Assembly: GCA_016744065.1 (NCBI GenBank)
Contig: JADGFA010000007.1
Span: 1-64,000 of the forward strand
DNA length: 64,000 nucleotides
Direction of reading: 5' to 3'
DNA from: Gammaproteobacteria bacterium
GTDB taxonomy: Bacteria > Pseudomonadota > Gammaproteobacteria > SZUA-229
The notes under the pieces are model-generated. The model saw only the letters and a program-made list of their open reading frames with translations. It was not told where the DNA came from and searched no databases. Positions 1 to 64,000 of the stretch are shown here, piece after piece. Numbering within the stretch: the first letter of the stretch is position 1; every line of letters begins with the position of its first letter. The position numbers were made by a program, and so were the translations under genes.

Positions 1-61
1 CATCTACCTATAATTACATTTATAATACAGGGTTATTATTTCATCAAAAAAACCTGTCATT

Positions 62-454
62 ATGAAACAAATTCTTATTCCTATATCACCTGGCGAACTA
101 CTGGATAAAATTACCATTCTGGAAATTAAATCGGAGCGCATTGAATCAGCAGATAAAAAAGCCAATGTAAATAAAGAGCTGGCTATGCTAAATGATGTCT
201 GGAGTAATGCCGTTACAGAAGATGCAGACATTAAAGCCATGCGATCAGAAATGAAATCTATCAATGAAACCCTGTGGGACATTGAAGATGATATTCGAGA
301 TGAAGAGCGAGACAAACGTTTTGAGGCACGCTTTATTGAACTGGCTCGTAGCGTCTATGTTACTAATGACCAGCGCGCAGATGTAAAAAAACGAATAAAT
401 CTGTACTTAAAATCAGATATTGTTGAAGAAAAGTCATATCAGGAATACACATAA
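62..454 (+). CDS. DUF6165 family protein
   Basis: A 130-residue soluble protein opening with a conserved-looking PISPGELLDKITILEIK-type block (residues 6-23), rich in charged helices, with no signal peptide or membrane segment. It matches what I know of the DUF6165 family, small proteins found in polysaccharide and LPS gene clusters whose biochemical role is not established. It is followed after 29 bases by an FkbM methyltransferase and then a glycosyltransferase on the same strand, so it is probably part of a three-gene surface-sugar transcription unit. The function beyond the cluster context is unknown. The family call is from memory of the N-terminal motif. Confidence 0.75.
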   Translation: MKQILIPISPGELLDKITILEIKSERIESADKKANVNKELAMLNDVWSNAVTEDADIKAMRSEMKSINETLWDIEDDIRDEERDKRFEARFIELARSVYVTNDQRADVKKRINLYLKSDIVEEKSYQEYT

Positions 455-483
455 CTGTAAATTTTTACTAACAGGTATTATTA

Positions 484-1191
484 ATGGGTAAGAAACGCTC
501 TCCAACATATAAACGGGTAAAACGCTTTTTAAAGCAATTAGCGGGGCAGGACATATGGTCTTCCACTCAAATAAAGCTAAATCAGCTCCGATATGGTGAC
601 TGGGTAATACAGCCCGATAATTTAAATAAAAATAGCATCATATATTCACTCGGTGTTGGTGAAGATGTTGTGTTCGACAATAAAATAATTGATCAGTTTA
701 ATGTAACAGTACATGCTTTTGATCCTACGCCTAATTCAATAGAGTGGCTCAAAGCAGCCAATATATCTGATAATTTTGAATTTCATCCCTACGGAATTTC
801 ATCTACTGATGGCGAACTAAAGCTATACCCCAGAATTAATAAACGGGGCAGAAAATCAAAGGTTATGTATACACTAATTAATGAAGGCAATGCAACTAAC
901 GACGCCGTCTTAATTAATGTCAAGCGACTTCCTACCGTTATGTCAGACCTGGGACACCAGCACATTGATATTCTTAAAATGGATATAGAAGGCTCTGAAT
1001 ACCAGGTTATTGATGAAATAATCGATTCAAAAATAGAAATAAAACAAATTTTAGTAGAGTTTCATCATCGTTTTATAACCATTGGAAAAGAAAAAACAGA
1101 CGAAGCTATCAAAAAACTAAATAAGGCTGGATATGATATATTTTTTATCAGTGAAACAGGTCGTGAATATTCTTTTATAAAAGCCTCATAA
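484..1191 (+). CDS. FkbM family SAM-dependent methyltransferase
   Basis: A 235-residue Rossmann-type methyltransferase. The glycine-rich SAM-binding segment YSLGVGEDV lies near residues 54-62. The FkbM signature ILKMDIEGSEYQVI lies near residues 160-175, in which the acidic-Gly-Ser motif is characteristic. FkbM enzymes O-methylate small molecules or sugars, and in clusters like this one they usually modify polysaccharide residues. The gene sits between DUF6165 and a GT4 glycosyltransferase, so a sugar or glycan acceptor is inferred, but the substrate cannot be read from sequence. A second FkbM gene lies on the opposite strand at 3403-4275. The two proteins are not close copies. Confidence 0.85.
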   Translation: MGKKRSPTYKRVKRFLKQLAGQDIWSSTQIKLNQLRYGDWVIQPDNLNKNSIIYSLGVGEDVVFDNKIIDQFNVTVHAFDPTPNSIEWLKAANISDNFEFHPYGISSTDGELKLYPRINKRGRKSKVMYTLINEGNATNDAVLINVKRLPTVMSDLGHQHIDILKMDIEGSEYQVIDEIIDSKIEIKQILVEFHHRFITIGKEKTDEAIKKLNKAGYDIFFISETGREYSFIKAS

Positions 1192-1245
1192 CTATTTTAT
1201 GAATAATTATTTTGTAAAATTTAATACAAAAACTTTAATCTAAAT

Positions 1246-2334
1246 ATGAATATACTCGCCTGTACATCTAGTGACTGCTCTTTTAACAGCTTACGCCCTG
1301 AACATGAAATTTATATCAGCCTGGCAAAAGCCGGGCACAACGTCACTATAATCACTCACAAAAATGCACCATATAAACAACTGTTTTTAGAAAACAATAT
1401 TGAAGTTATTGAAGAGCCTGTTATAAAAAAAATCAGTATCAGCTCAATTAAACTAATACGAAAAACTATAAAACAGAAATCAATTGATATTGTTTACGCC
1501 ACAAATTCAAAATCCATACCAAATGCTGCATTTGCATGTATCGGATTACCTGCAAAACTGGTTGCATACCGAGGCACAGCCAGTGGCTTATACTGGCATG
1601 ACCCAGGAAATTACCTGGGAACACTACACCCAAGAGTAGATGGTATTATCTGTGTTTCAAAATATGTTTATCAGTATGTCGTTTCAAAAAAAGTGCTGAA
1701 TAATAAAAGCATTACGACTATCTACAAGGGGCATGAGCTAAGCTGGTACAATAAACAACCTGCTGATCTAAGTGAGTTCGCTATAAAAAAAGGTGATTTT
1801 ACAGCTATTTGCGTTACTAATGCCCGCCCCCATAAAGGCATTCACATTGCCCTCGAAGCAACAAACATATTAGCTAACATCAAAAACTTTCATCTATTAT
1901 TAGTCGGCAATGGTATGGATAAAGAGCCATATAAAAGCCTGATAAACAACAGTAAAATGAAAAACCGAATCCATCTTGCTGGTTATAGAAATGATGCTCC
2001 TGAACTCATCTCGGCAAGTAGCATCCTTATTCAGCCCTCAATTGCCGGCGAAGGCCTTCCCCGTGTCGTCCTTGAATCAATGGCCTACGGCACACCTGTA
2101 GTAGCGTCAGCTAATCCAGGAAGCATGGAAATCATTGACACCGGAGTAAACGGCTGTATTGTTCCCGTTGGTGATGTCAGCGCGCTTGCCGACAAGGTAG
2201 AAAAGCTGCATGACAGCCCTGAATTATTAAAATCACTTTCTGAAAACAGTTCTAAAGTTCTACAGAACAAAATGTCTCATTCAGAAACGGTACGAAAATA
2301 TATAGAATATTTTGAGTCCTTACTCACTCATTGA
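1246..2334 (+). CDS. Glycosyltransferase family 4 (GT-B fold)
   Basis: A 362-residue GT-B glycosyltransferase. The N-terminal half carries the acceptor-domain pattern (CTSSDCSFNSLRPEHEIYISLAKAGHNV). The C-terminal half carries the donor-binding motif GEGLPRVVLESMAYGTPVVA near residues 268-287, with the E(x7)E arrangement of the GT4/GT1 group. It likely adds a sugar to an LPS or polysaccharide chain on the cytoplasmic membrane face. The last 15 bases overlap the 3' end of the convergent GT9 gene. There is no terminator between the two genes. The sugar donor is not predictable. Confidence 0.85.
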   Translation: MNILACTSSDCSFNSLRPEHEIYISLAKAGHNVTIITHKNAPYKQLFLENNIEVIEEPVIKKISISSIKLIRKTIKQKSIDIVYATNSKSIPNAAFACIGLPAKLVAYRGTASGLYWHDPGNYLGTLHPRVDGIICVSKYVYQYVVSKKVLNNKSITTIYKGHELSWYNKQPADLSEFAIKKGDFTAICVTNARPHKGIHIALEATNILANIKNFHLLLVGNGMDKEPYKSLINNSKMKNRIHLAGYRNDAPELISASSILIQPSIAGEGLPRVVLESMAYGTPVVASANPGSMEIIDTGVNGCIVPVGDVSALADKVEKLHDSPELLKSLSENSSKVLQNKMSHSETVRKYIEYFESLLTH

Positions 2335-3399
2335 ATTTTTATTTTGTTTCACATTACCTGCCATTATTCGATCAAGTTGCTTACAAACCTCATCGACTTT
2401 AATCAGGTCCATTACACCTGGTTTTTCAATTTTGGTTCCCCATCGTAAATCATTCACTGGTTTTTTTAAAAACTTTTCGGCTGCCAGCTCAAACTTATCA
2501 ACACAGTAATCAAGTGAATTATAAGGCCCACTACGCTTACTCCAGGTACAGGCATATAAACCAATAACCGGTACACCCACAGCATTTGCAATATGTGCAG
2601 GCCCTGAATCAGGTGATACAACAACCGTTGCACTACTCAGCAAACCCACTAATTGTTCCAGCGTATCTTTACCAACAAGATTTAATACTGTTTTTTTCAT
2701 TTTTGACGAAATATCATTCGCCATATTTATTTCAATATCAGCAGGGCCACCACTTAATATAACCTGCATGTTATAACGTTCGCTTGCATAATCTGCAAGC
2801 TCGGCATATCTAGTCGCACTCCAGTTACGTAGCTGATGACTTGAACAGGCTGAAATCACCAGTACTTTTTTATCCTTATCGATATATTCGTCCACAAACT
2901 TCTGAGCATTTTCTGTAACTGGAATTCGCCAGTCGAGTTCATCTGCATGAATACCTAAGACTCTTGCAAAAGATAAAAAACCCTGCACCTGATGTTGCTG
3001 AACCTGCTCAGGAATAGATTGATTAACAAATAAATGATGAAAATCTCTGGATCTTTTTTTATCCCAGCCAAGTTTAATATCTGCTTTTATTCCTAAACTT
3101 GCAATATTTGCACGTGCAGCTACTTGCATTTGCAACAAAACATCAAAATTCTCATTCTTTAACGCATACCATAATTTTTTATATTCTTTTAAACCGTTTT
3201 TTTTATCGAATAAAATAAACTGGACATTATCAATTATTTTCAAGAATTTATATTCAAATTGACCACATATCCAGGTTATTTCTGTTTTCGGCCATTGTTT
3301 CTGAATAGCCCTTAAAACGGGTAATACATGAGTCACATCACCAATCGCAGACAAGCGTAAAATACATATTTTTTTTGGTGGCTTTATAGAGGAATACAT
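2320..3399 (-). CDS. Glycosyltransferase family 9 (heptosyltransferase-like)
   Basis: A 359-residue protein with the GT9/heptosyltransferase pattern. It has an N-terminal ICILRLSAIGDVTHVLPVLR block (residues ~11-30) and a C-terminal ADP-heptose-binding block SPDSGPAHIANAVGVPVIGL (~262-281). These enzymes transfer heptose or related sugars to the LPS inner core. It is the last gene of a minus-strand run GT2-FkbM-GT9 with 3- and 18-base gaps, so co-transcription is likely. WaaC/WaaF (RfaF) or another GT9 enzyme such as WaaQ are all possible, so I give no symbol. Conserved neighbouring glnE-ilvE supports an LPS-core setting. Confidence 0.85.
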   Translation of the reverse strand: MYSSIKPPKKICILRLSAIGDVTHVLPVLRAIQKQWPKTEITWICGQFEYKFLKIIDNVQFILFDKKNGLKEYKKLWYALKNENFDVLLQMQVAARANIASLGIKADIKLGWDKKRSRDFHHLFVNQSIPEQVQQHQVQGFLSFARVLGIHADELDWRIPVTENAQKFVDEYIDKDKKVLVISACSSHQLRNWSATRYAELADYASERYNMQVILSGGPADIEINMANDISSKMKKTVLNLVGKDTLEQLVGLLSSATVVVSPDSGPAHIANAVGVPVIGLYACTWSKRSGPYNSLDYCVDKFELAAEKFLKKPVNDLRWGTKIEKPGVMDLIKVDEVCKQLDRIMAGNVKQNKNSMSE

Positions 3400-3402
3400 A
3401 TA

Positions 3403-4275
3403 TTAAATAGCTATTAATTTATTACGTAAGTCTTTAGCTTCTTCTTCATGAACTAACACATAGTCTCTACGGTGACTTCTATCAAAACTCTCTAAGGTGT
3501 CAAGAATTTTAATATCGGATGGATTCTTTGAAGACACACCTAATATTTTATAATTAACACCCTGCATAAGCTCACGTATCAATTTTAATCGCTCTAATTT
3601 TTCACTATATGTAGGATGAGCTTCTTCCGGCAACTGCCATATTTCACAAAATATATATGGTTTAAATTTTTTAATTGTAGAAACCAGACCTCGCAACACT
3701 TCAAGCTCAGACCCTTCGACATCAATTTTAAAAGCACACAGAGCTTCTGGTGCTAACATTTCGAAAAATTCATCAGCAGGAAAGGTAAATAAATCGAAGG
3801 CATATTTATCCGTCTCGCCAAAACGAGCGTAATCATTAAGCGACCCCATTTTATCTGCTTTTCTTCGAATATAAAAAGTTCTCAGCTCTTTTTTATCAGA
3901 TAAAGCAAAAGGTAAAATTCGCACATTTTTAAAATTATTTGCCCTGATTAACTCCTGAGTATAATAATTACAAACTGCATTTGGTTCAAAGCCAATATAA
4001 CTTCGTTCCTGATCGAGCGCCTTTAGTTTAACCATATAAAGCCCTATATTTACACCTATATCAACTACTGTCCCTTCCTTTTTCTGCAAAAACACAGACA
4101 GACAATCTGACATCCATTTATCATCAGGCACTAAAAAACCGGCACCCAGACCATGCAGTATGGGCACATTCAATTCAAGACCAAAATAATTAGCTTTCGC
4201 CTGCTTCAGGCATAACCTGGATAATGGTTTGTACAATTCACGACGAAACTTATTAAAAACTTTAACCAGACTCAT
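3403..4275 (-). CDS. FkbM family SAM-dependent methyltransferase
   Basis: A 290-residue methyltransferase. The SAM motif TVVDIGVNIGLYMVKL is near residues 69-84 and the FkbM signature AFKIDVEGSELEVLRG near 180-195. Its second gene neighbour GT2 starts upstream and GT9 follows after 3 bases, so it is embedded in a glycan assembly operon and probably methylates a sugar of the LPS outer core or of a polysaccharide. It differs in length and N-terminus from the other FkbM protein at 484-1191. That points to two different acceptor sites rather than a recent duplication. The acceptor is not known. Confidence 0.85.
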   Translation of the reverse strand: MSLVKVFNKFRRELYKPLSRLCLKQAKANYFGLELNVPILHGLGAGFLVPDDKWMSDCLSVFLQKKEGTVVDIGVNIGLYMVKLKALDQERSYIGFEPNAVCNYYTQELIRANNFKNVRILPFALSDKKELRTFYIRRKADKMGSLNDYARFGETDKYAFDLFTFPADEFFEMLAPEALCAFKIDVEGSELEVLRGLVSTIKKFKPYIFCEIWQLPEEAHPTYSEKLERLKLIRELMQGVNYKILGVSSKNPSDIKILDTLESFDRSHRRDYVLVHEEEAKDLRNKLIAI

Positions 4276-4293
4276 TTTAACTATTCTCTATTA

Positions 4294-5055
4294 TTAGCGC
4301 TTAGATTCATATTTGAATTTAAGAAAATTATATTTATTAAAAGTATATTGCATTTGTATAACAGATATAAGAAAACCATGATAACCATCGAGTACGCCCA
4401 GGCGAAGCACATAATGCCGCACAAATGAAAATAATGTATGAGTCACCACTTCAAACACACTCGTTTTACGACCTTTTTTATACTGACTATCTGCCCATGC
4501 TTTAGCGTAAGTATTTCTTTTATCCATATACTCTTCTAATGACTCAAATGTGTAGTGGAACAACTTACCCTTCAGGTCAATTTTTTTAGCCTCTTTACAC
4601 TGCACCGTTTCATGCACAAGCTTATCATTATATGTATAGTGCTTTTTATTAAACAAACGGACAATTTTATCAGGATGCCAACCACTGTGATAAATAAATT
4701 TATTACAAAAATGCGTCAGGCGATTAATTCGGTATACTGTTTTTTCCTCTGCTTCAGACAAACACATAATAATTTCATCTTTTAGCTGATCACTCACAAC
4801 CTCGTCAGAATCAAGCGCCAGAATCCAGTTATTACTTGCTTTATCGACTGCCAATCTTTTTTGCAAACCAAAACCGGGCCAGTCTTCATTGGTATAAATT
4901 TTATCAGTATATTCAGCAACAATATCCAGTGTGTTATCTGTACTGCCTGAATCAACTACAACGATTTCATCAACCCAGGTAACTGACTCGAGACATCGCC
5001 TTATTCTACTTTCTTCATTTTTACAAATAATAGTAACTGATAGTTTTGATTTCAT
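4294..5055 (-). CDS. Glycosyltransferase family 2, WaaE/KdtX-like
   Basis: A 253-residue GT-A glycosyltransferase. The start has the GT2 pattern SVTIICKNEESRIRRCLESV, with DSGSTDN at residues 35-41 and the metal-binding LDSDE (DxD-like) at 81-85. The EDWPGFGLQKRLA stretch is typical of the LPS-core glucosyltransferase WaaE/KdtX subgroup. It heads the minus-strand operon GT2-FkbM-GT9. The likely role is adding a hexose to the core oligosaccharide; the exact linkage is inference. The divergent promoter region shared with the next gene spans only about 105 bases. Confidence 0.82.
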   Translation of the reverse strand: MKSKLSVTIICKNEESRIRRCLESVTWVDEIVVVDSGSTDNTLDIVAEYTDKIYTNEDWPGFGLQKRLAVDKASNNWILALDSDEVVSDQLKDEIIMCLSEAEEKTVYRINRLTHFCNKFIYHSGWHPDKIVRLFNKKHYTYNDKLVHETVQCKEAKKIDLKGKLFHYTFESLEEYMDKRNTYAKAWADSQYKKGRKTSVFEVVTHTLFSFVRHYVLRLGVLDGYHGFLISVIQMQYTFNKYNFLKFKYESKR

Positions 5056-5160
5056 ATTTGCCTACACTGACTTAACGCTGATTTTTGAGATAAACTTTTG
5101 TGAAATGGGCGACCCAATGCCCTATACCAACAACATGATAATCGTATTATACTCACGCTT

Positions 5161-6210
5161 ATGAAAAAATACCTGCTTTTTGCTGAACAACTTTACAGCT
5201 ACCCTATTTTACGCCCATTACAAAATGCCATACTAAAACGTGGTGATAAAGTTGCCTGGTATCTACACAAAATACCTGATTTTCTTACAGAATCAGATGC
5301 GCCTGTTTTAACTTCTGTTAAAGATGTTCAAAATTTCAATCCCGATGCCGTCTTTGTGCCAACCAACTGGGTGCCCGATTTTTTCCCAGGCGTTAAAGTA
5401 GAGGTATTCCATGGCTTTAATGTTGGAAAACGTGCTAATAGCAGCCAGGACCATTTCCGTATTCGAGGCCTATTTGATCTGTATTGCACACAAGGCCCAG
5501 ATACAACACAGCCTTTTCAACAGCTAGCCAAACAACACGGTTATTTCAGTGTCGCCGAAACAGGCTGGTCTAAACTTGATCCTATGTTTAACTGTGATAA
5601 TCCGAACCAGTTACGGGAAAAAATCAATACAGATAAACCCATTATTTTTTATGCCTCTACATTCAGCCCAAAACTGACATCTGCACCTATTCTGATAAAG
5701 CATATAGAAAAAATGGCCACATCAGGAAAATGGCACTGGGTTATCACGCTGCACCCTAAATCAGATCCCGACGTCATTAGCCTCTATCGAAATATACAGT
5801 GTGAAAATCTGACTTTCATTGAACCTGGTGAAGAAATCATACCAATGCTTTATGCAGCTGACGCTATGCTTTGTGATACATCATCTATTTTTATTGAATA
5901 TTTATTATTAAATAAGCCGGTTGTGACCTTTAATACATCGGTTCCAGGGCCACATTTAATTGATGTACACTCAATAGATCTAATCGAGCCTGCTCTGGAA
6001 AAAGCACTATCCCATCCGCCAGAGCTAATGAGTGAAATTGAAAATTACGCTTTAAAAATTCATCCAGACCGTGATGGCCATGCGGCAGAACGCATTTTAG
6101 ATGCTACTGAAAATTTTATTGATTCAAATAAAACCAGCCTGAAACCTAAGCCCCTTAATCTGGGGCGAAAACTACAAATGAGAAAAAAACTCAAATATTA
6201 TAAATTATAA
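5161..6210 (+). CDS. CDP-glycerol glycerophosphotransferase-like protein
   Basis: A 349-residue GT-B-like protein. HGFNVGKR at residues 84-91 corresponds to the conserved H-G motif of the CDP-glycerol glycerophosphotransferase (TagB/TagF-like) family. The C-terminal MLCDTSSIFIEYLLLNKPVV near 238-257 matches that family's donor-binding segment (D-T/S-S-x-x-x-E). In Gram-negatives such proteins occur in LPS and capsule clusters, where they may transfer glycerol phosphate or act on another CDP-polyol. It has its own promoter region divergent from the GT2 gene and is convergent with zf-CHCC, with a 15-base gap. The substrate is not established. Confidence 0.75.
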   Translation: MKKYLLFAEQLYSYPILRPLQNAILKRGDKVAWYLHKIPDFLTESDAPVLTSVKDVQNFNPDAVFVPTNWVPDFFPGVKVEVFHGFNVGKRANSSQDHFRIRGLFDLYCTQGPDTTQPFQQLAKQHGYFSVAETGWSKLDPMFNCDNPNQLREKINTDKPIIFYASTFSPKLTSAPILIKHIEKMATSGKWHWVITLHPKSDPDVISLYRNIQCENLTFIEPGEEIIPMLYAADAMLCDTSSIFIEYLLLNKPVVTFNTSVPGPHLIDVHSIDLIEPALEKALSHPPELMSEIENYALKIHPDRDGHAAERILDATENFIDSNKTSLKPKPLNLGRKLQMRKKLKYYKL

Positions 6211-6225
6211 AAATAACCCGTAGCT

Positions 6226-6417
6226 CTATTTCAGATGATACTCAGCACCACAATACGGGCATTTACCATTGCCGTTTTTATCAAACGCAATAAATACCTG
6301 CGGATGAGAATTCCATAAACTACTACCTGGCATTGGGCAATGCACTGGCATATCATCCTGCGTTACTTCATAACGATCTTCTGCATTAGGTGTAGAAAGG
6401 TTTTCCTGAACTGTCAT
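6226..6417 (-). CDS. Zinc-finger protein, zf-CHCC (NDUFS6-like)
   Basis: A 63-residue protein with a single zinc knuckle. Likely ligands are C27, H38, C53 and C56 (contexts VHCPMPG, NSHPQVF and GKCPYCGAEY). This is the zf-CHCC pattern shared with the mitochondrial complex I subunit NDUFS6. Small bacterial members are common in proteobacteria and their function is unclear. It lies 61 bases downstream of ilvE on the same strand, following the frequent gammaproteobacterial order glnE-ilvE-small zinc finger. A structural or regulatory metal-binding role is the most that can be said. Confidence 0.8.
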   Translation of the reverse strand: MTVQENLSTPNAEDRYEVTQDDMPVHCPMPGSSLWNSHPQVFIAFDKNGNGKCPYCGAEYHLK

Positions 6418-6478
6418 CTATATTCTCTTTTAACTTTATTTTTAGTTTATAGCGAAAAAAGTTTGTTGCATAATCGCC

Positions 6479-7405
6479 TTATTTAACAGCGGTTAACCAA
6501 TTCACATCAATCTCTTTTCTACCGTGAACAACATCAAAATACAGGGTTTGTAATTTTTCAGTAATCGGGCCACGTGTCCCTGTACCAATCATACGGTTAT
6601 CCACCTCGCGTATGGGTGTCACTTCTGCCGCAGTACCTGTAAAAAAAGCTTCATCTGCAATATAAACTTCATCACGAGTTATACGTTTTTCAATTATTTC
6701 AATTCCCAGCTCCTTGCAGAACCTAAATATCGTATTTCGTGTAATTCCGTTAAGCGCTGATGTTAAATCAGGTGTATATATCACATTGTTTTTAACTAGA
6801 AATATATTTTCACCACTGCCTTCCGCCACATACCCTTCAGGGTCTAATAACATTGCCTCATCATAACCATCAGAAATGGCTTCCTGCAAAGCCAGCATGG
6901 AATTAATATAATGACCATTTGCTTTTGCCTTAGTCATACTGATATTCACATGGTGGCGGGTATAGGATGACGTATGAATTCTCAGGCCATTTTTCAGGTT
7001 ATCCTCTCCCAGATAAGCGCCCCATTCCCAGGCCGCTACAATGACGTGTGTTTTTAAATTATCAGCCCGTAAACCCATACCTTCTGAGCCATAAAAAGCC
7101 ATTGGTCTAATATAAGCAGACTCAAGATTATTTTCCCTTACCACCAGACTATGGGCTTCATTGATTTCATTTTTATCAAATGGCATATCCATACGCATAA
7201 TATGTGCCGAATCAAATAAACGATCGGTATGCTCCTGAAGGCGAAAAATAGCTGTGCCCTGTTCTGCTTTATACGCACGAACACCTTCAAAAACACCCAT
7301 TCCATAATGCAGTGTATGGGTTAAAACATGTACCTTAGCTTCACGCCAGGGAACTAATTCCCCGTCAAACCAAATTACACCATCGCGATCAGCCATGGTT
7401 TGCAT
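6479..7405 (-). CDS. ilvE: Branched-chain amino acid aminotransferase
   Basis: A 308-residue fold-type IV PLP aminotransferase, the usual length for IlvE, catalysing the last step of leucine, isoleucine and valine synthesis with glutamate as amino donor. Visible features are the opening MADRDGVIWFDGELVPW, the PLP lysine in SMTKAKANGHY (~K161), EGSGENIF near 193-200 and the C-terminal FFTGTAAEVTPIREVD block that binds the cofactor phosphate. An alternative start at the fourth codon (MADRD) would fit the E. coli protein slightly better. It follows glnE by 39 bases in the same direction, a conserved arrangement. Its partner enzyme IlvD is encoded 6 kb further on. Confidence 0.95.
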   Translation of the reverse strand: MQTMADRDGVIWFDGELVPWREAKVHVLTHTLHYGMGVFEGVRAYKAEQGTAIFRLQEHTDRLFDSAHIMRMDMPFDKNEINEAHSLVVRENNLESAYIRPMAFYGSEGMGLRADNLKTHVIVAAWEWGAYLGEDNLKNGLRIHTSSYTRHHVNISMTKAKANGHYINSMLALQEAISDGYDEAMLLDPEGYVAEGSGENIFLVKNNVIYTPDLTSALNGITRNTIFRFCKELGIEIIEKRITRDEVYIADEAFFTGTAAEVTPIREVDNRMIGTGTRGPITEKLQTLYFDVVHGRKEIDVNWLTAVK

Positions 7406-7444
7406 ACTTTACTTACTCCTAAATTATTTTACCTGTACTGTTTA

Positions 7445-10399
7445 CTAAACAGGTTTATCTAAACTAATCTTTTTTTCAAAAATATGCTGCCATATTTCTT
7501 TTACATTATCCCTCAACGACTTCATCGCTGAGCTTTCTATCAAAGACGATAACTGCTGTAATGCACGTTGATGATTACAGGTTCGATAGTCTCTGTAGGC
7601 ATCATATAAACATTGTGCCTGATCTGCAGTTAACAGATCACACTCTGTCAACTGCATTAATATTTTTCCTGTCGCCGTATTTTCCGTGAGCTGCCCATAT
7701 TTAGACGCACAATACAAAACACCAAACTGCGCAATAAACTCTATATCAACCAGGCCACCCACATCCTGTTTTATATGGAACTGCCCCGCATCATGCTTTG
7801 TGCCTAAAGCGTCACGCATCTTTTCACGCATTTCCACTACATCGGCTACCAGTACTCTCGTCTCCCTCTGGCGCGTCAGGATTGAACGACGAATTCTAGC
7901 AAATTCTGCCGCTAAATGTTTGCCTGAACATAATATTCTGGCACGAATTAACGCCTGATGCTCCCATGTCCACGCTTTTTCATGCTGATACAGATCATAT
8001 GCCTGCAAACTACTCACTAACATGCCCGCATTCCCATCTGGTCGCAGACGCATATCTATTTCATATAAGCGCCCATTAGCCGTTTGCAGGCTGAGTAAGT
8101 GTATTACTCGCTGGGCCTGTCGTGCAAAAAAACTGGCATTATCAAGCGTACGTTTTCCATCTGTCTGTTGCTGTGTCCCCTGACTATCGTGCAGGAAAAC
8201 CAGATCCAGGTCAGAGCTGTAACTTAGCTCCCGCCCCCCCATCTTGCCATATGCCACCACGGCCATTGTTGGCAGGTATAATTCACCCTCCACTAAACAT
8301 GTAGCCTGACCATGCTTGGCAAGCATCCAGTCATGAGCTAACTGCATAACTCTATCCAACAAGACTTCTGCAATATTCGTTAACTGCTCACTCACTTCAA
8401 ACACATCAAGCACACCAGCAATATCCATTGCCGCTATTTTCAGTACCTGAGCCTGCTTAAATTTTCTCAGGCTTTCAATTTGTTGCTCTTCATCGTCATT
8501 GACCCTATGTAACAGGCTATCTAATTCCTGTTTTAATTTTAAACGGGTTGGGATCTGATATAAATTTCGCGGATCAAGTAATTCATCTAACAACACCGGG
8601 TATCGGCTAAGTAATTGTGCAAGCCACGGACTTGCGGCAAATAGAATAATCAGTTGATTTAATGCTTTGGGGTATTCATTTAACAATGAAAGATAAACAC
8701 TTCGCCTTAAAATTGTTTGCAGCAAATTTAACAATCTTTTTAATACTTCCGCAGGATCCGTCTGCTCAATTAAAAAGACCAGTAATTTAGGCATTAATGT
8801 ATCCAGACGTTGTCGCCCGGTAGCTGTCATTGTTTTAAGCTGTGAAGATTGCTTAAACTGATCAAGCAACCTGTATACTGCCTTTGCATCTGACATACCT
8901 GAATTTTCAAATATGTTTACCGCCTCTTCTTCATCATATTGATGCAGCCAGATAGAGCGAATGGAAATTTTTTCCTGTTCAGAATTATTCACAGGGACAT
9001 CTACGGAGGTATCTTCTGAATCATTTAACAATAGAACAAACGATGCATGAACAGACTGTCGATGTTTTTCACAGTCACTGAATAAACCTTCCCAGGATTC
9101 ATAGCCCATTGCCAGTGCCATACTTGCCTGTTGTACCGGATCATCCGGTAACAAATGCGTTTGTGCATCCGCGTACATTTGCAAACGATTTTCAAGGCGA
9201 CGTAAAAAATCATAACTGACTGCCAGAGAACTGGTTTCCTTATAATTTAAATACTTTTTTTCTGTTAACACCTTAAGCACATCAAGAATGCCACGAACCT
9301 GCAAGTCAGGATCACTGCCCCCCCGCAACAACTGGAATGTCTGACCAATAAATTCAATCTCCCGTATTCCCCCGGAACCTAATTTAATATTATTCAAATT
9401 ACCTTTACGACGAATTTCAGCATCGATCATGGCTTTCATATCACGAATAGATTCAAACGCACCAAAATCAAGATAACGCCTGTATATAAAAGGTTTAAGC
9501 ATATCCATTACTGCTTTTCCTTCACGCCGATCACCACCAATAATCCGCGCTTTAATCATTGCGTACCTTTCCCAGTCACGCCCCTGCGTCTGATAATACT
9601 GTTCCAGGGCAGCCTGGCTCATCACCAGCGGCCCACTATCACCATAAGGCCTTAAACGCATATCGACCCGAAACACAAAACCATCTCCCGTTACATCATT
9701 TAAGGCCTTAATAAACCGCTGACCTAAACGAATGAAAAACTGGCTATTAGCCAAAACTTTTACCCGAGAGCGTGAACCGGATATTTCACCCTCTTCTTCA
9801 AAACAAAAAATTAAATCAATATCAGAAGAAAAATTAAGCTCATACCCCCCCAGCTTCCCCATACCTAATACAACCAGACGCTGTTGCTCACCCTGGGAGT
9901 TAAACGGTACACCTAACTGCTTGCACTGGTCCTGATAGAGCCTCTCCAGTGTTATATCAACACAACATTCGGCAAGGTTCGTCAAATCACTCAAGGTCTC
10001 TGTTGTATCTGCTTTATTTGCCAGATCACGCCATGCGATACGCATCATTTGTTGCGCCCGGAATAAACGCAGCTGCTTCATTAATACAACATCGTTTATT
10101 ACTGCCCCTTCTTGCAGCCTGGACATTAACTGTTGTTGGTAATCCTTAAGTGAAAAACTCAGTTCAAAAGCATTATCCTGCATTAGCTCAAACCAGAGTT
10201 GTGGATTGCGCGTCATTGTTGTTGCAATGAATTCACTACAGGCCCAGATTTTTCCAAGAAGAGAAGCTTCTACATCGATGCGTGGATTTTGATTTATTGA
10301 TTCACATGCAAGCACCCAGTCATGCCAGTGTCGACTGACACGCTCATGCAGAAGGTCTGGGATAAAATTTAAAAGAGACTGATCTACGTTTACTGTCAC
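7445..10399 (-). CDS. glnE: Bifunctional glutamine synthetase adenylyltransferase/deadenylase
   Basis: A 984-residue protein, about the family length (E. coli 946). It has two nucleotidyltransferase domains in tandem. The N-terminal domain (deadenylylation) has LGMGKLGGYELNFSSDIDLI near residues 173-192. The C-terminal one (adenylylation) has AYGKMGGRELSYSSDLDLVF near 714-733. Both keep the paired aspartates that bind metal. Helical GlnD_UR_UTase-type domains follow each, for example GGIREIEFIGQTFQLL and GGLVDIEFIAQFGVLY. GlnE switches glutamine synthetase activity in response to PII, so this gene is the nitrogen-control element of the window. It is complete, with ilvE directly downstream. 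Confidence 0.96.
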   Translation of the reverse strand: MTVNVDQSLLNFIPDLLHERVSRHWHDWVLACESINQNPRIDVEASLLGKIWACSEFIATTMTRNPQLWFELMQDNAFELSFSLKDYQQQLMSRLQEGAVINDVVLMKQLRLFRAQQMMRIAWRDLANKADTTETLSDLTNLAECCVDITLERLYQDQCKQLGVPFNSQGEQQRLVVLGMGKLGGYELNFSSDIDLIFCFEEEGEISGSRSRVKVLANSQFFIRLGQRFIKALNDVTGDGFVFRVDMRLRPYGDSGPLVMSQAALEQYYQTQGRDWERYAMIKARIIGGDRREGKAVMDMLKPFIYRRYLDFGAFESIRDMKAMIDAEIRRKGNLNNIKLGSGGIREIEFIGQTFQLLRGGSDPDLQVRGILDVLKVLTEKKYLNYKETSSLAVSYDFLRRLENRLQMYADAQTHLLPDDPVQQASMALAMGYESWEGLFSDCEKHRQSVHASFVLLLNDSEDTSVDVPVNNSEQEKISIRSIWLHQYDEEEAVNIFENSGMSDAKAVYRLLDQFKQSSQLKTMTATGRQRLDTLMPKLLVFLIEQTDPAEVLKRLLNLLQTILRRSVYLSLLNEYPKALNQLIILFAASPWLAQLLSRYPVLLDELLDPRNLYQIPTRLKLKQELDSLLHRVNDDEEQQIESLRKFKQAQVLKIAAMDIAGVLDVFEVSEQLTNIAEVLLDRVMQLAHDWMLAKHGQATCLVEGELYLPTMAVVAYGKMGGRELSYSSDLDLVFLHDSQGTQQQTDGKRTLDNASFFARQAQRVIHLLSLQTANGRLYEIDMRLRPDGNAGMLVSSLQAYDLYQHEKAWTWEHQALIRARILCSGKHLAAEFARIRRSILTRQRETRVLVADVVEMREKMRDALGTKHDAGQFHIKQDVGGLVDIEFIAQFGVLYCASKYGQLTENTATGKILMQLTECDLLTADQAQCLYDAYRDYRTCNHQRALQQLSSLIESSAMKSLRDNVKEIWQHIFEKKISLDKPV

Positions 10400-10514
10400 A
10401 TGTTTATTCCAAAGTTAAACAATATTAATTCACAAAATGCAAAACGGGAAGCAAAGCTCCCCGAAATACACCCTCAATAAAACTGAGAGTAAAATACTGA
10501 CATAAAACTATCAC

Positions 10515-11306
10515 TTACCGCATGCGTTTTGCTTTCACTAACATCTCATAGGCATGCTTTATATCATAAACAATATCATGCGCTTCAATAACTTCCACAT
10601 CAGTTGCCCCTCTGGCAGCTAATTTATCAGGATGAAATTTACTCATCATTCTACGATAAGCCTGCTTAACCTGACTCTGATTTGCCCAACGATTAAGACC
10701 TAGCATTTTATAAGCATCTGTGAGACTGAACGCTTTTTTAGGTGCACTTGCCAATGGCTGATTAGCCACTTTTTTTTCTGCCCTTACACGACGTTCGATA
10801 CGAGTATAAATTGATTCTGATACATCAAGGCGTTTGCACATGCGTTTAATTAATTTACTTTCCTGCTCATTCAGGCTTGCATCTGCGTAGGCCATTTTTA
10901 ACTGTATTTCGATAAAAATTTGCACCACACTTACACGATGACTACACTGACGCTTGAAACGCCACAACAATGTTTCTAAAGCGAAGTTCTCGTGCTTGCC
11001 TTCATTAAACAGGCGTATAGCCAGTTGTCTTTGCTCTGAGGTTAATTTCAGGTGATCCATAACCTGCGTTGCCAGCTCAATTTCTACACCTTTTACTCGG
11101 CCATCACATTTTGCGGTATGCCCCATCGCTGCAAAACTGGCAATAAAAAAAGCCCCCTGCACCTTGCCTTCATAGCCACTGTCTACAAGTCGTTCCTGAC
11201 TGGTTTGCCACCAACGGGCTAATGGGTCTCTAAAAAGACGTTCTGGTAATACTTCTGAACTAATTGAGCGGAATGTCTGGGTAACTACATCAGCTAAACG
11301 TGGCAA
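10515..11306 (-). CDS. DjlA-like TerB/J-domain co-chaperone
   Basis: A 263-residue protein with an N-terminal TerB-like helical domain (roughly residues 45-160, including AAMGHTAKCDGRV and EQESKLIKRMCKRL). It ends in a J-domain from about residue 194, with the HPD tripeptide in KFHPDKLAARG near 224. J-domains stimulate DnaK ATPase. E. coli DjlA has the same domain order but is anchored by an N-terminal membrane helix, and I see no such helix here, so this version is probably cytoplasmic or peripheral. It stands alone between glnE and the CheZ-like gene. Confidence 0.85.
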   Translation of the reverse strand: MPRLADVVTQTFRSISSEVLPERLFRDPLARWWQTSQERLVDSGYEGKVQGAFFIASFAAMGHTAKCDGRVKGVEIELATQVMDHLKLTSEQRQLAIRLFNEGKHENFALETLLWRFKRQCSHRVSVVQIFIEIQLKMAYADASLNEQESKLIKRMCKRLDVSESIYTRIERRVRAEKKVANQPLASAPKKAFSLTDAYKMLGLNRWANQSQVKQAYRRMMSKFHPDKLAARGATDVEVIEAHDIVYDIKHAYEMLVKAKRMR

Positions 11307-11444
11307 TGTCTTATCCTGCTTTAATCATTTTATTGTAATAGACAATAGCCTAACAAAAAACAAAGGTAAAGGAAAAAGTGAATAAAAATAGGCATTTAGG
11401 TGATTTAGTTAATAATTAACACTAAAAACACCCCCTAAGCACAA

Positions 11445-12011
11445 TCAAAACAATTCAATTGCATCATCTGAAGTTGCAACCTGGTGCATTTTTTCCAGCA
11501 CCTCCATCATATCCTCTCCATTGAGTATTGCATCAAACAACACCCGCTCCTTTTCCATGGTATAACGGCTACGAATCAATTCCTGTAATGTTCCCCACTC
11601 ATTAGGTGAATACAATTTTGCCGGATCACTTACCAGATCACCCAGCTTTGACAGGCTATTTACAACGTGGTCCATTCTTTGCACCAGGGTGTCATAAAAC
11701 TGAAATGCGATAATAGCCTGCTGCATTTTACCTGCGACCTGCTGGCAGTTATCAACCACCACTTGTTGATCACTCTCATCTACATTGTATTTTTCAAATA
11801 AATCAGTCGTACTTTGTTCGATAGCTTTGATACTACCCGCCATACTTGTGAATGAGTCAGTTAAAGTATTAACAGAATTGGAACCGTCTTTTAATGAGAA
11901 TTCGACCTGTGCCGCAGCCAGTTTAAGCATGAGCACCGTCTCCTTTACCTGACTCCAGTCAAGATCGGGACGACTTGCTGAGGATGTGTGATGCACTTTT
12001 TTATCTTCCAT
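11445..12011 (-). CDS. CheZ-like helical protein of unknown function
   Basis: A 188-residue, almost entirely helical soluble protein. The central part (residues ~75-125, QQVAGKMQQAIIAFQFYDTLVQRMDHVVNSL) resembles the four-helix bundle core of CheZ-type and related chemotaxis proteins (Q-D-x-x-x-Q-R pattern). The extreme C-terminus, DDAIELF, is an acidic-hydrophobic tail of the kind that docks to CheY-like receivers. No typical CheZ catalytic Gln-rich signature is certain, and no other che gene is adjacent, although a chemoreceptor lies about 3.5 kb upstream. I would call it a hypothetical protein with possible chemotaxis or receiver-binding role. Confidence 0.5.
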   Translation of the reverse strand: MEDKKVHHTSSASRPDLDWSQVKETVLMLKLAAAQVEFSLKDGSNSVNTLTDSFTSMAGSIKAIEQSTTDLFEKYNVDESDQQVVVDNCQQVAGKMQQAIIAFQFYDTLVQRMDHVVNSLSKLGDLVSDPAKLYSPNEWGTLQELIRSRYTMEKERVLFDAILNGEDMMEVLEKMHQVATSDDAIELF

Positions 12012-12162
12012 ACAGGTATCTAACCTTTAGTTATAAATTTTAAACCGAATAACTCGAGTGTAGTTCAAACTCATAACAACAGGGATAAATAATGTATAAA
12101 AAAACCACTTCAAATATACACAACCGCATATATAAATTTTAAAAATACCATATCAAATATTT

Positions 12163-13353
12163 CTAATAGGGCTTAACCATAGAGGCAGCCAGGCGTGCTC
12201 GACCACGCGCCTCATCAATAGAGTTACCACTGGAAACAGCAACCCCCATACGACGTTTTTCAAAAGCTTCCGGTTTACCAAACAGGCGCACTTCCGTTGA
12301 AGGCACACTCAACGCCTTCTCTACACCCTCATAAGAAATACCCTTAGCATTTTTACCGCCATAAATAACGGCACTAGCTCCTTCGCAGCGTAAACTGGTA
12401 TCCACCGGCAGGCCAAGTATCGCACGGGCATGTAATGCAAACTCAGATTGCCATTGCGTTATGATTGTCACCAACCCTGTATCATGAGGCCTCGGGCTAA
12501 CCTCACTAAAATAAACAGCATCACCTTTAACAAACAACTCAACACCAAACAATCCACAACCACCTAAAGCTGTTGTCACTTTTTCTGCAATCTCCCTGGA
12601 TTTCTCCAGTGCTATTTCCGACATAGGGTGAGGTTGCCAGCTTTCAACATAATCACCATTTTTTTGAATATGTCCTACCGGTGCACAAAAATGTGTTTCA
12701 ATTTCACCATCCACATTTACTGCTCTTACGGTTAGCTGGGTAATCTCATAATCAAACTCAACCACACCTTCAACAATAACCCGACCGTGTTTTACCCGCC
12801 CGCCATCCATTGCATACTGCCAGGCTGCCTGCACATCCTTTTCCGACTCCAGTCTGGACTGCCCTTTACCAGAGGAGGACATAACCGGTTTAATTATGCA
12901 GGGAAAACCTATTAATTTTGTCGCCTGTTTTAACTCTTCAAAATTATCTGCAAATACATAGGCGGACGTGTCCAGTTTTAAATCTTCCGCTGCCAGTCGG
13001 CGAATACCTTCACGATTCATTGTAAGCTGAGTTGCACGCGCCGTAGGTATCACTTCAGCCAGCCCCTCTTCTTCAATTACCGCTAACATATCCGTAGCAA
13101 TCGCCTCTATTTCCGGCACAATTAAATCGGGACGTTCTTTTTTAACCAGTGCTTTTAATGCATCACCATCGGTCATATCAATCACATAAGAACGATGCGC
13201 CACCTGCTGGCCCGGCGCATTTTCATAGCGATCAACTGCGATCACTTCAATGCCAAAACGCTGTAACTCAATAACAACTTCTTTGCCAAGTTCACCGGCA
13301 CCAAGCAGCATAACTTTTGTTGCCGACGAGGATAATGGGGTACCTATTTTCAT
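12163..13353 (-). CDS. purT: Formate-dependent GAR transformylase
   Basis: A 396-residue ATP-grasp enzyme of normal PurT length. It converts glycinamide ribonucleotide, formate and ATP to formyl-GAR in purine synthesis. The N-terminal [20 protein letters not shown] (residues 13-32) is the diagnostic start. Other PurT blocks are [26 protein letters not shown] (ATP-binding loop), [20 protein letters not shown] with the metal-binding acidic residues, and [12 protein letters not shown]. It is preceded by about 145 bases without a gene and followed by about 150 bases before the CheZ-like gene, so it is probably monocistronic. Confidence 0.96.
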
Positions 13354-13498
13354 TATGTTCCTTTGTTATGAATGAGGTTAATATCAAATCTTAAATTAAA
13401 AATCGTAAGCAAAAAGCCCTACTTAATTTAAAGTGCAGACTTTTGCTTTTAACTTCCACAACTAAATAACGTAAAGCCAGGCACTAACCAGAACAGGC

Positions 13499-15346
13499 CT
13501 ATTTTTCTAACTGACTAACATCTCGAACAGCTCCACGCGCAGCACTTGTTGTCATTGCAGCATATGCTTTCAATGCATCACTAACAACACGTTCACGGCC
13601 CAATGGCTTCCACGCATCTTTGCCTTTTGCATCCATCGCAACCCTGCGCTGTGTTAATTCATCATCTGTAATAATTAAATTAATAGTTCGACCAGGGATA
13701 TCAATAACTATTTTATCGCCTTCTTCAATCAGGCCAATTGCCCCACCTTCAGCCGCCTCTGGTGAAGCATGGCCAATCGATAACCCGGATGTTCCTCCAG
13801 AGAATCGTCCGTCTGTTAATAACGCGCAGGCTTTACCCAGACCTTTTGATTTAAGATAAGACGTTGGGTATAACATTTCCTGCATGCCTGGGCCGCCTTT
13901 GGGGCCTTCATAACGAATAATAACCACATCACCGGCAACCACTTTATCATCTAAAATAGCGACAACAGTATCATCCTGAGATTCGAAGATACGCGCCTTT
14001 CCAGTAAACGTTAAATTATCTTTATCCACTCCGGCAGTTTTAACAATACAACCCAGCTCGGCAATATTGCCAAATAGAACCGCAAGCCCCCCATCCAGTG
14101 AATACGCATTTGCCAGATTATGTATACACCCATTGACACGATCTATATCCAGTGGCCAAATTTTTTCCTGCGAGAAAGCCTGTTGCGTGGGCACATTACC
14201 CGGAGCGGCTGAAAATAGTTTTTTAGCATCTTCATCATCCGATACGGCAATATCCCACTTCGCAAGTGCATCAGCCATCGTTGCACTGTGCACAGTAGGT
14301 AATTCGGTATGCAAACAATCCGCACGATCCAGCTCACCCAGAATACCCATTACACCACCCGCACGATGAACATCTTCCATATGATATTTTTGTGTTGCCG
14401 GCGCGACTTTACAAAGATTAGGGACTTTCCGGGAAAGCCGATCAATATCATCCATAGTAAAGCCCACATCACCTTCCTGAGCTGCGGCTAATAAATGCAA
14501 TACCGTATTCGTCGAACCGCCCATTGCAATATCCAGACTCATGGCATTTTCAAAAGCTTTAAAATTTGCAATAGAACGAGGCAACATATCGTAATTATCA
14601 TTTTCATAATGATCTTTTGTTATTGCCACAATGCGTCGACCCGCTTCTAGAAAAAGCCCTTCACGATAAGCATGGGTTGCTAGCAATGAACCATTACCCG
14701 GTAAAGACAACCCCAGGGCTTCCGTTAAGCAGTTCATCGAATTAGCCGTAAACATACCTGAACAGGAACCACAGGTTGGGCAGGCTGAACGCTCCACCTG
14801 CGCTACGATGTCATCAGACTGACTATCATCAGCGGCCATCACCATGGCATCAACTAAATCCAGATGCACTTCTTCACCCAGCATTTCTGATTTACCCGAC
14901 TCCATTGGACCACCAGAAACAAAGATAACAGGAATATTTAAACGCATTGATGCCAGTAACATGCCCGGAGTAATCTTATCGCAGTTTGATATACAGACAA
15001 TGGCATCGGCACAATGCGCATTCACCATATACTCAACTGAATCGGCAATGATTTCCCGTGATGGTAAGGAGTACAGCATCCCTCCATGTCCCATCGCAAT
15101 ACCATCATCAACCGCAATCGTATTAAACTCCTTGGCAATACCACCGGCTTTTTCCACTTCACGGGCAACCAACTGCCCCATATCTTTTAAATGTACATGG
15201 CCAGGCACAAATTGAGTGAACGAATTAGCTATCGCTATAATCGGTTTTTCAAAATCACCATCTTTCATACCCGTGGCACGCCAAAGCGCACGGGCACCTG
15301 CCATATTACGACCATGGGTTGACGTTCGAGAGCGATAAACTGGCAT
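13499..15346 (-). CDS. ilvD: Dihydroxy-acid dehydratase
   Basis: Dihydroxy-acid dehydratase, an iron-sulfur enzyme of isoleucine, valine and pantothenate synthesis, 615 residues from the chosen start. The reading frame stays open upstream to 15460, but the extra 38 codons run straight through the intrinsic terminator at 15426-15457. The true start is the ATG at 15344-15346 ([18 protein letters not shown]), preceded by AAAGGT and matching known IlvD N-termini. Cluster-binding cysteines are seen in [10 protein letters not shown] (~118) and [18 protein letters not shown] (~184). The C-terminal [20 protein letters not shown] block is intact. It works with IlvE, encoded at 6479-7405. Confidence 0.95.
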
Positions 15347-15425
15347 TTTGAGACCTTTGTCTGTTTTTGAATATTGGCCAGTATTGTAAATGAATAAACC
15401 CCAGGCCATAAGTCCAAAATACAAA

Positions 15426-15457
15426 AAAAGCAGGCCCTCTATTGAGGGCCTGCTTTT
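15426..15457. terminator. Bidirectional intrinsic terminator
   Basis: A perfect 14-bp inverted repeat (AAAAGCAGGCCCTC / GAGGGCCTGCTTTT, loop TATT) with an A-run on one side and a T-run on the other. It lies 30 bases beyond the stop codon of the chemoreceptor gene and 80 bases before the ilvD start, so it closes the chemoreceptor transcript. It could act on either strand. Confidence 0.9.
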
Positions 15458-15486
15458 CATATAACTATTAATTAAATCCTTACTAA

Positions 15487-17133
15487 TTAAACCTTAAGTC
15501 GAGAAATCACATGCTTAAGCTCTTCAGCCACATTACGTAAGTTTTCCGATGTTTCTGCCATATGCTGCGCACCATCAGAAGCCACTTCAGCCCCCTGAGA
15601 AATACTCACAATACTCCGATTAATTTCTTCTGCTACCGCATTTTGCTCTTCAGCCGCACTGGCAATAAGTGTATTCATATCATTAATATTAGTCACTGAT
15701 GAGGTAATACTGGTTAACACCTCACCCGCTTTTGCTGCTGTATCCCGGGTAACATCTGCCTGTGAACGACTCTGGGTCATGGCCTCTACTGCCTGCTGTG
15801 CCCCACTTTGCAGTTTTTCAATCATATTTTGAATTTCTTCTGTTGATGTCTGAGTGCGCTGAGCCAGCACCCTGACCTCATCGGCCACTACAGCAAATCC
15901 CCGGCCTTGCTCTCCAGCTCTGGCAGCTTCAATTGCCGCATTAAGTGCCAGCAAATTAGTCTGCTCCGCAATGCCACGTATAACATCTAACACTGAACCT
16001 ATTTCGACCGAATCATTTTCCAGTGCATGAATCACATCTGCTGCTTTTTCTACCTGCTGCACTAATTTTGAAATAGCATTAATGGACTCATTAACAACGC
16101 TTTGTCCTGTATTTACTTCGTTATTTGCCTGATTAGCCGAATCAGCAGCAAGCTGTGCATTTTGTGAAACCTCATGCACTGTCGCAGTCATTTCATTCAT
16201 TGCAGTTGCAACCTGATCTGTCTCCATTCGCTGCTGCTGCATCGCCTGACTGGACTGCTCCGTATTATGCGCCATATCTTCCGCTGAAGTCGAAAGCTTA
16301 AAAACGGCCTGATTTATTTGATGAACGATATTACCAATGTCCTGCCTTAATGTTGCAGCACTACCCGCCACCTGGCCCAACTCATCATCAGAAGTAGCAA
16401 TAATTTCATGAGTAAAATCACCTGATGCCATTAATGATAGATCCTCAGCAACCTTCTGTGCTGGCATTACAATCACTTTTTTTACCATAATCAAAAGCAT
16501 CAAAAACCCTAACACAATAGAAATAAACAATAAGACAACGGTTAGTTTCATACCTGAAATAGCGTGGTGCTCAGCATCAGCTATACTTTTTTCAACATTT
16601 TTTGCTAATAATTTCGAGACAATAAATAGTATTTCAAAGGCTTTTTTATCGATGCCTTTCACTACATTATCACCTGCTGTATGTTCATAACCAGAACTAA
16701 CAAAAGCATCAAAGCCTTTTCGATACAATTGTAGAATACGTTGATGCTCCACTTTAAACTCACGTAACTGCTGCTCAATTTCTACACTATGAACATTTGA
16801 AATCAATAAATCTACCTCATGTTGCACATACTCATTTTTTTCTAAAAACTGTCCCCAATACTGCTTCCTATCAGTATCATCACTCCCTCTAAGCAACATA
16901 TTTTGCCACTCATGAACCTGAGCGCCAAAGCCCACATTTATTTCAACAAACTCTGCTTCAATTGTTAGCTCATGCTGCATTGCTGCCGATATTTCTTTTT
17001 CTACCATCCATCCACTATAAATCCCATATGCTGTTGCAGCTAAAATCAAAGATATGCCTAAGCCGGTAATTATCATTAATTTATAGAGAATGCTAGACCA
17101 TATATATTTTTTTATCACTTTTATCTCACCCAT
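15487..17133 (-). CDS. Methyl-accepting chemotaxis protein
   Basis: A 548-residue transmembrane chemoreceptor. TM1 is at about residues 13-34, a helical periplasmic sensor domain (4HB-like, ~38-190) follows, then TM2 at about 194-217. A HAMP-type segment ([23 protein letters not shown]) follows TM2. The signalling hairpin contains [21 protein letters not shown] and [18 protein letters not shown], the invariant tip that contacts CheA and CheW. Q/E-rich methylation helices flank the tip. There is no C-terminal NWETF pentapeptide. The ligand is unknown. It is transcribed alone and ends at the strong terminator just downstream. Confidence 0.95.
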
Positions 17134-17299
17134 AACTGACTTAAGGATATTAGCCCATTGCCAATACCCAAGAATTAACTATTGTTATAGCAAATTTTTC
17201 AGCAAAATAAAGATTTTTTCAGTAGCTATATCTAGTCATACCATGCTTTTTGATTGATTTTTTAAATGACTTTAACGTAAATTCAGCTACAATCACCCC

Positions 17300-18247
17300 A
17301 TGACACTTACAGAACTAAAATACATCGTAGCCGTTGCTCAGCATAAGCACTTTGGCCGTGCAGCTAAATCCTGCTTTGTCAGCCAGCCCACCTTAAGCCT
17401 TGGCATTAAGAAACTCGAAGAAGAATTAGAGCTGAGTATTTTTGAACGTGAAGCCCGTAATGAATTACGCATTACCGAACAGGGCGAACAAATTATTGAA
17501 CAGGCACAGAAAATACTTGATCAGGCTGCGCACCTGAAAACACTGGCTCAAACTTATCAGGACCCATTGGCCGCTTCCCTACGACTAGGCGCCATATATA
17601 CTATTGCTCCCTATTTATTACCTGAACTAATCCCCCACCTGCACAAACGTGCACCGCAAATGCAACTGCGTCTGGAAGAAAATTTTACCGCTGTTCTTTC
17701 AGAACAGTTAAAACAGGGCAGACTGGATGTCATTCTTATTGCTCTGCCTTTCAACGAAGCGGGCATCGTCACCCAGGCTGTTTATGATGAACCCTTTGAA
17801 GTCGTTATACCCGCAGACCATCACTGGAAAAATCATCCACAAATAAAAGCCAATGAACTGGCCAAAGAGAGCCTGTTATTACTCGGGCCAGGGCATTGTT
17901 TTCGAGACCAGGTACTACAGGCCTGCCCGGACTGCAGTTCATCCAGTAACCTGCAGGAAAGTCTGGCAGGAGGTTCGCTGGAAACAATAAGCCATATGGT
18001 GGCCAGTGGTACAGGTATTACCGTTCTTCCTTCCAGTTCAAAGCCAAAAGCAACAAACAACCCACTTATAAAAATGATTCCCTTTATTAAACCAGCACCA
18101 CAACGTCGTGTTGCCCTGGCCTGGCGCAAAGGCTTTACTCGACCAGAAGCAATTGAAGTGTTACGTCAGGAAATTTTAAAATGCTCTCTTAGTGGTGTAA
18201 GCATGCTAACAGAAGAACTCCCTCACCCACATAAAAGTCGCCCGTGA
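17300..18247 (+). CDS. oxyR: Hydrogen peroxide-sensing LysR-type regulator
   Basis: A 315-residue LysR-family activator. The N-terminal winged helix is TELKYIVAVAQHKHFGRAAKSCFVSQPTLS. The regulatory domain carries the redox pair in GPGHCFRDQVLQACPDC, at C200 and C209 here, equivalent to the C199/C208 that form the disulfide in E. coli OxyR. A further C212 is present. This identifies the subgroup firmly. It should control catalase, peroxiredoxin and similar genes elsewhere. Its stop codon overlaps the GTG start of argE by four bases (GTGA), so argE translation is probably coupled to it. Confidence 0.93.
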   Translation: MTLTELKYIVAVAQHKHFGRAAKSCFVSQPTLSLGIKKLEEELELSIFEREARNELRITEQGEQIIEQAQKILDQAAHLKTLAQTYQDPLAASLRLGAIYTIAPYLLPELIPHLHKRAPQMQLRLEENFTAVLSEQLKQGRLDVILIALPFNEAGIVTQAVYDEPFEVVIPADHHWKNHPQIKANELAKESLLLLGPGHCFRDQVLQACPDCSSSSNLQESLAGGSLETISHMVASGTGITVLPSSSKPKATNNPLIKMIPFIKPAPQRRVALAWRKGFTRPEAIEVLRQEILKCSLSGVSMLTEELPHPHKSRP

Positions 18248-19389
18248 ATAAGCCCGCAACACTGACAATGATTCAGCAGCTTATTGCAACACCATCTGTA
18301 AGCTGTATTGACCCTCAAATTGATCAGAGCAACCTGCCCGTAATACACCTGCTAGCCAACTGGCTAAGTGAGTCAGGTTTCCAGGTTGAAGAACTGACAG
18401 TAGACAGCGGTAAAGCAAACTTGATTGCGACCCTCGGCTCAGGCACAGGGGGATTAATTCTGGCTGGCCACACGGATACCGTGCCATATGATGAAAACCG
18501 CTGGCAACACAACCCTTTTAAGCTTACTGAAAAAGATGGCAAGTTCTATGGTTTAGGCACTTCAGATATGAAGGCCTTTCTGGCACTAGCAATTGAAGCA
18601 GCGATTAGTTTCGAAAAAAACGAATATAAACACCCCCTCATTATTCTGGCGACATCCGATGAAGAAACCACAATGGCAGGTGCAAAAGCACTGGTAGATG
18701 CGGGAAAACCAGCCGCACGTTATGCTGTTATAGGTGAGCCTACGGGTTTAAAGCCCATTCGTATGCATAAAGGCATTATGATGGAATCTATTCGCATTAC
18801 CGGGCTTGCCGGCCATTCAAGCAACCCGGCCTATGGCCATAATGCACTGGAAGCCATGCACCTTGTTATCGCTGAACTTTTAATCTGGCGCAATGAATTA
18901 CAGCAACAATACAATAACCCTTTATTTGAAGTCCCTGTTCCCACCATGAATCTGGGGCATATACATGGTGGCGACAACCCGAATAGAATATGTGGTGCCT
19001 GTGAACTGCATATTGATATTCGCCCCCTGCCAGGAATGAAATTAAAAAACCTACGCCATGAACTGCAAAATCGCCTACAAAAAATAATGCCTGAGCATGG
19101 GTTTAAGCTGGAAGTGTTACCTTTATTTTCAGGCATCCCCTCAATGGAAACACCAGCAGAGTCCATGCTGGTAAAGGCCGCCGAAAAACTCACCGGAACA
19201 GTATCAGGCAGTGTTGCTTTTGGCACAGAAGCCCCCTATTTGACTGAAATGGGCATAGAAACTATTGTATTAGGGCCGGGCAATATTGCACAGGCACATC
19301 AACCGGATGAATACCTGGATATAGACCGAATTGAACCGACAGTAGAGATACTAAAAAAACTAATACATAAATTCTGTATTCAGGGTTAA
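18244..19389 (+). CDS. argE: Acetylornithine deacetylase
   Basis: A 381-residue M20 metallopeptidase-fold enzyme that hydrolyses N-acetylornithine to ornithine in arginine synthesis. Metal-site motifs are LAGHTDTVPYDE near residue 73, GLGTSDMKAF (bridging Asp) near 103, and DEETTMAGAKAL near 139 with the catalytic acid. The C-terminal FGTEAPYLTEMG supplies a further ligand. The start is GTG, overlapping the oxyR stop by four bases; no better start exists nearby. argA follows after 59 bases, so oxyR, argE and argA probably form one transcription unit. M20 deacylases can be confused with DapE, but the neighbouring argA and motif details favour ArgE. Confidence 0.93.
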   Translation: MNKPATLTMIQQLIATPSVSCIDPQIDQSNLPVIHLLANWLSESGFQVEELTVDSGKANLIATLGSGTGGLILAGHTDTVPYDENRWQHNPFKLTEKDGKFYGLGTSDMKAFLALAIEAAISFEKNEYKHPLIILATSDEETTMAGAKALVDAGKPAARYAVIGEPTGLKPIRMHKGIMMESIRITGLAGHSSNPAYGHNALEAMHLVIAELLIWRNELQQQYNNPLFEVPVPTMNLGHIHGGDNPNRICGACELHIDIRPLPGMKLKNLRHELQNRLQKIMPEHGFKLEVLPLFSGIPSMETPAESMLVKAAEKLTGTVSGSVAFGTEAPYLTEMGIETIVLGPGNIAQAHQPDEYLDIDRIEPTVEILKKLIHKFCIQG

Positions 19390-19448
19390 ATATGTGCAGG
19401 GTTTATTGCCCTGAAATTACAGAACAAACTGGAAAAATTTAACGAACA

Positions 19449-20759
19449 ATGACTTCAAATAAACAACAATACGTAGACTGGTTCCGTGGCTCATCACCTT
19501 ATATCCATAGCCATCGCGGTCGCACGTTTGTTATTTATATTTCCGGCGAAACGATTACCCACAATGGTTTTCCCCATCTTATTCATGATATTGCCTTACT
19601 CAATAGCCTGGGTGTTAAGCTGGTGCTGGTTCATGGAGCGCGCCCACAAATAAAACAACAGCTTGAAACCCTGAAAATTAAATCTAATTTCCATAATGGC
19701 TGGCGTATTACACCTGCCCAGACCTTACCAGGCATTGAGCAAGCAGTAGGACAGGTGCGAGTAAATATAGAAACACATTTATCTAAAGGGCTTATAAATA
19801 CGCCCATGGCCGGTGCAGCTTTAAGAGTAATTTCGGGCAATTTTGTTACCGCCAGACCCTACGGTATTCGAGATGGAATTGATTTTGGTTTCACCGGTGA
19901 TATTAGAAAAGTAGATACGGACGCAATACAACAACAACTTGCACTTAACAATATTGTTTTACTTTCCCCTATAGCCTACTCCCCTAGTGGTGAAGCATTT
20001 AACTGCCGTGCAGAAGATGTAGCAACCGCTACTGCTAGCGCACTAAAAGCAGACAAACTTATTTTTATGATGTCGGCTACAGGTGTAAAAAATGAACAGC
20101 AAAAAATCACCCACCAGTTAAACCTGACAGAAGCTGAATTACTTTCAGAAAAAAATCATAACGATGAAATAACCCAGCTACATCTTTGCAGTGCAGTCAA
20201 TGCCTGTAAAAAAGGCGTACGCAGAGCCCATTTAATCAGCCATGAAACAGATGGCGCATTATTGCTGGAACTGTATACCCGTGACGGCAGTGGCACTATG
20301 ATTACCACTGACACATACGAGGGTTTACGCCAGGCCAATATCAATGATGTAGGTGGAATACTTGAACTTATTCAGCCACTTGAGCAACAACATATTCTGG
20401 CGCACCGTTCACGTGAACAACTCGAACTCGAAATAGAACAGTTTTCCATTATAGAGCGCGACGGCATGATTATCGCCTGCGCAGCACTTTACCCTTATGA
20501 CAATCACTGTGCAGAACTCGCCTGTGTTGCAGTACACCACGACTATCAAAAACAGGGACGAGCTGGAGAGTTAATACAACATATTCAGCAACAATGCATT
20601 CAACAGCAGATCAAACAGTTATTTATATTAACCACCCATACTGCACACTGGTTTATAGAAAAAGGGTTTATTGAAGGGGAACTCAAGAAAATTCCGATAC
20701 AGCGCCGGGAAATGTATAACGCACAAAGAAATTCAAAAATATATATTAAAACACTGTAA
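19449..20759 (+). CDS. argA: Amino-acid N-acetyltransferase (N-acetylglutamate synthase)
   Basis: A 436-residue ArgA of the classical fused type. The N-terminal amino-acid-kinase-like domain runs to about residue 290, with GETITHNGFPHLIHDIALL and LVLVHGARPQI. The C-terminal GNAT acetyltransferase domain covers about 292-436, with ELACVAVHHDYQKQGRAGEL as the acetyl-CoA loop. It makes N-acetylglutamate, the first step of arginine synthesis, and is normally feedback-inhibited by arginine. It lies downstream of argE on the same strand. The palindromic ATGCCTTAGGCAT follows the stop but lacks a T-run. Confidence 0.95.
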   Translation: MTSNKQQYVDWFRGSSPYIHSHRGRTFVIYISGETITHNGFPHLIHDIALLNSLGVKLVLVHGARPQIKQQLETLKIKSNFHNGWRITPAQTLPGIEQAVGQVRVNIETHLSKGLINTPMAGAALRVISGNFVTARPYGIRDGIDFGFTGDIRKVDTDAIQQQLALNNIVLLSPIAYSPSGEAFNCRAEDVATATASALKADKLIFMMSATGVKNEQQKITHQLNLTEAELLSEKNHNDEITQLHLCSAVNACKKGVRRAHLISHETDGALLLELYTRDGSGTMITTDTYEGLRQANINDVGGILELIQPLEQQHILAHRSREQLELEIEQFSIIERDGMIIACAALYPYDNHCAELACVAVHHDYQKQGRAGELIQHIQQQCIQQQIKQLFILTTHTAHWFIEKGFIEGELKKIPIQRREMYNAQRNSKIYIKTL

Positions 20760-20881
20760 ACAACAGAACGTTAATGCCTTAGGCATAACAAACGCATGAT
20801 CCTCCAGAATAGTTGTATATCATTTTTTACACTCGGAAAAGATGACTATAGAAAAGATCATTCACACCCATCGTTATTTAT

Positions 20882-21283
20882 CTAATTAGCCTGTTTGTTA
20901 TATGCTTTTTCAAGCACTTTCTCGTTAGTTAACTCATTTCCTACCCACACAACAACTTTACGCGCACCCGCACCCGCTGCCAGCTCCATTAAAATACGCT
21001 CTTCCACTTCAGACAGCCCACCCTCATGCATCGTGGTTGGCTGCATAACAATGACTGGAGTTCTGAAATACCACCTTGGTTTATATACTTTTTCAATTGT
21101 TTCTTTTAATAATAATTCAGCAACAAAGAAATTCCCCACCAATAACCTCTCAGTAGTAAATGGCGCAGTTGAATTCATGCTTACTTCATTATCGGTTTCA
21201 ATATGCTTTACAGTAAATTTATTTTTACTCACTTTTACATAAACTGTATGATTCAATAGCTTTGATAACATTCTATTCCCCAT
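20882..21283 (-). CDS. Small MreB-like (actin-fold fragment) protein
   Basis: A 133-residue protein. The segment FTTERLLVGNFFVAELLLKE followed by TPVIVMQPTTMHEGGLSEVE and ILMELAAGAGARKVVVWV parallels the part of MreB where subdomain IA contacts nucleotide (in MreB: V-C-V-P-x-G-x-T-x-x-E-R-R-A-x-x-E-S-A-x-x-A-G-A-R-x-V). The MreB N-terminal phosphate loop (DLGTANT-like) is replaced by LSKLLNHTVYVKVSKNK, and everything after the central strand is missing. It could be a free-standing actin-fold domain or an old fragment. The reading frame and ribosome-binding site look intact. It sits alone, with 122 bases to argA and 443 to the HDOD gene. Confidence 0.5.
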   Translation of the reverse strand: MGNRMLSKLLNHTVYVKVSKNKFTVKHIETDNEVSMNSTAPFTTERLLVGNFFVAELLLKETIEKVYKPRWYFRTPVIVMQPTTMHEGGLSEVEERILMELAAGAGARKVVVWVGNELTNEKVLEKAYNKQAN

Positions 21284-21726
21284 ATATTATAACCAGACAA
21301 GGCACCAGTCTGGCTACCGCCACCTGAACGAACTCGATCTTAAAATGTTTTTCGTTTTAATTATTACATCGAACAGTGTTTTTTAATATCGAAATATGTA
21401 AGGAGTGTGAAGAATCTAACACCCGATCCTTCGTATTCACTCAAGATGACAGTTATTAATAGATACTTCTACTTGTATGTTTTTTTAAAACAGTGTTTGT
21501 CATATAACAATGCTTAAGCAATACATATGTAGCCCATAATAGTAACCACCTTGATGACAAAGTTTTCATATCTTTTTATTATCAGGTTTTAATGCTCAGG
21601 AATAGATACTGACATTAACGTTTACCACAAATACCATCCAGATAAGATGCGTACAAAAAACTTAAAAAACTGACCTGGAATTTTTAATCAAAATACAGTA
21701 TCTATCCGCTCTCAATCAACCCTGCA
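21284..21726. other. Gene-free stretch between MreB-like and HDOD genes
   Basis: An AT-rich stretch of 443 bases. No credible reading frame, RNA gene or strong terminator is visible. A small hairpin (CCAGAC / GTCTGG, 21293-21313) lies just upstream of the MreB-like start and would be in its 5' leader. The promoter of that gene should lie here. Confidence 0.6.
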
Positions 21727-23430
21727 TTAACTCTTATTTTTTTTATGCTGTGCAGACTGAGCAATACCCTTAGACAACATATGACAAACTTTTTGAAACT
21801 GTACAAATTCAGTTTTAGTTAATACCCCTTTCACTTTATCTGCATACATCAGACCCATGGCATGGTTATTAACAAAGATAGACATGGCAAAGAAACTTTT
21901 TACACCAATTACCAGCTTCACTGTATCTGGAATATAACTCCAGTACTTACTGATATTGCTCTCATTTAAAAAAAGCCCCCGGCTTTTTTCCATTAGCAAT
22001 TTAAATGCATGGGGCTTATTCATTGGTATCTTTAAACTTTTAATTGCAATATCATCTGTCTCCTGAGACTGATACCGAGACACCAACAATTCTTTACCTG
22101 GTAGCTTAATAAAAAACACACATCTTTGAACGCCACATAACAGGCACATTTTAACAGCATGTTCAATTAAGTCATGTGCAGGCTTTGCCTGAGAGACCAT
22201 TTCCTGAAACTTTTTAACTGATGCAGCCAGCTCCTGACTGATTTGATTCGTTTTTTTAACTTTCGCTGCGGAATGCTCCTGTTGTTTTTCAATTTCAGGA
22301 CTCACTGCTGGTAGTTTATCAACGGACTTAACCGCCTTTTCTTTTTCCTGTCTGGCTGCTATTTTTCTAGCGATTTCTTTTTTAGCCTTTATTTTTTTTA
22401 ATATAGCATCCCTCGATGCAGGCACTTTATTTGATTCTAAATTTGACGAACTGTTTTTTTCTGACTGAGTAACTGCTTGCTGCTTTTCAACTCTGGTTTT
22501 TTCAACCAAAGCCTCACTCTGTTTATTAGTCTCTAATATATATTGAGGGTACTCGTACTCATCATCCGCCAACTGGAACAGTAGCTTTGCAGGTGATGCA
22601 TAACCCCTGTCTATAAGAATATCATTTACATTAACTGCATTCAGGTGCAAACGACGTTCAATCTCGCCTTCTGTTTTACCTTTATATTTAGCAATGCGTT
22701 TAATAACCTCTGCTGCATTCTTTCCATACCAGTTTAAGGAAACCGTTCGGCTTAATTCCGATGACAGGGAGACGCCCGTTGCTAACGTAAAATCAGTCTG
22801 TTCTGTTGTCAGGCCCAGTATTGCCATTTCCGGCAGGTTCCAGGCAACAGCCAGTTTTGCCCCTAACTCTCTCATACCGCAACCTAGCACCGATTCTGCT
22901 GCCTGTTCATAGCTCTGCTTTTTAACGTAACATAATTCTTCAATTCGGGGCATGACATCAGCACCGTAACACCACAGCATTAACTCAGTAATACTTTGCA
23001 ATAATGCGGATAACTGTGTTTCTTCTGTTTCTGTAACATTTCGTTGTTGCGCCCACTCTGTTGCCTGCAAAGCCGCATGACAGGCCTGCCCCATAACACG
23101 TAAATACCCCTGATGATTCTTATCTGACAGTTTTAAACTCTCAAGCAAGGGCGTTTCATTTAAAAATGCCTGAAAAGCCGCCTGACCTAAATGCGATAAT
23201 GCATTACCCATTGTCGTTAAAGGGCGTTTTCCTGATTTGTCACGTTGCGTATTCACATGACAGAAAACATGGGCACTGAAGCCAGCATCATAAACAACAG
23301 GCGCTGAATATTGAGTGATGGATAACTGTGGCTGATTAATCAGCGCCTGCACATCTGACTTTGTTCGCGGCAAAATCGGTAGCTGCTTATCGGTTAAATA
23401 AGACAGCCATTGTGCAAGGCCTTGCTGCAT
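21727..23430 (-). CDS. HDOD-domain signalling protein with C-terminal GAF-like region
   Basis: A 567-residue soluble protein. The N-terminal third (about 20-290) is an HDOD domain: QPQLSITQYSAPVVYDAGFS, then TTMGNALSHLGQAAFQAFL and ILIDRGYASPAKLLFQLADDE. HDOD proteins resemble HD phosphohydrolases without the metal site and act in signalling. A Lys/Glu/Ala-rich linker, probably coiled coil, runs from about 325 to 395. The C-terminal part (~410-560) has the look of a GAF-type sensor (CGVQRCVFFIKLPGKEL, then FAMSIFVNNHAMGLMYADK). It stands alone. The signal and the output are unknown. Confidence 0.8.
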   Translation of the reverse strand: MQQGLAQWLSYLTDKQLPILPRTKSDVQALINQPQLSITQYSAPVVYDAGFSAHVFCHVNTQRDKSGKRPLTTMGNALSHLGQAAFQAFLNETPLLESLKLSDKNHQGYLRVMGQACHAALQATEWAQQRNVTETEETQLSALLQSITELMLWCYGADVMPRIEELCYVKKQSYEQAAESVLGCGMRELGAKLAVAWNLPEMAILGLTTEQTDFTLATGVSLSSELSRTVSLNWYGKNAAEVIKRIAKYKGKTEGEIERRLHLNAVNVNDILIDRGYASPAKLLFQLADDEYEYPQYILETNKQSEALVEKTRVEKQQAVTQSEKNSSSNLESNKVPASRDAILKKIKAKKEIARKIAARQEKEKAVKSVDKLPAVSPEIEKQQEHSAAKVKKTNQISQELAASVKKFQEMVSQAKPAHDLIEHAVKMCLLCGVQRCVFFIKLPGKELLVSRYQSQETDDIAIKSLKIPMNKPHAFKLLMEKSRGLFLNESNISKYWSYIPDTVKLVIGVKSFFAMSIFVNNHAMGLMYADKVKGVLTKTEFVQFQKVCHMLSKGIAQSAQHKKNKS

Positions 23431-23617
23431 AGTTAATGTCCTGTTACTAGATTGATGGTATTTTGATTTACCCTGTCTAATTATAGGGCATCTTTAAGAA
23501 TTCTGAGTAAACAGTTACAACGCAGCCTATGAATACTTATTGTTATTTATTTCAATATTTTTATAGATGCGCTCACTGTGTTAATATCCAGTAAAAATAT
23601 AGAGTTATTTAATTTTT

Positions 23618-24790
23618 GTGACTACTTCACTCTCAACAATGATTCGTCTGCGCGCCATTCAAAACAAAACCAGGAAGTTATTTGAAGGCATGAGCGACAT
23701 ACATTATAGACTACAGTTTCATCACGATCTGAGCCCGGCTGGCTGGTATCTTGGGCATGGACTTTTTATTGAGGATTACTGGTTACATGAAGTAATTCAG
23801 GGTAATACGGAATTCACCTCGGATAAATCATTGTTTTTTGCTAAAAATTGCCCAACGACTCAACGCGGCCCACGCCTCCCTGCATTACAGGCAATAGTAA
23901 AAAAAATATCAGAACAACAGGATAATAACGATCTATTCCTGATGGAAAAAGCCCCTCCTCTTAGCGATCATTCATTATTCAAAGATGAATATATTGAAAA
24001 TTTTATAATTCAGCATTATGCACGTCATTATGAATCTATTTACATGGTGTTAAACCAGATAGCTTTAAAAAAATATAATAAAGACAGAAAAAAATATCCA
24101 TATAAACCACAAACACCCTTAAAGCCACTTGCCCTGATTAAAAACATATCCCACATTAAAGGTGGCAAATATTTTATTGGTGGTGAAATGCCTTTTTCTT
24201 ATGATAATGAATTGCCTTCACATGAAATACAACTCAATGATTTTTTTATTGCTAACACCCCTGTAACCAACGCTCAATATTTGCTCTTTATTGAAAACAA
24301 TGGCTATAATAATAAAAATCTCTGGAGTCAGGCTGGCTGGAAATGGCGCGAAGAAAACAATGCCCAGCAACCTGAACACTGGCTCCAGAATACGCAGGGG
24401 CAATGGTATGGCGTAAATCATCTTGGGCCTTTCGATCTGATGACAGATGAATCAATATACGGAATAAACCATTATGAAGCCAGTGCATTCGCAAACTGGG
24501 CTGGTGCACGGCTTCCCCATGAGCATGAATGGGAAACCGCCTCTCGCCTTGAACTAATAAAGAAAACAACAACCGTCTGGGAATGGTGTGAAAATACACT
24601 TTACCCTTATAAAGGATTTAAAAATACACCATATGAGGAATCATCAAAAGAATGCTTTGATGATAAACACTATGTATTAAAAGGTGCCTGCCAGTTTACC
24701 CGCCAGGAAATCAAACGCGCATCATTCAGAAATTATTATCAGCCCCATCAAAGACACATATTCGCTGGTCTGCGACTGGTATTTGAATAA
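23618..24790 (+). CDS. EgtB-like (DinB plus FGE-sulfatase fold) protein
   Basis: A 390-residue protein. The N-terminal DinB_2-like domain has SPAGWYLGHGLFIEDYW (residues ~46-62) and QHYARHYESIY (~130-140), which carry the histidines expected for the iron site of EgtB-type sulfoxide synthases. The C-terminal formylglycine-generating-enzyme fold runs from about 184, with GGKYFIGG, NTPVTNAQYLLFIE, ANWAGARLPHEHEWETA, and ends KRASFRNYYQPHQRHIFAGL (EgtB-related signature). The family includes ergothioneine, ovothiol and selenoneine synthases. No methyltransferase EgtD partner is adjacent, so the substrate is open. Start at the GTG at 23618, as no ATG gives a full domain. Confidence 0.75.
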   Translation: MTTSLSTMIRLRAIQNKTRKLFEGMSDIHYRLQFHHDLSPAGWYLGHGLFIEDYWLHEVIQGNTEFTSDKSLFFAKNCPTTQRGPRLPALQAIVKKISEQQDNNDLFLMEKAPPLSDHSLFKDEYIENFIIQHYARHYESIYMVLNQIALKKYNKDRKKYPYKPQTPLKPLALIKNISHIKGGKYFIGGEMPFSYDNELPSHEIQLNDFFIANTPVTNAQYLLFIENNGYNNKNLWSQAGWKWREENNAQQPEHWLQNTQGQWYGVNHLGPFDLMTDESIYGINHYEASAFANWAGARLPHEHEWETASRLELIKKTTTVWEWCENTLYPYKGFKNTPYEESSKECFDDKHYVLKGACQFTRQEIKRASFRNYYQPHQRHIFAGLRLVFE

Positions 24791-24835
24791 ATAAACCGTA
24801 CACTAACGATTAATAATTAAACTAACGACTATTTT

Positions 24836-25666
24836 ATGCAAGTACCCCACAGTTATATTGAAGAAAGCGTACATATCGCCCTTACAGAAGATATAGGTAG
24901 TGGTGATGTTACCGCTAAACTCATACCTGAAGATGACTTTAGCCTGGCCACTGTTATCAGTCGTGAACCCGCTACCATTTGCGGCATTGACTGGTTTGAA
25001 GAAGTCTTCTCACAGCTTGACCCCCAGGTATTTATAGAATGGGATGTGGATGATGGTGATACTGTAGAAGCAGGACAACAAATTTGCTCATTGAGCGGCT
25101 CAACACGCGCACTATTAACGGGCGAGCGGAGTGCATTAAATTTTTTACAGACCCTGTCAGGTACCGCAACTAAAGCAGCTGAGTATGCCGCAAGCATTAA
25201 AGACACCCATGTAAAAATTCTGGACACTCGTAAAACCATTCCAGGTTTACGACTTGCACAAAAATATGCGGTAAGCTGTGGTGGCTGCCATAATCACCGG
25301 GTTGGCCTCTTCGATGCCGTGTTAATTAAAGAAAACCACATTCTCGCCGCTGGCGGTATCACTGAAGCCATTACAGCCGCTCGCTTTCATAACCCTGAAT
25401 TAATGATAGAAGTTGAAGTGGAAAATTTAAGTGAATTCCAACTGGCTCTGGATGCCGATGTGGATCGAATTATGCTCGATAATTTTGATTTAGATTTATT
25501 AGCACAAGCAGTTAAAATAAATAACAACAAAACGGAACTGGAGGCATCAGGTAATATTACACTGGAGAGTATTTCAGCTATTGCAGCAACCGGTGTAGAC
25601 TACATTTCAACTGGTGCAATAACTAAGGATATTAAAGCTCTGGATTTATCTATGCGTTTTTCATAA
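24836..25666 (+). CDS. nadC: Nicotinate-nucleotide pyrophosphorylase (carboxylating)
   Basis: A 276-residue quinolinate phosphoribosyltransferase that makes nicotinate mononucleotide from quinolinate and PRPP in NAD synthesis. Diagnostic blocks are EDIGSGDVTAKLIP (residues ~15-28), GERSALNFLQTLSGTAT (~101-117), DTRKTIPGLRLAQKYAVSCG (~131-150), HNHRVGLFDAVLIKENHI and the C-terminal GVDYISTGAITKD. Full length. It lies 45 bases after the EgtB-like gene and 5 bases before the acyltransferase gene, so the latter is probably translated from the same message. Confidence 0.96.
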   Translation: MQVPHSYIEESVHIALTEDIGSGDVTAKLIPEDDFSLATVISREPATICGIDWFEEVFSQLDPQVFIEWDVDDGDTVEAGQQICSLSGSTRALLTGERSALNFLQTLSGTATKAAEYAASIKDTHVKILDTRKTIPGLRLAQKYAVSCGGCHNHRVGLFDAVLIKENHILAAGGITEAITAARFHNPELMIEVEVENLSEFQLALDADVDRIMLDNFDLDLLAQAVKINNNKTELEASGNITLESISAIAATGVDYISTGAITKDIKALDLSMRFS

Positions 25667-25671
25667 TTTTA

Positions 25672-26436
25672 ATGATTCTGTTTAAACCCTTTATATTAAG
25701 TTGGAAATTACTTCGCGTTAGTTTGCATTTGCTCTCAGGCTTAATTCTCACACTACTGTTTATACGCAATGGTATACACAATTCAAATACCGCTTCACGT
25801 TTGTTTATATGGTGGAATAAACATTTATGCCATATTTTTCATGCCCGTATTACAACCTATGGAGACATGAACCAGGAAGCGACGTTATATGTGATGAACC
25901 ATATTTCCTGGTTTGACATCCCCGCTCTGGCCTCACAGCAACCGTTACATTTTTTATCTAAAGCAGAAGTTAAATCATGGCCATTAATTGGCTGGTTTAC
26001 AGAAAGAGCAGGCACACTGTTCATTCAACGCGGTGTGGCGGGTGCCGCACAAAACTCCCTGGATGAAATAACTCAATGCCTTGAAAGTGGTGGCAGTGTT
26101 GTGGTTTTTCCTGAAGGTACAACAACAGATGGAGCGGGTTTAAAAAACTTTCATGGCCGCCTGTTACAGGCCGCTATCGATGCGCAGGTCAAAATACAAC
26201 CCGTTGCTTTACGTTACCCATACAAAAAAGGCATTAACCCTTATGTACCCTATATCGACGATATGACTTTTATAGATTCCGTAATAGGCTTAACAAAATC
26301 GACTCCCTTAAAAGTTGAACTCCACTTCCTGGAACCAATAGACCAGCACCTGAATAAAACAGATGAAACATCTAATAAACAACTCGCCCTTACCGCAAAG
26401 CAGGCAATTGCTCATAAATTAGAAATGGATATCTGA
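25672..26436 (+). CDS. Lysophospholipid acyltransferase (PlsC-like)
   Basis: A 254-residue membrane-associated acyltransferase with an N-terminal hydrophobic segment (about 12-32). The active-site NHISWFDIPAL (H-x4-D, near residue 75), GTLFIQRG near 115-122 and the substrate-binding FPEGTTTDG near 145 are the standard motif order of 1-acyl-glycerol-3-phosphate acyltransferases. It acts in phosphatidic-acid formation or in acylation of another lipid such as ornithine lipid (OlsA). Only a few bases separate it from nadC. A second PlsC-type gene lies at 59046-59597, so the two have probably specialised. Confidence 0.85.
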   Translation: MILFKPFILSWKLLRVSLHLLSGLILTLLFIRNGIHNSNTASRLFIWWNKHLCHIFHARITTYGDMNQEATLYVMNHISWFDIPALASQQPLHFLSKAEVKSWPLIGWFTERAGTLFIQRGVAGAAQNSLDEITQCLESGGSVVVFPEGTTTDGAGLKNFHGRLLQAAIDAQVKIQPVALRYPYKKGINPYVPYIDDMTFIDSVIGLTKSTPLKVELHFLEPIDQHLNKTDETSNKQLALTAKQAIAHKLEMDI

Positions 26437-26477
26437 GGTATATAAATGCCTGCTCCTGACTAAAAAAACCATTTACC

Positions 26478-26542
26478 TGAACACATCTTCTGAACACATC
26501 TTCTAGACACGCCCTCCAGACACTTTCTTTAGACACTTCCTT
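26478..26542. repeat. 13-bp tandem repeat, five units
   Basis: Five head-to-tail units of exactly 13 bases: TGAACACATCTTC twice, then TAGACACGCCCTC, CAGACACTTTCTT and TAGACACTTCCTT. They share an ACAC core in a fixed register. The last units overlap the 3' end and stop codon of znuB. It sits between convergent genes (the acyltransferase and znuB), where a terminator might be expected, but no hairpin with a T-run is seen. Confidence 0.8.
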
Positions 26543-27323
26543 TAAACCTGGAAACAAAAAATAAAATCACCGATACCAGAACAATTGATGGCCCTGCGGG
26601 TGTATCCCATTGCATTGATGCAAACACACCACCTAACACAGAAAACAAACCAAATATAACTGCCATGATAGCCATAGATTCTGGAGATTTTACAAAACGC
26701 CTGGCGCTTGCCGCAGGCACAATTAATAAGGCTGTAATCAATATAATACCAACAATTTTCATTGCAACAGCAACCACTACAGCCATTAACAACATAAAAA
26801 TTAATCGCACCCGGTCAACCGCAACGCCTTCACTGCGTGCCAGCTCTTCATGTACAGCAACCGCCAGTATGGACTGCCATAACCAGCTAATAATACCCAG
26901 CACCAGCAGACAGACAGCACTAAGCCATATCAGATAATTCCAGCTAACCGAAAGCAGGTCACCAAACAGGTAAGCCATTAAATCAACTCGTCGCCCCTGT
27001 GATTGCATAATCGCTAGCATCACCAGCCCTGCCGCCAGAGCCCCATGAGATAAAATACCAAGAATGGCATCACTGGACAGATCTTTTCTAATTTGCAACC
27101 GTATTAATAAATAACTAAGCACCATACCTGTCAAGATCACACCCAATAATGGGTTAATATCAAACATAATGGACAGTGATGTTCCCAATAAAGCGGAGTG
27201 TGCCAGTGCATCACCAAAATAAGCCATACGCCGCCACACAACGACACAACCAAGCGGCCCTGAAACTAAAACAACCAGCAAACCTGCTAACAATGCACGC
27301 AGAATGAAATCATCAATGATCAT
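26529..27323 (-). CDS. znuB: Zinc ABC transporter permease
   Basis: A membrane permease of the ZnuB/MntB/TroC type (ABC-3), 264 residues from the chosen start, against 261 in E. coli. It has about eight hydrophobic segments, with family blocks such as LVVLVSGPLGCVVVWRRMAYFGDALAHSA and ALLIVPAASARRF. The frame is open up to 27365, but the ATG at 27323 (MIIDDFILRALLAGL) fits the family and overlaps the end of znuC by 11 bases, so the pair is translationally coupled. It forms the membrane channel of the zinc importer with ZnuC and ZnuA. Confidence 0.92.
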   Translation of the reverse strand: MIIDDFILRALLAGLLVVLVSGPLGCVVVWRRMAYFGDALAHSALLGTSLSIMFDINPLLGVILTGMVLSYLLIRLQIRKDLSSDAILGILSHGALAAGLVMLAIMQSQGRRVDLMAYLFGDLLSVSWNYLIWLSAVCLLVLGIISWLWQSILAVAVHEELARSEGVAVDRVRLIFMLLMAVVVAVAMKIVGIILITALLIVPAASARRFVKSPESMAIMAVIFGLFSVLGGVFASMQWDTPAGPSIVLVSVILFFVSRFKGSV

Positions 27324-28080
27324 GATTACAGCCCTCATGATGCTGATGATCCACCACACCACCACTTAAATCGTGTGAATGATTATGATTATGGGTATAC
27401 ACCGCCATTCCATCTAACGACGCACCAAATAACTTAAGATATTCCGGATGCTGACTAACAGCCTCTGGGTGTCCCGAACAACAAATATGCGTATTAAGAC
27501 AAAGCACCTGGTCCGTTGCTTCCATAACCAGGTGTAGATCATGCGAGACCATTAAGACACCACAGCCAAACTCATCCCTGATACCGGATATTAACTGATA
27601 CAACTGTTGTTGACCGTTTATATCAACACCCTGCGCAGGCTCATCCAGCACGAGCAAATCCGGCTTACGTAACAACGCTCGAGTCAGTAAAATGCGCTGA
27701 AATTCACCACCTGAAACGGACTGCAATGGCTGATCCAGCAACTCAACAACACCCAGGGTAGTAGCCATATAGCTGGTTTCATCGATATTTGCCTTTATAC
27801 CCATCTGTAAAAATCGCAATACACTTATCGGCAGCGCCATATCAATGTGCATTTTTTGCGGCACATAACCAATGACCAGGCCTGGCTTTCTCTGTAGCTT
27901 CCCATAGTCTGCTTTAATCAGACCCAGCAATACCCTGACTAACGATGTTTTACCCGAACCGTTAGGACCAACCAGCGTCAGTATCTCACCCGGCTTTATA
28001 CTAAGATTAATATTGTCCAGAACCTGTCGCTGATTAATTTGCAGGCCAATATTTTCCGCTCTTAATAAAAATGAATCCAT
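27313..28080 (-). CDS. znuC: Zinc ABC transporter ATP-binding protein
   Basis: A 255-residue ABC ATPase. Walker A is GPNGSGKT at residues 38-45, the signature SGGEFQRILL near 121-130, Walker B LLVLDEPAQG near 141-150, and an H-loop in MVSHDLHLV. The last ~30 residues are histidine-rich (THNHNHSHDL, DHQHHEGCNHDH), as in many ZnuC proteins, and probably bind zinc. It is divergent from znuA across 161 bases and precedes znuB with an overlap. The shared control region should carry Zur sites, but I could not pick out a canonical Zur box by eye. Confidence 0.94.
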   Translation of the reverse strand: MDSFLLRAENIGLQINQRQVLDNINLSIKPGEILTLVGPNGSGKTSLVRVLLGLIKADYGKLQRKPGLVIGYVPQKMHIDMALPISVLRFLQMGIKANIDETSYMATTLGVVELLDQPLQSVSGGEFQRILLTRALLRKPDLLVLDEPAQGVDINGQQQLYQLISGIRDEFGCGVLMVSHDLHLVMEATDQVLCLNTHICCSGHPEAVSQHPEYLKLFGASLDGMAVYTHNHNHSHDLSGGVVDHQHHEGCNHDH

Positions 28081-28241
28081 TAATACCTTACCTATAGTCT
28101 TTAATTAGCTACTTGATTCTGTGAGCCCAGAATAATAATCTGTTCAGTACTCTTTTATCAGAGTAAACTACCCCTCATTGAGCAGATCTGTTTGCCTGTA
28201 AACTTCAGACTGAAAAAAACAACCTACAATAGCATAATTTA

Positions 28242-29156
28242 ATGTTTTCCAGTTATATAACCGCCCCACTCAGCAAATCAACGCTTTTCACTTTGCTTTT
28301 ATTTTTTATCACAGCAAATAGTTATGCGAAACCCACCGAGGTTCTGGTAAGCATAAAGCCTCTACACTCTCTTATTAGTAATATTACAGACGGAGTTAAT
28401 CAAACTCGATTATTATTAACTCAACAGCAATCACCCCATCATTTTCAATTATTACCCTCCCAGAAGCGCTTAATAAACAAAGCCGATATTTTTTTTTATA
28501 GCAGCGATAATATTGAAACTTTTGTACCTGCTTTAAAAAACACGACCAATCACTTACAGTTTGTTCAGTTTACTCATATCCCGAAAATAAACACCCTGGG
28601 CACTCGCAGCTTCCACTCACATACTAAACATAATTCAATTGATATAGATGGGCATATCTGGCTTTCCATTGATAATGCAAGAATAATAAGTCAATACGTA
28701 ACAGACATACTCAGTAAAAAATCACCTGAACACGCCATTCAATACAATAAAAACCTAGATACTTTATTGTTAAAACTGGATAAACTTAAACAGGAAAACC
28801 AGTTTAAACTGAAGAAATTTAAACATATCCCCTATCTAGTTTACCATGATGCTTATCAATATTTTGAAGTTGAAAACAAATTAACCGGTGCACGGTTTAT
28901 TACAACTGACCCAGAAAATCATCCAGGCATTAAACGAATTAGAAATTTAAAAACATTAATTAATACTGAAAACATTCAATGTATTTTTTATGAACCACCT
29001 GATATACCTTCACTACTGAATGTAATTACTGAAAACAGATCCGTTAAACTATCTGCTCTTGATCCAGCAGGATTGCAGATACCCATGGGTAAACAACACT
29101 ATTTTCAGCTATTACGGCAAACTGCCACTACACTTAGTTATTGTCTTAGCCAATAA
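28242..29156 (+). CDS. znuA: Zinc ABC transporter substrate-binding protein
   Basis: A 304-residue periplasmic cluster A-I binding protein with an N-terminal signal peptide ending near ANSYA (residue ~29). Likely zinc ligands are in SPHHFQLLPS (~64-73), DIDGHIWLSI (~133-142), PYLVYHDAYQYF and the acidic site IFYEPPD. The His/Asp-rich loop of E. coli ZnuA is reduced to a short SFHSHTKHNS. It captures Zn(II) for ZnuBC, encoded divergently upstream. The gene order fits the standard znuA / znuCB layout. It is less conserved than the other two subunits but complete. Confidence 0.9.
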   Translation: MFSSYITAPLSKSTLFTLLLFFITANSYAKPTEVLVSIKPLHSLISNITDGVNQTRLLLTQQQSPHHFQLLPSQKRLINKADIFFYSSDNIETFVPALKNTTNHLQFVQFTHIPKINTLGTRSFHSHTKHNSIDIDGHIWLSIDNARIISQYVTDILSKKSPEHAIQYNKNLDTLLLKLDKLKQENQFKLKKFKHIPYLVYHDAYQYFEVENKLTGARFITTDPENHPGIKRIRNLKTLINTENIQCIFYEPPDIPSLLNVITENRSVKLSALDPAGLQIPMGKQHYFQLLRQTATTLSYCLSQ

Positions 29157-29166
29157 GGATTTTAAA

Positions 29167-29484
29167 ATGCAGCAACGTGAAATAAGAGCTCTGGTCAATA
29201 ACAGCTCTGTTCAACTAGCAAGAAGCTCAGGTATACCAACACAAAAAGAATATAAAGTTCTCAACATAAGCCGAGGAGGTTTGTGCTTTGAAAGTGAAAC
29301 TGAAGATTTTTTACTAAATGAAGTCATTAAAATCAACCTCATTATAGATAAACACTCTATTCACAAAGCAAATGGCCGAGTTTGTTATTGCAATAACTGC
29401 AGTGAAAAAAATGCAGCCGCATACGGTTTAAGTTTTTTAGATAAATTTATTGATACAGATATTCTTCGTGGAAATATCAGCTAA
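29167..29484 (+). CDS. PilZ-domain-like protein
   Basis: A 105-residue protein starting at the ATG at 29167 (MQQREIRALV), with TAAGGA upstream. A longer frame that begins inside znuA is not needed. The segment YKVLNISRGGLCFESET (residues ~36-52) matches the D/N-x-S-x-x-G-x-x-F/V strand of PilZ domains that bind cyclic di-GMP, followed by a beta-rich stretch and KNAAAYGLSFLDKF. The upstream R-x-x-x-R switch is only partly represented (QREIR), so binding of the nucleotide is uncertain. A terminator follows at 29532-29563. Confidence 0.65.
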   Translation: MQQREIRALVNNSSVQLARSSGIPTQKEYKVLNISRGGLCFESETEDFLLNEVIKINLIIDKHSIHKANGRVCYCNNCSEKNAAAYGLSFLDKFIDTDILRGNIS

Positions 29485-29531
29485 GCATTATATCCTGTCG
29501 ATTATTCAAAAAAACAAATAACCCAATACAT

Positions 29532-29563
29532 AAAAAAGCCTGCTCAATAAGCAGGCTTTTTAT
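29532..29563. terminator. Intrinsic terminator after the PilZ-like gene
   Basis: An 11-bp perfect stem (AAAAGCCTGCT / AGCAGGCTTTT) with a five-base loop, flanked by A- and T-runs. It lies 48 bases beyond the stop codon at 29484. Confidence 0.9.
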
Positions 29564-29566
29564 TAG

Positions 29567-29813
29567 AATAAAAATAGCGGGACCAGTCCTTGTCCCTATG
29601 CATCAGCGTGGTTGCATTACTAAACTATATAAACAGTTTCAGTTAAACTTCCAGTCTAACTGTAATCAGACTTTATGCCTGACAAAATAAAAAAAACGAT
29701 GCTAGTCTGTGCATCTATCAGCATGTTTTCTGACATGCTGTTGTCAGGCTTTTATGTCTGACAGAATAAAAAGAGCGATGCTAGTCCATGCATCTAAGCA
29801 TCAGCGTGGTTGC
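29567..29813. repeat. Cluster of degenerate direct repeats with a hairpin
   Basis: Two 45-base units at 29672-29716 and 29751-29795 agree at 39 of 45 positions (both contain CGATGCTAGTC and TGCATCT). A third related unit starts at 29567. It shares the exact 16-mer GCATCAGCGTGGTTGC with the end of the last unit (29600-29615 and 29798-29813). Between the 45-base units is a hairpin, CAGCATGT / ACATGCTG (29719-29740). No credible protein frame covers the area. It looks like a non-coding, possibly REP- or MITE-derived, repeat cluster. Confidence 0.7.
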
Positions 29814-30249
29814 TTTATAAATCTTAAATTCAATTCCGGTTGCAGCTCGGTAACTTTTACAAGGTCTCAATCTTTTAGATATCACCTTATTCCTAAGATA
29901 CATGCAGGGGCCATGCCAAAAATAAAATAAATATATTTTTCAATAACTTATATAAAAAACATTAACTTTAAAACACTCCGCATATTGCATCATGCAACGT
30001 TTTTGCAGATTGCATACTGCATCTTGCAATCCATTTTTAATTAACTCACAATATAATAATTAACAAATATAGCATCGTTGAGTAAAGCTTTATTCAAAAG
30101 AATAACGATTAAATTATTAAATAACACCTGTATCAAATAACTACCAAATCAATGAAAGCGGACTGAGCCTAAACTAAACTCATCCCTACCTGTTTAAAAC
30201 AAAAAGCACATTTATCTGCAAATAAATTAAAAATACACAATGACAGAAT
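29814..30249. other. Non-coding stretch left of the groEL-linked element
   Basis: AT-rich, with no credible gene. Around 29978-30033 there is an alternation of ATTGCAT and TGCAA(T) motifs, for example GCATATTGCATCATGCAAC followed by ATTGCATACTGCATCTTGC. These make several overlapping small inverted repeats. No promoter or RNA family was recognised. If the element at 30450-38052 is a late insertion, this stretch was originally close downstream of groEL. Confidence 0.5.
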
Positions 30250-30286
30250 AAAAAAAAACCTGACTAACTAGAGTCAGGTTTTTTTA
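30250..30286. terminator. Intrinsic terminator, probably the original groEL terminator
   Basis: A 9-bp stem (AACCTGACT / AGTCAGGTT, 30257-30265 and 30272-30280) with A-run and T-run flanks, working on both strands. No minus-strand gene ends just beside it now: the nearest is the 129-residue gene of the element, 219 bases away. It lies 140 bases from the left copy of the groEL 3' end, so it plausibly terminated groESL before the insertion. Confidence 0.8.
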
Positions 30287-30425
30287 ATAAAGCAATGCAG
30301 TAACACATTAACCATTATTCAGATTACCCTATCAATATCTCAGATTAAGACGAGAAATGTAAACCTGCCATTGTAGATAAACACTTCCCAACAAAAGACT
30401 TGATGGGTTAAAAACTAAACAATGA

Positions 30426-30449
30426 TTACATCATGCCACCCATACCGCC
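30426..30449. repeat. Left attachment repeat (copy of groEL 3' end)
   Basis: A 24-base sequence identical to 38029-38052 except at one position. On the minus strand it reads as codons for G-G-M-G-G-M-M followed by TAA, that is, the GroEL C-terminal tail and stop. In-frame codons just upstream do not continue into GroEL and a stop appears a few codons earlier. It is therefore an isolated tail fragment, as expected for the distal att site of an integrated element. Confidence 0.8.
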
Positions 30450-30493
30450 GTAACCAAATGATTTGTATCGTTATTTTTTATTAGACTGATGAT

Positions 30494-30507
30494 GATACCC
30501 CTCATTA
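30494..30507. promoter_or_regulatory. Left arm-type motif of the element
   Basis: The 14-mer GATACCCCTCATTA lies 45 bases inside the left attachment repeat. The identical 14-mer lies at 37889-37902 near the right end in the same orientation. Paired short motifs inside both ends are typical of arm-type integrase binding sites. It overlaps the last bases of the 129-residue gene. Confidence 0.55.
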
Positions 30508-30894
30508 TACCCCATTTTCACTAGCCATTTCGAAAAACAATATTATGGCAAAAATAGCAACAACCAAAGAATACAACAACAAAATAGCACCATGCACAGG
30601 TATTAACAAAAAAGCATCAACCGAGAACACCAATAAACACAAAAAAGCAACAATCATTAGCATCGTGCCTAAATACGTATTTGCAATCCAGTTTTCTAAT
30701 TTTTTGCTTTTATATCCTACCTTCTTAAATAACCATGCGAGGATAACAAACATTGATATTCCTATAGTTGTTTGAACTCCCTGTTTCCAGTCGACCTCTG
30801 GAAACAAAGAATCAAGAAAATCATGCGGTATTAACGCAAATAAAATTAATACGACAAATAGAATCATTAAGAAATATACGTATTGCTTACACAT
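30505..30894 (-). CDS. Small multispanning membrane protein of the element
   Basis: A 129-residue, strongly hydrophobic protein with about four predicted membrane helices: residues ~5-22 (YFLMILFVVLILFALIP), ~42-60 (GISMFVILAWLF), ~75-95 (LGTMLMIVAFLCLLVFSV) and ~98-122 (LIPVHGAILLLYSLVVAIFA). No family recognised. It follows the 57-residue gene by three bases (TAAGGAATG), so they are translated together. It is the last gene before the left attachment repeat, a position where satellites and prophages often carry accessory genes such as exclusion or defence functions. No function is assigned. Confidence 0.7.
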   Translation of the reverse strand: MCKQYVYFLMILFVVLILFALIPHDFLDSLFPEVDWKQGVQTTIGISMFVILAWLFKKVGYKSKKLENWIANTYLGTMLMIVAFLCLLVFSVDAFLLIPVHGAILLLYSLVVAIFAIILFFEMASENGV

Positions 30895-30897
30895 TCC

Positions 30898-31071
30898 TTA
30901 TTTATTAGATGTGTCATTCTTAGATGATGATTCGAATGTTACAGTGATGGTCGACCCCTTTGGCAAATCAAATAACGGGTCCAAATGACTATTCCCGACA
31001 TCCTTTAATTTATCCTTTTTTAATTTTTTAAGCTTATTAGGAACCGAGTGCGAATTTGAGCATTGAGTCAT
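30898..31071 (-). CDS. Hypothetical 57-residue protein
   Basis: A short gene starting at the ATG at 31071, with a strong AGGAG ribosome-binding site eight bases upstream. The product is basic in its first half (PNKLKKLKKDKLKD) and ends in FDLPKGSTITVTFE plus a polar Ser/Lys/Asn tail. No signal peptide or membrane helix. Its stop codon is part of the ribosome-binding site of the membrane-protein gene that follows (TAAGGAATG), which supports both being real. No family recognised. Confidence 0.65.
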   Translation of the reverse strand: MTQCSNSHSVPNKLKKLKKDKLKDVGNSHLDPLFDLPKGSTITVTFESSSKNDTSNK

Positions 31072-31159
31072 AGCTATATCTCCTAGATTATCCTGTAAAA
31101 GAATTACTCCATAGATAATATAACAAATTATTCATTGCGTTCAAATCCATTTGAAACCA

Positions 31160-31831
31160 CTATTCACCAGAGGGATGGCCAGTTTTCCAACGCTCCAACA
31201 ATAATTTTAATTTTTCCTCCGGGCTAGGGCCAATCTCATGCACGACTTCAGAATCGTACTCAGTAGACTCAGCCTGTTGCTCAATACTTGACGGTGTAGC
31301 CGATGGCTTAGGTTCCAGAAAGCTCACCAATTGCTCATCCTGTGATTCTTCCTCATCATTGAGAGCGTCATCATCACTATCAATTGATAATTGAGCCTTA
31401 TTCATACGCAGTCGCCCCCTCCGCAACCTTTCCAGCACTTCATTATCAGATCGAGTATCAAGGGGCTTATCGAAGGCTTTAATATCTACGTGCTTACCGA
31501 CAAGGGTTAATGCCTTGATTGCACTATTAGCATCAAATTTAAATTCACCGGTGGCATTACCATCACGATCCAGGACTTTCTCTGCTTGCATGCACCGGTG
31601 ATAAACCTTAACCGCTTCACCTAGCACCCAGTCAGCGCCGACCCGTAACCGTTCAGCTCTGATTTTCAGTTGTTCATTAATGGCTACCTTCACAACGGCA
31701 TTATTGAATATTGAAGTTGTTTCATATCCTGCATCTTTTGCAGCCTGACTCTTGTTCATCGATTTGAGATATAAACTCACCGCGAGTTGTTGCTGTGGCT
31801 GTAAGTCGTATTTTTCTAATTCCATTGTCAT
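31160..31831 (-). CDS. Terminase small subunit-like protein
   Basis: A 223-residue protein. The N-terminal region PQQQLAVSLYLKSMNKSQAAKDAGY (residues ~12-36) is the helix-turn-helix start of phage terminase small subunits, with the N-x-S/T-x-A-A-x-x-A-G-Y pattern. The next ~75 residues (GADWVLGEAVKVYHRCMQAE and FDANSAIKALTLVGKHVDI) match the family's core. The C-terminal ~90 residues are acidic, low complexity, and probably variable. Terminase small subunits choose the DNA to be packaged. No large terminase is present, so in a satellite it would redirect a helper phage's packaging machine. It lies downstream of the iteron region. The family call is by pattern and not by search. Confidence 0.7.
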   Translation of the reverse strand: MTMELEKYDLQPQQQLAVSLYLKSMNKSQAAKDAGYETTSIFNNAVVKVAINEQLKIRAERLRVGADWVLGEAVKVYHRCMQAEKVLDRDGNATGEFKFDANSAIKALTLVGKHVDIKAFDKPLDTRSDNEVLERLRRGRLRMNKAQLSIDSDDDALNDEEESQDEQLVSFLEPKPSATPSSIEQQAESTEYDSEVVHEIGPSPEEKLKLLLERWKTGHPSGE

Positions 31832-31856
31832 TTCTCACATGTTGCTGAAAATGTCA

Positions 31857-32110
31857 TTCAGTTATGCCAGTTCAGGAGTGGTAAAACTGAATTTCACCGG
31901 TGTAGCTCCCCCCCCTGGATAGTGGTATTACTGGTATATATATAATAACTGGTAACACTGGTAAAACTGGGTAACTCAGCCCCCATAGGGTTCTCACGGT
32001 GGCTTTATGTCCAATGTGATTCTGAGCGACATGTTGCAAATTCAGTTATGCCAGTTTTACCACTATCCAGGGGGGGGGGGGTAAATATAGATAATTTACT
32101 GGTAAAACTG
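31857..32110. other. Iteron and inverted-repeat region, candidate replication origin
   Basis: The decamer GGTAAAACTG or close variants occurs at 31880, 31924, 31951, 31960 and 32101 on the plus strand and at 32052 inverted. A 27-bp inverted repeat with 25 matches (31908-31934 and 32051-32077) contains a C-run and G-run plus TGGATAGTGGTA. A 16-base direct repeat TTCAGTTATGCCAGTT is at 31857 and 32041. The centre includes the AT-rich TATATATAATAA. The position just after the primase-helicase gene is where SaPI-type satellites keep their origin. A transcriptional control region for the terminase-like gene is the alternative. Confidence 0.6.
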
Positions 32111-32116
32111 AATCGT

Positions 32117-34138
32117 TCATAGAAAACTCACCGGTGCAATTGGCACTTCATTAAGCTTGTAAACAGATTTATTGTGCAACCCTTTTTCTACGTTCCACAG
32201 TCGACCTTCATACTCTTCAAGCACACGTTTAATTGTTCTGCGAGAATCACGGTAGGAACCCATAACAAATTTTTCTATTTCATATTTCGATGTCGCACTA
32301 TTAACGATTGCAGTTCTAACGTGTTCAATTACATCAGCGTCATTAGATTCTTGCTCAGCAGATTCAGCAACAGCCAAAGTCGAATCAACAACATCTTTAG
32401 AAACAACTTTTACCGAGTCAAATAATTCCTGGTAACTACCGCCTCTCGTGTATTGGAAAGCTTTAGTTTGAGCTACGTTGCCTCTTGCCTTCTTATTTTC
32501 AAACTGAACGGTTCTGGTCAGGCCATTAAACCCTTTGCTTTCGTTCAGCAGCTCAACGACATAAACACAGTCGCTATCGTCTTTAAGATCGCTGGTACCC
32601 GCATGAATTGACTTACCATCAAGACCTTTATTCTTGTTAACGTGAGCAAGTGCAATGATGGAGCCACCGGAAGATACAAAAGAGCGAGCTGTCTTTCCAA
32701 ACTGGCTAGATAATTTCTTGTCCATCAGGTCAGTCACAGCTTTAACCGTATCAATCAGCATCACCTTACCTTTAGCCTGGTCCTGCTCAGCAAGTGCTGT
32801 CATCATGCTGGGTAAAGCGTCTACCTTGAATTTATTAACGTTTGGAATAAGCATATTAAAACCATGCTTCTCTGCCAGCTCTAACTTTTCAACAGCCCCT
32901 TTATAATTATCATCCGCATTAATATAATAGATGTCACTACCGCAAATCTCATCGGCTTTAATTGCTTCAGTGAGCAGCCACAAACTAAGCAACGTTTTAC
33001 CACTGGATGGGGCCGCATATATTACCGAAAACTGTCCTTCAATAATTAAATCTTGCATTATGTAACGATCATTTAACATTTGTTTTTTCATTTCATGACT
33101 GCTCCCATTAGCACACAAAGACCTCAACATATTTGAAGGCGAGTCAGTAGTTAGTATTGTCTTCACCGGGTGAGGATCCTGTAATGATGTTACAGCAGTA
33201 AACTCCCTCATGACCTGCCATTGCTTCAACCTGTCATTAAAGCCCGGTGACCGGCTTTCAATCACGCGAAGTAAATCACCCCCGGTTTTTTCCTGGCAGT
33301 TACCGTGATGACATTTAAATCCGATAGAGCCATCTTCATTTGTAAATATAGCGCTACCACTATCGTCCTGTGATGTGTGCGACCCAACCCACGGGCATGT
33401 AATGTCAAAACGTCCATCGGATCTAACCTCTTTAATATTTATAACCTCAGGTATGTTTATTAAAGGGTGATCAGATACAGCAGCAGCACCGTTAATACGT
33501 TTATCCGCTCGTAGGGCATCTAAGTCCACACCGAAGGGTTCTGCCAGTTGTTCAAGTGTGTAGCGATGCTCTGGATGCCATTCAGTCACTTCGCAACGTG
33601 GAGCTATACCATTGTTCTCACTGACCCGTTTATTTTTTGTGTTGATGGATTCAGGTAGCCTCAGATAACGGGTTACTGACTTCTGACCAGGGTCCTTGCT
33701 GTCAGGTGCTAAGCCGTTTTTAATCAAGCCATCATGCAAGTTATCAATACGATTAATATCGGTGCAGGGTGTTTCTAGCAAGTACAGCCATTGCTCACTG
33801 TAGAGGGATGACTTAAGAACAATGCTTGGTAACGGCAACCGTTTAACTTGTTCGATTGGTAACTTTTCCTTTACGTCATCGAGGCCGATGACGTAACAGG
33901 CCGAGAAGTTTGCTTTACGTCTTCGAGATCGACCGGTTTCATCCGGTGAGAACAAAGACACTGTATAAAACTGATTGGAGTTTGGTGTTAAAAGGGTGTC
34001 TTTGTATGCACCTCCAGCCCAGCAACGTCCCGATTCACCAGAGGGGATATTACCGGGGTCTTGCATAAAGCTAGTTACATACGCATAAATGTAACTTTCA
34101 CCGAAAATGCTTTTTAGAAATTCATCATTAGTAATCAT
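32117..34138 (-). CDS. RepB/RepA-type primase-helicase
   Basis: A 673-residue replication protein. The N-terminal ~220 residues resemble plasmid/satellite RepB-type primases, with the segment VTRYLRLPESINTKNKR near 155-171. Next comes a zinc-binding stretch (CPWVGSH near 247 and KCHHGNC near 273-279), then a RecA-fold helicase with Walker A APSSGKT (~375-381), Walker B VMLIDTV (~456) and IIALAHVNKNKG. The C-terminal ~80 residues may be a winged helix. This architecture starts replication of satellites and plasmids. The gene is followed directly by the candidate origin, so a self-contained replicon is likely. Divisions into domains are approximate. Confidence 0.8.
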   Translation of the reverse strand: MITNDEFLKSIFGESYIYAYVTSFMQDPGNIPSGESGRCWAGGAYKDTLLTPNSNQFYTVSLFSPDETGRSRRRKANFSACYVIGLDDVKEKLPIEQVKRLPLPSIVLKSSLYSEQWLYLLETPCTDINRIDNLHDGLIKNGLAPDSKDPGQKSVTRYLRLPESINTKNKRVSENNGIAPRCEVTEWHPEHRYTLEQLAEPFGVDLDALRADKRINGAAAVSDHPLINIPEVINIKEVRSDGRFDITCPWVGSHTSQDDSGSAIFTNEDGSIGFKCHHGNCQEKTGGDLLRVIESRSPGFNDRLKQWQVMREFTAVTSLQDPHPVKTILTTDSPSNMLRSLCANGSSHEMKKQMLNDRYIMQDLIIEGQFSVIYAAPSSGKTLLSLWLLTEAIKADEICGSDIYYINADDNYKGAVEKLELAEKHGFNMLIPNVNKFKVDALPSMMTALAEQDQAKGKVMLIDTVKAVTDLMDKKLSSQFGKTARSFVSSGGSIIALAHVNKNKGLDGKSIHAGTSDLKDDSDCVYVVELLNESKGFNGLTRTVQFENKKARGNVAQTKAFQYTRGGSYQELFDSVKVVSKDVVDSTLAVAESAEQESNDADVIEHVRTAIVNSATSKYEIEKFVMGSYRDSRRTIKRVLEEYEGRLWNVEKGLHNKSVYKLNEVPIAPVSFL

Positions 34139-34152
34139 TTTTCAAATTCTTT

Positions 34153-34725
34153 TTAGTAATTACTTTCTACAAAGTTGATTGCTTTATCAGTATCAGTCAA
34201 TAAATCAAAATCTTTCCACTGAATAGCTTCACCCGGAGAGAGCCCCATAGCCTTAGCACCAAAAGAGCTAACCAAAGCACTTTTTAAACGTTTTAATTGT
34301 GATCGAGCTGAAAGCGGATAAAGATTAAACCCAGAGCCAATGACTGCTTGTAACTGTTCAACTTCAGTGGAAATAGTCATTATGTTATCAAACTCTTGAC
34401 TTAGCACTTTTAGAGCTTGCATTGATGCTGCAAATTTTTTCATCTCATCATTTATAATTTTAATTTTTTTATCTCGTTCAACTATCGCAGCATCAATACG
34501 AATTTTTTTATCTGCTTCTCTATTTTTAGCTCGAAGCTTTATAATGCCGCTGACTCTTCTCCTTTCTGCTTTAATAAAGCTGAGATCGTCCTCAGCTTTC
34601 ACCTGATCTTCCAAGCTACCGCCCATATTCCTCAGTGAGCAAGCTTCCTTATCTAATTTCCTTAAGTACATTGAAATTTCAGCTTCATTATTCAACGGTG
34701 TATCTAAATTGTTTTGAGTATTCAT
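34153..34725 (-). CDS. Coiled-coil protein of unknown function
   Basis: A 190-residue soluble protein. Residues ~20-100 are strongly charged and helical (KAERRRVSGIIKLRAKNREA and AIVERDKKIKIINDEMKKFA), consistent with a coiled coil. The C-terminal half has SARSQLKRLKSALVSS. No family recognised. It overlaps the previous gene by one base (TAATG) and is followed after 14 bases by the primase-helicase gene, so it belongs to the early replication operon of the element. A role as an accessory replication or DNA-binding factor is only a guess. Confidence 0.7.
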   Translation of the reverse strand: MNTQNNLDTPLNNEAEISMYLRKLDKEACSLRNMGGSLEDQVKAEDDLSFIKAERRRVSGIIKLRAKNREADKKIRIDAAIVERDKKIKIINDEMKKFAASMQALKVLSQEFDNIMTISTEVEQLQAVIGSGFNLYPLSARSQLKRLKSALVSSFGAKAMGLSPGEAIQWKDFDLLTDTDKAINFVESNY

Positions 34726-35339
34726 TATTTGATACCTTGTTTTAAATTATTCAGTTTCTGTAAACGGACTTCTGATCGAGGCAACTGGCTAATTTTCATT
34801 ATTTGATTGATAACGTGGGGGTTATTTCCCGCCTGTGTTTCATCAAGCCATGCAGACAAGTCAGGATAACTTGCTACAAGCTGCTGGGCGGCATGTAACT
34901 TCTGATTAAGCTCTTTCCCATGCTGCTCATACAGCTCACTCATTACGGTGTCAGGTGCATATTCAGCATTTGTTAATATATGCTCATTGCAAGTTTCAAC
35001 CAGGCTTTCCACATCAGCTTGACTGGCTCCAGATGAACTAGCGATATGGCCCAGATTTTTACGTAAAGTATTTTGCTCTTCAGGATCAGAGTAAATTATG
35101 GATAAGTCCGTTTCTGAACTCAACTCTACACATTCATTTTCACCGTATAATTCGTTTTCAATGCTGTCTCTATCTTCCGGTAAAACATACGGGTTACCCT
35201 GGATAGATTCATCAGATTCAGGGTATAAATCTTTAATCTCTTCTTCTGATGCAGATATATTTAGTTCATCAATCGGCAGGGTACTAGATTGCGTGGAAGA
35301 CTCACCATACAAAATATCAATGGTATTTTTATCGTTCAT
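34725..35339 (-). CDS. Acidic hypothetical protein
   Basis: A 204-residue protein, strongly acidic over its first ~100 residues (SASEEEIKDLYPESDESIQG and ENELYGENECVELSSETD). A helical second half follows (YEQHGKELNQKLHAAQQLVA). No family recognised. It overlaps the 120-residue gene by four bases (ATGA) and the coiled-coil gene by one base, so the three are translated as a chain. The low-complexity acidic region could mimic nucleic acid, but there is no evidence of function. Confidence 0.65.
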   Translation of the reverse strand: MNDKNTIDILYGESSTQSSTLPIDELNISASEEEIKDLYPESDESIQGNPYVLPEDRDSIENELYGENECVELSSETDLSIIYSDPEEQNTLRKNLGHIASSSGASQADVESLVETCNEHILTNAEYAPDTVMSELYEQHGKELNQKLHAAQQLVASYPDLSAWLDETQAGNNPHVINQIMKISQLPRSEVRLQKLNNLKQGIK

Positions 35340-35698
35340 GAATCATCTCCACAGGTAGATATTACTTCAACTTTTTCACCATTTGGCAAATCTTCTACAG
35401 GCACATTACCCAGTGGTGTTATAGCATCCTGTGGGAATAATAGAAGATGAAAAAAAGACTCCAACGCATCGGGGATAGGAGAGACATGGAAACCTTTATT
35501 GGCTAACAGATTTAACAGTACGAACTTTCTATGTGGCGAGACGCTGAACGATAATAGTTCAGCGTAAACATCAATACTGAGGGTTTCTTTTTCGTTGGTG
35601 ACTCTGTTTGTAATACGGAAAGTTATGATTCCGATATTTTGCTTTTCAGTTTTTAGAATCGTAAAGGGATCACAAATATTTTGCTTATTGATGATCAT
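35336..35698 (-). CDS. Hypothetical 120-residue protein
   Basis: A 120-residue soluble protein with a mixed alpha/beta pattern: GIITFRITNRVTNEKETLSI and AELLSFSVSPHRKFVLLNLL. It overlaps the AlpA-like gene by four bases (ATGA) and the acidic protein by four bases. No family recognised. The start codon ATG lies within the AlpA-like stop region, so translation should be coupled to the regulator's. Confidence 0.65.
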   Translation of the reverse strand: MIINKQNICDPFTILKTEKQNIGIITFRITNRVTNEKETLSIDVYAELLSFSVSPHRKFVLLNLLANKGFHVSPIPDALESFFHLLLFPQDAITPLGNVPVEDLPNGEKVEVISTCGDDS

Positions 35699-35883
35699 AC
35701 GGCAACTCCTTCACCGGCCATCTTTTCAATAGCTGTTTCAATATCCGCTGATCTCCAAACGGATGTCCTGGGGGTTAAATGGAGCGGTTGGGGGAGAATG
35801 CCTTCACTGACCCAACGCCAGATAGTTGATTGGGATACACCGATTGATGCTGCGACCTGCTTTACTCGCAAATAATTATTCAT
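35695..35883 (-). CDS. AlpA-like helix-turn-helix regulator
   Basis: A 62-residue protein with an N-terminal MerR/excisionase-like winged helix: YLRVKQVAASIGVSQSTIWR followed by WVSEGILPQPLHL. This is the AlpA/phage excisionase pattern (L-x-x-x-x-V-A-x-x-x-G-x-S-x-x-x-I-x-R-W). In P4-like elements and PICIs, AlpA activates integrase or the replication operon. It is first in the run alpA-120aa-acidic-coiled coil-primase, all overlapping. The 103 bases upstream hold a plausible promoter, and GAGGTGAG is the ribosome-binding site. Confidence 0.82.
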   Translation of the reverse strand: MNNYLRVKQVAASIGVSQSTIWRWVSEGILPQPLHLTPRTSVWRSADIETAIEKMAGEGVAV

Positions 35884-35986
35884 ATACTCACCTCATATAG
35901 TATCAAGACCTGGTATAGGCCTTTCTGAGACTGAGAATATAATATATTTCAAATCTTATATTTTTGAACGTACAGGAACTACAATT
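35884..35986 (-). promoter_or_regulatory. Likely promoter region of the element's replication operon
   Basis: A gap of 103 bases ahead of the AlpA-like gene, the only substantial gap between the integrase end and the primase. On the minus strand it contains TTGAAAT and an AT-rich TATATTATATTCTC. There is also an inverted-repeat-like CCTATACCAGG just ahead of the gene. A specific -35/-10 pair cannot be chosen with certainty. Confidence 0.4.
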
Positions 35987-36577
35987 TCAAGAATTAATTT
36001 TAAGCTTACCCCCCTTCGTTAATTTTCTCTTATAGTCATACACCGCTTTTTCAATATCAAAGGGGATATTAACATCATATATTGGATCTATTATAAGCAT
36101 AACAAAGTCGACTAAATGATCGGCATCCACATTGTACTTAGTAAACAGCTCAAAGGACTCCTTAATAATTTCATTACTTAACAGGCCTCTTTTCTTTGGC
36201 AAAGGCTTATAGCTTTTCAGTTTCTCATCCATCAACATAAAGACATCCAACCCAATCACTTTTTTTGTATCATACGACATACGACCTAGAGCAGCTTTTA
36301 GTGCTTTTACCTCTCTGTTCATTTCAGAGGGTTTCATAACGGTATGATTATCAATATAATCCACCAACTCAACTACTCGATTAAATACTACGCAAGCATC
36401 ATGTACAAAACCATTCGAATCACAAATACCCCTAAATTGACTTATAGTTTCCTCACTCTCATGTAATTTGATAGCCCTTTCTTCAGACTCCTTCGTTAGA
36501 CGCTCACCATTTTCTTTTTCTTCTTGGCATTCTTTTTTTATAAGTTTCCATTCTTCTGATTCAGAGTAACTACACAT
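35987..36577 (-). CDS. Hypothetical charged helical protein
   Basis: A 196-residue soluble protein. The first ~50 residues are highly charged and helical (KLIKKECQEEKENGERLTKE). A compact helical part follows, including ACVVFNRVVELVDYIDNH and KESFELFTKYNVDADHLVDF. No family recognised. Its start codon lies 8 bases inside the end of the integrase gene, implying translational coupling, and it ends before the AlpA-like promoter gap. A regulator or accessory factor of integration is possible but unsupported. Confidence 0.65.
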   Translation of the reverse strand: MCSYSESEEWKLIKKECQEEKENGERLTKESEERAIKLHESEETISQFRGICDSNGFVHDACVVFNRVVELVDYIDNHTVMKPSEMNREVKALKAALGRMSYDTKKVIGLDVFMLMDEKLKSYKPLPKKRGLLSNEIIKESFELFTKYNVDADHLVDFVMLIIDPIYDVNIPFDIEKAVYDYKRKLTKGGKLKINS

Positions 36578-37802
36578 GCTTACGCCCTCCTATTGGTACA
36601 ACATCGGCACCATCACGTAATGCATCAAGGTAGTCTGCCCACGACTGCATCATCTTGGTTCGCTCTGCTAAGTGAATTGATCTGTTATACGCTCTTGATG
36701 TTGCTGTCCCGGTGAGGTGAGCCAGTTGCGCCTCTATCACATCAGGTGCCCAGCCTTGCTCATGCAAAATAGTAGATGCCGTAGCCCTAAACCCATGAGC
36801 CGACATCACATCGCCGGTGTAACCCAGAGTGCGTAATAAATTAGTCATCACATTTTTTGAGAGAGGCTTTCCAGAGTCGCGCTCATTAGGAAATACATAC
36901 GGTGAGTAACCTGTAATTTCTTTAACTGCTTCCAGGTGTGTAACAACCTGATCAGACAATGGCACCAGATGTTCACGCCCACGCTTCATATCTTCAGCAG
37001 GAATGATTAGCAGCTTTTGTTCAAAGTCGATGTATTTCCACCGTAGAGTTCTGATTTCACCGGGTCTCAGAAATAGTCTTGGAATGAGCTTCAGTGCTTC
37101 AACTGTGCAGTAACTACCTGAGTCTGATTTATCAATGTCACGGATCAACTGACCTAATGCTGTTGGCCGGGTAATGGCTGCACGGTGCTCAACCTTCGGC
37201 ATGGGTTTAAGAATGTCACGAAGAGGTAAACCTTGAGCAGGATTATTACGCGTTAACCGGTGAGCCAGTGCATAACCAAAGATACGATTAATCACCGAGA
37301 GGATAACGGGTGCTTTACGGGGGTGCCCTGCTGCCTCGATAGACAACATCACTTCTGTAATATGCCCTTGATCAATAGCATCCACTGGCAATTTACTAAG
37401 AGGTGTTAACTCAACTTCAATCCAACGCTTTACCTTTTTAGCATGATCAGATGACCACGATGACTTTTGTTGCTCCCACCACAACAAGGCAATCACACTA
37501 AAGGCTCGATCAGAAGCATTGGTTACTTTTTTTCTGGTACGTCTTTCAGCGGCAGGATTGATACCCTGAACCAGTAACGCACGAGCTTGATCAGCCAAGT
37601 TTCGAGCTTCAATGAGGGGTATCGTGGGGTACTGACCAAACGCCAGCTCTTGATACTTTCCACTGTACCTGTACCGCATACGCCAAAGCTTGGAACCATT
37701 GTTTTTTATTAATAAAAACAATCCATTACCATCACTTTTCTTGATTTGCTTTTGACCTTCTGGACAGGTCAGCCGCTTAACTTCCATTGCTGTTAACGCC
37801 AT
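36570..37802 (-). CDS. int: P4-type tyrosine integrase
   Basis: A 410-residue integrase. The N-terminal DUF4102 arm-binding domain (about 1-90) has KKSDGNGLFLLIKNNGSKLW and QYPTIPLIEAR. It continues into a core-binding SAM-like domain and a catalytic domain with the tyrosine-recombinase residues: Arg in LRPGEIRTLRW (~242), HGFR (~332), and the terminal Tyr in SRAYNRS (~371). It starts 226 bases from the 3' end of groEL and points away from it. That position, plus the groEL-tail repeat, suggests it recognises that site. The ribosome-binding site GAGGTAATG is good. Confidence 0.93.
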   Translation of the reverse strand: MALTAMEVKRLTCPEGQKQIKKSDGNGLFLLIKNNGSKLWRMRYRYSGKYQELAFGQYPTIPLIEARNLADQARALLVQGINPAAERRTRKKVTNASDRAFSVIALLWWEQQKSSWSSDHAKKVKRWIEVELTPLSKLPVDAIDQGHITEVMLSIEAAGHPRKAPVILSVINRIFGYALAHRLTRNNPAQGLPLRDILKPMPKVEHRAAITRPTALGQLIRDIDKSDSGSYCTVEALKLIPRLFLRPGEIRTLRWKYIDFEQKLLIIPAEDMKRGREHLVPLSDQVVTHLEAVKEITGYSPYVFPNERDSGKPLSKNVMTNLLRTLGYTGDVMSAHGFRATASTILHEQGWAPDVIEAQLAHLTGTATSRAYNRSIHLAERTKMMQSWADYLDALRDGADVVPIGGRKHV

Positions 37803-37818
37803 AACATTACCTCACTTA

Positions 37819-37902
37819 AGGGTATCAAGAGGGGTATCGTTAGAAGTTCTGGGCTAAAAATGCCCTTTTTCAGGCATACAATTTAACCGATACCCCTCAT
37901 TA
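37819..37902. promoter_or_regulatory. Right arm-type sites and inverted repeat upstream of int
   Basis: GGGTATC occurs twice close together (37820-37826 and 37832-37838), the second within a perfect 11-bp inverted repeat GAGGGGTATCG / CGATACCCCTC (37829-37839 and 37888-37898). The right arm continues as GATACCCCTCATTA, the 14-mer also found at the left end. The likely roles are integrase arm sites and autoregulation of int. A short GGGC-AAAAA-GCCC hairpin with a T-run on the plus strand lies between the arms, but no plus-strand gene precedes it. Confidence 0.6.
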
Positions 37903-37962
37903 AACCCTGAATAACCTGCTATTTGATGAGACATTATAAGACTATTTGAGAGGCATAAGCAA

Positions 37963-37996
37963 TAAAAAAGCCCGTAAACACTGGGCTTACGAGCTT
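37963..37996 (-). terminator. Intrinsic terminator after groEL, inside the element
   Basis: On the minus strand AAGCTCGTAA pairs with TTACGGGCTT (one G-U wobble), loop GCCCAGTGT, followed by a T-run. It lies 33 bases past the groEL stop and within the element, so the element supplies groEL with a new terminator. Confidence 0.85.
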
Positions 37997-38028
37997 TCTT
38001 GAGACTTACTAAGAGTAGGTCAGTAACT

Positions 38029-39687
<1,659 letters not shown>

Positions 39688-39807
39688 TTATTCTTTAATT
39701 TGATTTTGATTTATTGCTTTAAGAACTATCAATGATTATTCATTGCAGGTTAAACCTGTATTAGCTCTAGCAACTTAATCTGTGTACTAAACAATTACGG
39801 TTAAAGG

Positions 39808-40098
39808 TTATCCTTCAAACACACCTAGAATATCTTCTTCACGCATTATCAACATTTCATTACCATTGATCTTAATTTCAGTACCTGCGTATTTGCCAAA
39901 TAAGACCAGATCTCCGGCTTTTACGTCTAATGGACGCACATCACCGTTACTGGTTACCTTGCCATTACCAACTGCTAACACTTCACCACGTGATGGTTTT
40001 TCAGTTGCAGAGTCAGGAATTAAAATACCACCAGCACTGGTCGTTTCTTCTGCCATTCGTTTTACGACCACGCGGTCCTGTAATGGGCGAATATTCAT
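39808..40098 (-). CDS. groES: Co-chaperonin GroES
   Basis: A 96-residue GroES of standard length. It begins [18 protein letters not shown]. The mobile loop that docks to GroEL is [19 protein letters not shown] (residues ~18-36). [18 protein letters not shown] is the conserved beta-barrel core. It caps the GroEL cage. It is the first gene of the groESL operon, 22 bases downstream of the CIRCE operator. Confidence 0.98.
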
Positions 40099-40120
40099 TA
40101 GATTGTATCCTCGTTAATTT

Positions 40121-40147
40121 TTAGCACTCAAGCTTAGTGAGTGCTAA
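40121..40147 (-). promoter_or_regulatory. CIRCE operator (HrcA-binding site)
   Basis: A perfect CIRCE element: TTAGCACTC, nine-base spacer AAGCTTAGT, then GAGTGCTAA. It lies between the promoter and the groES start, overlapping the transcription start. CIRCE is bound by the heat-shock repressor HrcA, so groESL here should be under HrcA repression. Confidence 0.97.
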
Positions 40148-40174
40148 TGATAGTCATGAGACGTACTGAGTCAA
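40147..40174 (-). promoter_or_regulatory. Sigma-70-type promoter of groESL
   Basis: On the minus strand TTGACT (-35, at 40169-40174) is followed by a 16-base spacer and TATCAT (-10, at 40147-40152), with the CIRCE element beginning at the end of the -10 box. This geometry allows HrcA to block RNA polymerase. No sigma-32 consensus was evident by eye. Confidence 0.7.
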
Positions 40175-40204
40175 GCCCACCATCATTAATACATGATAGA
40201 TGTA

Positions 40205-40642
40205 TCAATCTTCACGGCGATATTCGCCCTCTATGGTGTGCGAGCTCTCAGGCCCCTCGTGTTCTTGATGAACGCTATATGAGGTTTTGATTGTAGATTT
40301 CAAGAGTATTTGCTGAATAATTGCACGACGCGTAAAAGGCAACAGGCAAACAAAGCCAATTATGTCAGTAAAAAACCCCGGTGTAATTAATAGCGCTCCC
40401 CCCACCGCCAGAAACAACCCCTCCATCATCTCCATAGCTGGCACCTGCCCCTGGGACATCACCTGATTAGCCCGCATTAATGTACTAATACCCTGTTGGC
40501 GCAACAGCTTAACCCCAATAGTCGCGGTTAAGACAATGAGCAAAATAGTCCAGCCTACGCCGATATAACTACCCACTTCAATTAATAAATACACCTCAAT
40601 AATCGGTATAATCAAAAATAATACCGGCCAAATTCTAAGCAT
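40205..40642 (-). CDS. fxsA: FxsA family membrane protein
   Basis: A 145-residue inner-membrane protein from the ATG at 40642 (MLRIWPVLFLIIPIIEVYLL). The frame is open to 40684, but the hydrophobic start is the family's N-terminus. About four hydrophobic segments are visible (residues ~3-22, ~27-47, ~73-103), with the VKLLRQQG and LLITPGFFTDIIGF blocks typical of FxsA. E. coli FxsA relieves F-plasmid exclusion of phage T7 when overexpressed. The native role is unclear. It is commonly upstream of groESL in gammaproteobacteria, as here. Confidence 0.88.
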   Translation of the reverse strand: MLRIWPVLFLIIPIIEVYLLIEVGSYIGVGWTILLIVLTATIGVKLLRQQGISTLMRANQVMSQGQVPAMEMMEGLFLAVGGALLITPGFFTDIIGFVCLLPFTRRAIIQQILLKSTIKTSYSVHQEHEGPESSHTIEGEYRRED

Positions 40643-40826
40643 GGTTCTCTCTCTTAATTTAAAAGCACGACTTGCGCTGCCCACATAAAAACTTTAATGT
40701 TCACACTTGGTTAAGCCCCCCTTAAGCATTAAATACAATAATATGGCTTAACTGGGGTATTTTTTAAGAACTTCTGCACATTAGAAAGTTCTAAACCTCT
40801 ACATTATATAATCGGGTAATTTCATA

Positions 40827-42701
40827 ATGCATCTTAGACTGCCACGCTCCCCCTTCTTTTCATTGTTATGGCTATTATTACTAATCCAGTCCATAGCGAT
40901 TCAACCCGCACTCGCTGCTAACCCATTCAGCTCATCCGGCGCTCTGGATGAGGGCGTCAGCCTGGGCGGGGGCGATGATGAAATACTCGATCCAGACCAG
41001 GCATTCGCGCTAAAAACCTGGTCTGAAAATGGTCGTATCTTTGCTGAATGGCAAATTGCCGATGGCCACTATATGTATCGCGATAAAACCAAAATAATCG
41101 CAGCTGATAATAGCGCATTCACTACATCCAATTATGTGGTCGACGCGGGCGAACTCAAACATGATGAGTTTTTTGGCGATATCTATGTATTCCACCATAC
41201 AGCCAAAGCATCACTTGCTGTTGATAATGCTAAAGATGGCGTCAAAAATACCAGTTTCAAGGTTAAATACCAGGGTTGCTCAGAAATTTCCGGGATTTGC
41301 TATCCCCCCATTACCAAAACAATCACCCTTGATATCAGCCCCATTTCAAATCTGGCGGCAAGCACACTCGATAACATAACACCGACTGCACCTATTTCCG
41401 AACAGGATCAAATTGCTGATTTATTAAAAAACGGCAGTGTATGGATAAGTCTGATTACGCTTTTTGGTATCGGGTTATTACTTGCATTCACACCCTGTGT
41501 TTTCCCTATGATCCCTATCCTTTCCAGCATTATTGTTGGTCAGGGAAAAGAAATTAGCACCGGACGTAGCTTTTCATTATCCGTAGCTTATGTTCTAGGG
41601 ATGGCATCAATTAATTCAGCCGCCGGTGTTGCTGCTGTAAAGACAGGTGAAAGTCTGGCCGTTATGTTACAGACCCCCTGGGTACTTGCCAGTTTTGCGG
41701 GTGTTTTTGTTATTCTGTCATTCGCCATGTTTGGTTTTTATGAACTACAGATGCCCCGCTTTATTCAGAACAAATTAACCGCTGTCAGTAATAACCAGAA
41801 AAGCGGCTCACTCAGTGGCGCATTAATTATGGGGCTGTTATCCGCTGTTATTGTTGGCCCCTGTGTTGCAGCACCTATGTTCGGCGTGCTTCTGTTTATT
41901 TCGCAAACGGGCGACCCTTATTTTGGCGGCATAGCCTTATTTGCTCTGAGTCTAGGTATGGGGGCTCCCCTCATTGCCATTGGTACATCGGCGGGTAAGT
42001 TATTACCCAGGGCCGGAGCCTGGATGGATACGGTAAAAGCGATATTTGGCATCTCTCTCTTAATGGTTGCCATCTGGATGATTCGCAGCATTGTGCCAGA
42101 GCAGGTTGTCCTGTTACTTAGCGCCGCATTACTCATTGTGTGTTCTGTATACATGGGCGCACTGGACGGCTTAAAAGCAGAAGCAACGGGCTGGACTCGC
42201 TTCTGGAAAGGCACTGGACTGGTACTGTTTATTTACGGTGCTATTTTAATGTTTGGTGCAGCGGCAGGTAGCGCCAGCTTATTAAGCCCCCTGAAAGGCA
42301 TTGTTAGCAGTAATGGCGCAGCAACCGAGACACATTTAGAGTTCAAAAAAATAAAAGGTGTCGACGGGTTAAACGAAGCCCTGGCCGATGCAAAAGCACA
42401 AAACAAAACCGTCATGCTGGATTTTTATGCGGACTGGTGTGTGTCATGCAAGGAAATGGAGAGCCTGACTTTTAGCGACCCAATAGTACAAAGCGCGCTA
42501 TCCAATACCGTGCTATTACAGGCCGATGTAACCGCTAATGATGATGCTGATAAATCACTTTATAAACACTTTAAAATCATTGGGCCTCCAGCCATCATAT
42601 TTTATAACGCACAAAGTGAAGAGCTTAAGCCTTATCAGGTTGTCGGCTACATGACCGCTGATAAATTTAGCCATCATATTAAACAGGCTTTTAAACTCTA
42701 A
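40827..42701 (+). CDS. dsbD: Thiol:disulfide interchange protein DsbD
   Basis: A 624-residue cytoplasmic-membrane reductase that moves electrons from thioredoxin to periplasmic DsbC, DsbG and CcmG. It has a signal peptide (to about residue 30, PALAA). The DsbD-alpha domain has the paired cysteines in CSEISGICYPP (~150-158). About eight membrane helices follow, with FTPCVFPMIP (~220) and GPCVAAPMFG (~344) as the membrane cysteine pair. The C-terminal thioredoxin domain has WCVSC near 536-540. All three redox modules are present. A second thioredoxin-like gene follows 103 bases later. Confidence 0.95.
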   Translation: MHLRLPRSPFFSLLWLLLLIQSIAIQPALAANPFSSSGALDEGVSLGGGDDEILDPDQAFALKTWSENGRIFAEWQIADGHYMYRDKTKIIAADNSAFTTSNYVVDAGELKHDEFFGDIYVFHHTAKASLAVDNAKDGVKNTSFKVKYQGCSEISGICYPPITKTITLDISPISNLAASTLDNITPTAPISEQDQIADLLKNGSVWISLITLFGIGLLLAFTPCVFPMIPILSSIIVGQGKEISTGRSFSLSVAYVLGMASINSAAGVAAVKTGESLAVMLQTPWVLASFAGVFVILSFAMFGFYELQMPRFIQNKLTAVSNNQKSGSLSGALIMGLLSAVIVGPCVAAPMFGVLLFISQTGDPYFGGIALFALSLGMGAPLIAIGTSAGKLLPRAGAWMDTVKAIFGISLLMVAIWMIRSIVPEQVVLLLSAALLIVCSVYMGALDGLKAEATGWTRFWKGTGLVLFIYGAILMFGAAAGSASLLSPLKGIVSSNGAATETHLEFKKIKGVDGLNEALADAKAQNKTVMLDFYADWCVSCKEMESLTFSDPIVQSALSNTVLLQADVTANDDADKSLYKHFKIIGPPAIIFYNAQSEELKPYQVVGYMTADKFSHHIKQAFKL

Positions 42702-42804
42702 AAACCATATGCCATAAAAATATTGAGTGCTACGAGAAAAACATAAAAGTATTTGCTCACTTTACAATTACATAACAAATTATTAAGAACAATAGTATTT
42801 AATT

Positions 42805-43362
42805 ATGAAAAAATTTTTCCCATTCATACTTGTCATCATCATCGCTGGCGGTGCCGGTTTCGGCTTTCAACGCTATCTACAAAACGACAGCCATAACCTG
42901 CCACCTGCCATCCCCAAAGCCGTTAATAACGATATTATCGGTACAATACGTCCAGCGTTTGAGCTAAAAGATATAGAAGGGAAGCTGCGCAACATTGATG
43001 AATGGAATGGTAAAGTTTTACTGGTTAACTTCTGGGCTACATGGTGCCCTCCCTGCAAAAAAGAAATGCCCGCATTTATTGAGTTGCATGAAGAATATCA
43101 GGAGCAGGGCTTCGAAGTAATTGGTATCGCACTAGACGATGAAGAATCTGTACAGGATTTTGTAGATACTCTGGGTGTTAATTACACGGTAATGGCTGCT
43201 GAATATGCTGGCCTGGAATTATCACGAATATATGGTAACCGTATAGGCGCATTACCTTTTTCCGTTTTTGTTGGACGTGATGGAAAAATTGAGTTAACCC
43301 GGGCAGGTGAGCTTTCTAAAGAACAGGTTGAAAAAATCATTCAGCCTTTGCTGGCTAAATAA
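42805..43362 (+). CDS. TlpA-like membrane-anchored thioredoxin
   Basis: A 185-residue protein with an N-terminal membrane anchor or uncleaved signal (residues ~4-22, FFPFILVIIIAGGAGFGF). A thioredoxin-fold domain has the active site WCPPC near 78-82 (NFWATWCPPCKKEMPAF) and the cis-proline region GALPFSVFVGRDGKI. It is of the AhpC-TSA/Redoxin TlpA/ResA type that reduces periplasmic disulfides or cytochrome c apoproteins. It is placed after dsbD, which could supply its electrons. The client is not known. Confidence 0.85.
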   Translation: MKKFFPFILVIIIAGGAGFGFQRYLQNDSHNLPPAIPKAVNNDIIGTIRPAFELKDIEGKLRNIDEWNGKVLLVNFWATWCPPCKKEMPAFIELHEEYQEQGFEVIGIALDDEESVQDFVDTLGVNYTVMAAEYAGLELSRIYGNRIGALPFSVFVGRDGKIELTRAGELSKEQVEKIIQPLLAK

Positions 43363-43565
43363 ACCAATATCCCGAGAACGTTACCAGGCCATAGCTTTTA
43401 ACCCTTGTATAAATCTGACGACATGTGAAACAGCTCATATTATAGACAAAAGTGTTTCGATCATCATTGATTTTGCAGGGAATAGGTTAAATTTTGTAGA
43501 CATCATCATTAATTCGTTGCACAATCCTCATTTATTAAACGCGGCAACCACATAAAACTTTCTTC
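43363..43565. other. Gene-free stretch upstream of aroQ
   Basis: About 200 bases with no recognised feature. A frame of 82 codons that starts inside the thioredoxin gene runs through it but has no ribosome-binding site of its own, no family resemblance and unusual composition. The promoter of aroQ-accBC is expected here. Confidence 0.5.
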
Positions 43566-44021
43566 ATGTCACAAATACTTGTCTTAAATGGCCCAAACCT
43601 AAACCTGCTCGGTACTCGGGAACCAGAGTATTACGGTAGTAAAACATTAGACAACATTATTAAAGAACTGACATCGCAGGCAAAAACATCAGGGCACACA
43701 ATTGCACACTTACAAAGCAATCAGGAGCACCTGTTAATTGAACGAATTCACGCTGCGCAATCAGATGGCACTGAGTTCATCATTATAAACCCTGCGGCAT
43801 TCACACACACAAGTGTGGCACTGCGTGATGCCTTAAGCGGCGTTAAAATCCCCTTTATCGAGGTACACCTGTCAAATGTACATGCCCGTGAAGAATTCCG
43901 TAAACAATCTTATTTTTCTGATATTGCGCTGGGCGTAATTTCAGGCCTGGGCGCACAGGGTTATCAATTAGCCCTGCTCGCCGCACATGAACATTTAACT
44001 ATGCAGCCTGCACCTGAGTAG
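43566..44021 (+). CDS. aroQ: Type II 3-dehydroquinate dehydratase
   Basis: A 151-residue type II dehydroquinase, the third step of the shikimate pathway. It shows [20 protein letters not shown] (residues 5-24), with the catalytic Tyr, the conserved [16 protein letters not shown] (~79-94), and [14 protein letters not shown] (~101-114). The family's length is about 145-150. It is followed by accB and accC in the same direction. aroQ-accB-accC is a common gammaproteobacterial gene order. Confidence 0.96.
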
Positions 44022-44065
44022 CCGTACAGTTAAGTAAATATTTAAACAAACACAATTAAAGGTGT

Positions 44066-44539
44066 ATGACCCAAATGGATATACGCAAAATAAAAAAACT
44101 GATTGAACTACTGGATGAATCCGGTGTTGCCGAAATAGAAATAAAAGAAGGCGAAGAATCTGTTCGCATTTCACGCCAACAAAATGTAATTGCTGCTCCA
44201 CCACAACAAATATATGCACCTACAGCGGCTCCCCTTGCCGCACCGGCAGCCACGGCAACACCCGTAGTAGCAACCAGTGAAACAACAGCTGAACCAGAAG
44301 TATCCGGGCATCAGCTAACTTCACCGATGGTGGGCACTTTCTATCGCTCAGCCTCACCTGGTGCGGCCGTATTTACTGATATTGGCCAAAGCGTCTCTGA
44401 AGGTGATACGCTCTGTATTATCGAAGCAATGAAAATCCTTAACCAAATTGAAGCTGACAAGTCTGGCACAATTAAAGCCATTCTAGTTGAAAACGGTCAG
44501 CCTGTTGAGTTTGGTCAACCTCTCTTTATTATTGAATAG
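44066..44539 (+). CDS. accB: Biotin carboxyl carrier protein of acetyl-CoA carboxylase
   Basis: A 157-residue biotin carrier. A short N-terminal domain ([20 protein letters not shown]) is followed by an Ala/Pro/Thr-rich linker (residues ~55-80) and a C-terminal biotinyl domain. The biotin-accepting lysine is in [10 protein letters not shown] at about K123 (usual form EAMKLMNEI). It carries the carboxyl group from AccC to the carboxyltransferase for fatty acid synthesis. It is nine bases upstream of accC and probably co-transcribed with aroQ. Confidence 0.97.
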
Positions 44540-44548
44540 TGCAGCATC

Positions 44549-45901
44549 ATGATAGAAAAAGTAGTTATAGCTAACCGGGGTGAAATCGCCCTGCGTATAT
44601 TACGTGCCTGTCGTGAAATGGGCATTAAAACCGTTGCCATTCACTCTGAAGCTGACCGTGATTTAAAACACGTACGCCTGGCAGATGAGTCTGTTTGTAT
44701 TGGCCCCGCTCCGTCAGATCAAAGTTACCTGAATATTCCCGCCATTATTAGTGCAGCAGAAGTTACCGATGCCATGGCGATACATCCAGGTTATGGATTC
44801 TTATCTGAAAATGCAGATTTTGCTGAACGGGTTGAAGACAGTGGATTTATTTTCATCGGCCCAACTGCCGACTCTATTCGGACGATGGGTGATAAAGTTG
44901 CCGCCATTTCAGCAATGCAGGAAGCTGGTGTACCTTGTGTGCCTGGCTCAGACGGCATAATAGATGAAGATAATAAGGAAGCCAATCTGCGTATTGCCAA
45001 AGAAATTGGTTACCCCATTATTATTAAAGCATCCGGTGGTGGTGGTGGCCGAGGTATGCGAGTAGTGCATACCGAAAGCGCATTGATCAGCTCTATTTCT
45101 TTAACCAAAGCAGAAGCGGCAGCGGCTTTTGGTAACGATAAAGTTTATATGGAAAAATATCTGGAACATCCACGTCATGTGGAAATTCAGGTATTATCTG
45201 ATGGGCAGGGCCACGCAGTACATTTAGGTGAACGCGATTGCTCCATGCAACGCCGCAACCAGAAAGTAGTTGAAGAAGCACCCGCTCCTGGCATCACTGA
45301 AGAACAACGCAATAAAATTGGTGCTGTGTGTGTAAATGCATGCCTGAAAATGAACTATCGTGGTGCAGGCACCTTTGAATTTTTATATGAAAACGGTGAA
45401 TTTTATTTTATCGAAATGAATACCCGGGTTCAGGTTGAGCACCCTGTAACAGAAATGGTTACGGGTATAGATATAGTTAAAGAACAACTCTATATTGCTG
45501 CCGGTGAGCCATTACGCTTAAAGCAGGAAGATATAAAAATAACAGGCCATGCCATTGAATGTCGTATCAATGCCGAGCACCACAAAACCTTTATTCCTTC
45601 ACCTGGCCTGATTACTCGCTACCACCCACCGGGTGGACCAGGTGTACGCGTTGAATCACATATTTATGCAGGCTATAAAGTACCGCCTCATTATGACTCA
45701 ATGATTGGTAAACTGATTTGTCATGGCGACACACGTGACGTTGCTATTGCACGCATGCAGGGCGCACTATCTGAAATGGTTATTGATGGAATCAATACCA
45801 GCACAAAATTACAGATAAGCATTATGCAAGATGCTAATTTTCAGGCCGGTGGTGCTAATATTCACTACCTTGAAAAGAAGCTTGAGGCGTCTCCTAAATA
45901 A
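44549..45901 (+). CDS. accC: Biotin carboxylase of acetyl-CoA carboxylase
   Basis: A 450-residue ATP-grasp carboxylase of normal length. It opens [20 protein letters not shown] (residues 5-24). The glycine-rich lid [14 protein letters not shown] lies near 160, followed by the metal-binding [20 protein letters not shown] and [13 protein letters not shown]. It carboxylates the biotin on AccB using bicarbonate and ATP. It follows accB after nine bases. prmA follows after 74 bases that contain a hairpin. Confidence 0.97.
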
Positions 45902-45916
45902 CATTGTCATAAAACA

Positions 45917-45963
45917 CCCCAGGGAGCATCGGTTTTTAAATAAAAACATTTTCTCTCTGGGGG
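45917..45963 (+). promoter_or_regulatory. Nested hairpin hiding a ribosome-binding site ahead of prmA
   Basis: CCCCAGGGAG (45917-45926) pairs with CTCTCTGGGG (45953-45962) with one wobble. Inside it GTTTTTA pairs with TAAAAAC (45932-45947). The right arm ends in GGGGG, which with the following A is the best Shine-Dalgarno candidate before prmA. A six-codon frame (M-I-L-W-R-I-stop, 45968-45988) starts four bases later and ends in TAATG, the ATG being the MPWIQL start of prmA. This suggests folding-dependent, coupled translation. It could equally be an incidental structure. Confidence 0.5.
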
Positions 45964-45987
45964 ACTTATGATTCTATGGCGAATATA

Positions 45988-46893
45988 ATGCCCTGGATCC
46001 AATTAACGCTCCAAACCAATAAAGCCAATAACGACAAAGCTGAACAGGCCCTGTTCGATGCTGGTGCACTCTCAGTCACCTTTCGAGATGCCGAAGATAA
46101 TCCCGTTTTAGAACCGCTTCCTGGTGAAACGCCTTTATGGGATGAAATTATTCTTACTGGCCTGTTTGAAGCTGATATCAATACGGCCGCATTAACATCA
46201 AAAATAAAAATTCAACTGGGCGAACAGACCTCACTCAAACTGGAAGCACTAGAAGATAAAGACTGGGTTCGTGCATGGATGGACGACTATAAACCAATGC
46301 AATTTGGTAAACGTTTATGGGTCTGCCCTAAACATTTACCCCCACCACAACCGGATGCTGTAAATTTAATGCTCGACCCAGGTTTAGCATTTGGTACCGG
46401 CACCCACCCTACAACAGCTTTATGTCTTGAGTGGTTAGATTCTATTGAGAGCCTGTCTAATAAACAGGTTTTAGATTTTGGTTGTGGCTCTGGTGTACTG
46501 GCAATCGGCGCACTCATGTTAGGTGCAAAACATTGCGATGCGACTGATATCGATCCACAGGCTATTATTGCAAGTAAAAACAATGCCATTGAAAATCATG
46601 TCGCTGAAAAATTAGACCTGTATCTACCCTCTGACATGCCTGACAGCCAATTGTATGAAAATTATGATATTGTACTGGCTAATATTTTAGCTGGCCCATT
46701 AACCACGTTAGCAGAACAACTGGCGAACTACTGTAAGGCCGACGGTTATATTGTTTTATCTGGAATACTGGAAACTCAGTCAGAAAAAATCATCCAGGCT
46801 TATTCACCCTGGTTTAATATGCAACCGATTACTGTAAAAGGTGACTGGATAAGAATCACGGGTAAAAAATTAAAGGTCGCACTCAAAACATAA
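45988..46893 (+). CDS. prmA: Ribosomal protein L11 methyltransferase
   Basis: A SAM-dependent methyltransferase that trimethylates ribosomal protein L11. The chosen start at 45988 gives MPWIQLTLQTNKANND, the usual PrmA N-terminus, 301 residues. An in-frame ATG four codons earlier (45976) is an alternative. Motifs are LDPGLAFGTGTHPTTALCLE (residues ~131-150), the SAM site LDFGCGSGVLAIGALMLGA (~163-181) and the DIVLANILAGPL catalytic N-x-x-x-x-P-L-type block. It is downstream of accC and ends one base before the zinc-ribbon gene. Confidence 0.93.
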   Translation: MPWIQLTLQTNKANNDKAEQALFDAGALSVTFRDAEDNPVLEPLPGETPLWDEIILTGLFEADINTAALTSKIKIQLGEQTSLKLEALEDKDWVRAWMDDYKPMQFGKRLWVCPKHLPPPQPDAVNLMLDPGLAFGTGTHPTTALCLEWLDSIESLSNKQVLDFGCGSGVLAIGALMLGAKHCDATDIDPQAIIASKNNAIENHVAEKLDLYLPSDMPDSQLYENYDIVLANILAGPLTTLAEQLANYCKADGYIVLSGILETQSEKIIQAYSPWFNMQPITVKGDWIRITGKKLKVALKT

Positions 46894-46894
46894 T

Positions 46895-47644
46895 ATGCAA
46901 ACTGAATGCCCACACTGTAATACCGTATTTCGCGTAAAAGAAACCGAACTGGAACAGGCTGATGGCCAGGTTCGTTGTGGACATTGTCTTGCAGTATTCA
47001 CAGCTGACAACCCTTATACCAGCTTTCAGGCAGAGCAACACTTAAATGAACCTGAAAACACACCAATAGACATCAATATAAATAGCCTCAACGTAGATAC
47101 CAGCCACATTGTCGCGGATGTTATTCCACCTGAATTACGTGCAGAATCAAGAAAAAACAAATACCACTTTGGCGTTTTCAGTACACTCATATTAACACTG
47201 GCCATATTAGCAGGTATCGCTGGACTGTTTTTACAATACGCTTATTATAATCGTGATAGTCTGGTAAAAATAACTGATTTACGCCCCTGGCTAAACATTA
47301 TGTGCCAACAGGCCAATTGCACATTAGCGCCAGCAAAAGATCTAAAATCAATCACCCTCAATAACAAAAATATTTTTTCCCACCCAAATGCAAAAAACGC
47401 TCTCATGATTTCTGCAAGCATCATTAATCAGGCTGATTTTTCTCAGGACTATCCTGTTATTGAATTACGTTTTGAAGACATACGGGGAAAAACAATTGCG
47501 GGGCGACGCTTTAATGCGACTGAGTATTTAGGAGTCCCCGAAGATCAAATTTCAAAAATGCAACCAGACATACCGGTAAATATTAATCTGGAAATTAAAG
47601 ATCCAGGAAATGACATGGTTAGCTACGAATTTGAATTTTTATAA
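46895..47644 (+). CDS. Zinc-ribbon DUF3426 membrane protein
   Basis: A 249-residue protein. An N-terminal MJ0042-type zinc ribbon uses C5, C8, C28 and C31 (CPHC and CGHC). A single membrane helix lies at about residues 92-115 (FSTLILTLAILAGIAGLFLQ), then a periplasmic DUF3426 domain, with WLNIMCQQANCTLAPAKDL and IELRFEDIRGKTIAGRRF. It directly follows prmA, the usual gammaproteobacterial position. Function is unknown. It follows so closely that it must share the prmA message. Confidence 0.85.
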   Translation: MQTECPHCNTVFRVKETELEQADGQVRCGHCLAVFTADNPYTSFQAEQHLNEPENTPIDININSLNVDTSHIVADVIPPELRAESRKNKYHFGVFSTLILTLAILAGIAGLFLQYAYYNRDSLVKITDLRPWLNIMCQQANCTLAPAKDLKSITLNNKNIFSHPNAKNALMISASIINQADFSQDYPVIELRFEDIRGKTIAGRRFNATEYLGVPEDQISKMQPDIPVNINLEIKDPGNDMVSYEFEFL

Positions 47645-47789
47645 AGAATTAAGAAACAACTAAAGCCAACAATTAAATATACATTAAAAAAATTTTCGTC
47701 GCTAATACAGGCTCTTAAATTAAACATAAACGAATCACTCAACTCGCTTGGCTTCACTCTCTTAAAAACAAGGCATCAGAATAGACAAT

Positions 47790-48059
47790 TTAAAATTGAT
47801 CATAATGCCCGCCAATAGCAAAGATATAAATATAATCTTCATCGTATTTATAAATAATGCGGTCTTTCTGACTGATGCGCCGAGACCATAAACCGGAAAG
47901 ATTATGCTTTAATGGTTCAGGTTTTCCTGTTCCAGTACTCGGATCATCACAAAGCACTTCCTTTAACAAACGACAAAGTTCTTTATGTAGCTTTTTATCT
48001 TTTAACCTAAGTTCTTCATATACAGCCCAGGTATTACCCTCAAATACCAGTGATCTCAT
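47790..48059 (-). CDS. YoeB/Txe-family toxin
   Basis: An 89-residue toxin of the YoeB/Txe group (RelE superfamily). Visible are AVYEELRLKDKKLHKELCRL, the substrate-contact segment GLWSRRISQKDRIIYK and the C-terminal active-site residues of GGHYDQF (H85, Y86), all of which are typical. YoeB cleaves mRNA at the ribosome when the antitoxin is lost. It overlaps the antitoxin gene by 20 bases and is transcribed after it. Confidence 0.9.
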   Translation of the reverse strand: MRSLVFEGNTWAVYEELRLKDKKLHKELCRLLKEVLCDDPSTGTGKPEPLKHNLSGLWSRRISQKDRIIYKYDEDYIYIFAIGGHYDQF

Positions 48060-48312
48060 CTAGCTCTCCGGCAGCAGGCTCATATCCTTTATTTTTCGTG
48101 TTTGTAGCAGCAGAAGCGGCTATTTGTTTCATTAAGTCATTGTTTTGTAAAACATATAACGTCTCTTGCTCACGCTCCCAGTCGTTAGCGCTCAAAACAA
48201 TAAAGTCATCACCATTTCGGCGTGTAACTTTCAAGGGTAAATGCTGCGTAACTACCTGTTCCACAAAGAATTTCAGGTTGTTTCTAAATTTATTCACACT
48301 TATACTGTTCAT
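48040..48312 (-). CDS. YefM/Phd-family antitoxin
   Basis: A Phd/YefM antitoxin, about 90 residues from the ATG at 48312 (MNSISVNKFRNNLKFFVEQV). An ATG three codons earlier is also possible. The DNA-binding N-terminal domain includes LPLKVTRRNGDDFIVLSAND, the standard Phd/YefM beta-strand pair, and the C-terminal flexible arm wraps the toxin. It lies upstream of the toxin gene and should repress the operon with it. The pair lies between the DUF3426 gene and DUF2058, beside an uncharacterised gene. Confidence 0.88.
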   Translation of the reverse strand: MNSISVNKFRNNLKFFVEQVVTQHLPLKVTRRNGDDFIVLSANDWEREQETLYVLQNNDLMKQIAASAATNTKNKGYEPAAGELDEITGI

Positions 48313-48444
48313 TGCACCCACCCTCTAAATGCCGTACTGAAACACCATACATAATGGTAGTGACTCCCTGACAAGTCAATTTACAGCAAGCACAAAAAAT
48401 GCGTCGTGTTATTTCAAACTTTAGATGTATATGGGGTAAATATA

Positions 48445-48846
48445 ATGATAAAACTCTTTTTTAGTTATTTATTAAAAATTAATTTTGTTAACAAAAAACG
48501 TAAGCTTGAAGCATCTTCAAAATTTAGAGAAGCTTTCTCCGAGGAAATATCAAAATGTAAAATACCCGGTGATTTCAAAATTAAAGAAATATTATTTAAC
48601 GCACGGCTAAAACATCAAGAAGCAGTAACACTATTTGAGCCATTTATTGAAAAATCAAATCTGGATAGCTTTAAGCAAACATGGGAAAAATATTGCGAAT
48701 TACACCGCTACCCTGGATCAAATGTGCTAGCTCCAGAAACAGGCATTGGAAAGGAAGGTTGTTTACGGGAAATCACTGAAGCCGAACAAAGAGAATTATC
48801 TCTTTCACACTTAAATAAATTAATAAATTATGCAATCGTTAAATAA
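48445..48846 (+). CDS. Hypothetical protein
   Basis: A 133-residue basic protein from the ATG at 48445 (MIKLFFSYLLKINFVNK), with GGGGTAAATATA just upstream. A longer version starting at 48406 with GTG is less convincing. It is helical, with a charged central part (FREAFSEEISKCKIPGDFKI and ARLKHQEAVTLFEPFI). It ends in a Leu/Ile-rich helix. No family recognised. It is divergent from the toxin-antitoxin pair, and the gap of about 130 bases is shared. Confidence 0.55.
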   Translation: MIKLFFSYLLKINFVNKKRKLEASSKFREAFSEEISKCKIPGDFKIKEILFNARLKHQEAVTLFEPFIEKSNLDSFKQTWEKYCELHRYPGSNVLAPETGIGKEGCLREITEAEQRELSLSHLNKLINYAIVK

Positions 48847-48960
48847 GGGGCCTGGCATAAAAACTCAACAAGAAAAGCACCGCACCTGTTTCAATAAATA
48901 CATGTCATAACAATATACACTTTAGATAAAAATTAAAACTATATGGGGTAAGTAAGCTTT

Positions 48961-49500
48961 TCACCAGGTCAAATCATCCGGCACTTCAAAGTCCGCATAT
49001 GGGTCATTTTCATCTTTTATTTCTTCTTCAAAAATAACCACTCGCTTTGCATTACGTTGTTGTATTTTTTCTGCAATCGCCAATGGAATCAGCTCATAGA
49101 TACCTTCTATACGTGCAATACCTAAAGTACCTTTAACCAACTGCTGTTTCATTTCACTATTAATATAAATTTTCTTAACTTTATTCTGATGCTCGAAGTT
49201 ATAAGAAATATCACAGCCTTCATCACGATTAAGTTTATTCGCTAGAATAAGCTGATTGATTTCCGCAGACAAGGCTTTTCCTTTTGCCTGTTCCCGCTTC
49301 TTTTTGTTTAAATCACGATCACGTGCTGCTTTTTCTTCTGCTTCTTTTGTGATTTTAAGCTGTGCAGTATTATCTGATTTTATTTTTTTATTATTATGCT
49401 GCTGCTTTTTCTTTTTATGTTTATCCTGCTGCGCTTTTTGCACCTGCTGCTTACTTACCACACCAGCTTTAAGGAATTGTTCTGCGAAAGGGTTGCTCAT
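48961..49500 (-). CDS. DUF2058 family protein
   Basis: A 179-residue highly charged protein. It starts MSNPFAEQFLKAGVVSKQQV, then a long Lys/Gln coil (QQDKHKKKKQQHNNKKIKSD, residues ~25-44). The C-terminal half has the conserved RDEGCDISYNFEHQNKVKKIYI and RIEGIYELIPLAIAEKI segments. This is the DUF2058 (E. coli YaiL) family, nucleoprotein-like proteins of unknown function that may bind nucleic acid. It is isolated on the minus strand. Confidence 0.88.
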   Translation of the reverse strand: MSNPFAEQFLKAGVVSKQQVQKAQQDKHKKKKQQHNNKKIKSDNTAQLKITKEAEEKAARDRDLNKKKREQAKGKALSAEINQLILANKLNRDEGCDISYNFEHQNKVKKIYINSEMKQQLVKGTLGIARIEGIYELIPLAIAEKIQQRNAKRVVIFEEEIKDENDPYADFEVPDDLTW

Positions 49501-49578
49501 TGGGCTATCTCAAAAATATCTCTTAATATAAAGAAGGGCTGTATTTTACCGGTATTTCACCATAATGTCTTGTCCCTG

Positions 49579-50469
49579 CTACCATAACCAGGCGGCTCCT
49601 CTCACACCACTGGAATCACCGTATTCAGGCGCTACCAGTCGGGTACTGACAATATCGGAAAATACATAGCGAGTTAATAATTCGGGTACATTTTTATAAA
49701 GCCTTTGCACATTAGACAAACCACCACCCAATACAATCACATCAGGGTCTAATATATTAATAACATGGGCCAGGCCTCGTGCCAGTCGATCTTCATAACG
49801 CGACAAACACTTTTCGGCTTCATGCTGGGCATTATTGGCCAGCTCTACTATTTCGACGGCACTCAGCTTATTACCTGTTACTTGCTGGTAATCATGTGTC
49901 AGACCAGGACCAGACAAAAAGGTTTCCAGACAACCCTGCTTTCCACAGTAGCACTCAGGGCCGGGCAGCTCATCCGCCTCTGGCCATGGTAAGGGGTTAT
50001 GCCCCCACTCGCCGGCAATTGCATTTGGCCCATCTAACACGTGTCCATTAACAACAACACCTGCCCCAGTACCTGTACCGATTATTACACCAAAAACAAC
50101 ATCTGCACCTTTTGCAGCACCATCAATGGCTTCTGACAATGCAAAGCAATTAGCATCATTTGTTATACGAATATCCCGAGCAAGCTTTTTTTCAAGGTCC
50201 TGTTTTACTGGTTTTCCATTCATACAAGTCGAATTAGAATTGCGTAATAATCCACTAACGGGTGATAATGAACCTGGAGTTCCAATACCAATACTACCCG
50301 ACTGTTTAACGGATGATTCTATAGCATGCACTAGCTCAACAACTGCATTCAATGTTGCCAGATAATCACCCGATGGCGTTGCAACACGCTGGCGAATTAG
50401 CGACTGTCCATTATCATCCAGCGCAATACCTTCAATTTTGGTACCGCCTAAATCTATACCTATTCGCAT
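49579..50469 (-). CDS. ROK family sugar kinase, fructokinase-like
   Basis: A 296-residue ROK-family kinase. The N-terminal ATP site is IGIDLGGTKIEGIALDD (residues 3-19). GVIIGTGTGAGVVVNGHVLD lies near 128-147, and the zinc-binding GPECYCGKQGCLETFLSGPG near 170-189. DPDVIVLGGGLSNVQRLY lies near the end. The sequence resembles the Mak (manno(fructo)kinase) and NagK type. It phosphorylates a hexose at C6, the exact sugar being uncertain. It precedes the adenosyltransferase gene after a gap of 54 bases, though not functionally related. Confidence 0.85.
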   Translation of the reverse strand: MRIGIDLGGTKIEGIALDDNGQSLIRQRVATPSGDYLATLNAVVELVHAIESSVKQSGSIGIGTPGSLSPVSGLLRNSNSTCMNGKPVKQDLEKKLARDIRITNDANCFALSEAIDGAAKGADVVFGVIIGTGTGAGVVVNGHVLDGPNAIAGEWGHNPLPWPEADELPGPECYCGKQGCLETFLSGPGLTHDYQQVTGNKLSAVEIVELANNAQHEAEKCLSRYEDRLARGLAHVINILDPDVIVLGGGLSNVQRLYKNVPELLTRYVFSDIVSTRLVAPEYGDSSGVRGAAWLW

Positions 50470-50523
50470 ACTAAATGCCTGTTATTTTTTAACCTTCATT
50501 TATTAACGTTTATTTATCATAAT

Positions 50524-51078
50524 TCATTTATTAAAGCGATCAGACTGCCAGTAAACCTCATCTATACTTTCCAGCTTATTTAAAATTCTAGCCGCAACAA
50601 ATAACCAGTCAGATAAACGATTAATATAAGCTAACAATTCTTCACGAATAGTTATGTGTGAATTTAAAGAAACCAGCGTTCGCTCAGTACGCCGACAAAT
50701 TGTACGTGCCATATGACAAAAACAGGAAGCCTCTGCACCGCCAGGTAAAATAAATTCCTCTAAAGGCTCAAGCTGCTCATTCATCGCATTCAGTGTATTT
50801 TCCAGCCAGTCTATACGCTGCTGATTTATTTTTTCATACTCAGGCATCGCCAACTGACCTCCCAGATTAAACAGGTCGTGCTGAATGCTAATCATATTTT
50901 CCCGAACCTCACCCGGCTGACATTTATGAATAACCAGGCCCAGCATACTATTTAACTCATCAACATCACCAATAGTATGCATCTGTAAACTGTCTTTGGA
51001 CAATCTACTGCCATCTGCCATGCCTGTGGTGCCTTTGTCACCCTTACGGGTATAAATTTTTGAAAGTCGATAACCCAC
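50524..51078 (-). CDS. Cob(I)alamin adenosyltransferase, PduO type
   Basis: A 184-residue PduO-type ATP:corrinoid adenosyltransferase. The N-terminal nucleotide site is YTRKGDKGTTGMADGSRLSK (residues ~9-28), with VDELNSMLGLV near 39-49. The conserved RTICRRTERTLVSL (~125-138) and YINRLSDWLFVAAR (~151-164) follow. It converts cobalamin to its adenosyl form. It is divergent from btuC across 84 bases, so uptake and conversion are controlled side by side. Confidence 0.94.
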   Translation of the reverse strand: MGYRLSKIYTRKGDKGTTGMADGSRLSKDSLQMHTIGDVDELNSMLGLVIHKCQPGEVRENMISIQHDLFNLGGQLAMPEYEKINQQRIDWLENTLNAMNEQLEPLEEFILPGGAEASCFCHMARTICRRTERTLVSLNSHITIREELLAYINRLSDWLFVAARILNKLESIDEVYWQSDRFNK

Positions 51079-51162
51079 GGTTTAAACCTGTATATTAATT
51101 AAGTCATTTAAGCTTATAATCACTCCGACATAAAATAAACTATATGCACTAAACTTTTCGCA

Positions 51163-52158
51163 ATGCAAAAACCCTTAACTGTATTAATTCTGCTTATTTT
51201 CATTAGCATCATTAGCTTTGTCATTGCATTATCTGTTGGCAGCTTACCCCTTTCTTTCATGGACGTACTACAGACATTACAGGGCAAAGGCAGCCCCATT
51301 ACTCATAGCATAATTTATGACCTACGCCTGCCCAGAGCTTATGTGGCCTTTATCACCGGAGGGCTATTGGCCCTTGCAGGCATGTTAATGCAGGTATTAC
51401 TACGCAACCCTCTGGCCGATCCCTACATACTGGGCATTTCAGGTGGTGCATCTGTTGGTGCCATGCTGGCCATTTCAATGGGTTTTAGCGGTTTAATTTC
51501 AGGCAGTGCTTTCATTGGCTCACTAATATCCATTATTTTAGTCTTTGGTCTGTCCCACGGCCAGGGGAACTGGAACCCTTCCCGCCTGTTACTCACTGGT
51601 GTCGTCATTGCAGCAGGCTGGGGGGCGATTATTAATTTCATACTGACAATGAGCCCGGAACGCCCACTTAAAGGCATGCTGTTCTGGTTAATGGGTGACC
51701 TGAGCCATGCACAGATCGAACACCTGAACAGCCCAATATTACCTCTGGTTTTAATTACTGGTTTATTACTTAGTCTGGCAATGGCGCGCTCATTAAATAT
51801 ACTCGCCCAGGGTGAAATGCAGGCTCGAATACTGGGTATAGCCCTTAGCCCCATCCGGCTCAGTTTATTTTTACTCGCCTCTGCCCTCACTGCGGTAGCC
51901 GTTACTCATGCTGGCAGCATTGGTTTTATTGGCCTTATTGTTCCCCACATGATGCGCCTATTAATGAGCAGTGACCATCGCTGGTTGGCACCCGCATCCG
52001 TATTAGCTGGCGGCAGCTTATTACTGCTTTCAGATACGATTGCGCGCACTCTGATTGCTCCCCAACAATTACCCGTAGGCGTCATTACCGCATTTATGGG
52101 TGTACCTGTATTTTTATATTTATTAAATCGGGGCTATCGCCAACAGGCAATATTGTGA
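51163..52158 (+). CDS. btuC: Vitamin B12 (FecCD-type) ABC transporter permease
   Basis: A 331-residue membrane permease with about ten hydrophobic segments. It has family motifs LRLPRAYVAFITGGLLALAG (residues ~50-69), QVLLRNPLADPYILGISGGA (~76-95), and the ABC-contact region GLIVPHMMRLL near 260. FecCD permeases also move siderophores. I choose BtuC because the gene is next to a cobalamin adenosyltransferase, a B12 riboswitch and a BtuB-like receptor. It overlaps btuD by four bases. Confidence 0.85.
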   Translation: MQKPLTVLILLIFISIISFVIALSVGSLPLSFMDVLQTLQGKGSPITHSIIYDLRLPRAYVAFITGGLLALAGMLMQVLLRNPLADPYILGISGGASVGAMLAISMGFSGLISGSAFIGSLISIILVFGLSHGQGNWNPSRLLLTGVVIAAGWGAIINFILTMSPERPLKGMLFWLMGDLSHAQIEHLNSPILPLVLITGLLLSLAMARSLNILAQGEMQARILGIALSPIRLSLFLLASALTAVAVTHAGSIGFIGLIVPHMMRLLMSSDHRWLAPASVLAGGSLLLLSDTIARTLIAPQQLPVGVITAFMGVPVFLYLLNRGYRQQAIL

Positions 52159-52922
52159 GCCTTCTACAGACATCACAACTCGATGTTCACATAGCCAGTA
52201 CCCAGGTTTGCAATAACTTAAATATAAACTGCAAGCCAGGTGAAATATGGGGAATACTGGGTAGAAATGGCAAGGGTAAAACCACTCTGTTACACAGCTT
52301 TGCCGGGCTATACCCTATTCATGGAGGAAAAATTTTTTTACAGCAAAAAGAAATACAGGACTTATCACGCCGCCAGATAGCACAACAACTGGGGGTTTTA
52401 CTTCAGCACCATGAAGACAGCTTTCCCGCGAATGTAATTGAAACCGTTCTTACCGGTCGTCACCCCCATATCAATCACTGGCAGTGGGAAAGTAAACATG
52501 ATTTTAAACTCGCCCACGACGCACTGGAAACCGTGCAACTGTCTCACCTGAAGCATCGCTTAATTAACCAGCTATCCGGAGGTGAGCGCCAACGGGTTGC
52601 CATTGCAACATTAATAACTCAAAACCCACGCCTTATGCTAATGGATGAACCCAATAGTCATCTGGATCTTAAATATCAGATTCAATTACTGCAAACCCTT
52701 TGTCAAGAGGCCAGAACACAACAAAAAACCATTATCATGACACTGCATGACCTTAATCTTGCCGCACGCTTTTGTGACAAACTCATTTTACTCATGGGTG
52801 AAGGTGAAACCATAACCGGCAATACAAACACACTGCTTAATGAAGAAAACCTGCACAGACTTTATGATTACCCTGTTAGCCGTTTTGATACTGACAATTA
52901 CCCCATGTTCGTAGCAAAATAA
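52155..52922 (+). CDS. btuD: Vitamin B12 ABC transporter ATP-binding protein
   Basis: A 255-residue ABC ATPase that begins with GTG overlapping the btuC end. Walker A is GRNGKGKTT (residues ~37-45), the signature LSGGERQRVAIATL near 141-154, Walker B RLMLMDEPNSHLD near 162-174, and the H-loop in MTLHDLNLAARFCD. It energises the permease. The riboswitch begins about 160 bases after its stop codon, so the btuCD message probably ends before it. Confidence 0.87.
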   Translation: MSLLQTSQLDVHIASTQVCNNLNINCKPGEIWGILGRNGKGKTTLLHSFAGLYPIHGGKIFLQQKEIQDLSRRQIAQQLGVLLQHHEDSFPANVIETVLTGRHPHINHWQWESKHDFKLAHDALETVQLSHLKHRLINQLSGGERQRVAIATLITQNPRLMLMDEPNSHLDLKYQIQLLQTLCQEARTQQKTIIMTLHDLNLAARFCDKLILLMGEGETITGNTNTLLNEENLHRLYDYPVSRFDTDNYPMFVAK

Positions 52923-53079
52923 ATAATAGCGTTAAAAAATAAACCAGAAAATATTCACCCTTCATTCTTTGTTTAAAAGCCCGGCCAATCAACTTTCTGG
53001 CCTTTGCATCTGATCATTACAACATCAATAGCGTTATTTATCATTGAATTTTAGCCGTAAAAAAGGTATCTTTGATGTC
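52923..53079. other. Intergenic region upstream of the riboswitch
   Basis: About 155 bases, AT-rich. CCCGGCCAATCAACTTTCTGG contains no strong terminator. The promoter that makes the riboswitch leader should lie here, but no confident -35/-10 pair is assigned. Confidence 0.4.
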
Positions 53080-53270
53080 CCTTATCAGGTGTCCAACGGT
53101 ATTTCATACCAACGGATTAAACGGGAAACTGGTGCGAAAAAATATTTCAATGCCAGTGCTGCCCCCGCAACGGTAAGCGTTTAAGCGAAGACAATACAGC
53201 CACTGTGCCAACTATTCCGGCATGGGAAGGCGTCAACGTTATACGTGAGCCCGGAGACCGGCCCGATAAA
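53080..53270 (+). ncRNA. Cobalamin riboswitch
   Basis: An adenosylcobalamin-type riboswitch. It contains the conserved stretches CGGGAAACTGGTGCGAA, the core GCTGCCCCCGCAACGGTAAG (53158-53177), AGCCACTG (B12 box), GGGAAGGCG and GAGCCCGGAGACCGGCCC at the 3' side. Downstream a hairpin, CCTGTTT / AAACAGG at 53279-53298, precedes a short T-rich run and may be part of the expression platform. It sits 142 bases before the receptor gene, so it should switch off btuB and the genes behind it when cobalamin is plentiful. Coordinates are approximate at the ends. Confidence 0.95.
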
Positions 53271-53411
53271 ACAATAAGCCTGTTTGCATAAAAACAGGTT
53301 TAGTTACATCACGGCGCGGCGGGCGACCATGACAAATAATCAAATGCATTTCACAATTGTTTTGTTTGTTCGTTAACCTCCTGACGCCATAGATATTGCT
53401 GGACGGCTTGC

Positions 53412-55484
53412 GTGTTTACTGATTTTTATAATAAATTTTATCTTACCCTGCTCACAATCTGCAGTAGTTTACAGGTGCAGGCTGAAACACGTTTTGAGCT
53501 AGATGAAATTATTGTATCGGGCAATTATCAGAACCAGACCGTTGAACAACTACCCAAAAGTATTGCTGTTATTACGGCCGCAGACATTGAACAGGCTCCT
53601 TCAAACAACCTGATAGAATTATTAGCAAGAGAAGCTAATGTTAATTTCAACAGCTTTACTGCAACGGATAAATTTGCCGGTATTGATATCAGGGGAATGG
53701 GGGAAGTATCCCATAGTAATGTTGTCATTATGCTGGATGGCGTTCGCTTAAATGCGGCAGATCTCTCAGGAGCCGACCTTTCCAGTATTCCACTTTCCCA
53801 AATTAAACGCATAGAAATCATTCGCGGTGCATCTGCCGTTCGCTATGGTGGTGGCGCAGTAGGTGGTGTAATCAATATTATTACCGACCCACAGTCAGAT
53901 CAAAATAGAAGCAATATATATATGTCCGGGGGCAGCTTCAACACATTCGATACCCGTGCATCCACTGAGCAGGCTTTCGATAATTTTTCACTGAATGCCA
54001 ATATCGCATACTATGATACAGACGGTTATCGAGACAATGGCCAACTGGAAAAACAGGATGCAAAGCTAACAGCACGATTTTATGCCAGTGACCATATTAC
54101 ATTCAAAACATCCATAAAGGCACATTATGATGAATACGGCCTGCCCGGGCCGGTAAACAAAACACTTTTTGAAGGCTCTAATGAAGATAGAAAATCAACA
54201 AACTCAGCCAGTGATGGCGGAACAACAGATGATATTTTTTATAATATTTCAGCAGAAATTGATTTAGTTAATGCCGGTTTTTTACAAATTAACTTATCTC
54301 ACCGACAAAGAGAAAACCCTTTTTTAATTGGTTTAGACCCAGGCCTTACCTATCAGCAGCAACAGCAGAAACTATGGAAAACCAATGAAGACGCCACAAA
54401 CATTGATATATTTCATGAATTTAATATGGGTTCAACCAAACTGGCCTATGGGTTAAATCATTATAAAGCAGATTTTAATCAACAGAAAAACGGCACGACA
54501 CTTCTTGACCAGAGCAAAAAACGTAATGGTGATGTAAGTAGCAGCTCATTATTTTTTACCACTAATACGCCTCTATCAGAAAAACTGAACATTAGCACTG
54601 GATACCGAAAAAACCACTTCAAAACATCCAGTACAGATATGCAATTAGTTGAAACCTGTGAAACGGTTTTAGTTGATACGCAAATAGAGATTTCTCCCGG
54701 GATATTTGTGCCCGCTCAAGTTCCCATACAAACAAATTGCAATGATGCTTTTCAAACAGAGAGCAGCGAAAACTCAAAATGGACAAATAGCGCCATTGAG
54801 TTAGGTGTTTTATTTAAAATAAACTCAAGTCACTCCACCTACTTTAACTTAAGTAAAAGTTATCGTAACCCCAACACGGATGAGCTTGTTTTATCCGATG
54901 ACAATTTGAAACCACAAACGGGCCTGCACTTTGACACAGGTTTACGCAGCCAGATTTCTGACAACATTGAATCTTCAGTTAACCTGTTTATGATGCAAAT
55001 AAAAGATGAAATACGCTATGGCGTCAATACTGAAACAAGCCTTTCTGAAAACCATAACGCAACAGAAAAAACCATACGCAAAGGAGTAGAAACCGATTTT
55101 AAATATTACCCAGTTAAATCTGTTTACCTATGGACATCCCTTGCCTATACAAAATCTGAATTTAAAGAAAGCAAAAACACCATCCCTCTGGTTCCACAAA
55201 CAACCCTTAGTCTGGGCCTGGAATGGACACCTGTTAGCACATTTACGTTCAGCCTAAGTGGAAGCTATATTGACGAGCAACTCGATGGCCTTGGTAACCA
55301 ATACACCCTGTTAAATGCTTACCAGGTTTACAACAGCAAATTTATTTACCGCTTTAAAAACATTAATTTATTTGCCGGTATTAATAATATATCAAATGAA
55401 GTTTATTCGACTATTGCATTTGCTGAATACTATTACCCTATGCCCGAAAGAAACTATTACGCCGGACTCAGCATTTCATTTTAA
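53412..55484 (+). CDS. btuB: TonB-dependent receptor, BtuB-like
   Basis: A 690-residue outer-membrane receptor with a GTG start (53412); no better start exists. The signal peptide is short, to about VQAETRF. The TonB box is probably LDEIIVSGN (residues ~31-39). A plug domain follows with EQLPKSIAVITAADIEQAP and MLDGVRLNAADLSG. A 22-strand barrel is expected, ending YYPMPERNYYAGLSISF with a terminal Phe. Because a cobalamin riboswitch precedes it and btuC, btuD, btuF and tonB lie alongside, cobalamin or another corrinoid is the likely ligand. Sequence alone would not separate it from siderophore receptors. Confidence 0.88.
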   Translation: MFTDFYNKFYLTLLTICSSLQVQAETRFELDEIIVSGNYQNQTVEQLPKSIAVITAADIEQAPSNNLIELLAREANVNFNSFTATDKFAGIDIRGMGEVSHSNVVIMLDGVRLNAADLSGADLSSIPLSQIKRIEIIRGASAVRYGGGAVGGVINIITDPQSDQNRSNIYMSGGSFNTFDTRASTEQAFDNFSLNANIAYYDTDGYRDNGQLEKQDAKLTARFYASDHITFKTSIKAHYDEYGLPGPVNKTLFEGSNEDRKSTNSASDGGTTDDIFYNISAEIDLVNAGFLQINLSHRQRENPFLIGLDPGLTYQQQQQKLWKTNEDATNIDIFHEFNMGSTKLAYGLNHYKADFNQQKNGTTLLDQSKKRNGDVSSSSLFFTTNTPLSEKLNISTGYRKNHFKTSSTDMQLVETCETVLVDTQIEISPGIFVPAQVPIQTNCNDAFQTESSENSKWTNSAIELGVLFKINSSHSTYFNLSKSYRNPNTDELVLSDDNLKPQTGLHFDTGLRSQISDNIESSVNLFMMQIKDEIRYGVNTETSLSENHNATEKTIRKGVETDFKYYPVKSVYLWTSLAYTKSEFKESKNTIPLVPQTTLSLGLEWTPVSTFTFSLSGSYIDEQLDGLGNQYTLLNAYQVYNSKFIYRFKNINLFAGINNISNEVYSTIAFAEYYYPMPERNYYAGLSISF

Positions 55485-55541
55485 TAAACCCTCTTGCTGA
55501 GAAAGGTCAACAGATAAAAAATATAATTAAGGATAAAAAAG

Positions 55542-56384
55542 ATGATTAAAAAAATAACCAGCTGTATTTTTGCAGTCCTGATATTAACCCCCGCCATATC
55601 AATAGCCGGGCCTTATGCACCCGCCGCAGGCCAGACGGGTTCAACAGCTATTAATATGAATGACAGCCGTATCCAGGCATGGGCAACCGGTGTTGCAGAC
55701 TACACCCCCGGCACAGAATTAGATGCACAATGGATGGACACATCAAATGCACTGGGACAGGCAAATGGCACATCCACAGATATTGTTAGCCTGGGTCGAG
55801 GAGGCGCAATCACACTTACATTTGATAACCCTGTTTACAATGGCGACGGCTATGATTTCGCTATTTTTGAAAATGGATTTAGCGATAACTTTCTGGAGCT
55901 GGCCTGGGTTGAAGTTTCCAGCGATGGTTTTAACTTTTTCCGCATTCCTGGTTTTTCCCTGACAGCTGATTCTGTTGGCGCCTTCGGTTCTATTGACCCG
56001 ACTAATATTGATGGCTTAGCCGGTAAATATCGACAGGGATTTGGAACACCGTTTGATCTTGGTATTTTTGATAATGTTGCCGGTATCGATACAAATAATA
56101 TTAACTTCATTCGCATTCTGGATATCATTGGTGATGGCTCTGAAGTCGACTACTTCCCCTCCACTGTCACAATTGATGGCGTTGTTTATGATACCGGTGG
56201 CCCAAACCCCATATACGACCCAATGCCTACATTTGGTAGTGCCGGCTTTGATCTTGATGCTATCGCTGTGCTGAATATGGCGACAACAGTGGTTCCATTA
56301 CCAGCCAGTGCCTGGTTATTTATCAGCGGTTTAATCGGTCTTACAGCTATTCGCAGAAAAAAACTAAGCAACAATATTACATAA
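55542..56384 (+). CDS. PEP-CTERM secreted protein, candidate corrinoid-binding factor
   Basis: A 280-residue exported protein with a signal peptide ending near SIAGPY (residue ~22). The C-terminal sorting tail is VPLPASAWLFISGLIGLTAI (~250-270) with a basic end, a PEP-CTERM-type signal. The mature region is beta-rich, with DIVSLGRGGAITLTFDNPVY, DFAIFENGFSDNFLELAWVE and GSAGFDLDAIAVLN. Similar GGxIxLxFD and FAVFENGF blocks occur in surface proteins encoded next to B12 receptors in other phyla, as far as I recall. It lies 57 bases after btuB, in the riboswitch-controlled unit. Cobalamin binding is inferred from context only. Confidence 0.7.
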   Translation: MIKKITSCIFAVLILTPAISIAGPYAPAAGQTGSTAINMNDSRIQAWATGVADYTPGTELDAQWMDTSNALGQANGTSTDIVSLGRGGAITLTFDNPVYNGDGYDFAIFENGFSDNFLELAWVEVSSDGFNFFRIPGFSLTADSVGAFGSIDPTNIDGLAGKYRQGFGTPFDLGIFDNVAGIDTNNINFIRILDIIGDGSEVDYFPSTVTIDGVVYDTGGPNPIYDPMPTFGSAGFDLDAIAVLNMATTVVPLPASAWLFISGLIGLTAIRRKKLSNNIT

Positions 56385-56412
56385 AAAATTAATTATTAAA
56401 GAGATATAAAAA

Positions 56413-57174
56413 ATGAAAACCAGACTATTATTAACTGCAACATTACTGACACTTGGCACTTCTGCAAATGCAGCTATTGCAACATTCGACGATTTAACAC
56501 TGGCTCCCGAATCAGCATTCTCCCCGGGCATGGACACGACCTTTACAAGTGGTGATGCAATATTTGTGACTGAATGGAATGAAACTTACAATTGCTGCCT
56601 GACTGGATTTACTTACTCAAACACAACCGATACAACAACGGCTGGTTTTACAAATCAATATAGTGCAATAACAGGCAGCGGTGTAAATGGCTCTACTAAC
56701 TATGGTTTATCAAACCCTAATGCTGCTTCACATATAAACTTTAATTCGGCAACATCGGTTAGCGGCGCTTATTTCACAAACACAACCTATGCCTTCCTGG
56801 CTATGCGTGACGGTGATGATGGTAATGCAACACCCTTTGTTAAGGGCCCATTTACAGACGACGATTTTTTCACATTAACCGTAAATGGTCTTGATGCTTC
56901 CGGCTCTACTGTTAGCACCATGGATATTAGTCTTGCGACAGGCACTGACATTGTAGATAGCTGGGTGTGGTCTGATATGTCATCACTGGGTGATGTATAT
57001 GGTCTGGAGTTTTCCTTATGGTCATCTGATAACGCCTTTGGTTTCATCAACACACCTGCTTATTTCGCAATTGATGATTTAACAACTGTCTCGGCTGTTC
57101 CTGTACCGGCTGCTGTATGGTTATTCCTGTCGGGTATTGTTGGCTTAGTGGGCGTAGCACGTACACATAAATAA
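56413..57174 (+). CDS. PEP-CTERM secreted protein
   Basis: A 253-residue exported protein. The signal peptide ends near TSANAA (residue ~20) and the C-terminal tail VPVPAAVWLFLSGIVGLVGV is followed by basic residues. The mature part is rich in Thr, Ser, Asn and beta structure (GVNGSTNYGLSNPNAASHIN and DDFFTLTVNGLDASGSTVST). It resembles DUF4465-type surface proteins in general pattern, which I cannot confirm. It follows the other PEP-CTERM gene by 28 bases. The pair is placed between btuB and tonB. A role in cobalamin capture is inferred from context. Confidence 0.7.
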   Translation: MKTRLLLTATLLTLGTSANAAIATFDDLTLAPESAFSPGMDTTFTSGDAIFVTEWNETYNCCLTGFTYSNTTDTTTAGFTNQYSAITGSGVNGSTNYGLSNPNAASHINFNSATSVSGAYFTNTTYAFLAMRDGDDGNATPFVKGPFTDDDFFTLTVNGLDASGSTVSTMDISLATGTDIVDSWVWSDMSSLGDVYGLEFSLWSSDNAFGFINTPAYFAIDDLTTVSAVPVPAAVWLFLSGIVGLVGVARTHK

Positions 57175-57300
57175 TATAAAGCATTTTTTATGACATCAGT
57201 TCCTTTGGCTATTAGCCAAAAGAGCTGATAGCCAACTCTATACTATTTACTAATAACATCAGGGTTTTATTGAAATATTATGAAACAACTCTAAAAAATA

Positions 57301-57981
57301 ATGAAACAGAATATTTTTATATTCATAGGCTTGTCTGCTCTAATTCATATTATTTTTATTGGTATATATCATAAATGGGAAACTGAAAATAGTGGCATTC
57401 AGGAGCCGAGTAGCTCATTTACTTATATTGAATTAACATCACAGATTACAAACAACTCAAAACAACAAAACACGCCTCAAAGCACGTTAAATAAAAAAAA
57501 CTTAACCTCCATAGAATCACCTAAAAATAGACCCTTAACTAAACCATCTAAAAAAATCATTTTTTCTGAACAGAAAACGAAAACACCACCCAAAAATAAA
57601 AAAACCAGCAGCATAAAGACGAAGAGCTATACCGCCTTAATTAAAGAACCGTCAACAATGAACCGACTGACATCCATAGAAGATAATAAAATAAAAATAT
57701 ATACTTTGCTCAATTCTGAATTAGCTAAATACTTTCATTACCCTCGACTCGCCATTCGAAAACACTATCAGGGGAAAGTAACACTGTCATTCAAGGTTAA
57801 TTCACAGGGAAAAATTATTAATATTCTAATTCAGGAAAGTTCTGGTTATAACATTCTGGATACCGCAGCTATAAATTCAGTAAAAAAAATAGACCTTTAT
57901 ACCGAATTAAAAACCCTTAACGACAACAATACATCCACTATTACATTACCTGTCACATATAATCTTGACCAATTACCTTAA
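57301..57981 (+). CDS. TonB-family energy transducer
   Basis: A 226-residue TonB-like protein. The N-terminal membrane helix is FIFIGLSALIHIIFIGIY (residues ~5-22), with the transmembrane His expected for ExbB/ExbD coupling. A periplasmic linker rich in Lys, Ser and Pro follows. The C-terminal TonB domain starts near 138 with YFHYPRLAIRKHYQGKVTLS and ends VKKIDLYTEL plus VTYNLDQLP. It probably serves the BtuB-like receptor. ExbB and ExbD are not encoded in the window. It follows the PEP-CTERM genes after about 126 bases. Confidence 0.85.
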   Translation: MKQNIFIFIGLSALIHIIFIGIYHKWETENSGIQEPSSSFTYIELTSQITNNSKQQNTPQSTLNKKNLTSIESPKNRPLTKPSKKIIFSEQKTKTPPKNKKTSSIKTKSYTALIKEPSTMNRLTSIEDNKIKIYTLLNSELAKYFHYPRLAIRKHYQGKVTLSFKVNSQGKIINILIQESSGYNILDTAAINSVKKIDLYTELKTLNDNNTSTITLPVTYNLDQLP

Positions 57982-58013
57982 TATAATTAAATTTCAACTA
58001 TTTTTCTACTATA

Positions 58014-58895
58014 TTATTTTTTTCTTGCCTTATCTATACTTTCACACATCGTACGTGCACCCTGTAAAATTCGAGGTGTGTGCCTGACAATTAAATCCGC
58101 ATCAATACCATATAACTGATTATTTTTAACCGCATCAATTGATGTCCATTTCTTCCAGTTATTTAACCAGTTTTCCCGAATTTTATCCGCACCCGCCACA
58201 ATAATCTGAGGATTTCGGGCAATCACCGCCTCTATATCTATCTGGGGTGACAGCGCACTTAAACCATTAAAAATATTTTCACCACCGCATAAACTTATAA
58301 TTTGGGAGATCAGGTGTTTGTCATTCACAGTAAACAAGGGCTTTTCCCATACCTGATAAAACACCCTTATTTTTTTATTTTTCTTATTTAACTGCTTTAA
58401 TTCTAACAAGCCATTTAAAAAAATATCCGCCTGCTGACGCGCTTCTTTTTTATTACCCGACAGTTCACCTAAATCCTGTAGGTTTTTTGCAATTCCCTGT
58501 AATGTTTTTGGCTCACTCAAATAAACCGTCAATCCAAGTTTTTTTAACTTATCTAATTGGGCCGGGCTATTACCACTTTGCCAACCCACAACCAGATCGG
58601 GTTTCAGCCCTAAAATAGCCTCGAGATCCAGCTGATAACCTGAACCCACTCTAGGCAGTTTTTTAGCAGCTAATGGATAATTACTATAATCCACCGCAGC
58701 AATTATTGTTTTCCCTGCACCCACTGCATACAATAACTCTGTAATATGTGGTGAAAGACTAACAATTCGCTGAGCAGGTTTATATAACTGAATCTGAATA
58801 CCCGCATCATCTATAACAGTTACGGGTTGTGTATGGGCCGAAAAAGATAAAAAAATCAACTCTAAAAAAACAAATAATTTAATACGCCTGAACAT
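58014..58895 (-). CDS. btuF: Cobalamin-binding periplasmic protein
   Basis: A 293-residue cluster A-III binding protein (TroA-like). The ATG at 58895 gives MFRRIKLFVFLELIFLSFSA, a good signal peptide; the frame is open to 58940 from TTG. Motifs are IVSLSPHITELLYAVGAGKT, then GLKPDLVVGWQSGNSPAQLD and the IIVAGADKIRENW segment. BtuF hands cobalamin to BtuCD. It is on the opposite strand and about 5 kb from btuC, facing the tonB gene. BtuF versus another corrinoid or siderophore-binding protein is settled by neighbourhood only. Confidence 0.85.
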   Translation of the reverse strand: MFRRIKLFVFLELIFLSFSAHTQPVTVIDDAGIQIQLYKPAQRIVSLSPHITELLYAVGAGKTIIAAVDYSNYPLAAKKLPRVGSGYQLDLEAILGLKPDLVVGWQSGNSPAQLDKLKKLGLTVYLSEPKTLQGIAKNLQDLGELSGNKKEARQQADIFLNGLLELKQLNKKNKKIRVFYQVWEKPLFTVNDKHLISQIISLCGGENIFNGLSALSPQIDIEAVIARNPQIIVAGADKIRENWLNNWKKWTSIDAVKNNQLYGIDADLIVRHTPRILQGARTMCESIDKARKK

Positions 58896-59045
58896 TAGTA
58901 AACAACCATTCGGAGTACAACAGAAAAACCCATATAACAACCTGTCAAAAAAGTCATCATATCGGTTGCTTCACTACATCTGGATAAACCATGAAATACA
59001 TCCTCGTAATTATATAAAGCTAAAATATACTGCTGTTCATTACAC

Positions 59046-59597
59046 TTATTTTATAACAAGATCACTTTGATTTTCAGGGTTACAGCCGATTTTATCCTGA
59101 TAAAACATTTTAATAACTTCAAAGTCTGAATCAATATCCCCAGTCGTTTCAATCACTTTACCCACACCCAGTTTTTTATTTTTATAATCCAGATATGCCA
59201 GTACAAGCGGCACATTCGCCCCATCGGCAATATGATAAAATCCAGTTTTCAGGCGATCCGTCTTTGAACGCGTACCTTCTGGCATCATCCCCAGCACAAA
59301 ACCTTTCCTTAATTGAAACAATTCAATATTCTTCTGAATAAAACCGGATGTTTTATCACGATTAACAGGCACACCCCCCATAGCAACAAACAATGGCCCA
59401 AATGGCCCCCAGAACATACTGTGCTTGGCAACCCAGTTAAGGGGTATATTCATTGCTGATTTCGCCAGCATACCCAGAATAAAATCCCAGTTACTGGTAT
59501 GGGGGTAAGCAATTAGCACATATCGGTTAATTGATGGCTGTTCCTCTTCTAACTGCCAGCCAAACAGCTTTAATATTACGCGGCTTATCACTCTCAT
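59046..59597 (-). CDS. PlsC-like acyltransferase
   Basis: A 183-residue acyltransferase. It contains YPHTSNWDFILGMLAK (H-x4-D-like active site, residues ~31-46), GGVPVNRDKTSGF near 74-86, and GMMPEGTRSKTDRLKTGFYH near 103-122. It is shorter than the enzyme at 25672-26436, and of the type that acylates lysophosphatidic acid or other lipids. It lies alone between btuF and moxR. The substrate is uncertain. Confidence 0.82.
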   Translation of the reverse strand: MRVISRVILKLFGWQLEEEQPSINRYVLIAYPHTSNWDFILGMLAKSAMNIPLNWVAKHSMFWGPFGPLFVAMGGVPVNRDKTSGFIQKNIELFQLRKGFVLGMMPEGTRSKTDRLKTGFYHIADGANVPLVLAYLDYKNKKLGVGKVIETTGDIDSDFEVIKMFYQDKIGCNPENQSDLVIK

Positions 59598-59768
59598 AAT
59601 TTGTTATCTACTTTAAACTTTTGTTTCTAATAACGGTCTCTAATGCCTTAATAGTAATAAACGATAATCACTACACAGCCTATTTTTATAAAGTACCCTT
59701 TATTTTCAGCCTGTAGATGATAAAATTTACCGCAAAATAAAACGATACCCAGTTAACGGAGAACACTT

Positions 59769-60737
59769 TTGTCGCAGCATACGGCTATTTCACAACTCAG
59801 AGACTATGTTGGCCAACAGATACTTGGCCAGTCAGTACTTGTCGACAGACTCATTATAGCGCTTTTAGCAAATGGCCACCTTTTAGTTGAGGGCGCTCCC
59901 GGTCTGGCAAAAACACGTGCTATTAAAGTATTAAGCGAAGGCGTGGAAGGCGAGTTTCATCGGGTTCAATTTACCCCCGACCTGTTGCCCGCTGATTTAA
60001 CGGGCACAGAAATTTACCGCCCACAGGATGGCTCTTTTCAGTTCCAGAAAGGCCCGCTTTTTCACAACCTGATTCTTGCCGATGAAATAAACCGTGCCCC
60101 AGCCAAAGTCCAGTCGGCATTACTTGAAGCAATGGGGGAGCGCCAAATTACCGTAGGTTCTGTAACCTACCCTTTGCCTGAGCTATTTCTAGTCATGGCT
60201 ACACAGAATCCCCTGGAACAGGAAGGTACCTACCCCCTGCCTGAAGCCCAGTTAGATCGTTTTCTAATGCATGTTTTTATAGACTACCCAGATGCAGAAA
60301 CCGAGCGTGACATTTTACACCTGACACGTTCTGAAGCTCGGCAAAGACTCAGTGAGCCTGCTAAGCCTGAAACCATTATGTCCCAGGAAACATTGTTTGA
60401 TGCACGCAATGAAATACTTGATATTTACATGTCAGATGAACTGGAAAACTATTTATTGCAACTGGTACTGGCTACACGCGACCCGGGAAAATACGATGGA
60501 AAATTAGCCGAATGGCTCGAATATGGCGCATCTCCCCGAGCCTCAATGGCACTAGATCGTTGTGCTCGTGCCCACGCCTGGCTTCAGGGTCGCGACTTTG
60601 TTGGCCCTGAAGACATACAGGCCATTGCACATGATGTTTTACGTCATCGTATTATTTTAAGCTTTGAAGCAGAGGCAGAAGGCATCACTAAAAATCAGTT
60701 TATTGATGGGTTAATATCACATATTGCTGTTCCATAA
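59769..60737 (+). CDS. MoxR-type AAA+ ATPase
   Basis: A 322-residue AAA+ ATPase. Walker A is EGAPGLAKT (residues ~41-49), Walker B LILADEINRAP near 103-113, and sensor 1 MATQNPLEQEGTYPLPEAQLDRF. MoxR ATPases act with von Willebrand A domain proteins as chaperone-like complexes, often in oxidative or envelope stress. It begins with TTG at 59769, after GGAGAACACT. The next four genes overlap or adjoin it, forming one operon. The start codon is less certain than the rest. Confidence 0.93.
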   Translation: MSQHTAISQLRDYVGQQILGQSVLVDRLIIALLANGHLLVEGAPGLAKTRAIKVLSEGVEGEFHRVQFTPDLLPADLTGTEIYRPQDGSFQFQKGPLFHNLILADEINRAPAKVQSALLEAMGERQITVGSVTYPLPELFLVMATQNPLEQEGTYPLPEAQLDRFLMHVFIDYPDAETERDILHLTRSEARQRLSEPAKPETIMSQETLFDARNEILDIYMSDELENYLLQLVLATRDPGKYDGKLAEWLEYGASPRASMALDRCARAHAWLQGRDFVGPEDIQAIAHDVLRHRIILSFEAEAEGITKNQFIDGLISHIAVP

Positions 60738-61714
60738 TGCCAGTAGAAGCACCCGATACTAAAGAAAACCAGGCTGATGATATTGTACGCATTAGCCAGT
60801 CGACCCTGATTGGATTAAACCGTGATGCCCGGCAGTTACCCTTAAACTCTGCAAGCATTCGTGCCCAGTTCAATGGCCAGTATTTATCCACCTTTAAGGG
60901 TCGGGGCATGGAATTTGATGAATCACGCCCCTACCAGCCCGGTGATGATATTCGCTCAATGGACTGGAAAGTAACCGCACGAACAGGCAAGGCTTACTCA
61001 AAAGTATTTCGCGAAGAACGGGAACGCCCTGTCTTATTGTGGGTAGACTACCGTCAGCCTATGTTTTTTGGCACTCAACAGCATTTTAAATCCGTGCTTG
61101 CTGCGAAAATTGCAGCACTACTTGCCTGGAGCACGGCCCACCATGGTGACCGCCTGGGCGGACTTATTTTTTCTGAAACATCGCATATTGAGCTACGCCC
61201 CAGCAGAGGAAAATCAGCAAGCCTGCACTTTATTAAGCAACTTGCCCAACATTCAGCATGGGAATCATCAATAGATACGGCTGAACATAAAAAAAGTGCA
61301 GCCGATGCACTGAACCGATTACAACGGGTTAATAAACCAGGGTCACTCATTTTTCTAATAAGTGACTTTCGTAATATGGATGAAAAAAGCTGGTCGCAAA
61401 TATCACAGTTAAATCGTCATTCAGATATCATACTCATATCAATAAATGATCCGCTGGAACAACAGTTACCGCCTGCTGGTAATTACAGAATAAGCAATGG
61501 AAAAGAAGAGCTTAACTTAAACACCTACAGTAAAAAGCAGAGACAGGCCTATCAGTCGCGTTTTTTAAACCAGCAATTGCAACTACAGAACACCTGCAGA
61601 AAACAGGGTATGCACTACCTAAATATATCCACCATTGATGACATCTTACCTACACTACAACAGAAACTGGGAGTTAGCCCCGTTTCTGGAAAAAACAGGA
61701 TTAAACAAAAATGA
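60737..61714 (+). CDS. DUF58 domain protein
   Basis: A 325-residue protein. The DUF58 signature FKGRGMEFDESRPYQPGDDI (residues ~53-72) is followed by RSMDWKVTARTGKAYSKVFR. The rest resembles a vWA-like fold (DRLGGLIFSETSHIELRPSR and GSLIFLISDFRNMDEKSW). It has no membrane helix. It overlaps moxR by one base and the next gene by four, so it is translated as part of the MoxR-vWA operon. Its function is unknown. Confidence 0.9.
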   Translation: MPVEAPDTKENQADDIVRISQSTLIGLNRDARQLPLNSASIRAQFNGQYLSTFKGRGMEFDESRPYQPGDDIRSMDWKVTARTGKAYSKVFREERERPVLLWVDYRQPMFFGTQQHFKSVLAAKIAALLAWSTAHHGDRLGGLIFSETSHIELRPSRGKSASLHFIKQLAQHSAWESSIDTAEHKKSAADALNRLQRVNKPGSLIFLISDFRNMDEKSWSQISQLNRHSDIILISINDPLEQQLPPAGNYRISNGKEELNLNTYSKKQRQAYQSRFLNQQLQLQNTCRKQGMHYLNISTIDDILPTLQQKLGVSPVSGKNRIKQK

Positions 61715-62217
61715 ATGAACTGCCATTACGCGACATTCATCTACCTGGAGATGTAAGCTGGTGGCCACTGGCCATTGGCTGGTGGCTTTTACCTGTATTA
61801 GTTGTTTTAACGCTGTTCATTATTTATAATTTTTTAAAATATAAACAGAACAATAAAAAGTTAGCCTATAGAAAAATGGCACTTAACGAACTCAGCAATT
61901 TACGCATTGAATTTAAAGATGAAAATAACTCTATCGAACTGATACGCTCCATTTCAACCTTATTAAGACGTATTGCTCTCAGTTATTTACCCAGGAACAA
62001 TATTGCCAGTTTAACGGGAGAGGACTGGCTTCATCAGTTGAACAACCTGGGCTCAGAAACACTCTTTACAGATAAGACACGCTTCCTGCTTGAGCAGGCT
62101 CCATACATGAAACAGTGTGAGTTTAACCATAACGAATTAATTACAACTTGTGAATTATGGATAAAAAGCCTGCCAAAAACGAGTAACCTGAAAACAGGCA
62201 CGAGTATGCCGCTGTGA
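61711..62217 (+). CDS. DUF4381 domain membrane protein
   Basis: A 168-residue protein with one membrane helix (about 17-42, WWPLAIGWWLLPVLVVLTLF). The cytoplasmic part contains EDWLHQLNNLGSETLF near 107-122 and is mainly helical. It matches DUF4381, the small membrane gene always found between the DUF58 and BatA genes in such operons. It overlaps both neighbours by four bases. Its role in the complex is unknown. Confidence 0.85.
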   Translation: MNELPLRDIHLPGDVSWWPLAIGWWLLPVLVVLTLFIIYNFLKYKQNNKKLAYRKMALNELSNLRIEFKDENNSIELIRSISTLLRRIALSYLPRNNIASLTGEDWLHQLNNLGSETLFTDKTRFLLEQAPYMKQCEFNHNELITTCELWIKSLPKTSNLKTGTSMPL

Positions 62218-63260
62218 CATTAATAAGTAACATTCAATTTATATGGCCCTGGATTTTTATATTATTGCCCCTGCCTCTTTTATTGCGATTATTATTACCC
62301 GCCAGCGATAAAAATCAGGATGCACCTTTACATATTCCATTTATTGAAGATTTTAATTCAGTACCCCATAACACTGGCTTTATAAATCAAAACAAATTAC
62401 TCGCTACACTGGCCATACTCGCCTGGTGTTGTCTTATTTTAGCGGCATCCCGCCCCCAGTGGTTAGGTGAGCGTATTGATATTCCTGTCAGTGGCAGAGA
62501 CCTGATGATGGCGGTCGACTTATCAGGCAGTATGGCTGCTGAAGACTTTGATATTAATGGTAAAACGATTAACCGTTTACAGGCTGTTAAAATCGTTGCC
62601 AGTGAATTCATAAAACACCGCGAAGGAGACCGTATAGGGCTGATTTTATTTGGACAACAGGCTTATTTACAGACACCTCTCACATTTGACACGCATACCG
62701 TTAGCACCATGTTACAGGAATCATTAATTGGTATTGCTGGAAAAATGACGGCTATTGGCGATGCCATCGGCCTCGCCATTAAACGCCTCAACGGAAAAAG
62801 CGCTGAAAAACAGGTACTCATTTTACTCACTGATGGCGCTAATACGGCTGGCGAAGTCACTCCGCTAAAAGCCGCTGAACTGGCAGCCCAGGAAAACTTA
62901 AAAATTTATACTATTGGTATCGGTGCGGCTTCGCGTGAAGTAGGCAGCTTTATATTTAAACAAACGATAAAAAATAACGAAATAGATGAAAAGACACTAA
63001 GTGAAATTGCGACTATAACGGGTGGCAAATATTTTCGAGCCCACAATACTGCCGAGCTAAATAAAATTTATTCACTCATTGATAAACTAGAACCTGTAGA
63101 GCAGGAAAGCCAGAGTTTTCGCCCTGTAAGATCTCTTTTCATATGGCCGCTATCAATGTCATTGTTCTTTGCATTTATTATTATAATTCTGCCATTCATA
63201 ATGGAATTAAAACATAAAACCACAGGGCTGCTTGCAAAAGGAACATCCCGTAATGGATAG
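62214..63260 (+). CDS. BatA-like vWA membrane protein
   Basis: A 348-residue protein. N-terminal helices lie at about 8-25 and 62-80, then a vWA domain with the MIDAS motif AVDLSGSM near 99-106 and ILLTDGANTAGE near 203-214. A C-terminal helix is at about 305-325 (PLSMSLFFAFIIIILPF). The DxSxS metal site is present. BatA and BatB form a membrane complex linked to MoxR. It ends 8 bases into the next gene's start. Confidence 0.9.
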   Translation: MTLISNIQFIWPWIFILLPLPLLLRLLLPASDKNQDAPLHIPFIEDFNSVPHNTGFINQNKLLATLAILAWCCLILAASRPQWLGERIDIPVSGRDLMMAVDLSGSMAAEDFDINGKTINRLQAVKIVASEFIKHREGDRIGLILFGQQAYLQTPLTFDTHTVSTMLQESLIGIAGKMTAIGDAIGLAIKRLNGKSAEKQVLILLTDGANTAGEVTPLKAAELAAQENLKIYTIGIGAASREVGSFIFKQTIKNNEIDEKTLSEIATITGGKYFRAHNTAELNKIYSLIDKLEPVEQESQSFRPVRSLFIWPLSMSLFFAFIIIILPFIMELKHKTTGLLAKGTSRNG

Positions 63261-64000
63261 TATATTATGGCTCCAGCAATTTCACTTAATACGACCATAC
63301 TGGCTCTTTGCTTTAGTTCCACTTGCACTGGGCATCTGGCTATATAGCCGCACTCAATCCCACAGCCATAACTGGGCATCAGTTATAGACAAACGATTAC
63401 TTCCCCACTTATTACAGGGTGCGGTTAAGCAAAAAAACAAAAAAACAGTAGCAGCTGTATTTTTACCTTTGTTTGTTTCTGGCTTCATCATTATTTTTGC
63501 CCTGGCAGGACCTGCATTTGAAAAAAGACCCCAACCTGTTTTTAAAACACAATCGGCACTTATAATCATTCTGGATTTATCTCGATCCATGGATGCAACC
63601 GATATTAAACCCAGTCGTTTAAGTCGAGCTCATTTCAAAATAAATGATATTCTAAAATCACGCAAAGAAGGCCAGACTGCATTAATTGCATACGCAGCAA
63701 ATGCTTACATTGTTAGCCCATTAACTGATGATGCAGATACCATCGTTTCACAGGTACCGGCTTTAGAAACATATATTATGCCTGCACAGGGCAGTCGCCT
63801 GGATATTGCCCTGGAAAAAGCGCTAGAGCTGTTTAACAATACGGGTTATGCAAAAGGCGACATACTCGTTATTACCGATGGCATTAACGCTAATGATAAA
63901 AAAACACTCAATGACTTAAGCGACAAAAATTTTAAAACTTCTATTCTCGCTATTGGCACAGCAGAAGGCGCACCCATAAGCACTCAGGATGGCGGGTTTT
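63253..64000 (+). CDS. BatB-like vWA membrane protein (partial, runs off the window)
   Basis: At least 249 residues, continuing past the window edge. The ATG at 63253 overlaps the end of the BatA-like gene. There are N-terminal membrane helices (about 17-32 and 67-88), then a vWA domain with MIDAS LDLSRSMDATD near 106-116 and LVITDGINANDK near 205-216. Typical BatB proteins carry TPR repeats after this domain. That part is not in the window, so a BatA/BatC fusion cannot be excluded. Confidence 0.85.
   Translation, partial: MDSILWLQQFHLIRPYWLFALVPLALGIWLYSRTQSHSHNWASVIDKRLLPHLLQGAVKQKNKKTVAAVFLPLFVSGFIIIFALAGPAFEKRPQPVFKTQSALIIILDLSRSMDATDIKPSRLSRAHFKINDILKSRKEGQTALIAYAANAYIVSPLTDDADTIVSQVPALETYIMPAQGSRLDIALEKALELFNNTGYAKGDILVITDGINANDKKTLNDLSDKNFKTSILAIGTAEGAPISTQDGGF

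Follow-up and report, generated by a model that had tools for sequence, protein, structure and literature searches.

The 7,603 bp lying between two groEL tails at 30426-38052 of the window (the whole stretch of 64,000 nucleotides that was analysed) very probably make up a small mobile element, a PICI-like phage-satellite island, which uses the 3' end of groEL as its attachment site. At the level of sequence, this was shown by an empty site, two att copies, a putative attP in a circular related element, the clade-wide use of groEL and a conserved terminator. The features are listed in Table 1.

Table 1. Features of the island and of the groESL operon in the window.
Feature	Position	Strand	Basis
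Displaced native groESL terminator	30252..30285	-	Terminator scan; aligned downstream of groEL in G004
Far att site, spare tail GGMGGMM-stop	30426..30449	-	Repeat, genome search, G004 alignment
Candidate arm-type site GAGGGGTATC	30494..30503	-	10-mer recurrence
129-aa hydrophobic (membrane) protein	30505..30894	-	No family above cut-off
Terminase small subunit, 223 aa	31160..31831	-	Pfam Terminase_2 5.1e-9, phrog_51 2.6e-16
Primase/AAA helicase, 673 aa	32117..34138	-	phrog_4861 DNA primase 2.6e-9, phrog_6357 1.1e-13
190-aa ORF without assigned function	34153..34725	-	ORF list, Pfam, PHROGs
204-aa helical protein	34725..35339	-	Conserved in circle L161, 41% identity
120-aa ORF without assigned function	35336..35698	-	ORF list
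AlpA-type regulator/excisionase, 62 aa	35695..35883	-	Pfam Phage_AlpA 36.4 bits (cut-off 21); phrog_66 excisionase and regulator
196-aa protein overlapping integrase stop	35987..36577	-	Similar-sized ORF after int in several related islands
Tyrosine integrase, 410 aa, groEL-targeting clade	36570..37802	-	Pfam Phage_integrase + Arm-DNA-bind_3; tree
Candidate arm-type site GAGGGGTATC	37829..37838	+	10-mer recurrence
Candidate arm-type site GAGGGGTATC	37889..37898	-	10-mer recurrence
Element-borne terminator closing groESL operon	37964..38000	-	Terminator scan; 7 elements
groEL-side att site, working groEL end	38029..38052	-	ORF list, repeat, genome search
groEL, 546 aa, integration target, intact	38029..39669	-	ORF list
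groES, 96 aa, first gene of target operon	39808..40098	-	ORF list

The far tail read TTACATCATGCCACCCATACCGCC, which on the minus strand gives GGC GGT ATG GGT GGC ATG ATG TAA, and no groEL sequence was found upstream of these codons. It joins the element, which reaches up to the core, to the chromosome beyond the stop codon. The groEL-side copy, TTACATCATGCCACCCATTCCGCC, was the true 3' end of groEL. The two 24-nt tails differed once (A at 30444, T at 38047; synonymous GGT/GGA), and their identity broke off exactly at 24 bases on both sides. The initial annotation had read the left repeat as the codons of the GroEL C-terminal Gly-Gly-Met tail plus TAA, the right copy as the real groEL end and the only mismatch as synonymous, all of which was confirmed from the letters. 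By degenerate search of the genome (3,884,029 bases), groEL-type tails were detected in these 2 places only, the reversed control genome gave 0 matches, and 100 shuffled versions of the window contained no chance match to a similar 24-mer query. A second groEL-tail match in another genome (G017, C39:6344-6424) was set aside, as the groEL there was cut by the contig end and no island was present.

The empty site was revealed by island-free congeners. Window positions 28195-30029 and 30250-30449 aligned directly downstream of groEL in G004, a genome of the same genus, while 38035-40146 aligned with its groEL and groES and overlapped the downstream alignment at the tail. The joined sequence TAATCATTGTTTAG...AACCCATCA aligned with TAGTCATTGATCAG...CCTCATCA in G004, and G003 agreed, which supported the proposed att repeat at the groEL 3' end. 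As the initial annotation had anticipated for relatives, groEL in G004 ran straight into the terminator corresponding to 30250-30286, and the displaced terminator of the window lined up with that of G004. A location of 30250-30426 far from groEL in island-free relatives, which would have spoken against the proposal, was not found, because 30250-30425 was adjacent to groEL in both G004 and G003. The congener groEL ended in TAG and both copies in the window's genome in TAA; for this strain, the ancestral form of attB was accordingly inferred. As a separate observation, a noncoding motif of about 57 nt was present in two copies on the plus strand of the window (29566-29620 and 29764-29821), consisting of AATAAAAAnAGCG, a 5-bp hairpin and TAnGCATCAGCGTGGTTGC. 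Other genera of the family carry it as well (L071-L078), typically 200-550 bp downstream of groEL; the hairpin was formed in 13 of 13 copies with 17 double-sided changes, nothing in Rfam matched at threshold, and the motif appears to be a structured element, RNA or DNA, of an undescribed type.

A free circular form was represented by L161 (IMGVR_UViG_3300007276_008771), the sole viral contig returned by a scan with an alignment of two integrases. The contig was 7,436 bp long with identical 103-nt ends and was therefore read as a circle of 7,333 bp. Its integrase was 79% and its TerS 66% identical to those of the window. L161 also encoded the 204-aa protein, a pair of AlpA/excisionase-like proteins and the primase, whose gene is interrupted by the arbitrary ends of the contig. 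L161 carried a single tail, GGTATGGGCGGCATGATGTAA, at 2009, without groEL upstream and with the same terminator after it, so that it looks like an excised form carrying attP. The tail was flanked on both sides by the 19-mer GGGTATCATGAGGGGTATC, whose core GAGGGGTATC also occurred near both ends of the island in the window, and these repeats are probably integrase arm sites. L161 is a related element from a metagenome, from another genome than that of the window, and its terminal repeat could instead reflect a concatemer.

Two other origins of the tail pair were weighed against integration. Second or partial groEL copies are known in relatives, and the left tail might thus be what is left of a former groEL duplication or of a deleted second groEL, with no att role. 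This reading was highly improbable: the tail identity ended abruptly at 24 nt, the flanks of the empty site were contiguous in G004 and G003, and the tail was also carried by circle L161 without groEL; the empty site and the circle have already refuted it. A resemblance by chance or low complexity, for which the repetitive nature of GGM codons could speak, was given practically no weight and is likewise already refuted, since only 2 places were found in 3.88 Mb with none in the control, the position and orientation of the tail fit an integrase-bearing island, and the same tail pairs recurred in five other genomes.

To locate the crossover under site-specific integration, both tails were compared in six events. 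The common part was TGGGNGGNATGATGTAA, the terminal 17 nt, which comprises the last five codons plus the stop, minus the first base. Upstream, the far copy diverged right at this block or no more than a few bases from it, and exchange at an earlier GGM repeat was found in none of the six events. Slippage or alternative crossovers among the GGM repeats, as suggested in the initial annotation, were therefore rejected; the mapping called for there placed all events within the last 17 nt, with no finer placement inside the block. In each event the two tails agreed even at synonymous positions that varied from one event to the next, a pattern predicted by an integrase requirement for identity at these positions. 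The occupied hosts all had TAA, compared to 19 of 30 relatives, a stop-codon bias that is suggestive with too few events. The earlier claim that integration rebuilds the codons and stop also held, as the groEL side retained a complete GGMGGMM-stop.

The use of groEL extended to a clade of integrases. Among 80 integrase loci from a scan of species genomes, those at least 53% identical to that of the window all lay no more than about 240 bp from a groEL 3' end (5 of 5): L081 in Neomelitea salexigens, L082 in UBA5078, L083 in Mariprofundus erugo, L084 (= L063) in the MAG MC-02 and L085 in Zetaproteobacterium CG1_02_55_237. These five further groEL islands belonged to Gamma- and Zetaproteobacteria. 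Of the other integrase loci, 46 sat just after a tRNA gene, and relatives at 40% identity were mostly beside tRNA genes. In the maximum-likelihood tree, the groEL-targeting integrases (n=7) formed one side of one branch with support 100, and groEL targeting required 1 change versus 6.8 in shuffles. A second tail, with 17 nt or more in common with the tail at groEL, was detected in 5 of 5 related host genomes; it was on the same contig at a distance of 6.9 kb in CG1_02_55_237 and 17.3 kb in M. erugo, and on another contig in the other hosts.

Several neighbouring arrangements were recorded alongside. The far tail of UBA5078 (L167) was followed by element-type sequence and another hairpin, which suggests that its groEL may hold a tandem pair of elements. 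The deltaproteobacterial loci L117, L123, L143, L144 and L150 were counted as tRNA targets and rejected as groEL targets because a tRNA-Met lay between groEL and int. In Desulfobulbaceae and relatives, the tRNA-Met just downstream of groEL bears islands with related integrases, and the order groEL - tRNA-Met - int could have led from tRNA to groEL as the target.

In the window, the native groESL terminator lay 7.6 kb away from groEL, and another one closed the operon. A hairpin with a T run followed the stop codon in 7 of 7 elements, the free circle included. Its 11-bp stem was formed in every sequence (100% of cells paired) with three pairs changed on both sides, and the covariation exceeded that of all 500 shuffles and all slid controls. 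The terminator was assigned to the element because it was present in the free circle and common to hosts of two classes. In M. erugo, MC-02, CG1_02_55_237 and Neomelitea, the sequence that follows the far tail formed a strong hairpin of its own, presumably the displaced host terminator. Integration therefore swaps the groESL terminator along with the tail, a replacement that the initial annotation, with its proposal of no cost to the host, had not recognised. The element terminator would end groESL transcription and shield the co-directional int. It is improbable that the terminator acts as a gate through which strong groESL transcription in heat shock or phage attack leaks into int and causes excision; if true, the satellite would sense stress or infection via its target gene. 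A scan returned no sigma-70-like promoter between the terminator and int, which is weak evidence for such a gate.

The listed island genes all lay on the minus strand and comprised a tyrosine integrase adjoining the groEL-side att, AlpA, a primase/helicase and a terminase small subunit. Homologues of the latter were found in L161, L082 and L081. The primase/AAA helicase, identical to 56% over its full length in L082 and to 53-63% in L161, is a probable replication protein. The 204-aa protein had weak matches to the T7 capsid-assembly family and a phage protease family, its structure model was of low confidence and too weak for structure search, and it could be a capsid-interference protein. 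Neither capsid, phage structural, large-terminase nor lysis genes were recognised among the eight larger ORFs by Pfam and PHROGs, with four ORFs unassigned. The features of Gram-negative PICIs present here were a specific attachment site with the integrase at one end, an AlpA regulator above the Phage_AlpA cut-off and the packaging gene terS. Of a replication module, the primase/AAA protein was seen, and a circular form was seen for the related element L161, another copy than that of the window.

The same site-specific island could also be a non-satellite, that is, a small integrative element moved by natural transformation, conjugative mobilisation or general transduction, and this was considered unlikely. 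No helper phage was identified, no TerS relative that might hint at a resident helper was found elsewhere in the genome, and terS and primase alone do not prove packaging. Against this, int, AlpA, primase and terS without recognisable capsid, tail or lysis genes are the set of Gram-negative PICIs (PMC6092414), Pfam and PHROGs recognised neither a relaxase nor a conjugation gene in 30426-38052, and a related element was a 7.3-kb circle in a viral contig collection. Under the satellite reading, integration would leave on the groEL side a complete GGMGGMM-stop end followed by the element-supplied terminator, and would shift the second tail and the host groESL terminator to the far end. Excision, probably aided by the AlpA-like protein, would give back a circular molecule bearing one groEL tail; this could replicate via the primase/helicase and may be packaged by a helper phage through the element's own small terminase. 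The recombination chemistry, arm-site role, replication, helper dependence and packaging in this scheme are all inferred.

The groEL 3' end is already known as a PICI site from staphylococci, in which the islands SeCISE48, SePI/SeRIfusB and ScRIfusB occupy it (PMC8125051, PMC4651549). Experiments in Staphylococcus epidermidis demonstrated its use: in SeCISE48, att overlaps groEL by the gene's last 18 bp, and groEL was unaltered after experimental transfer (PMC8125051). Both the staphylococcal PICIs and the island in the window are small satellite islands with an integrase at the groEL 3' end. However, the former are of a Gram-positive lineage, whereas the integrase in the window is of the Arm-DNA-bind_3 type, accompanied by AlpA and with relatives at tRNA genes; integrase family and gene content point to a separate lineage. 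The Gram-negative PICIs EcCICFT073 and PmCI172 carry int, an AlpA-type activator, a primase-replication gene and sometimes terS, and have a circular excised form (PMC6092414). Their gene set is like that of the present island, which differs in its att at groEL and is known here from sequence. In Enterobacterales, fis PICIs integrate at the very end of a protein-coding gene with an identity block ending in the stop codon (PMC10111431). Their block TACGGCATGAACTAA, adjacent terminator and occasional tandem occupancy are like those of the groEL islands, although the fis and hpt PICIs target genes other than groEL. P4-like satellites and tRNA-targeting islands share the integrase family (Arm-DNA-bind_3, Phage_int_M, Phage_integrase), AlpA and primase, a likeness at family level, but target tRNA instead of a protein gene. 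As a rule, integrases at tRNA and protein genes have an attP that supplies a substitute for the target gene's end (PMC10111431). No report of proteobacterial groEL islands was found in open-licence papers, and the proteobacterial lineage, its clade of integrases, its circular free form and the conserved terminator that it brings in are apparently undescribed.

The groEL end is a recurrent, not a universal, integration target. The initial annotation had called the site universal, which was too strong, since the perfect TAA-ending tail GGNATGGGNGGNATGATGTAA was found in 181 of 369 sampled gammaproteobacterial genomes, the congeners have TAG and E. coli is mostly unoccupied. The E. coli groEL ends in the exact core, and the groEL-yjeI junction was intact in 5,367 of 5,375 genomes with a match. 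A tail scan of viral contigs also returned contigs in which another type of integrase, encoded on the opposite strand, lay some 100 bp past the groEL tail, both with groEL (L189, L208, L225, L231) and without it (L198, L200, L201, L206, L209, L249). The L189 integrase was 55% identical to those of Paenibacillus phages and about 20% (marginal) to that of the window. Contigs of this type are probably Bacillota prophages, which, with their very distant integrase, seem to use the groEL end separately. The integrase of Paenibacillus larvae phage HB10c2 shared 55% identity with its counterpart in a Bacillota groEL prophage, and this phage was rejected as a user of the site, with no groEL tail near int.

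Genes beside two of the related islands were also recorded. The UBA5078 island was followed by a 1573-aa DUF4011 helicase-nuclease (L082:15638-20359) with a whole-length match to the PADLOC candidate PDC-S37, and part of a type IIG restriction-modification protein (L063:12648-13535) lay beside the MC-02 groEL integrase at the contig end. Because some islands lie with such defence genes, groEL is a place to seek defence cargo. The conserved Gly-Gly-Met tail of an essential chaperonin is an integration target for a proteobacterial satellite lineage across two classes, besides the staphylococcal PICIs. The element repairs the coding end and replaces the operon terminator, a clean example of an island occupying an essential operon.
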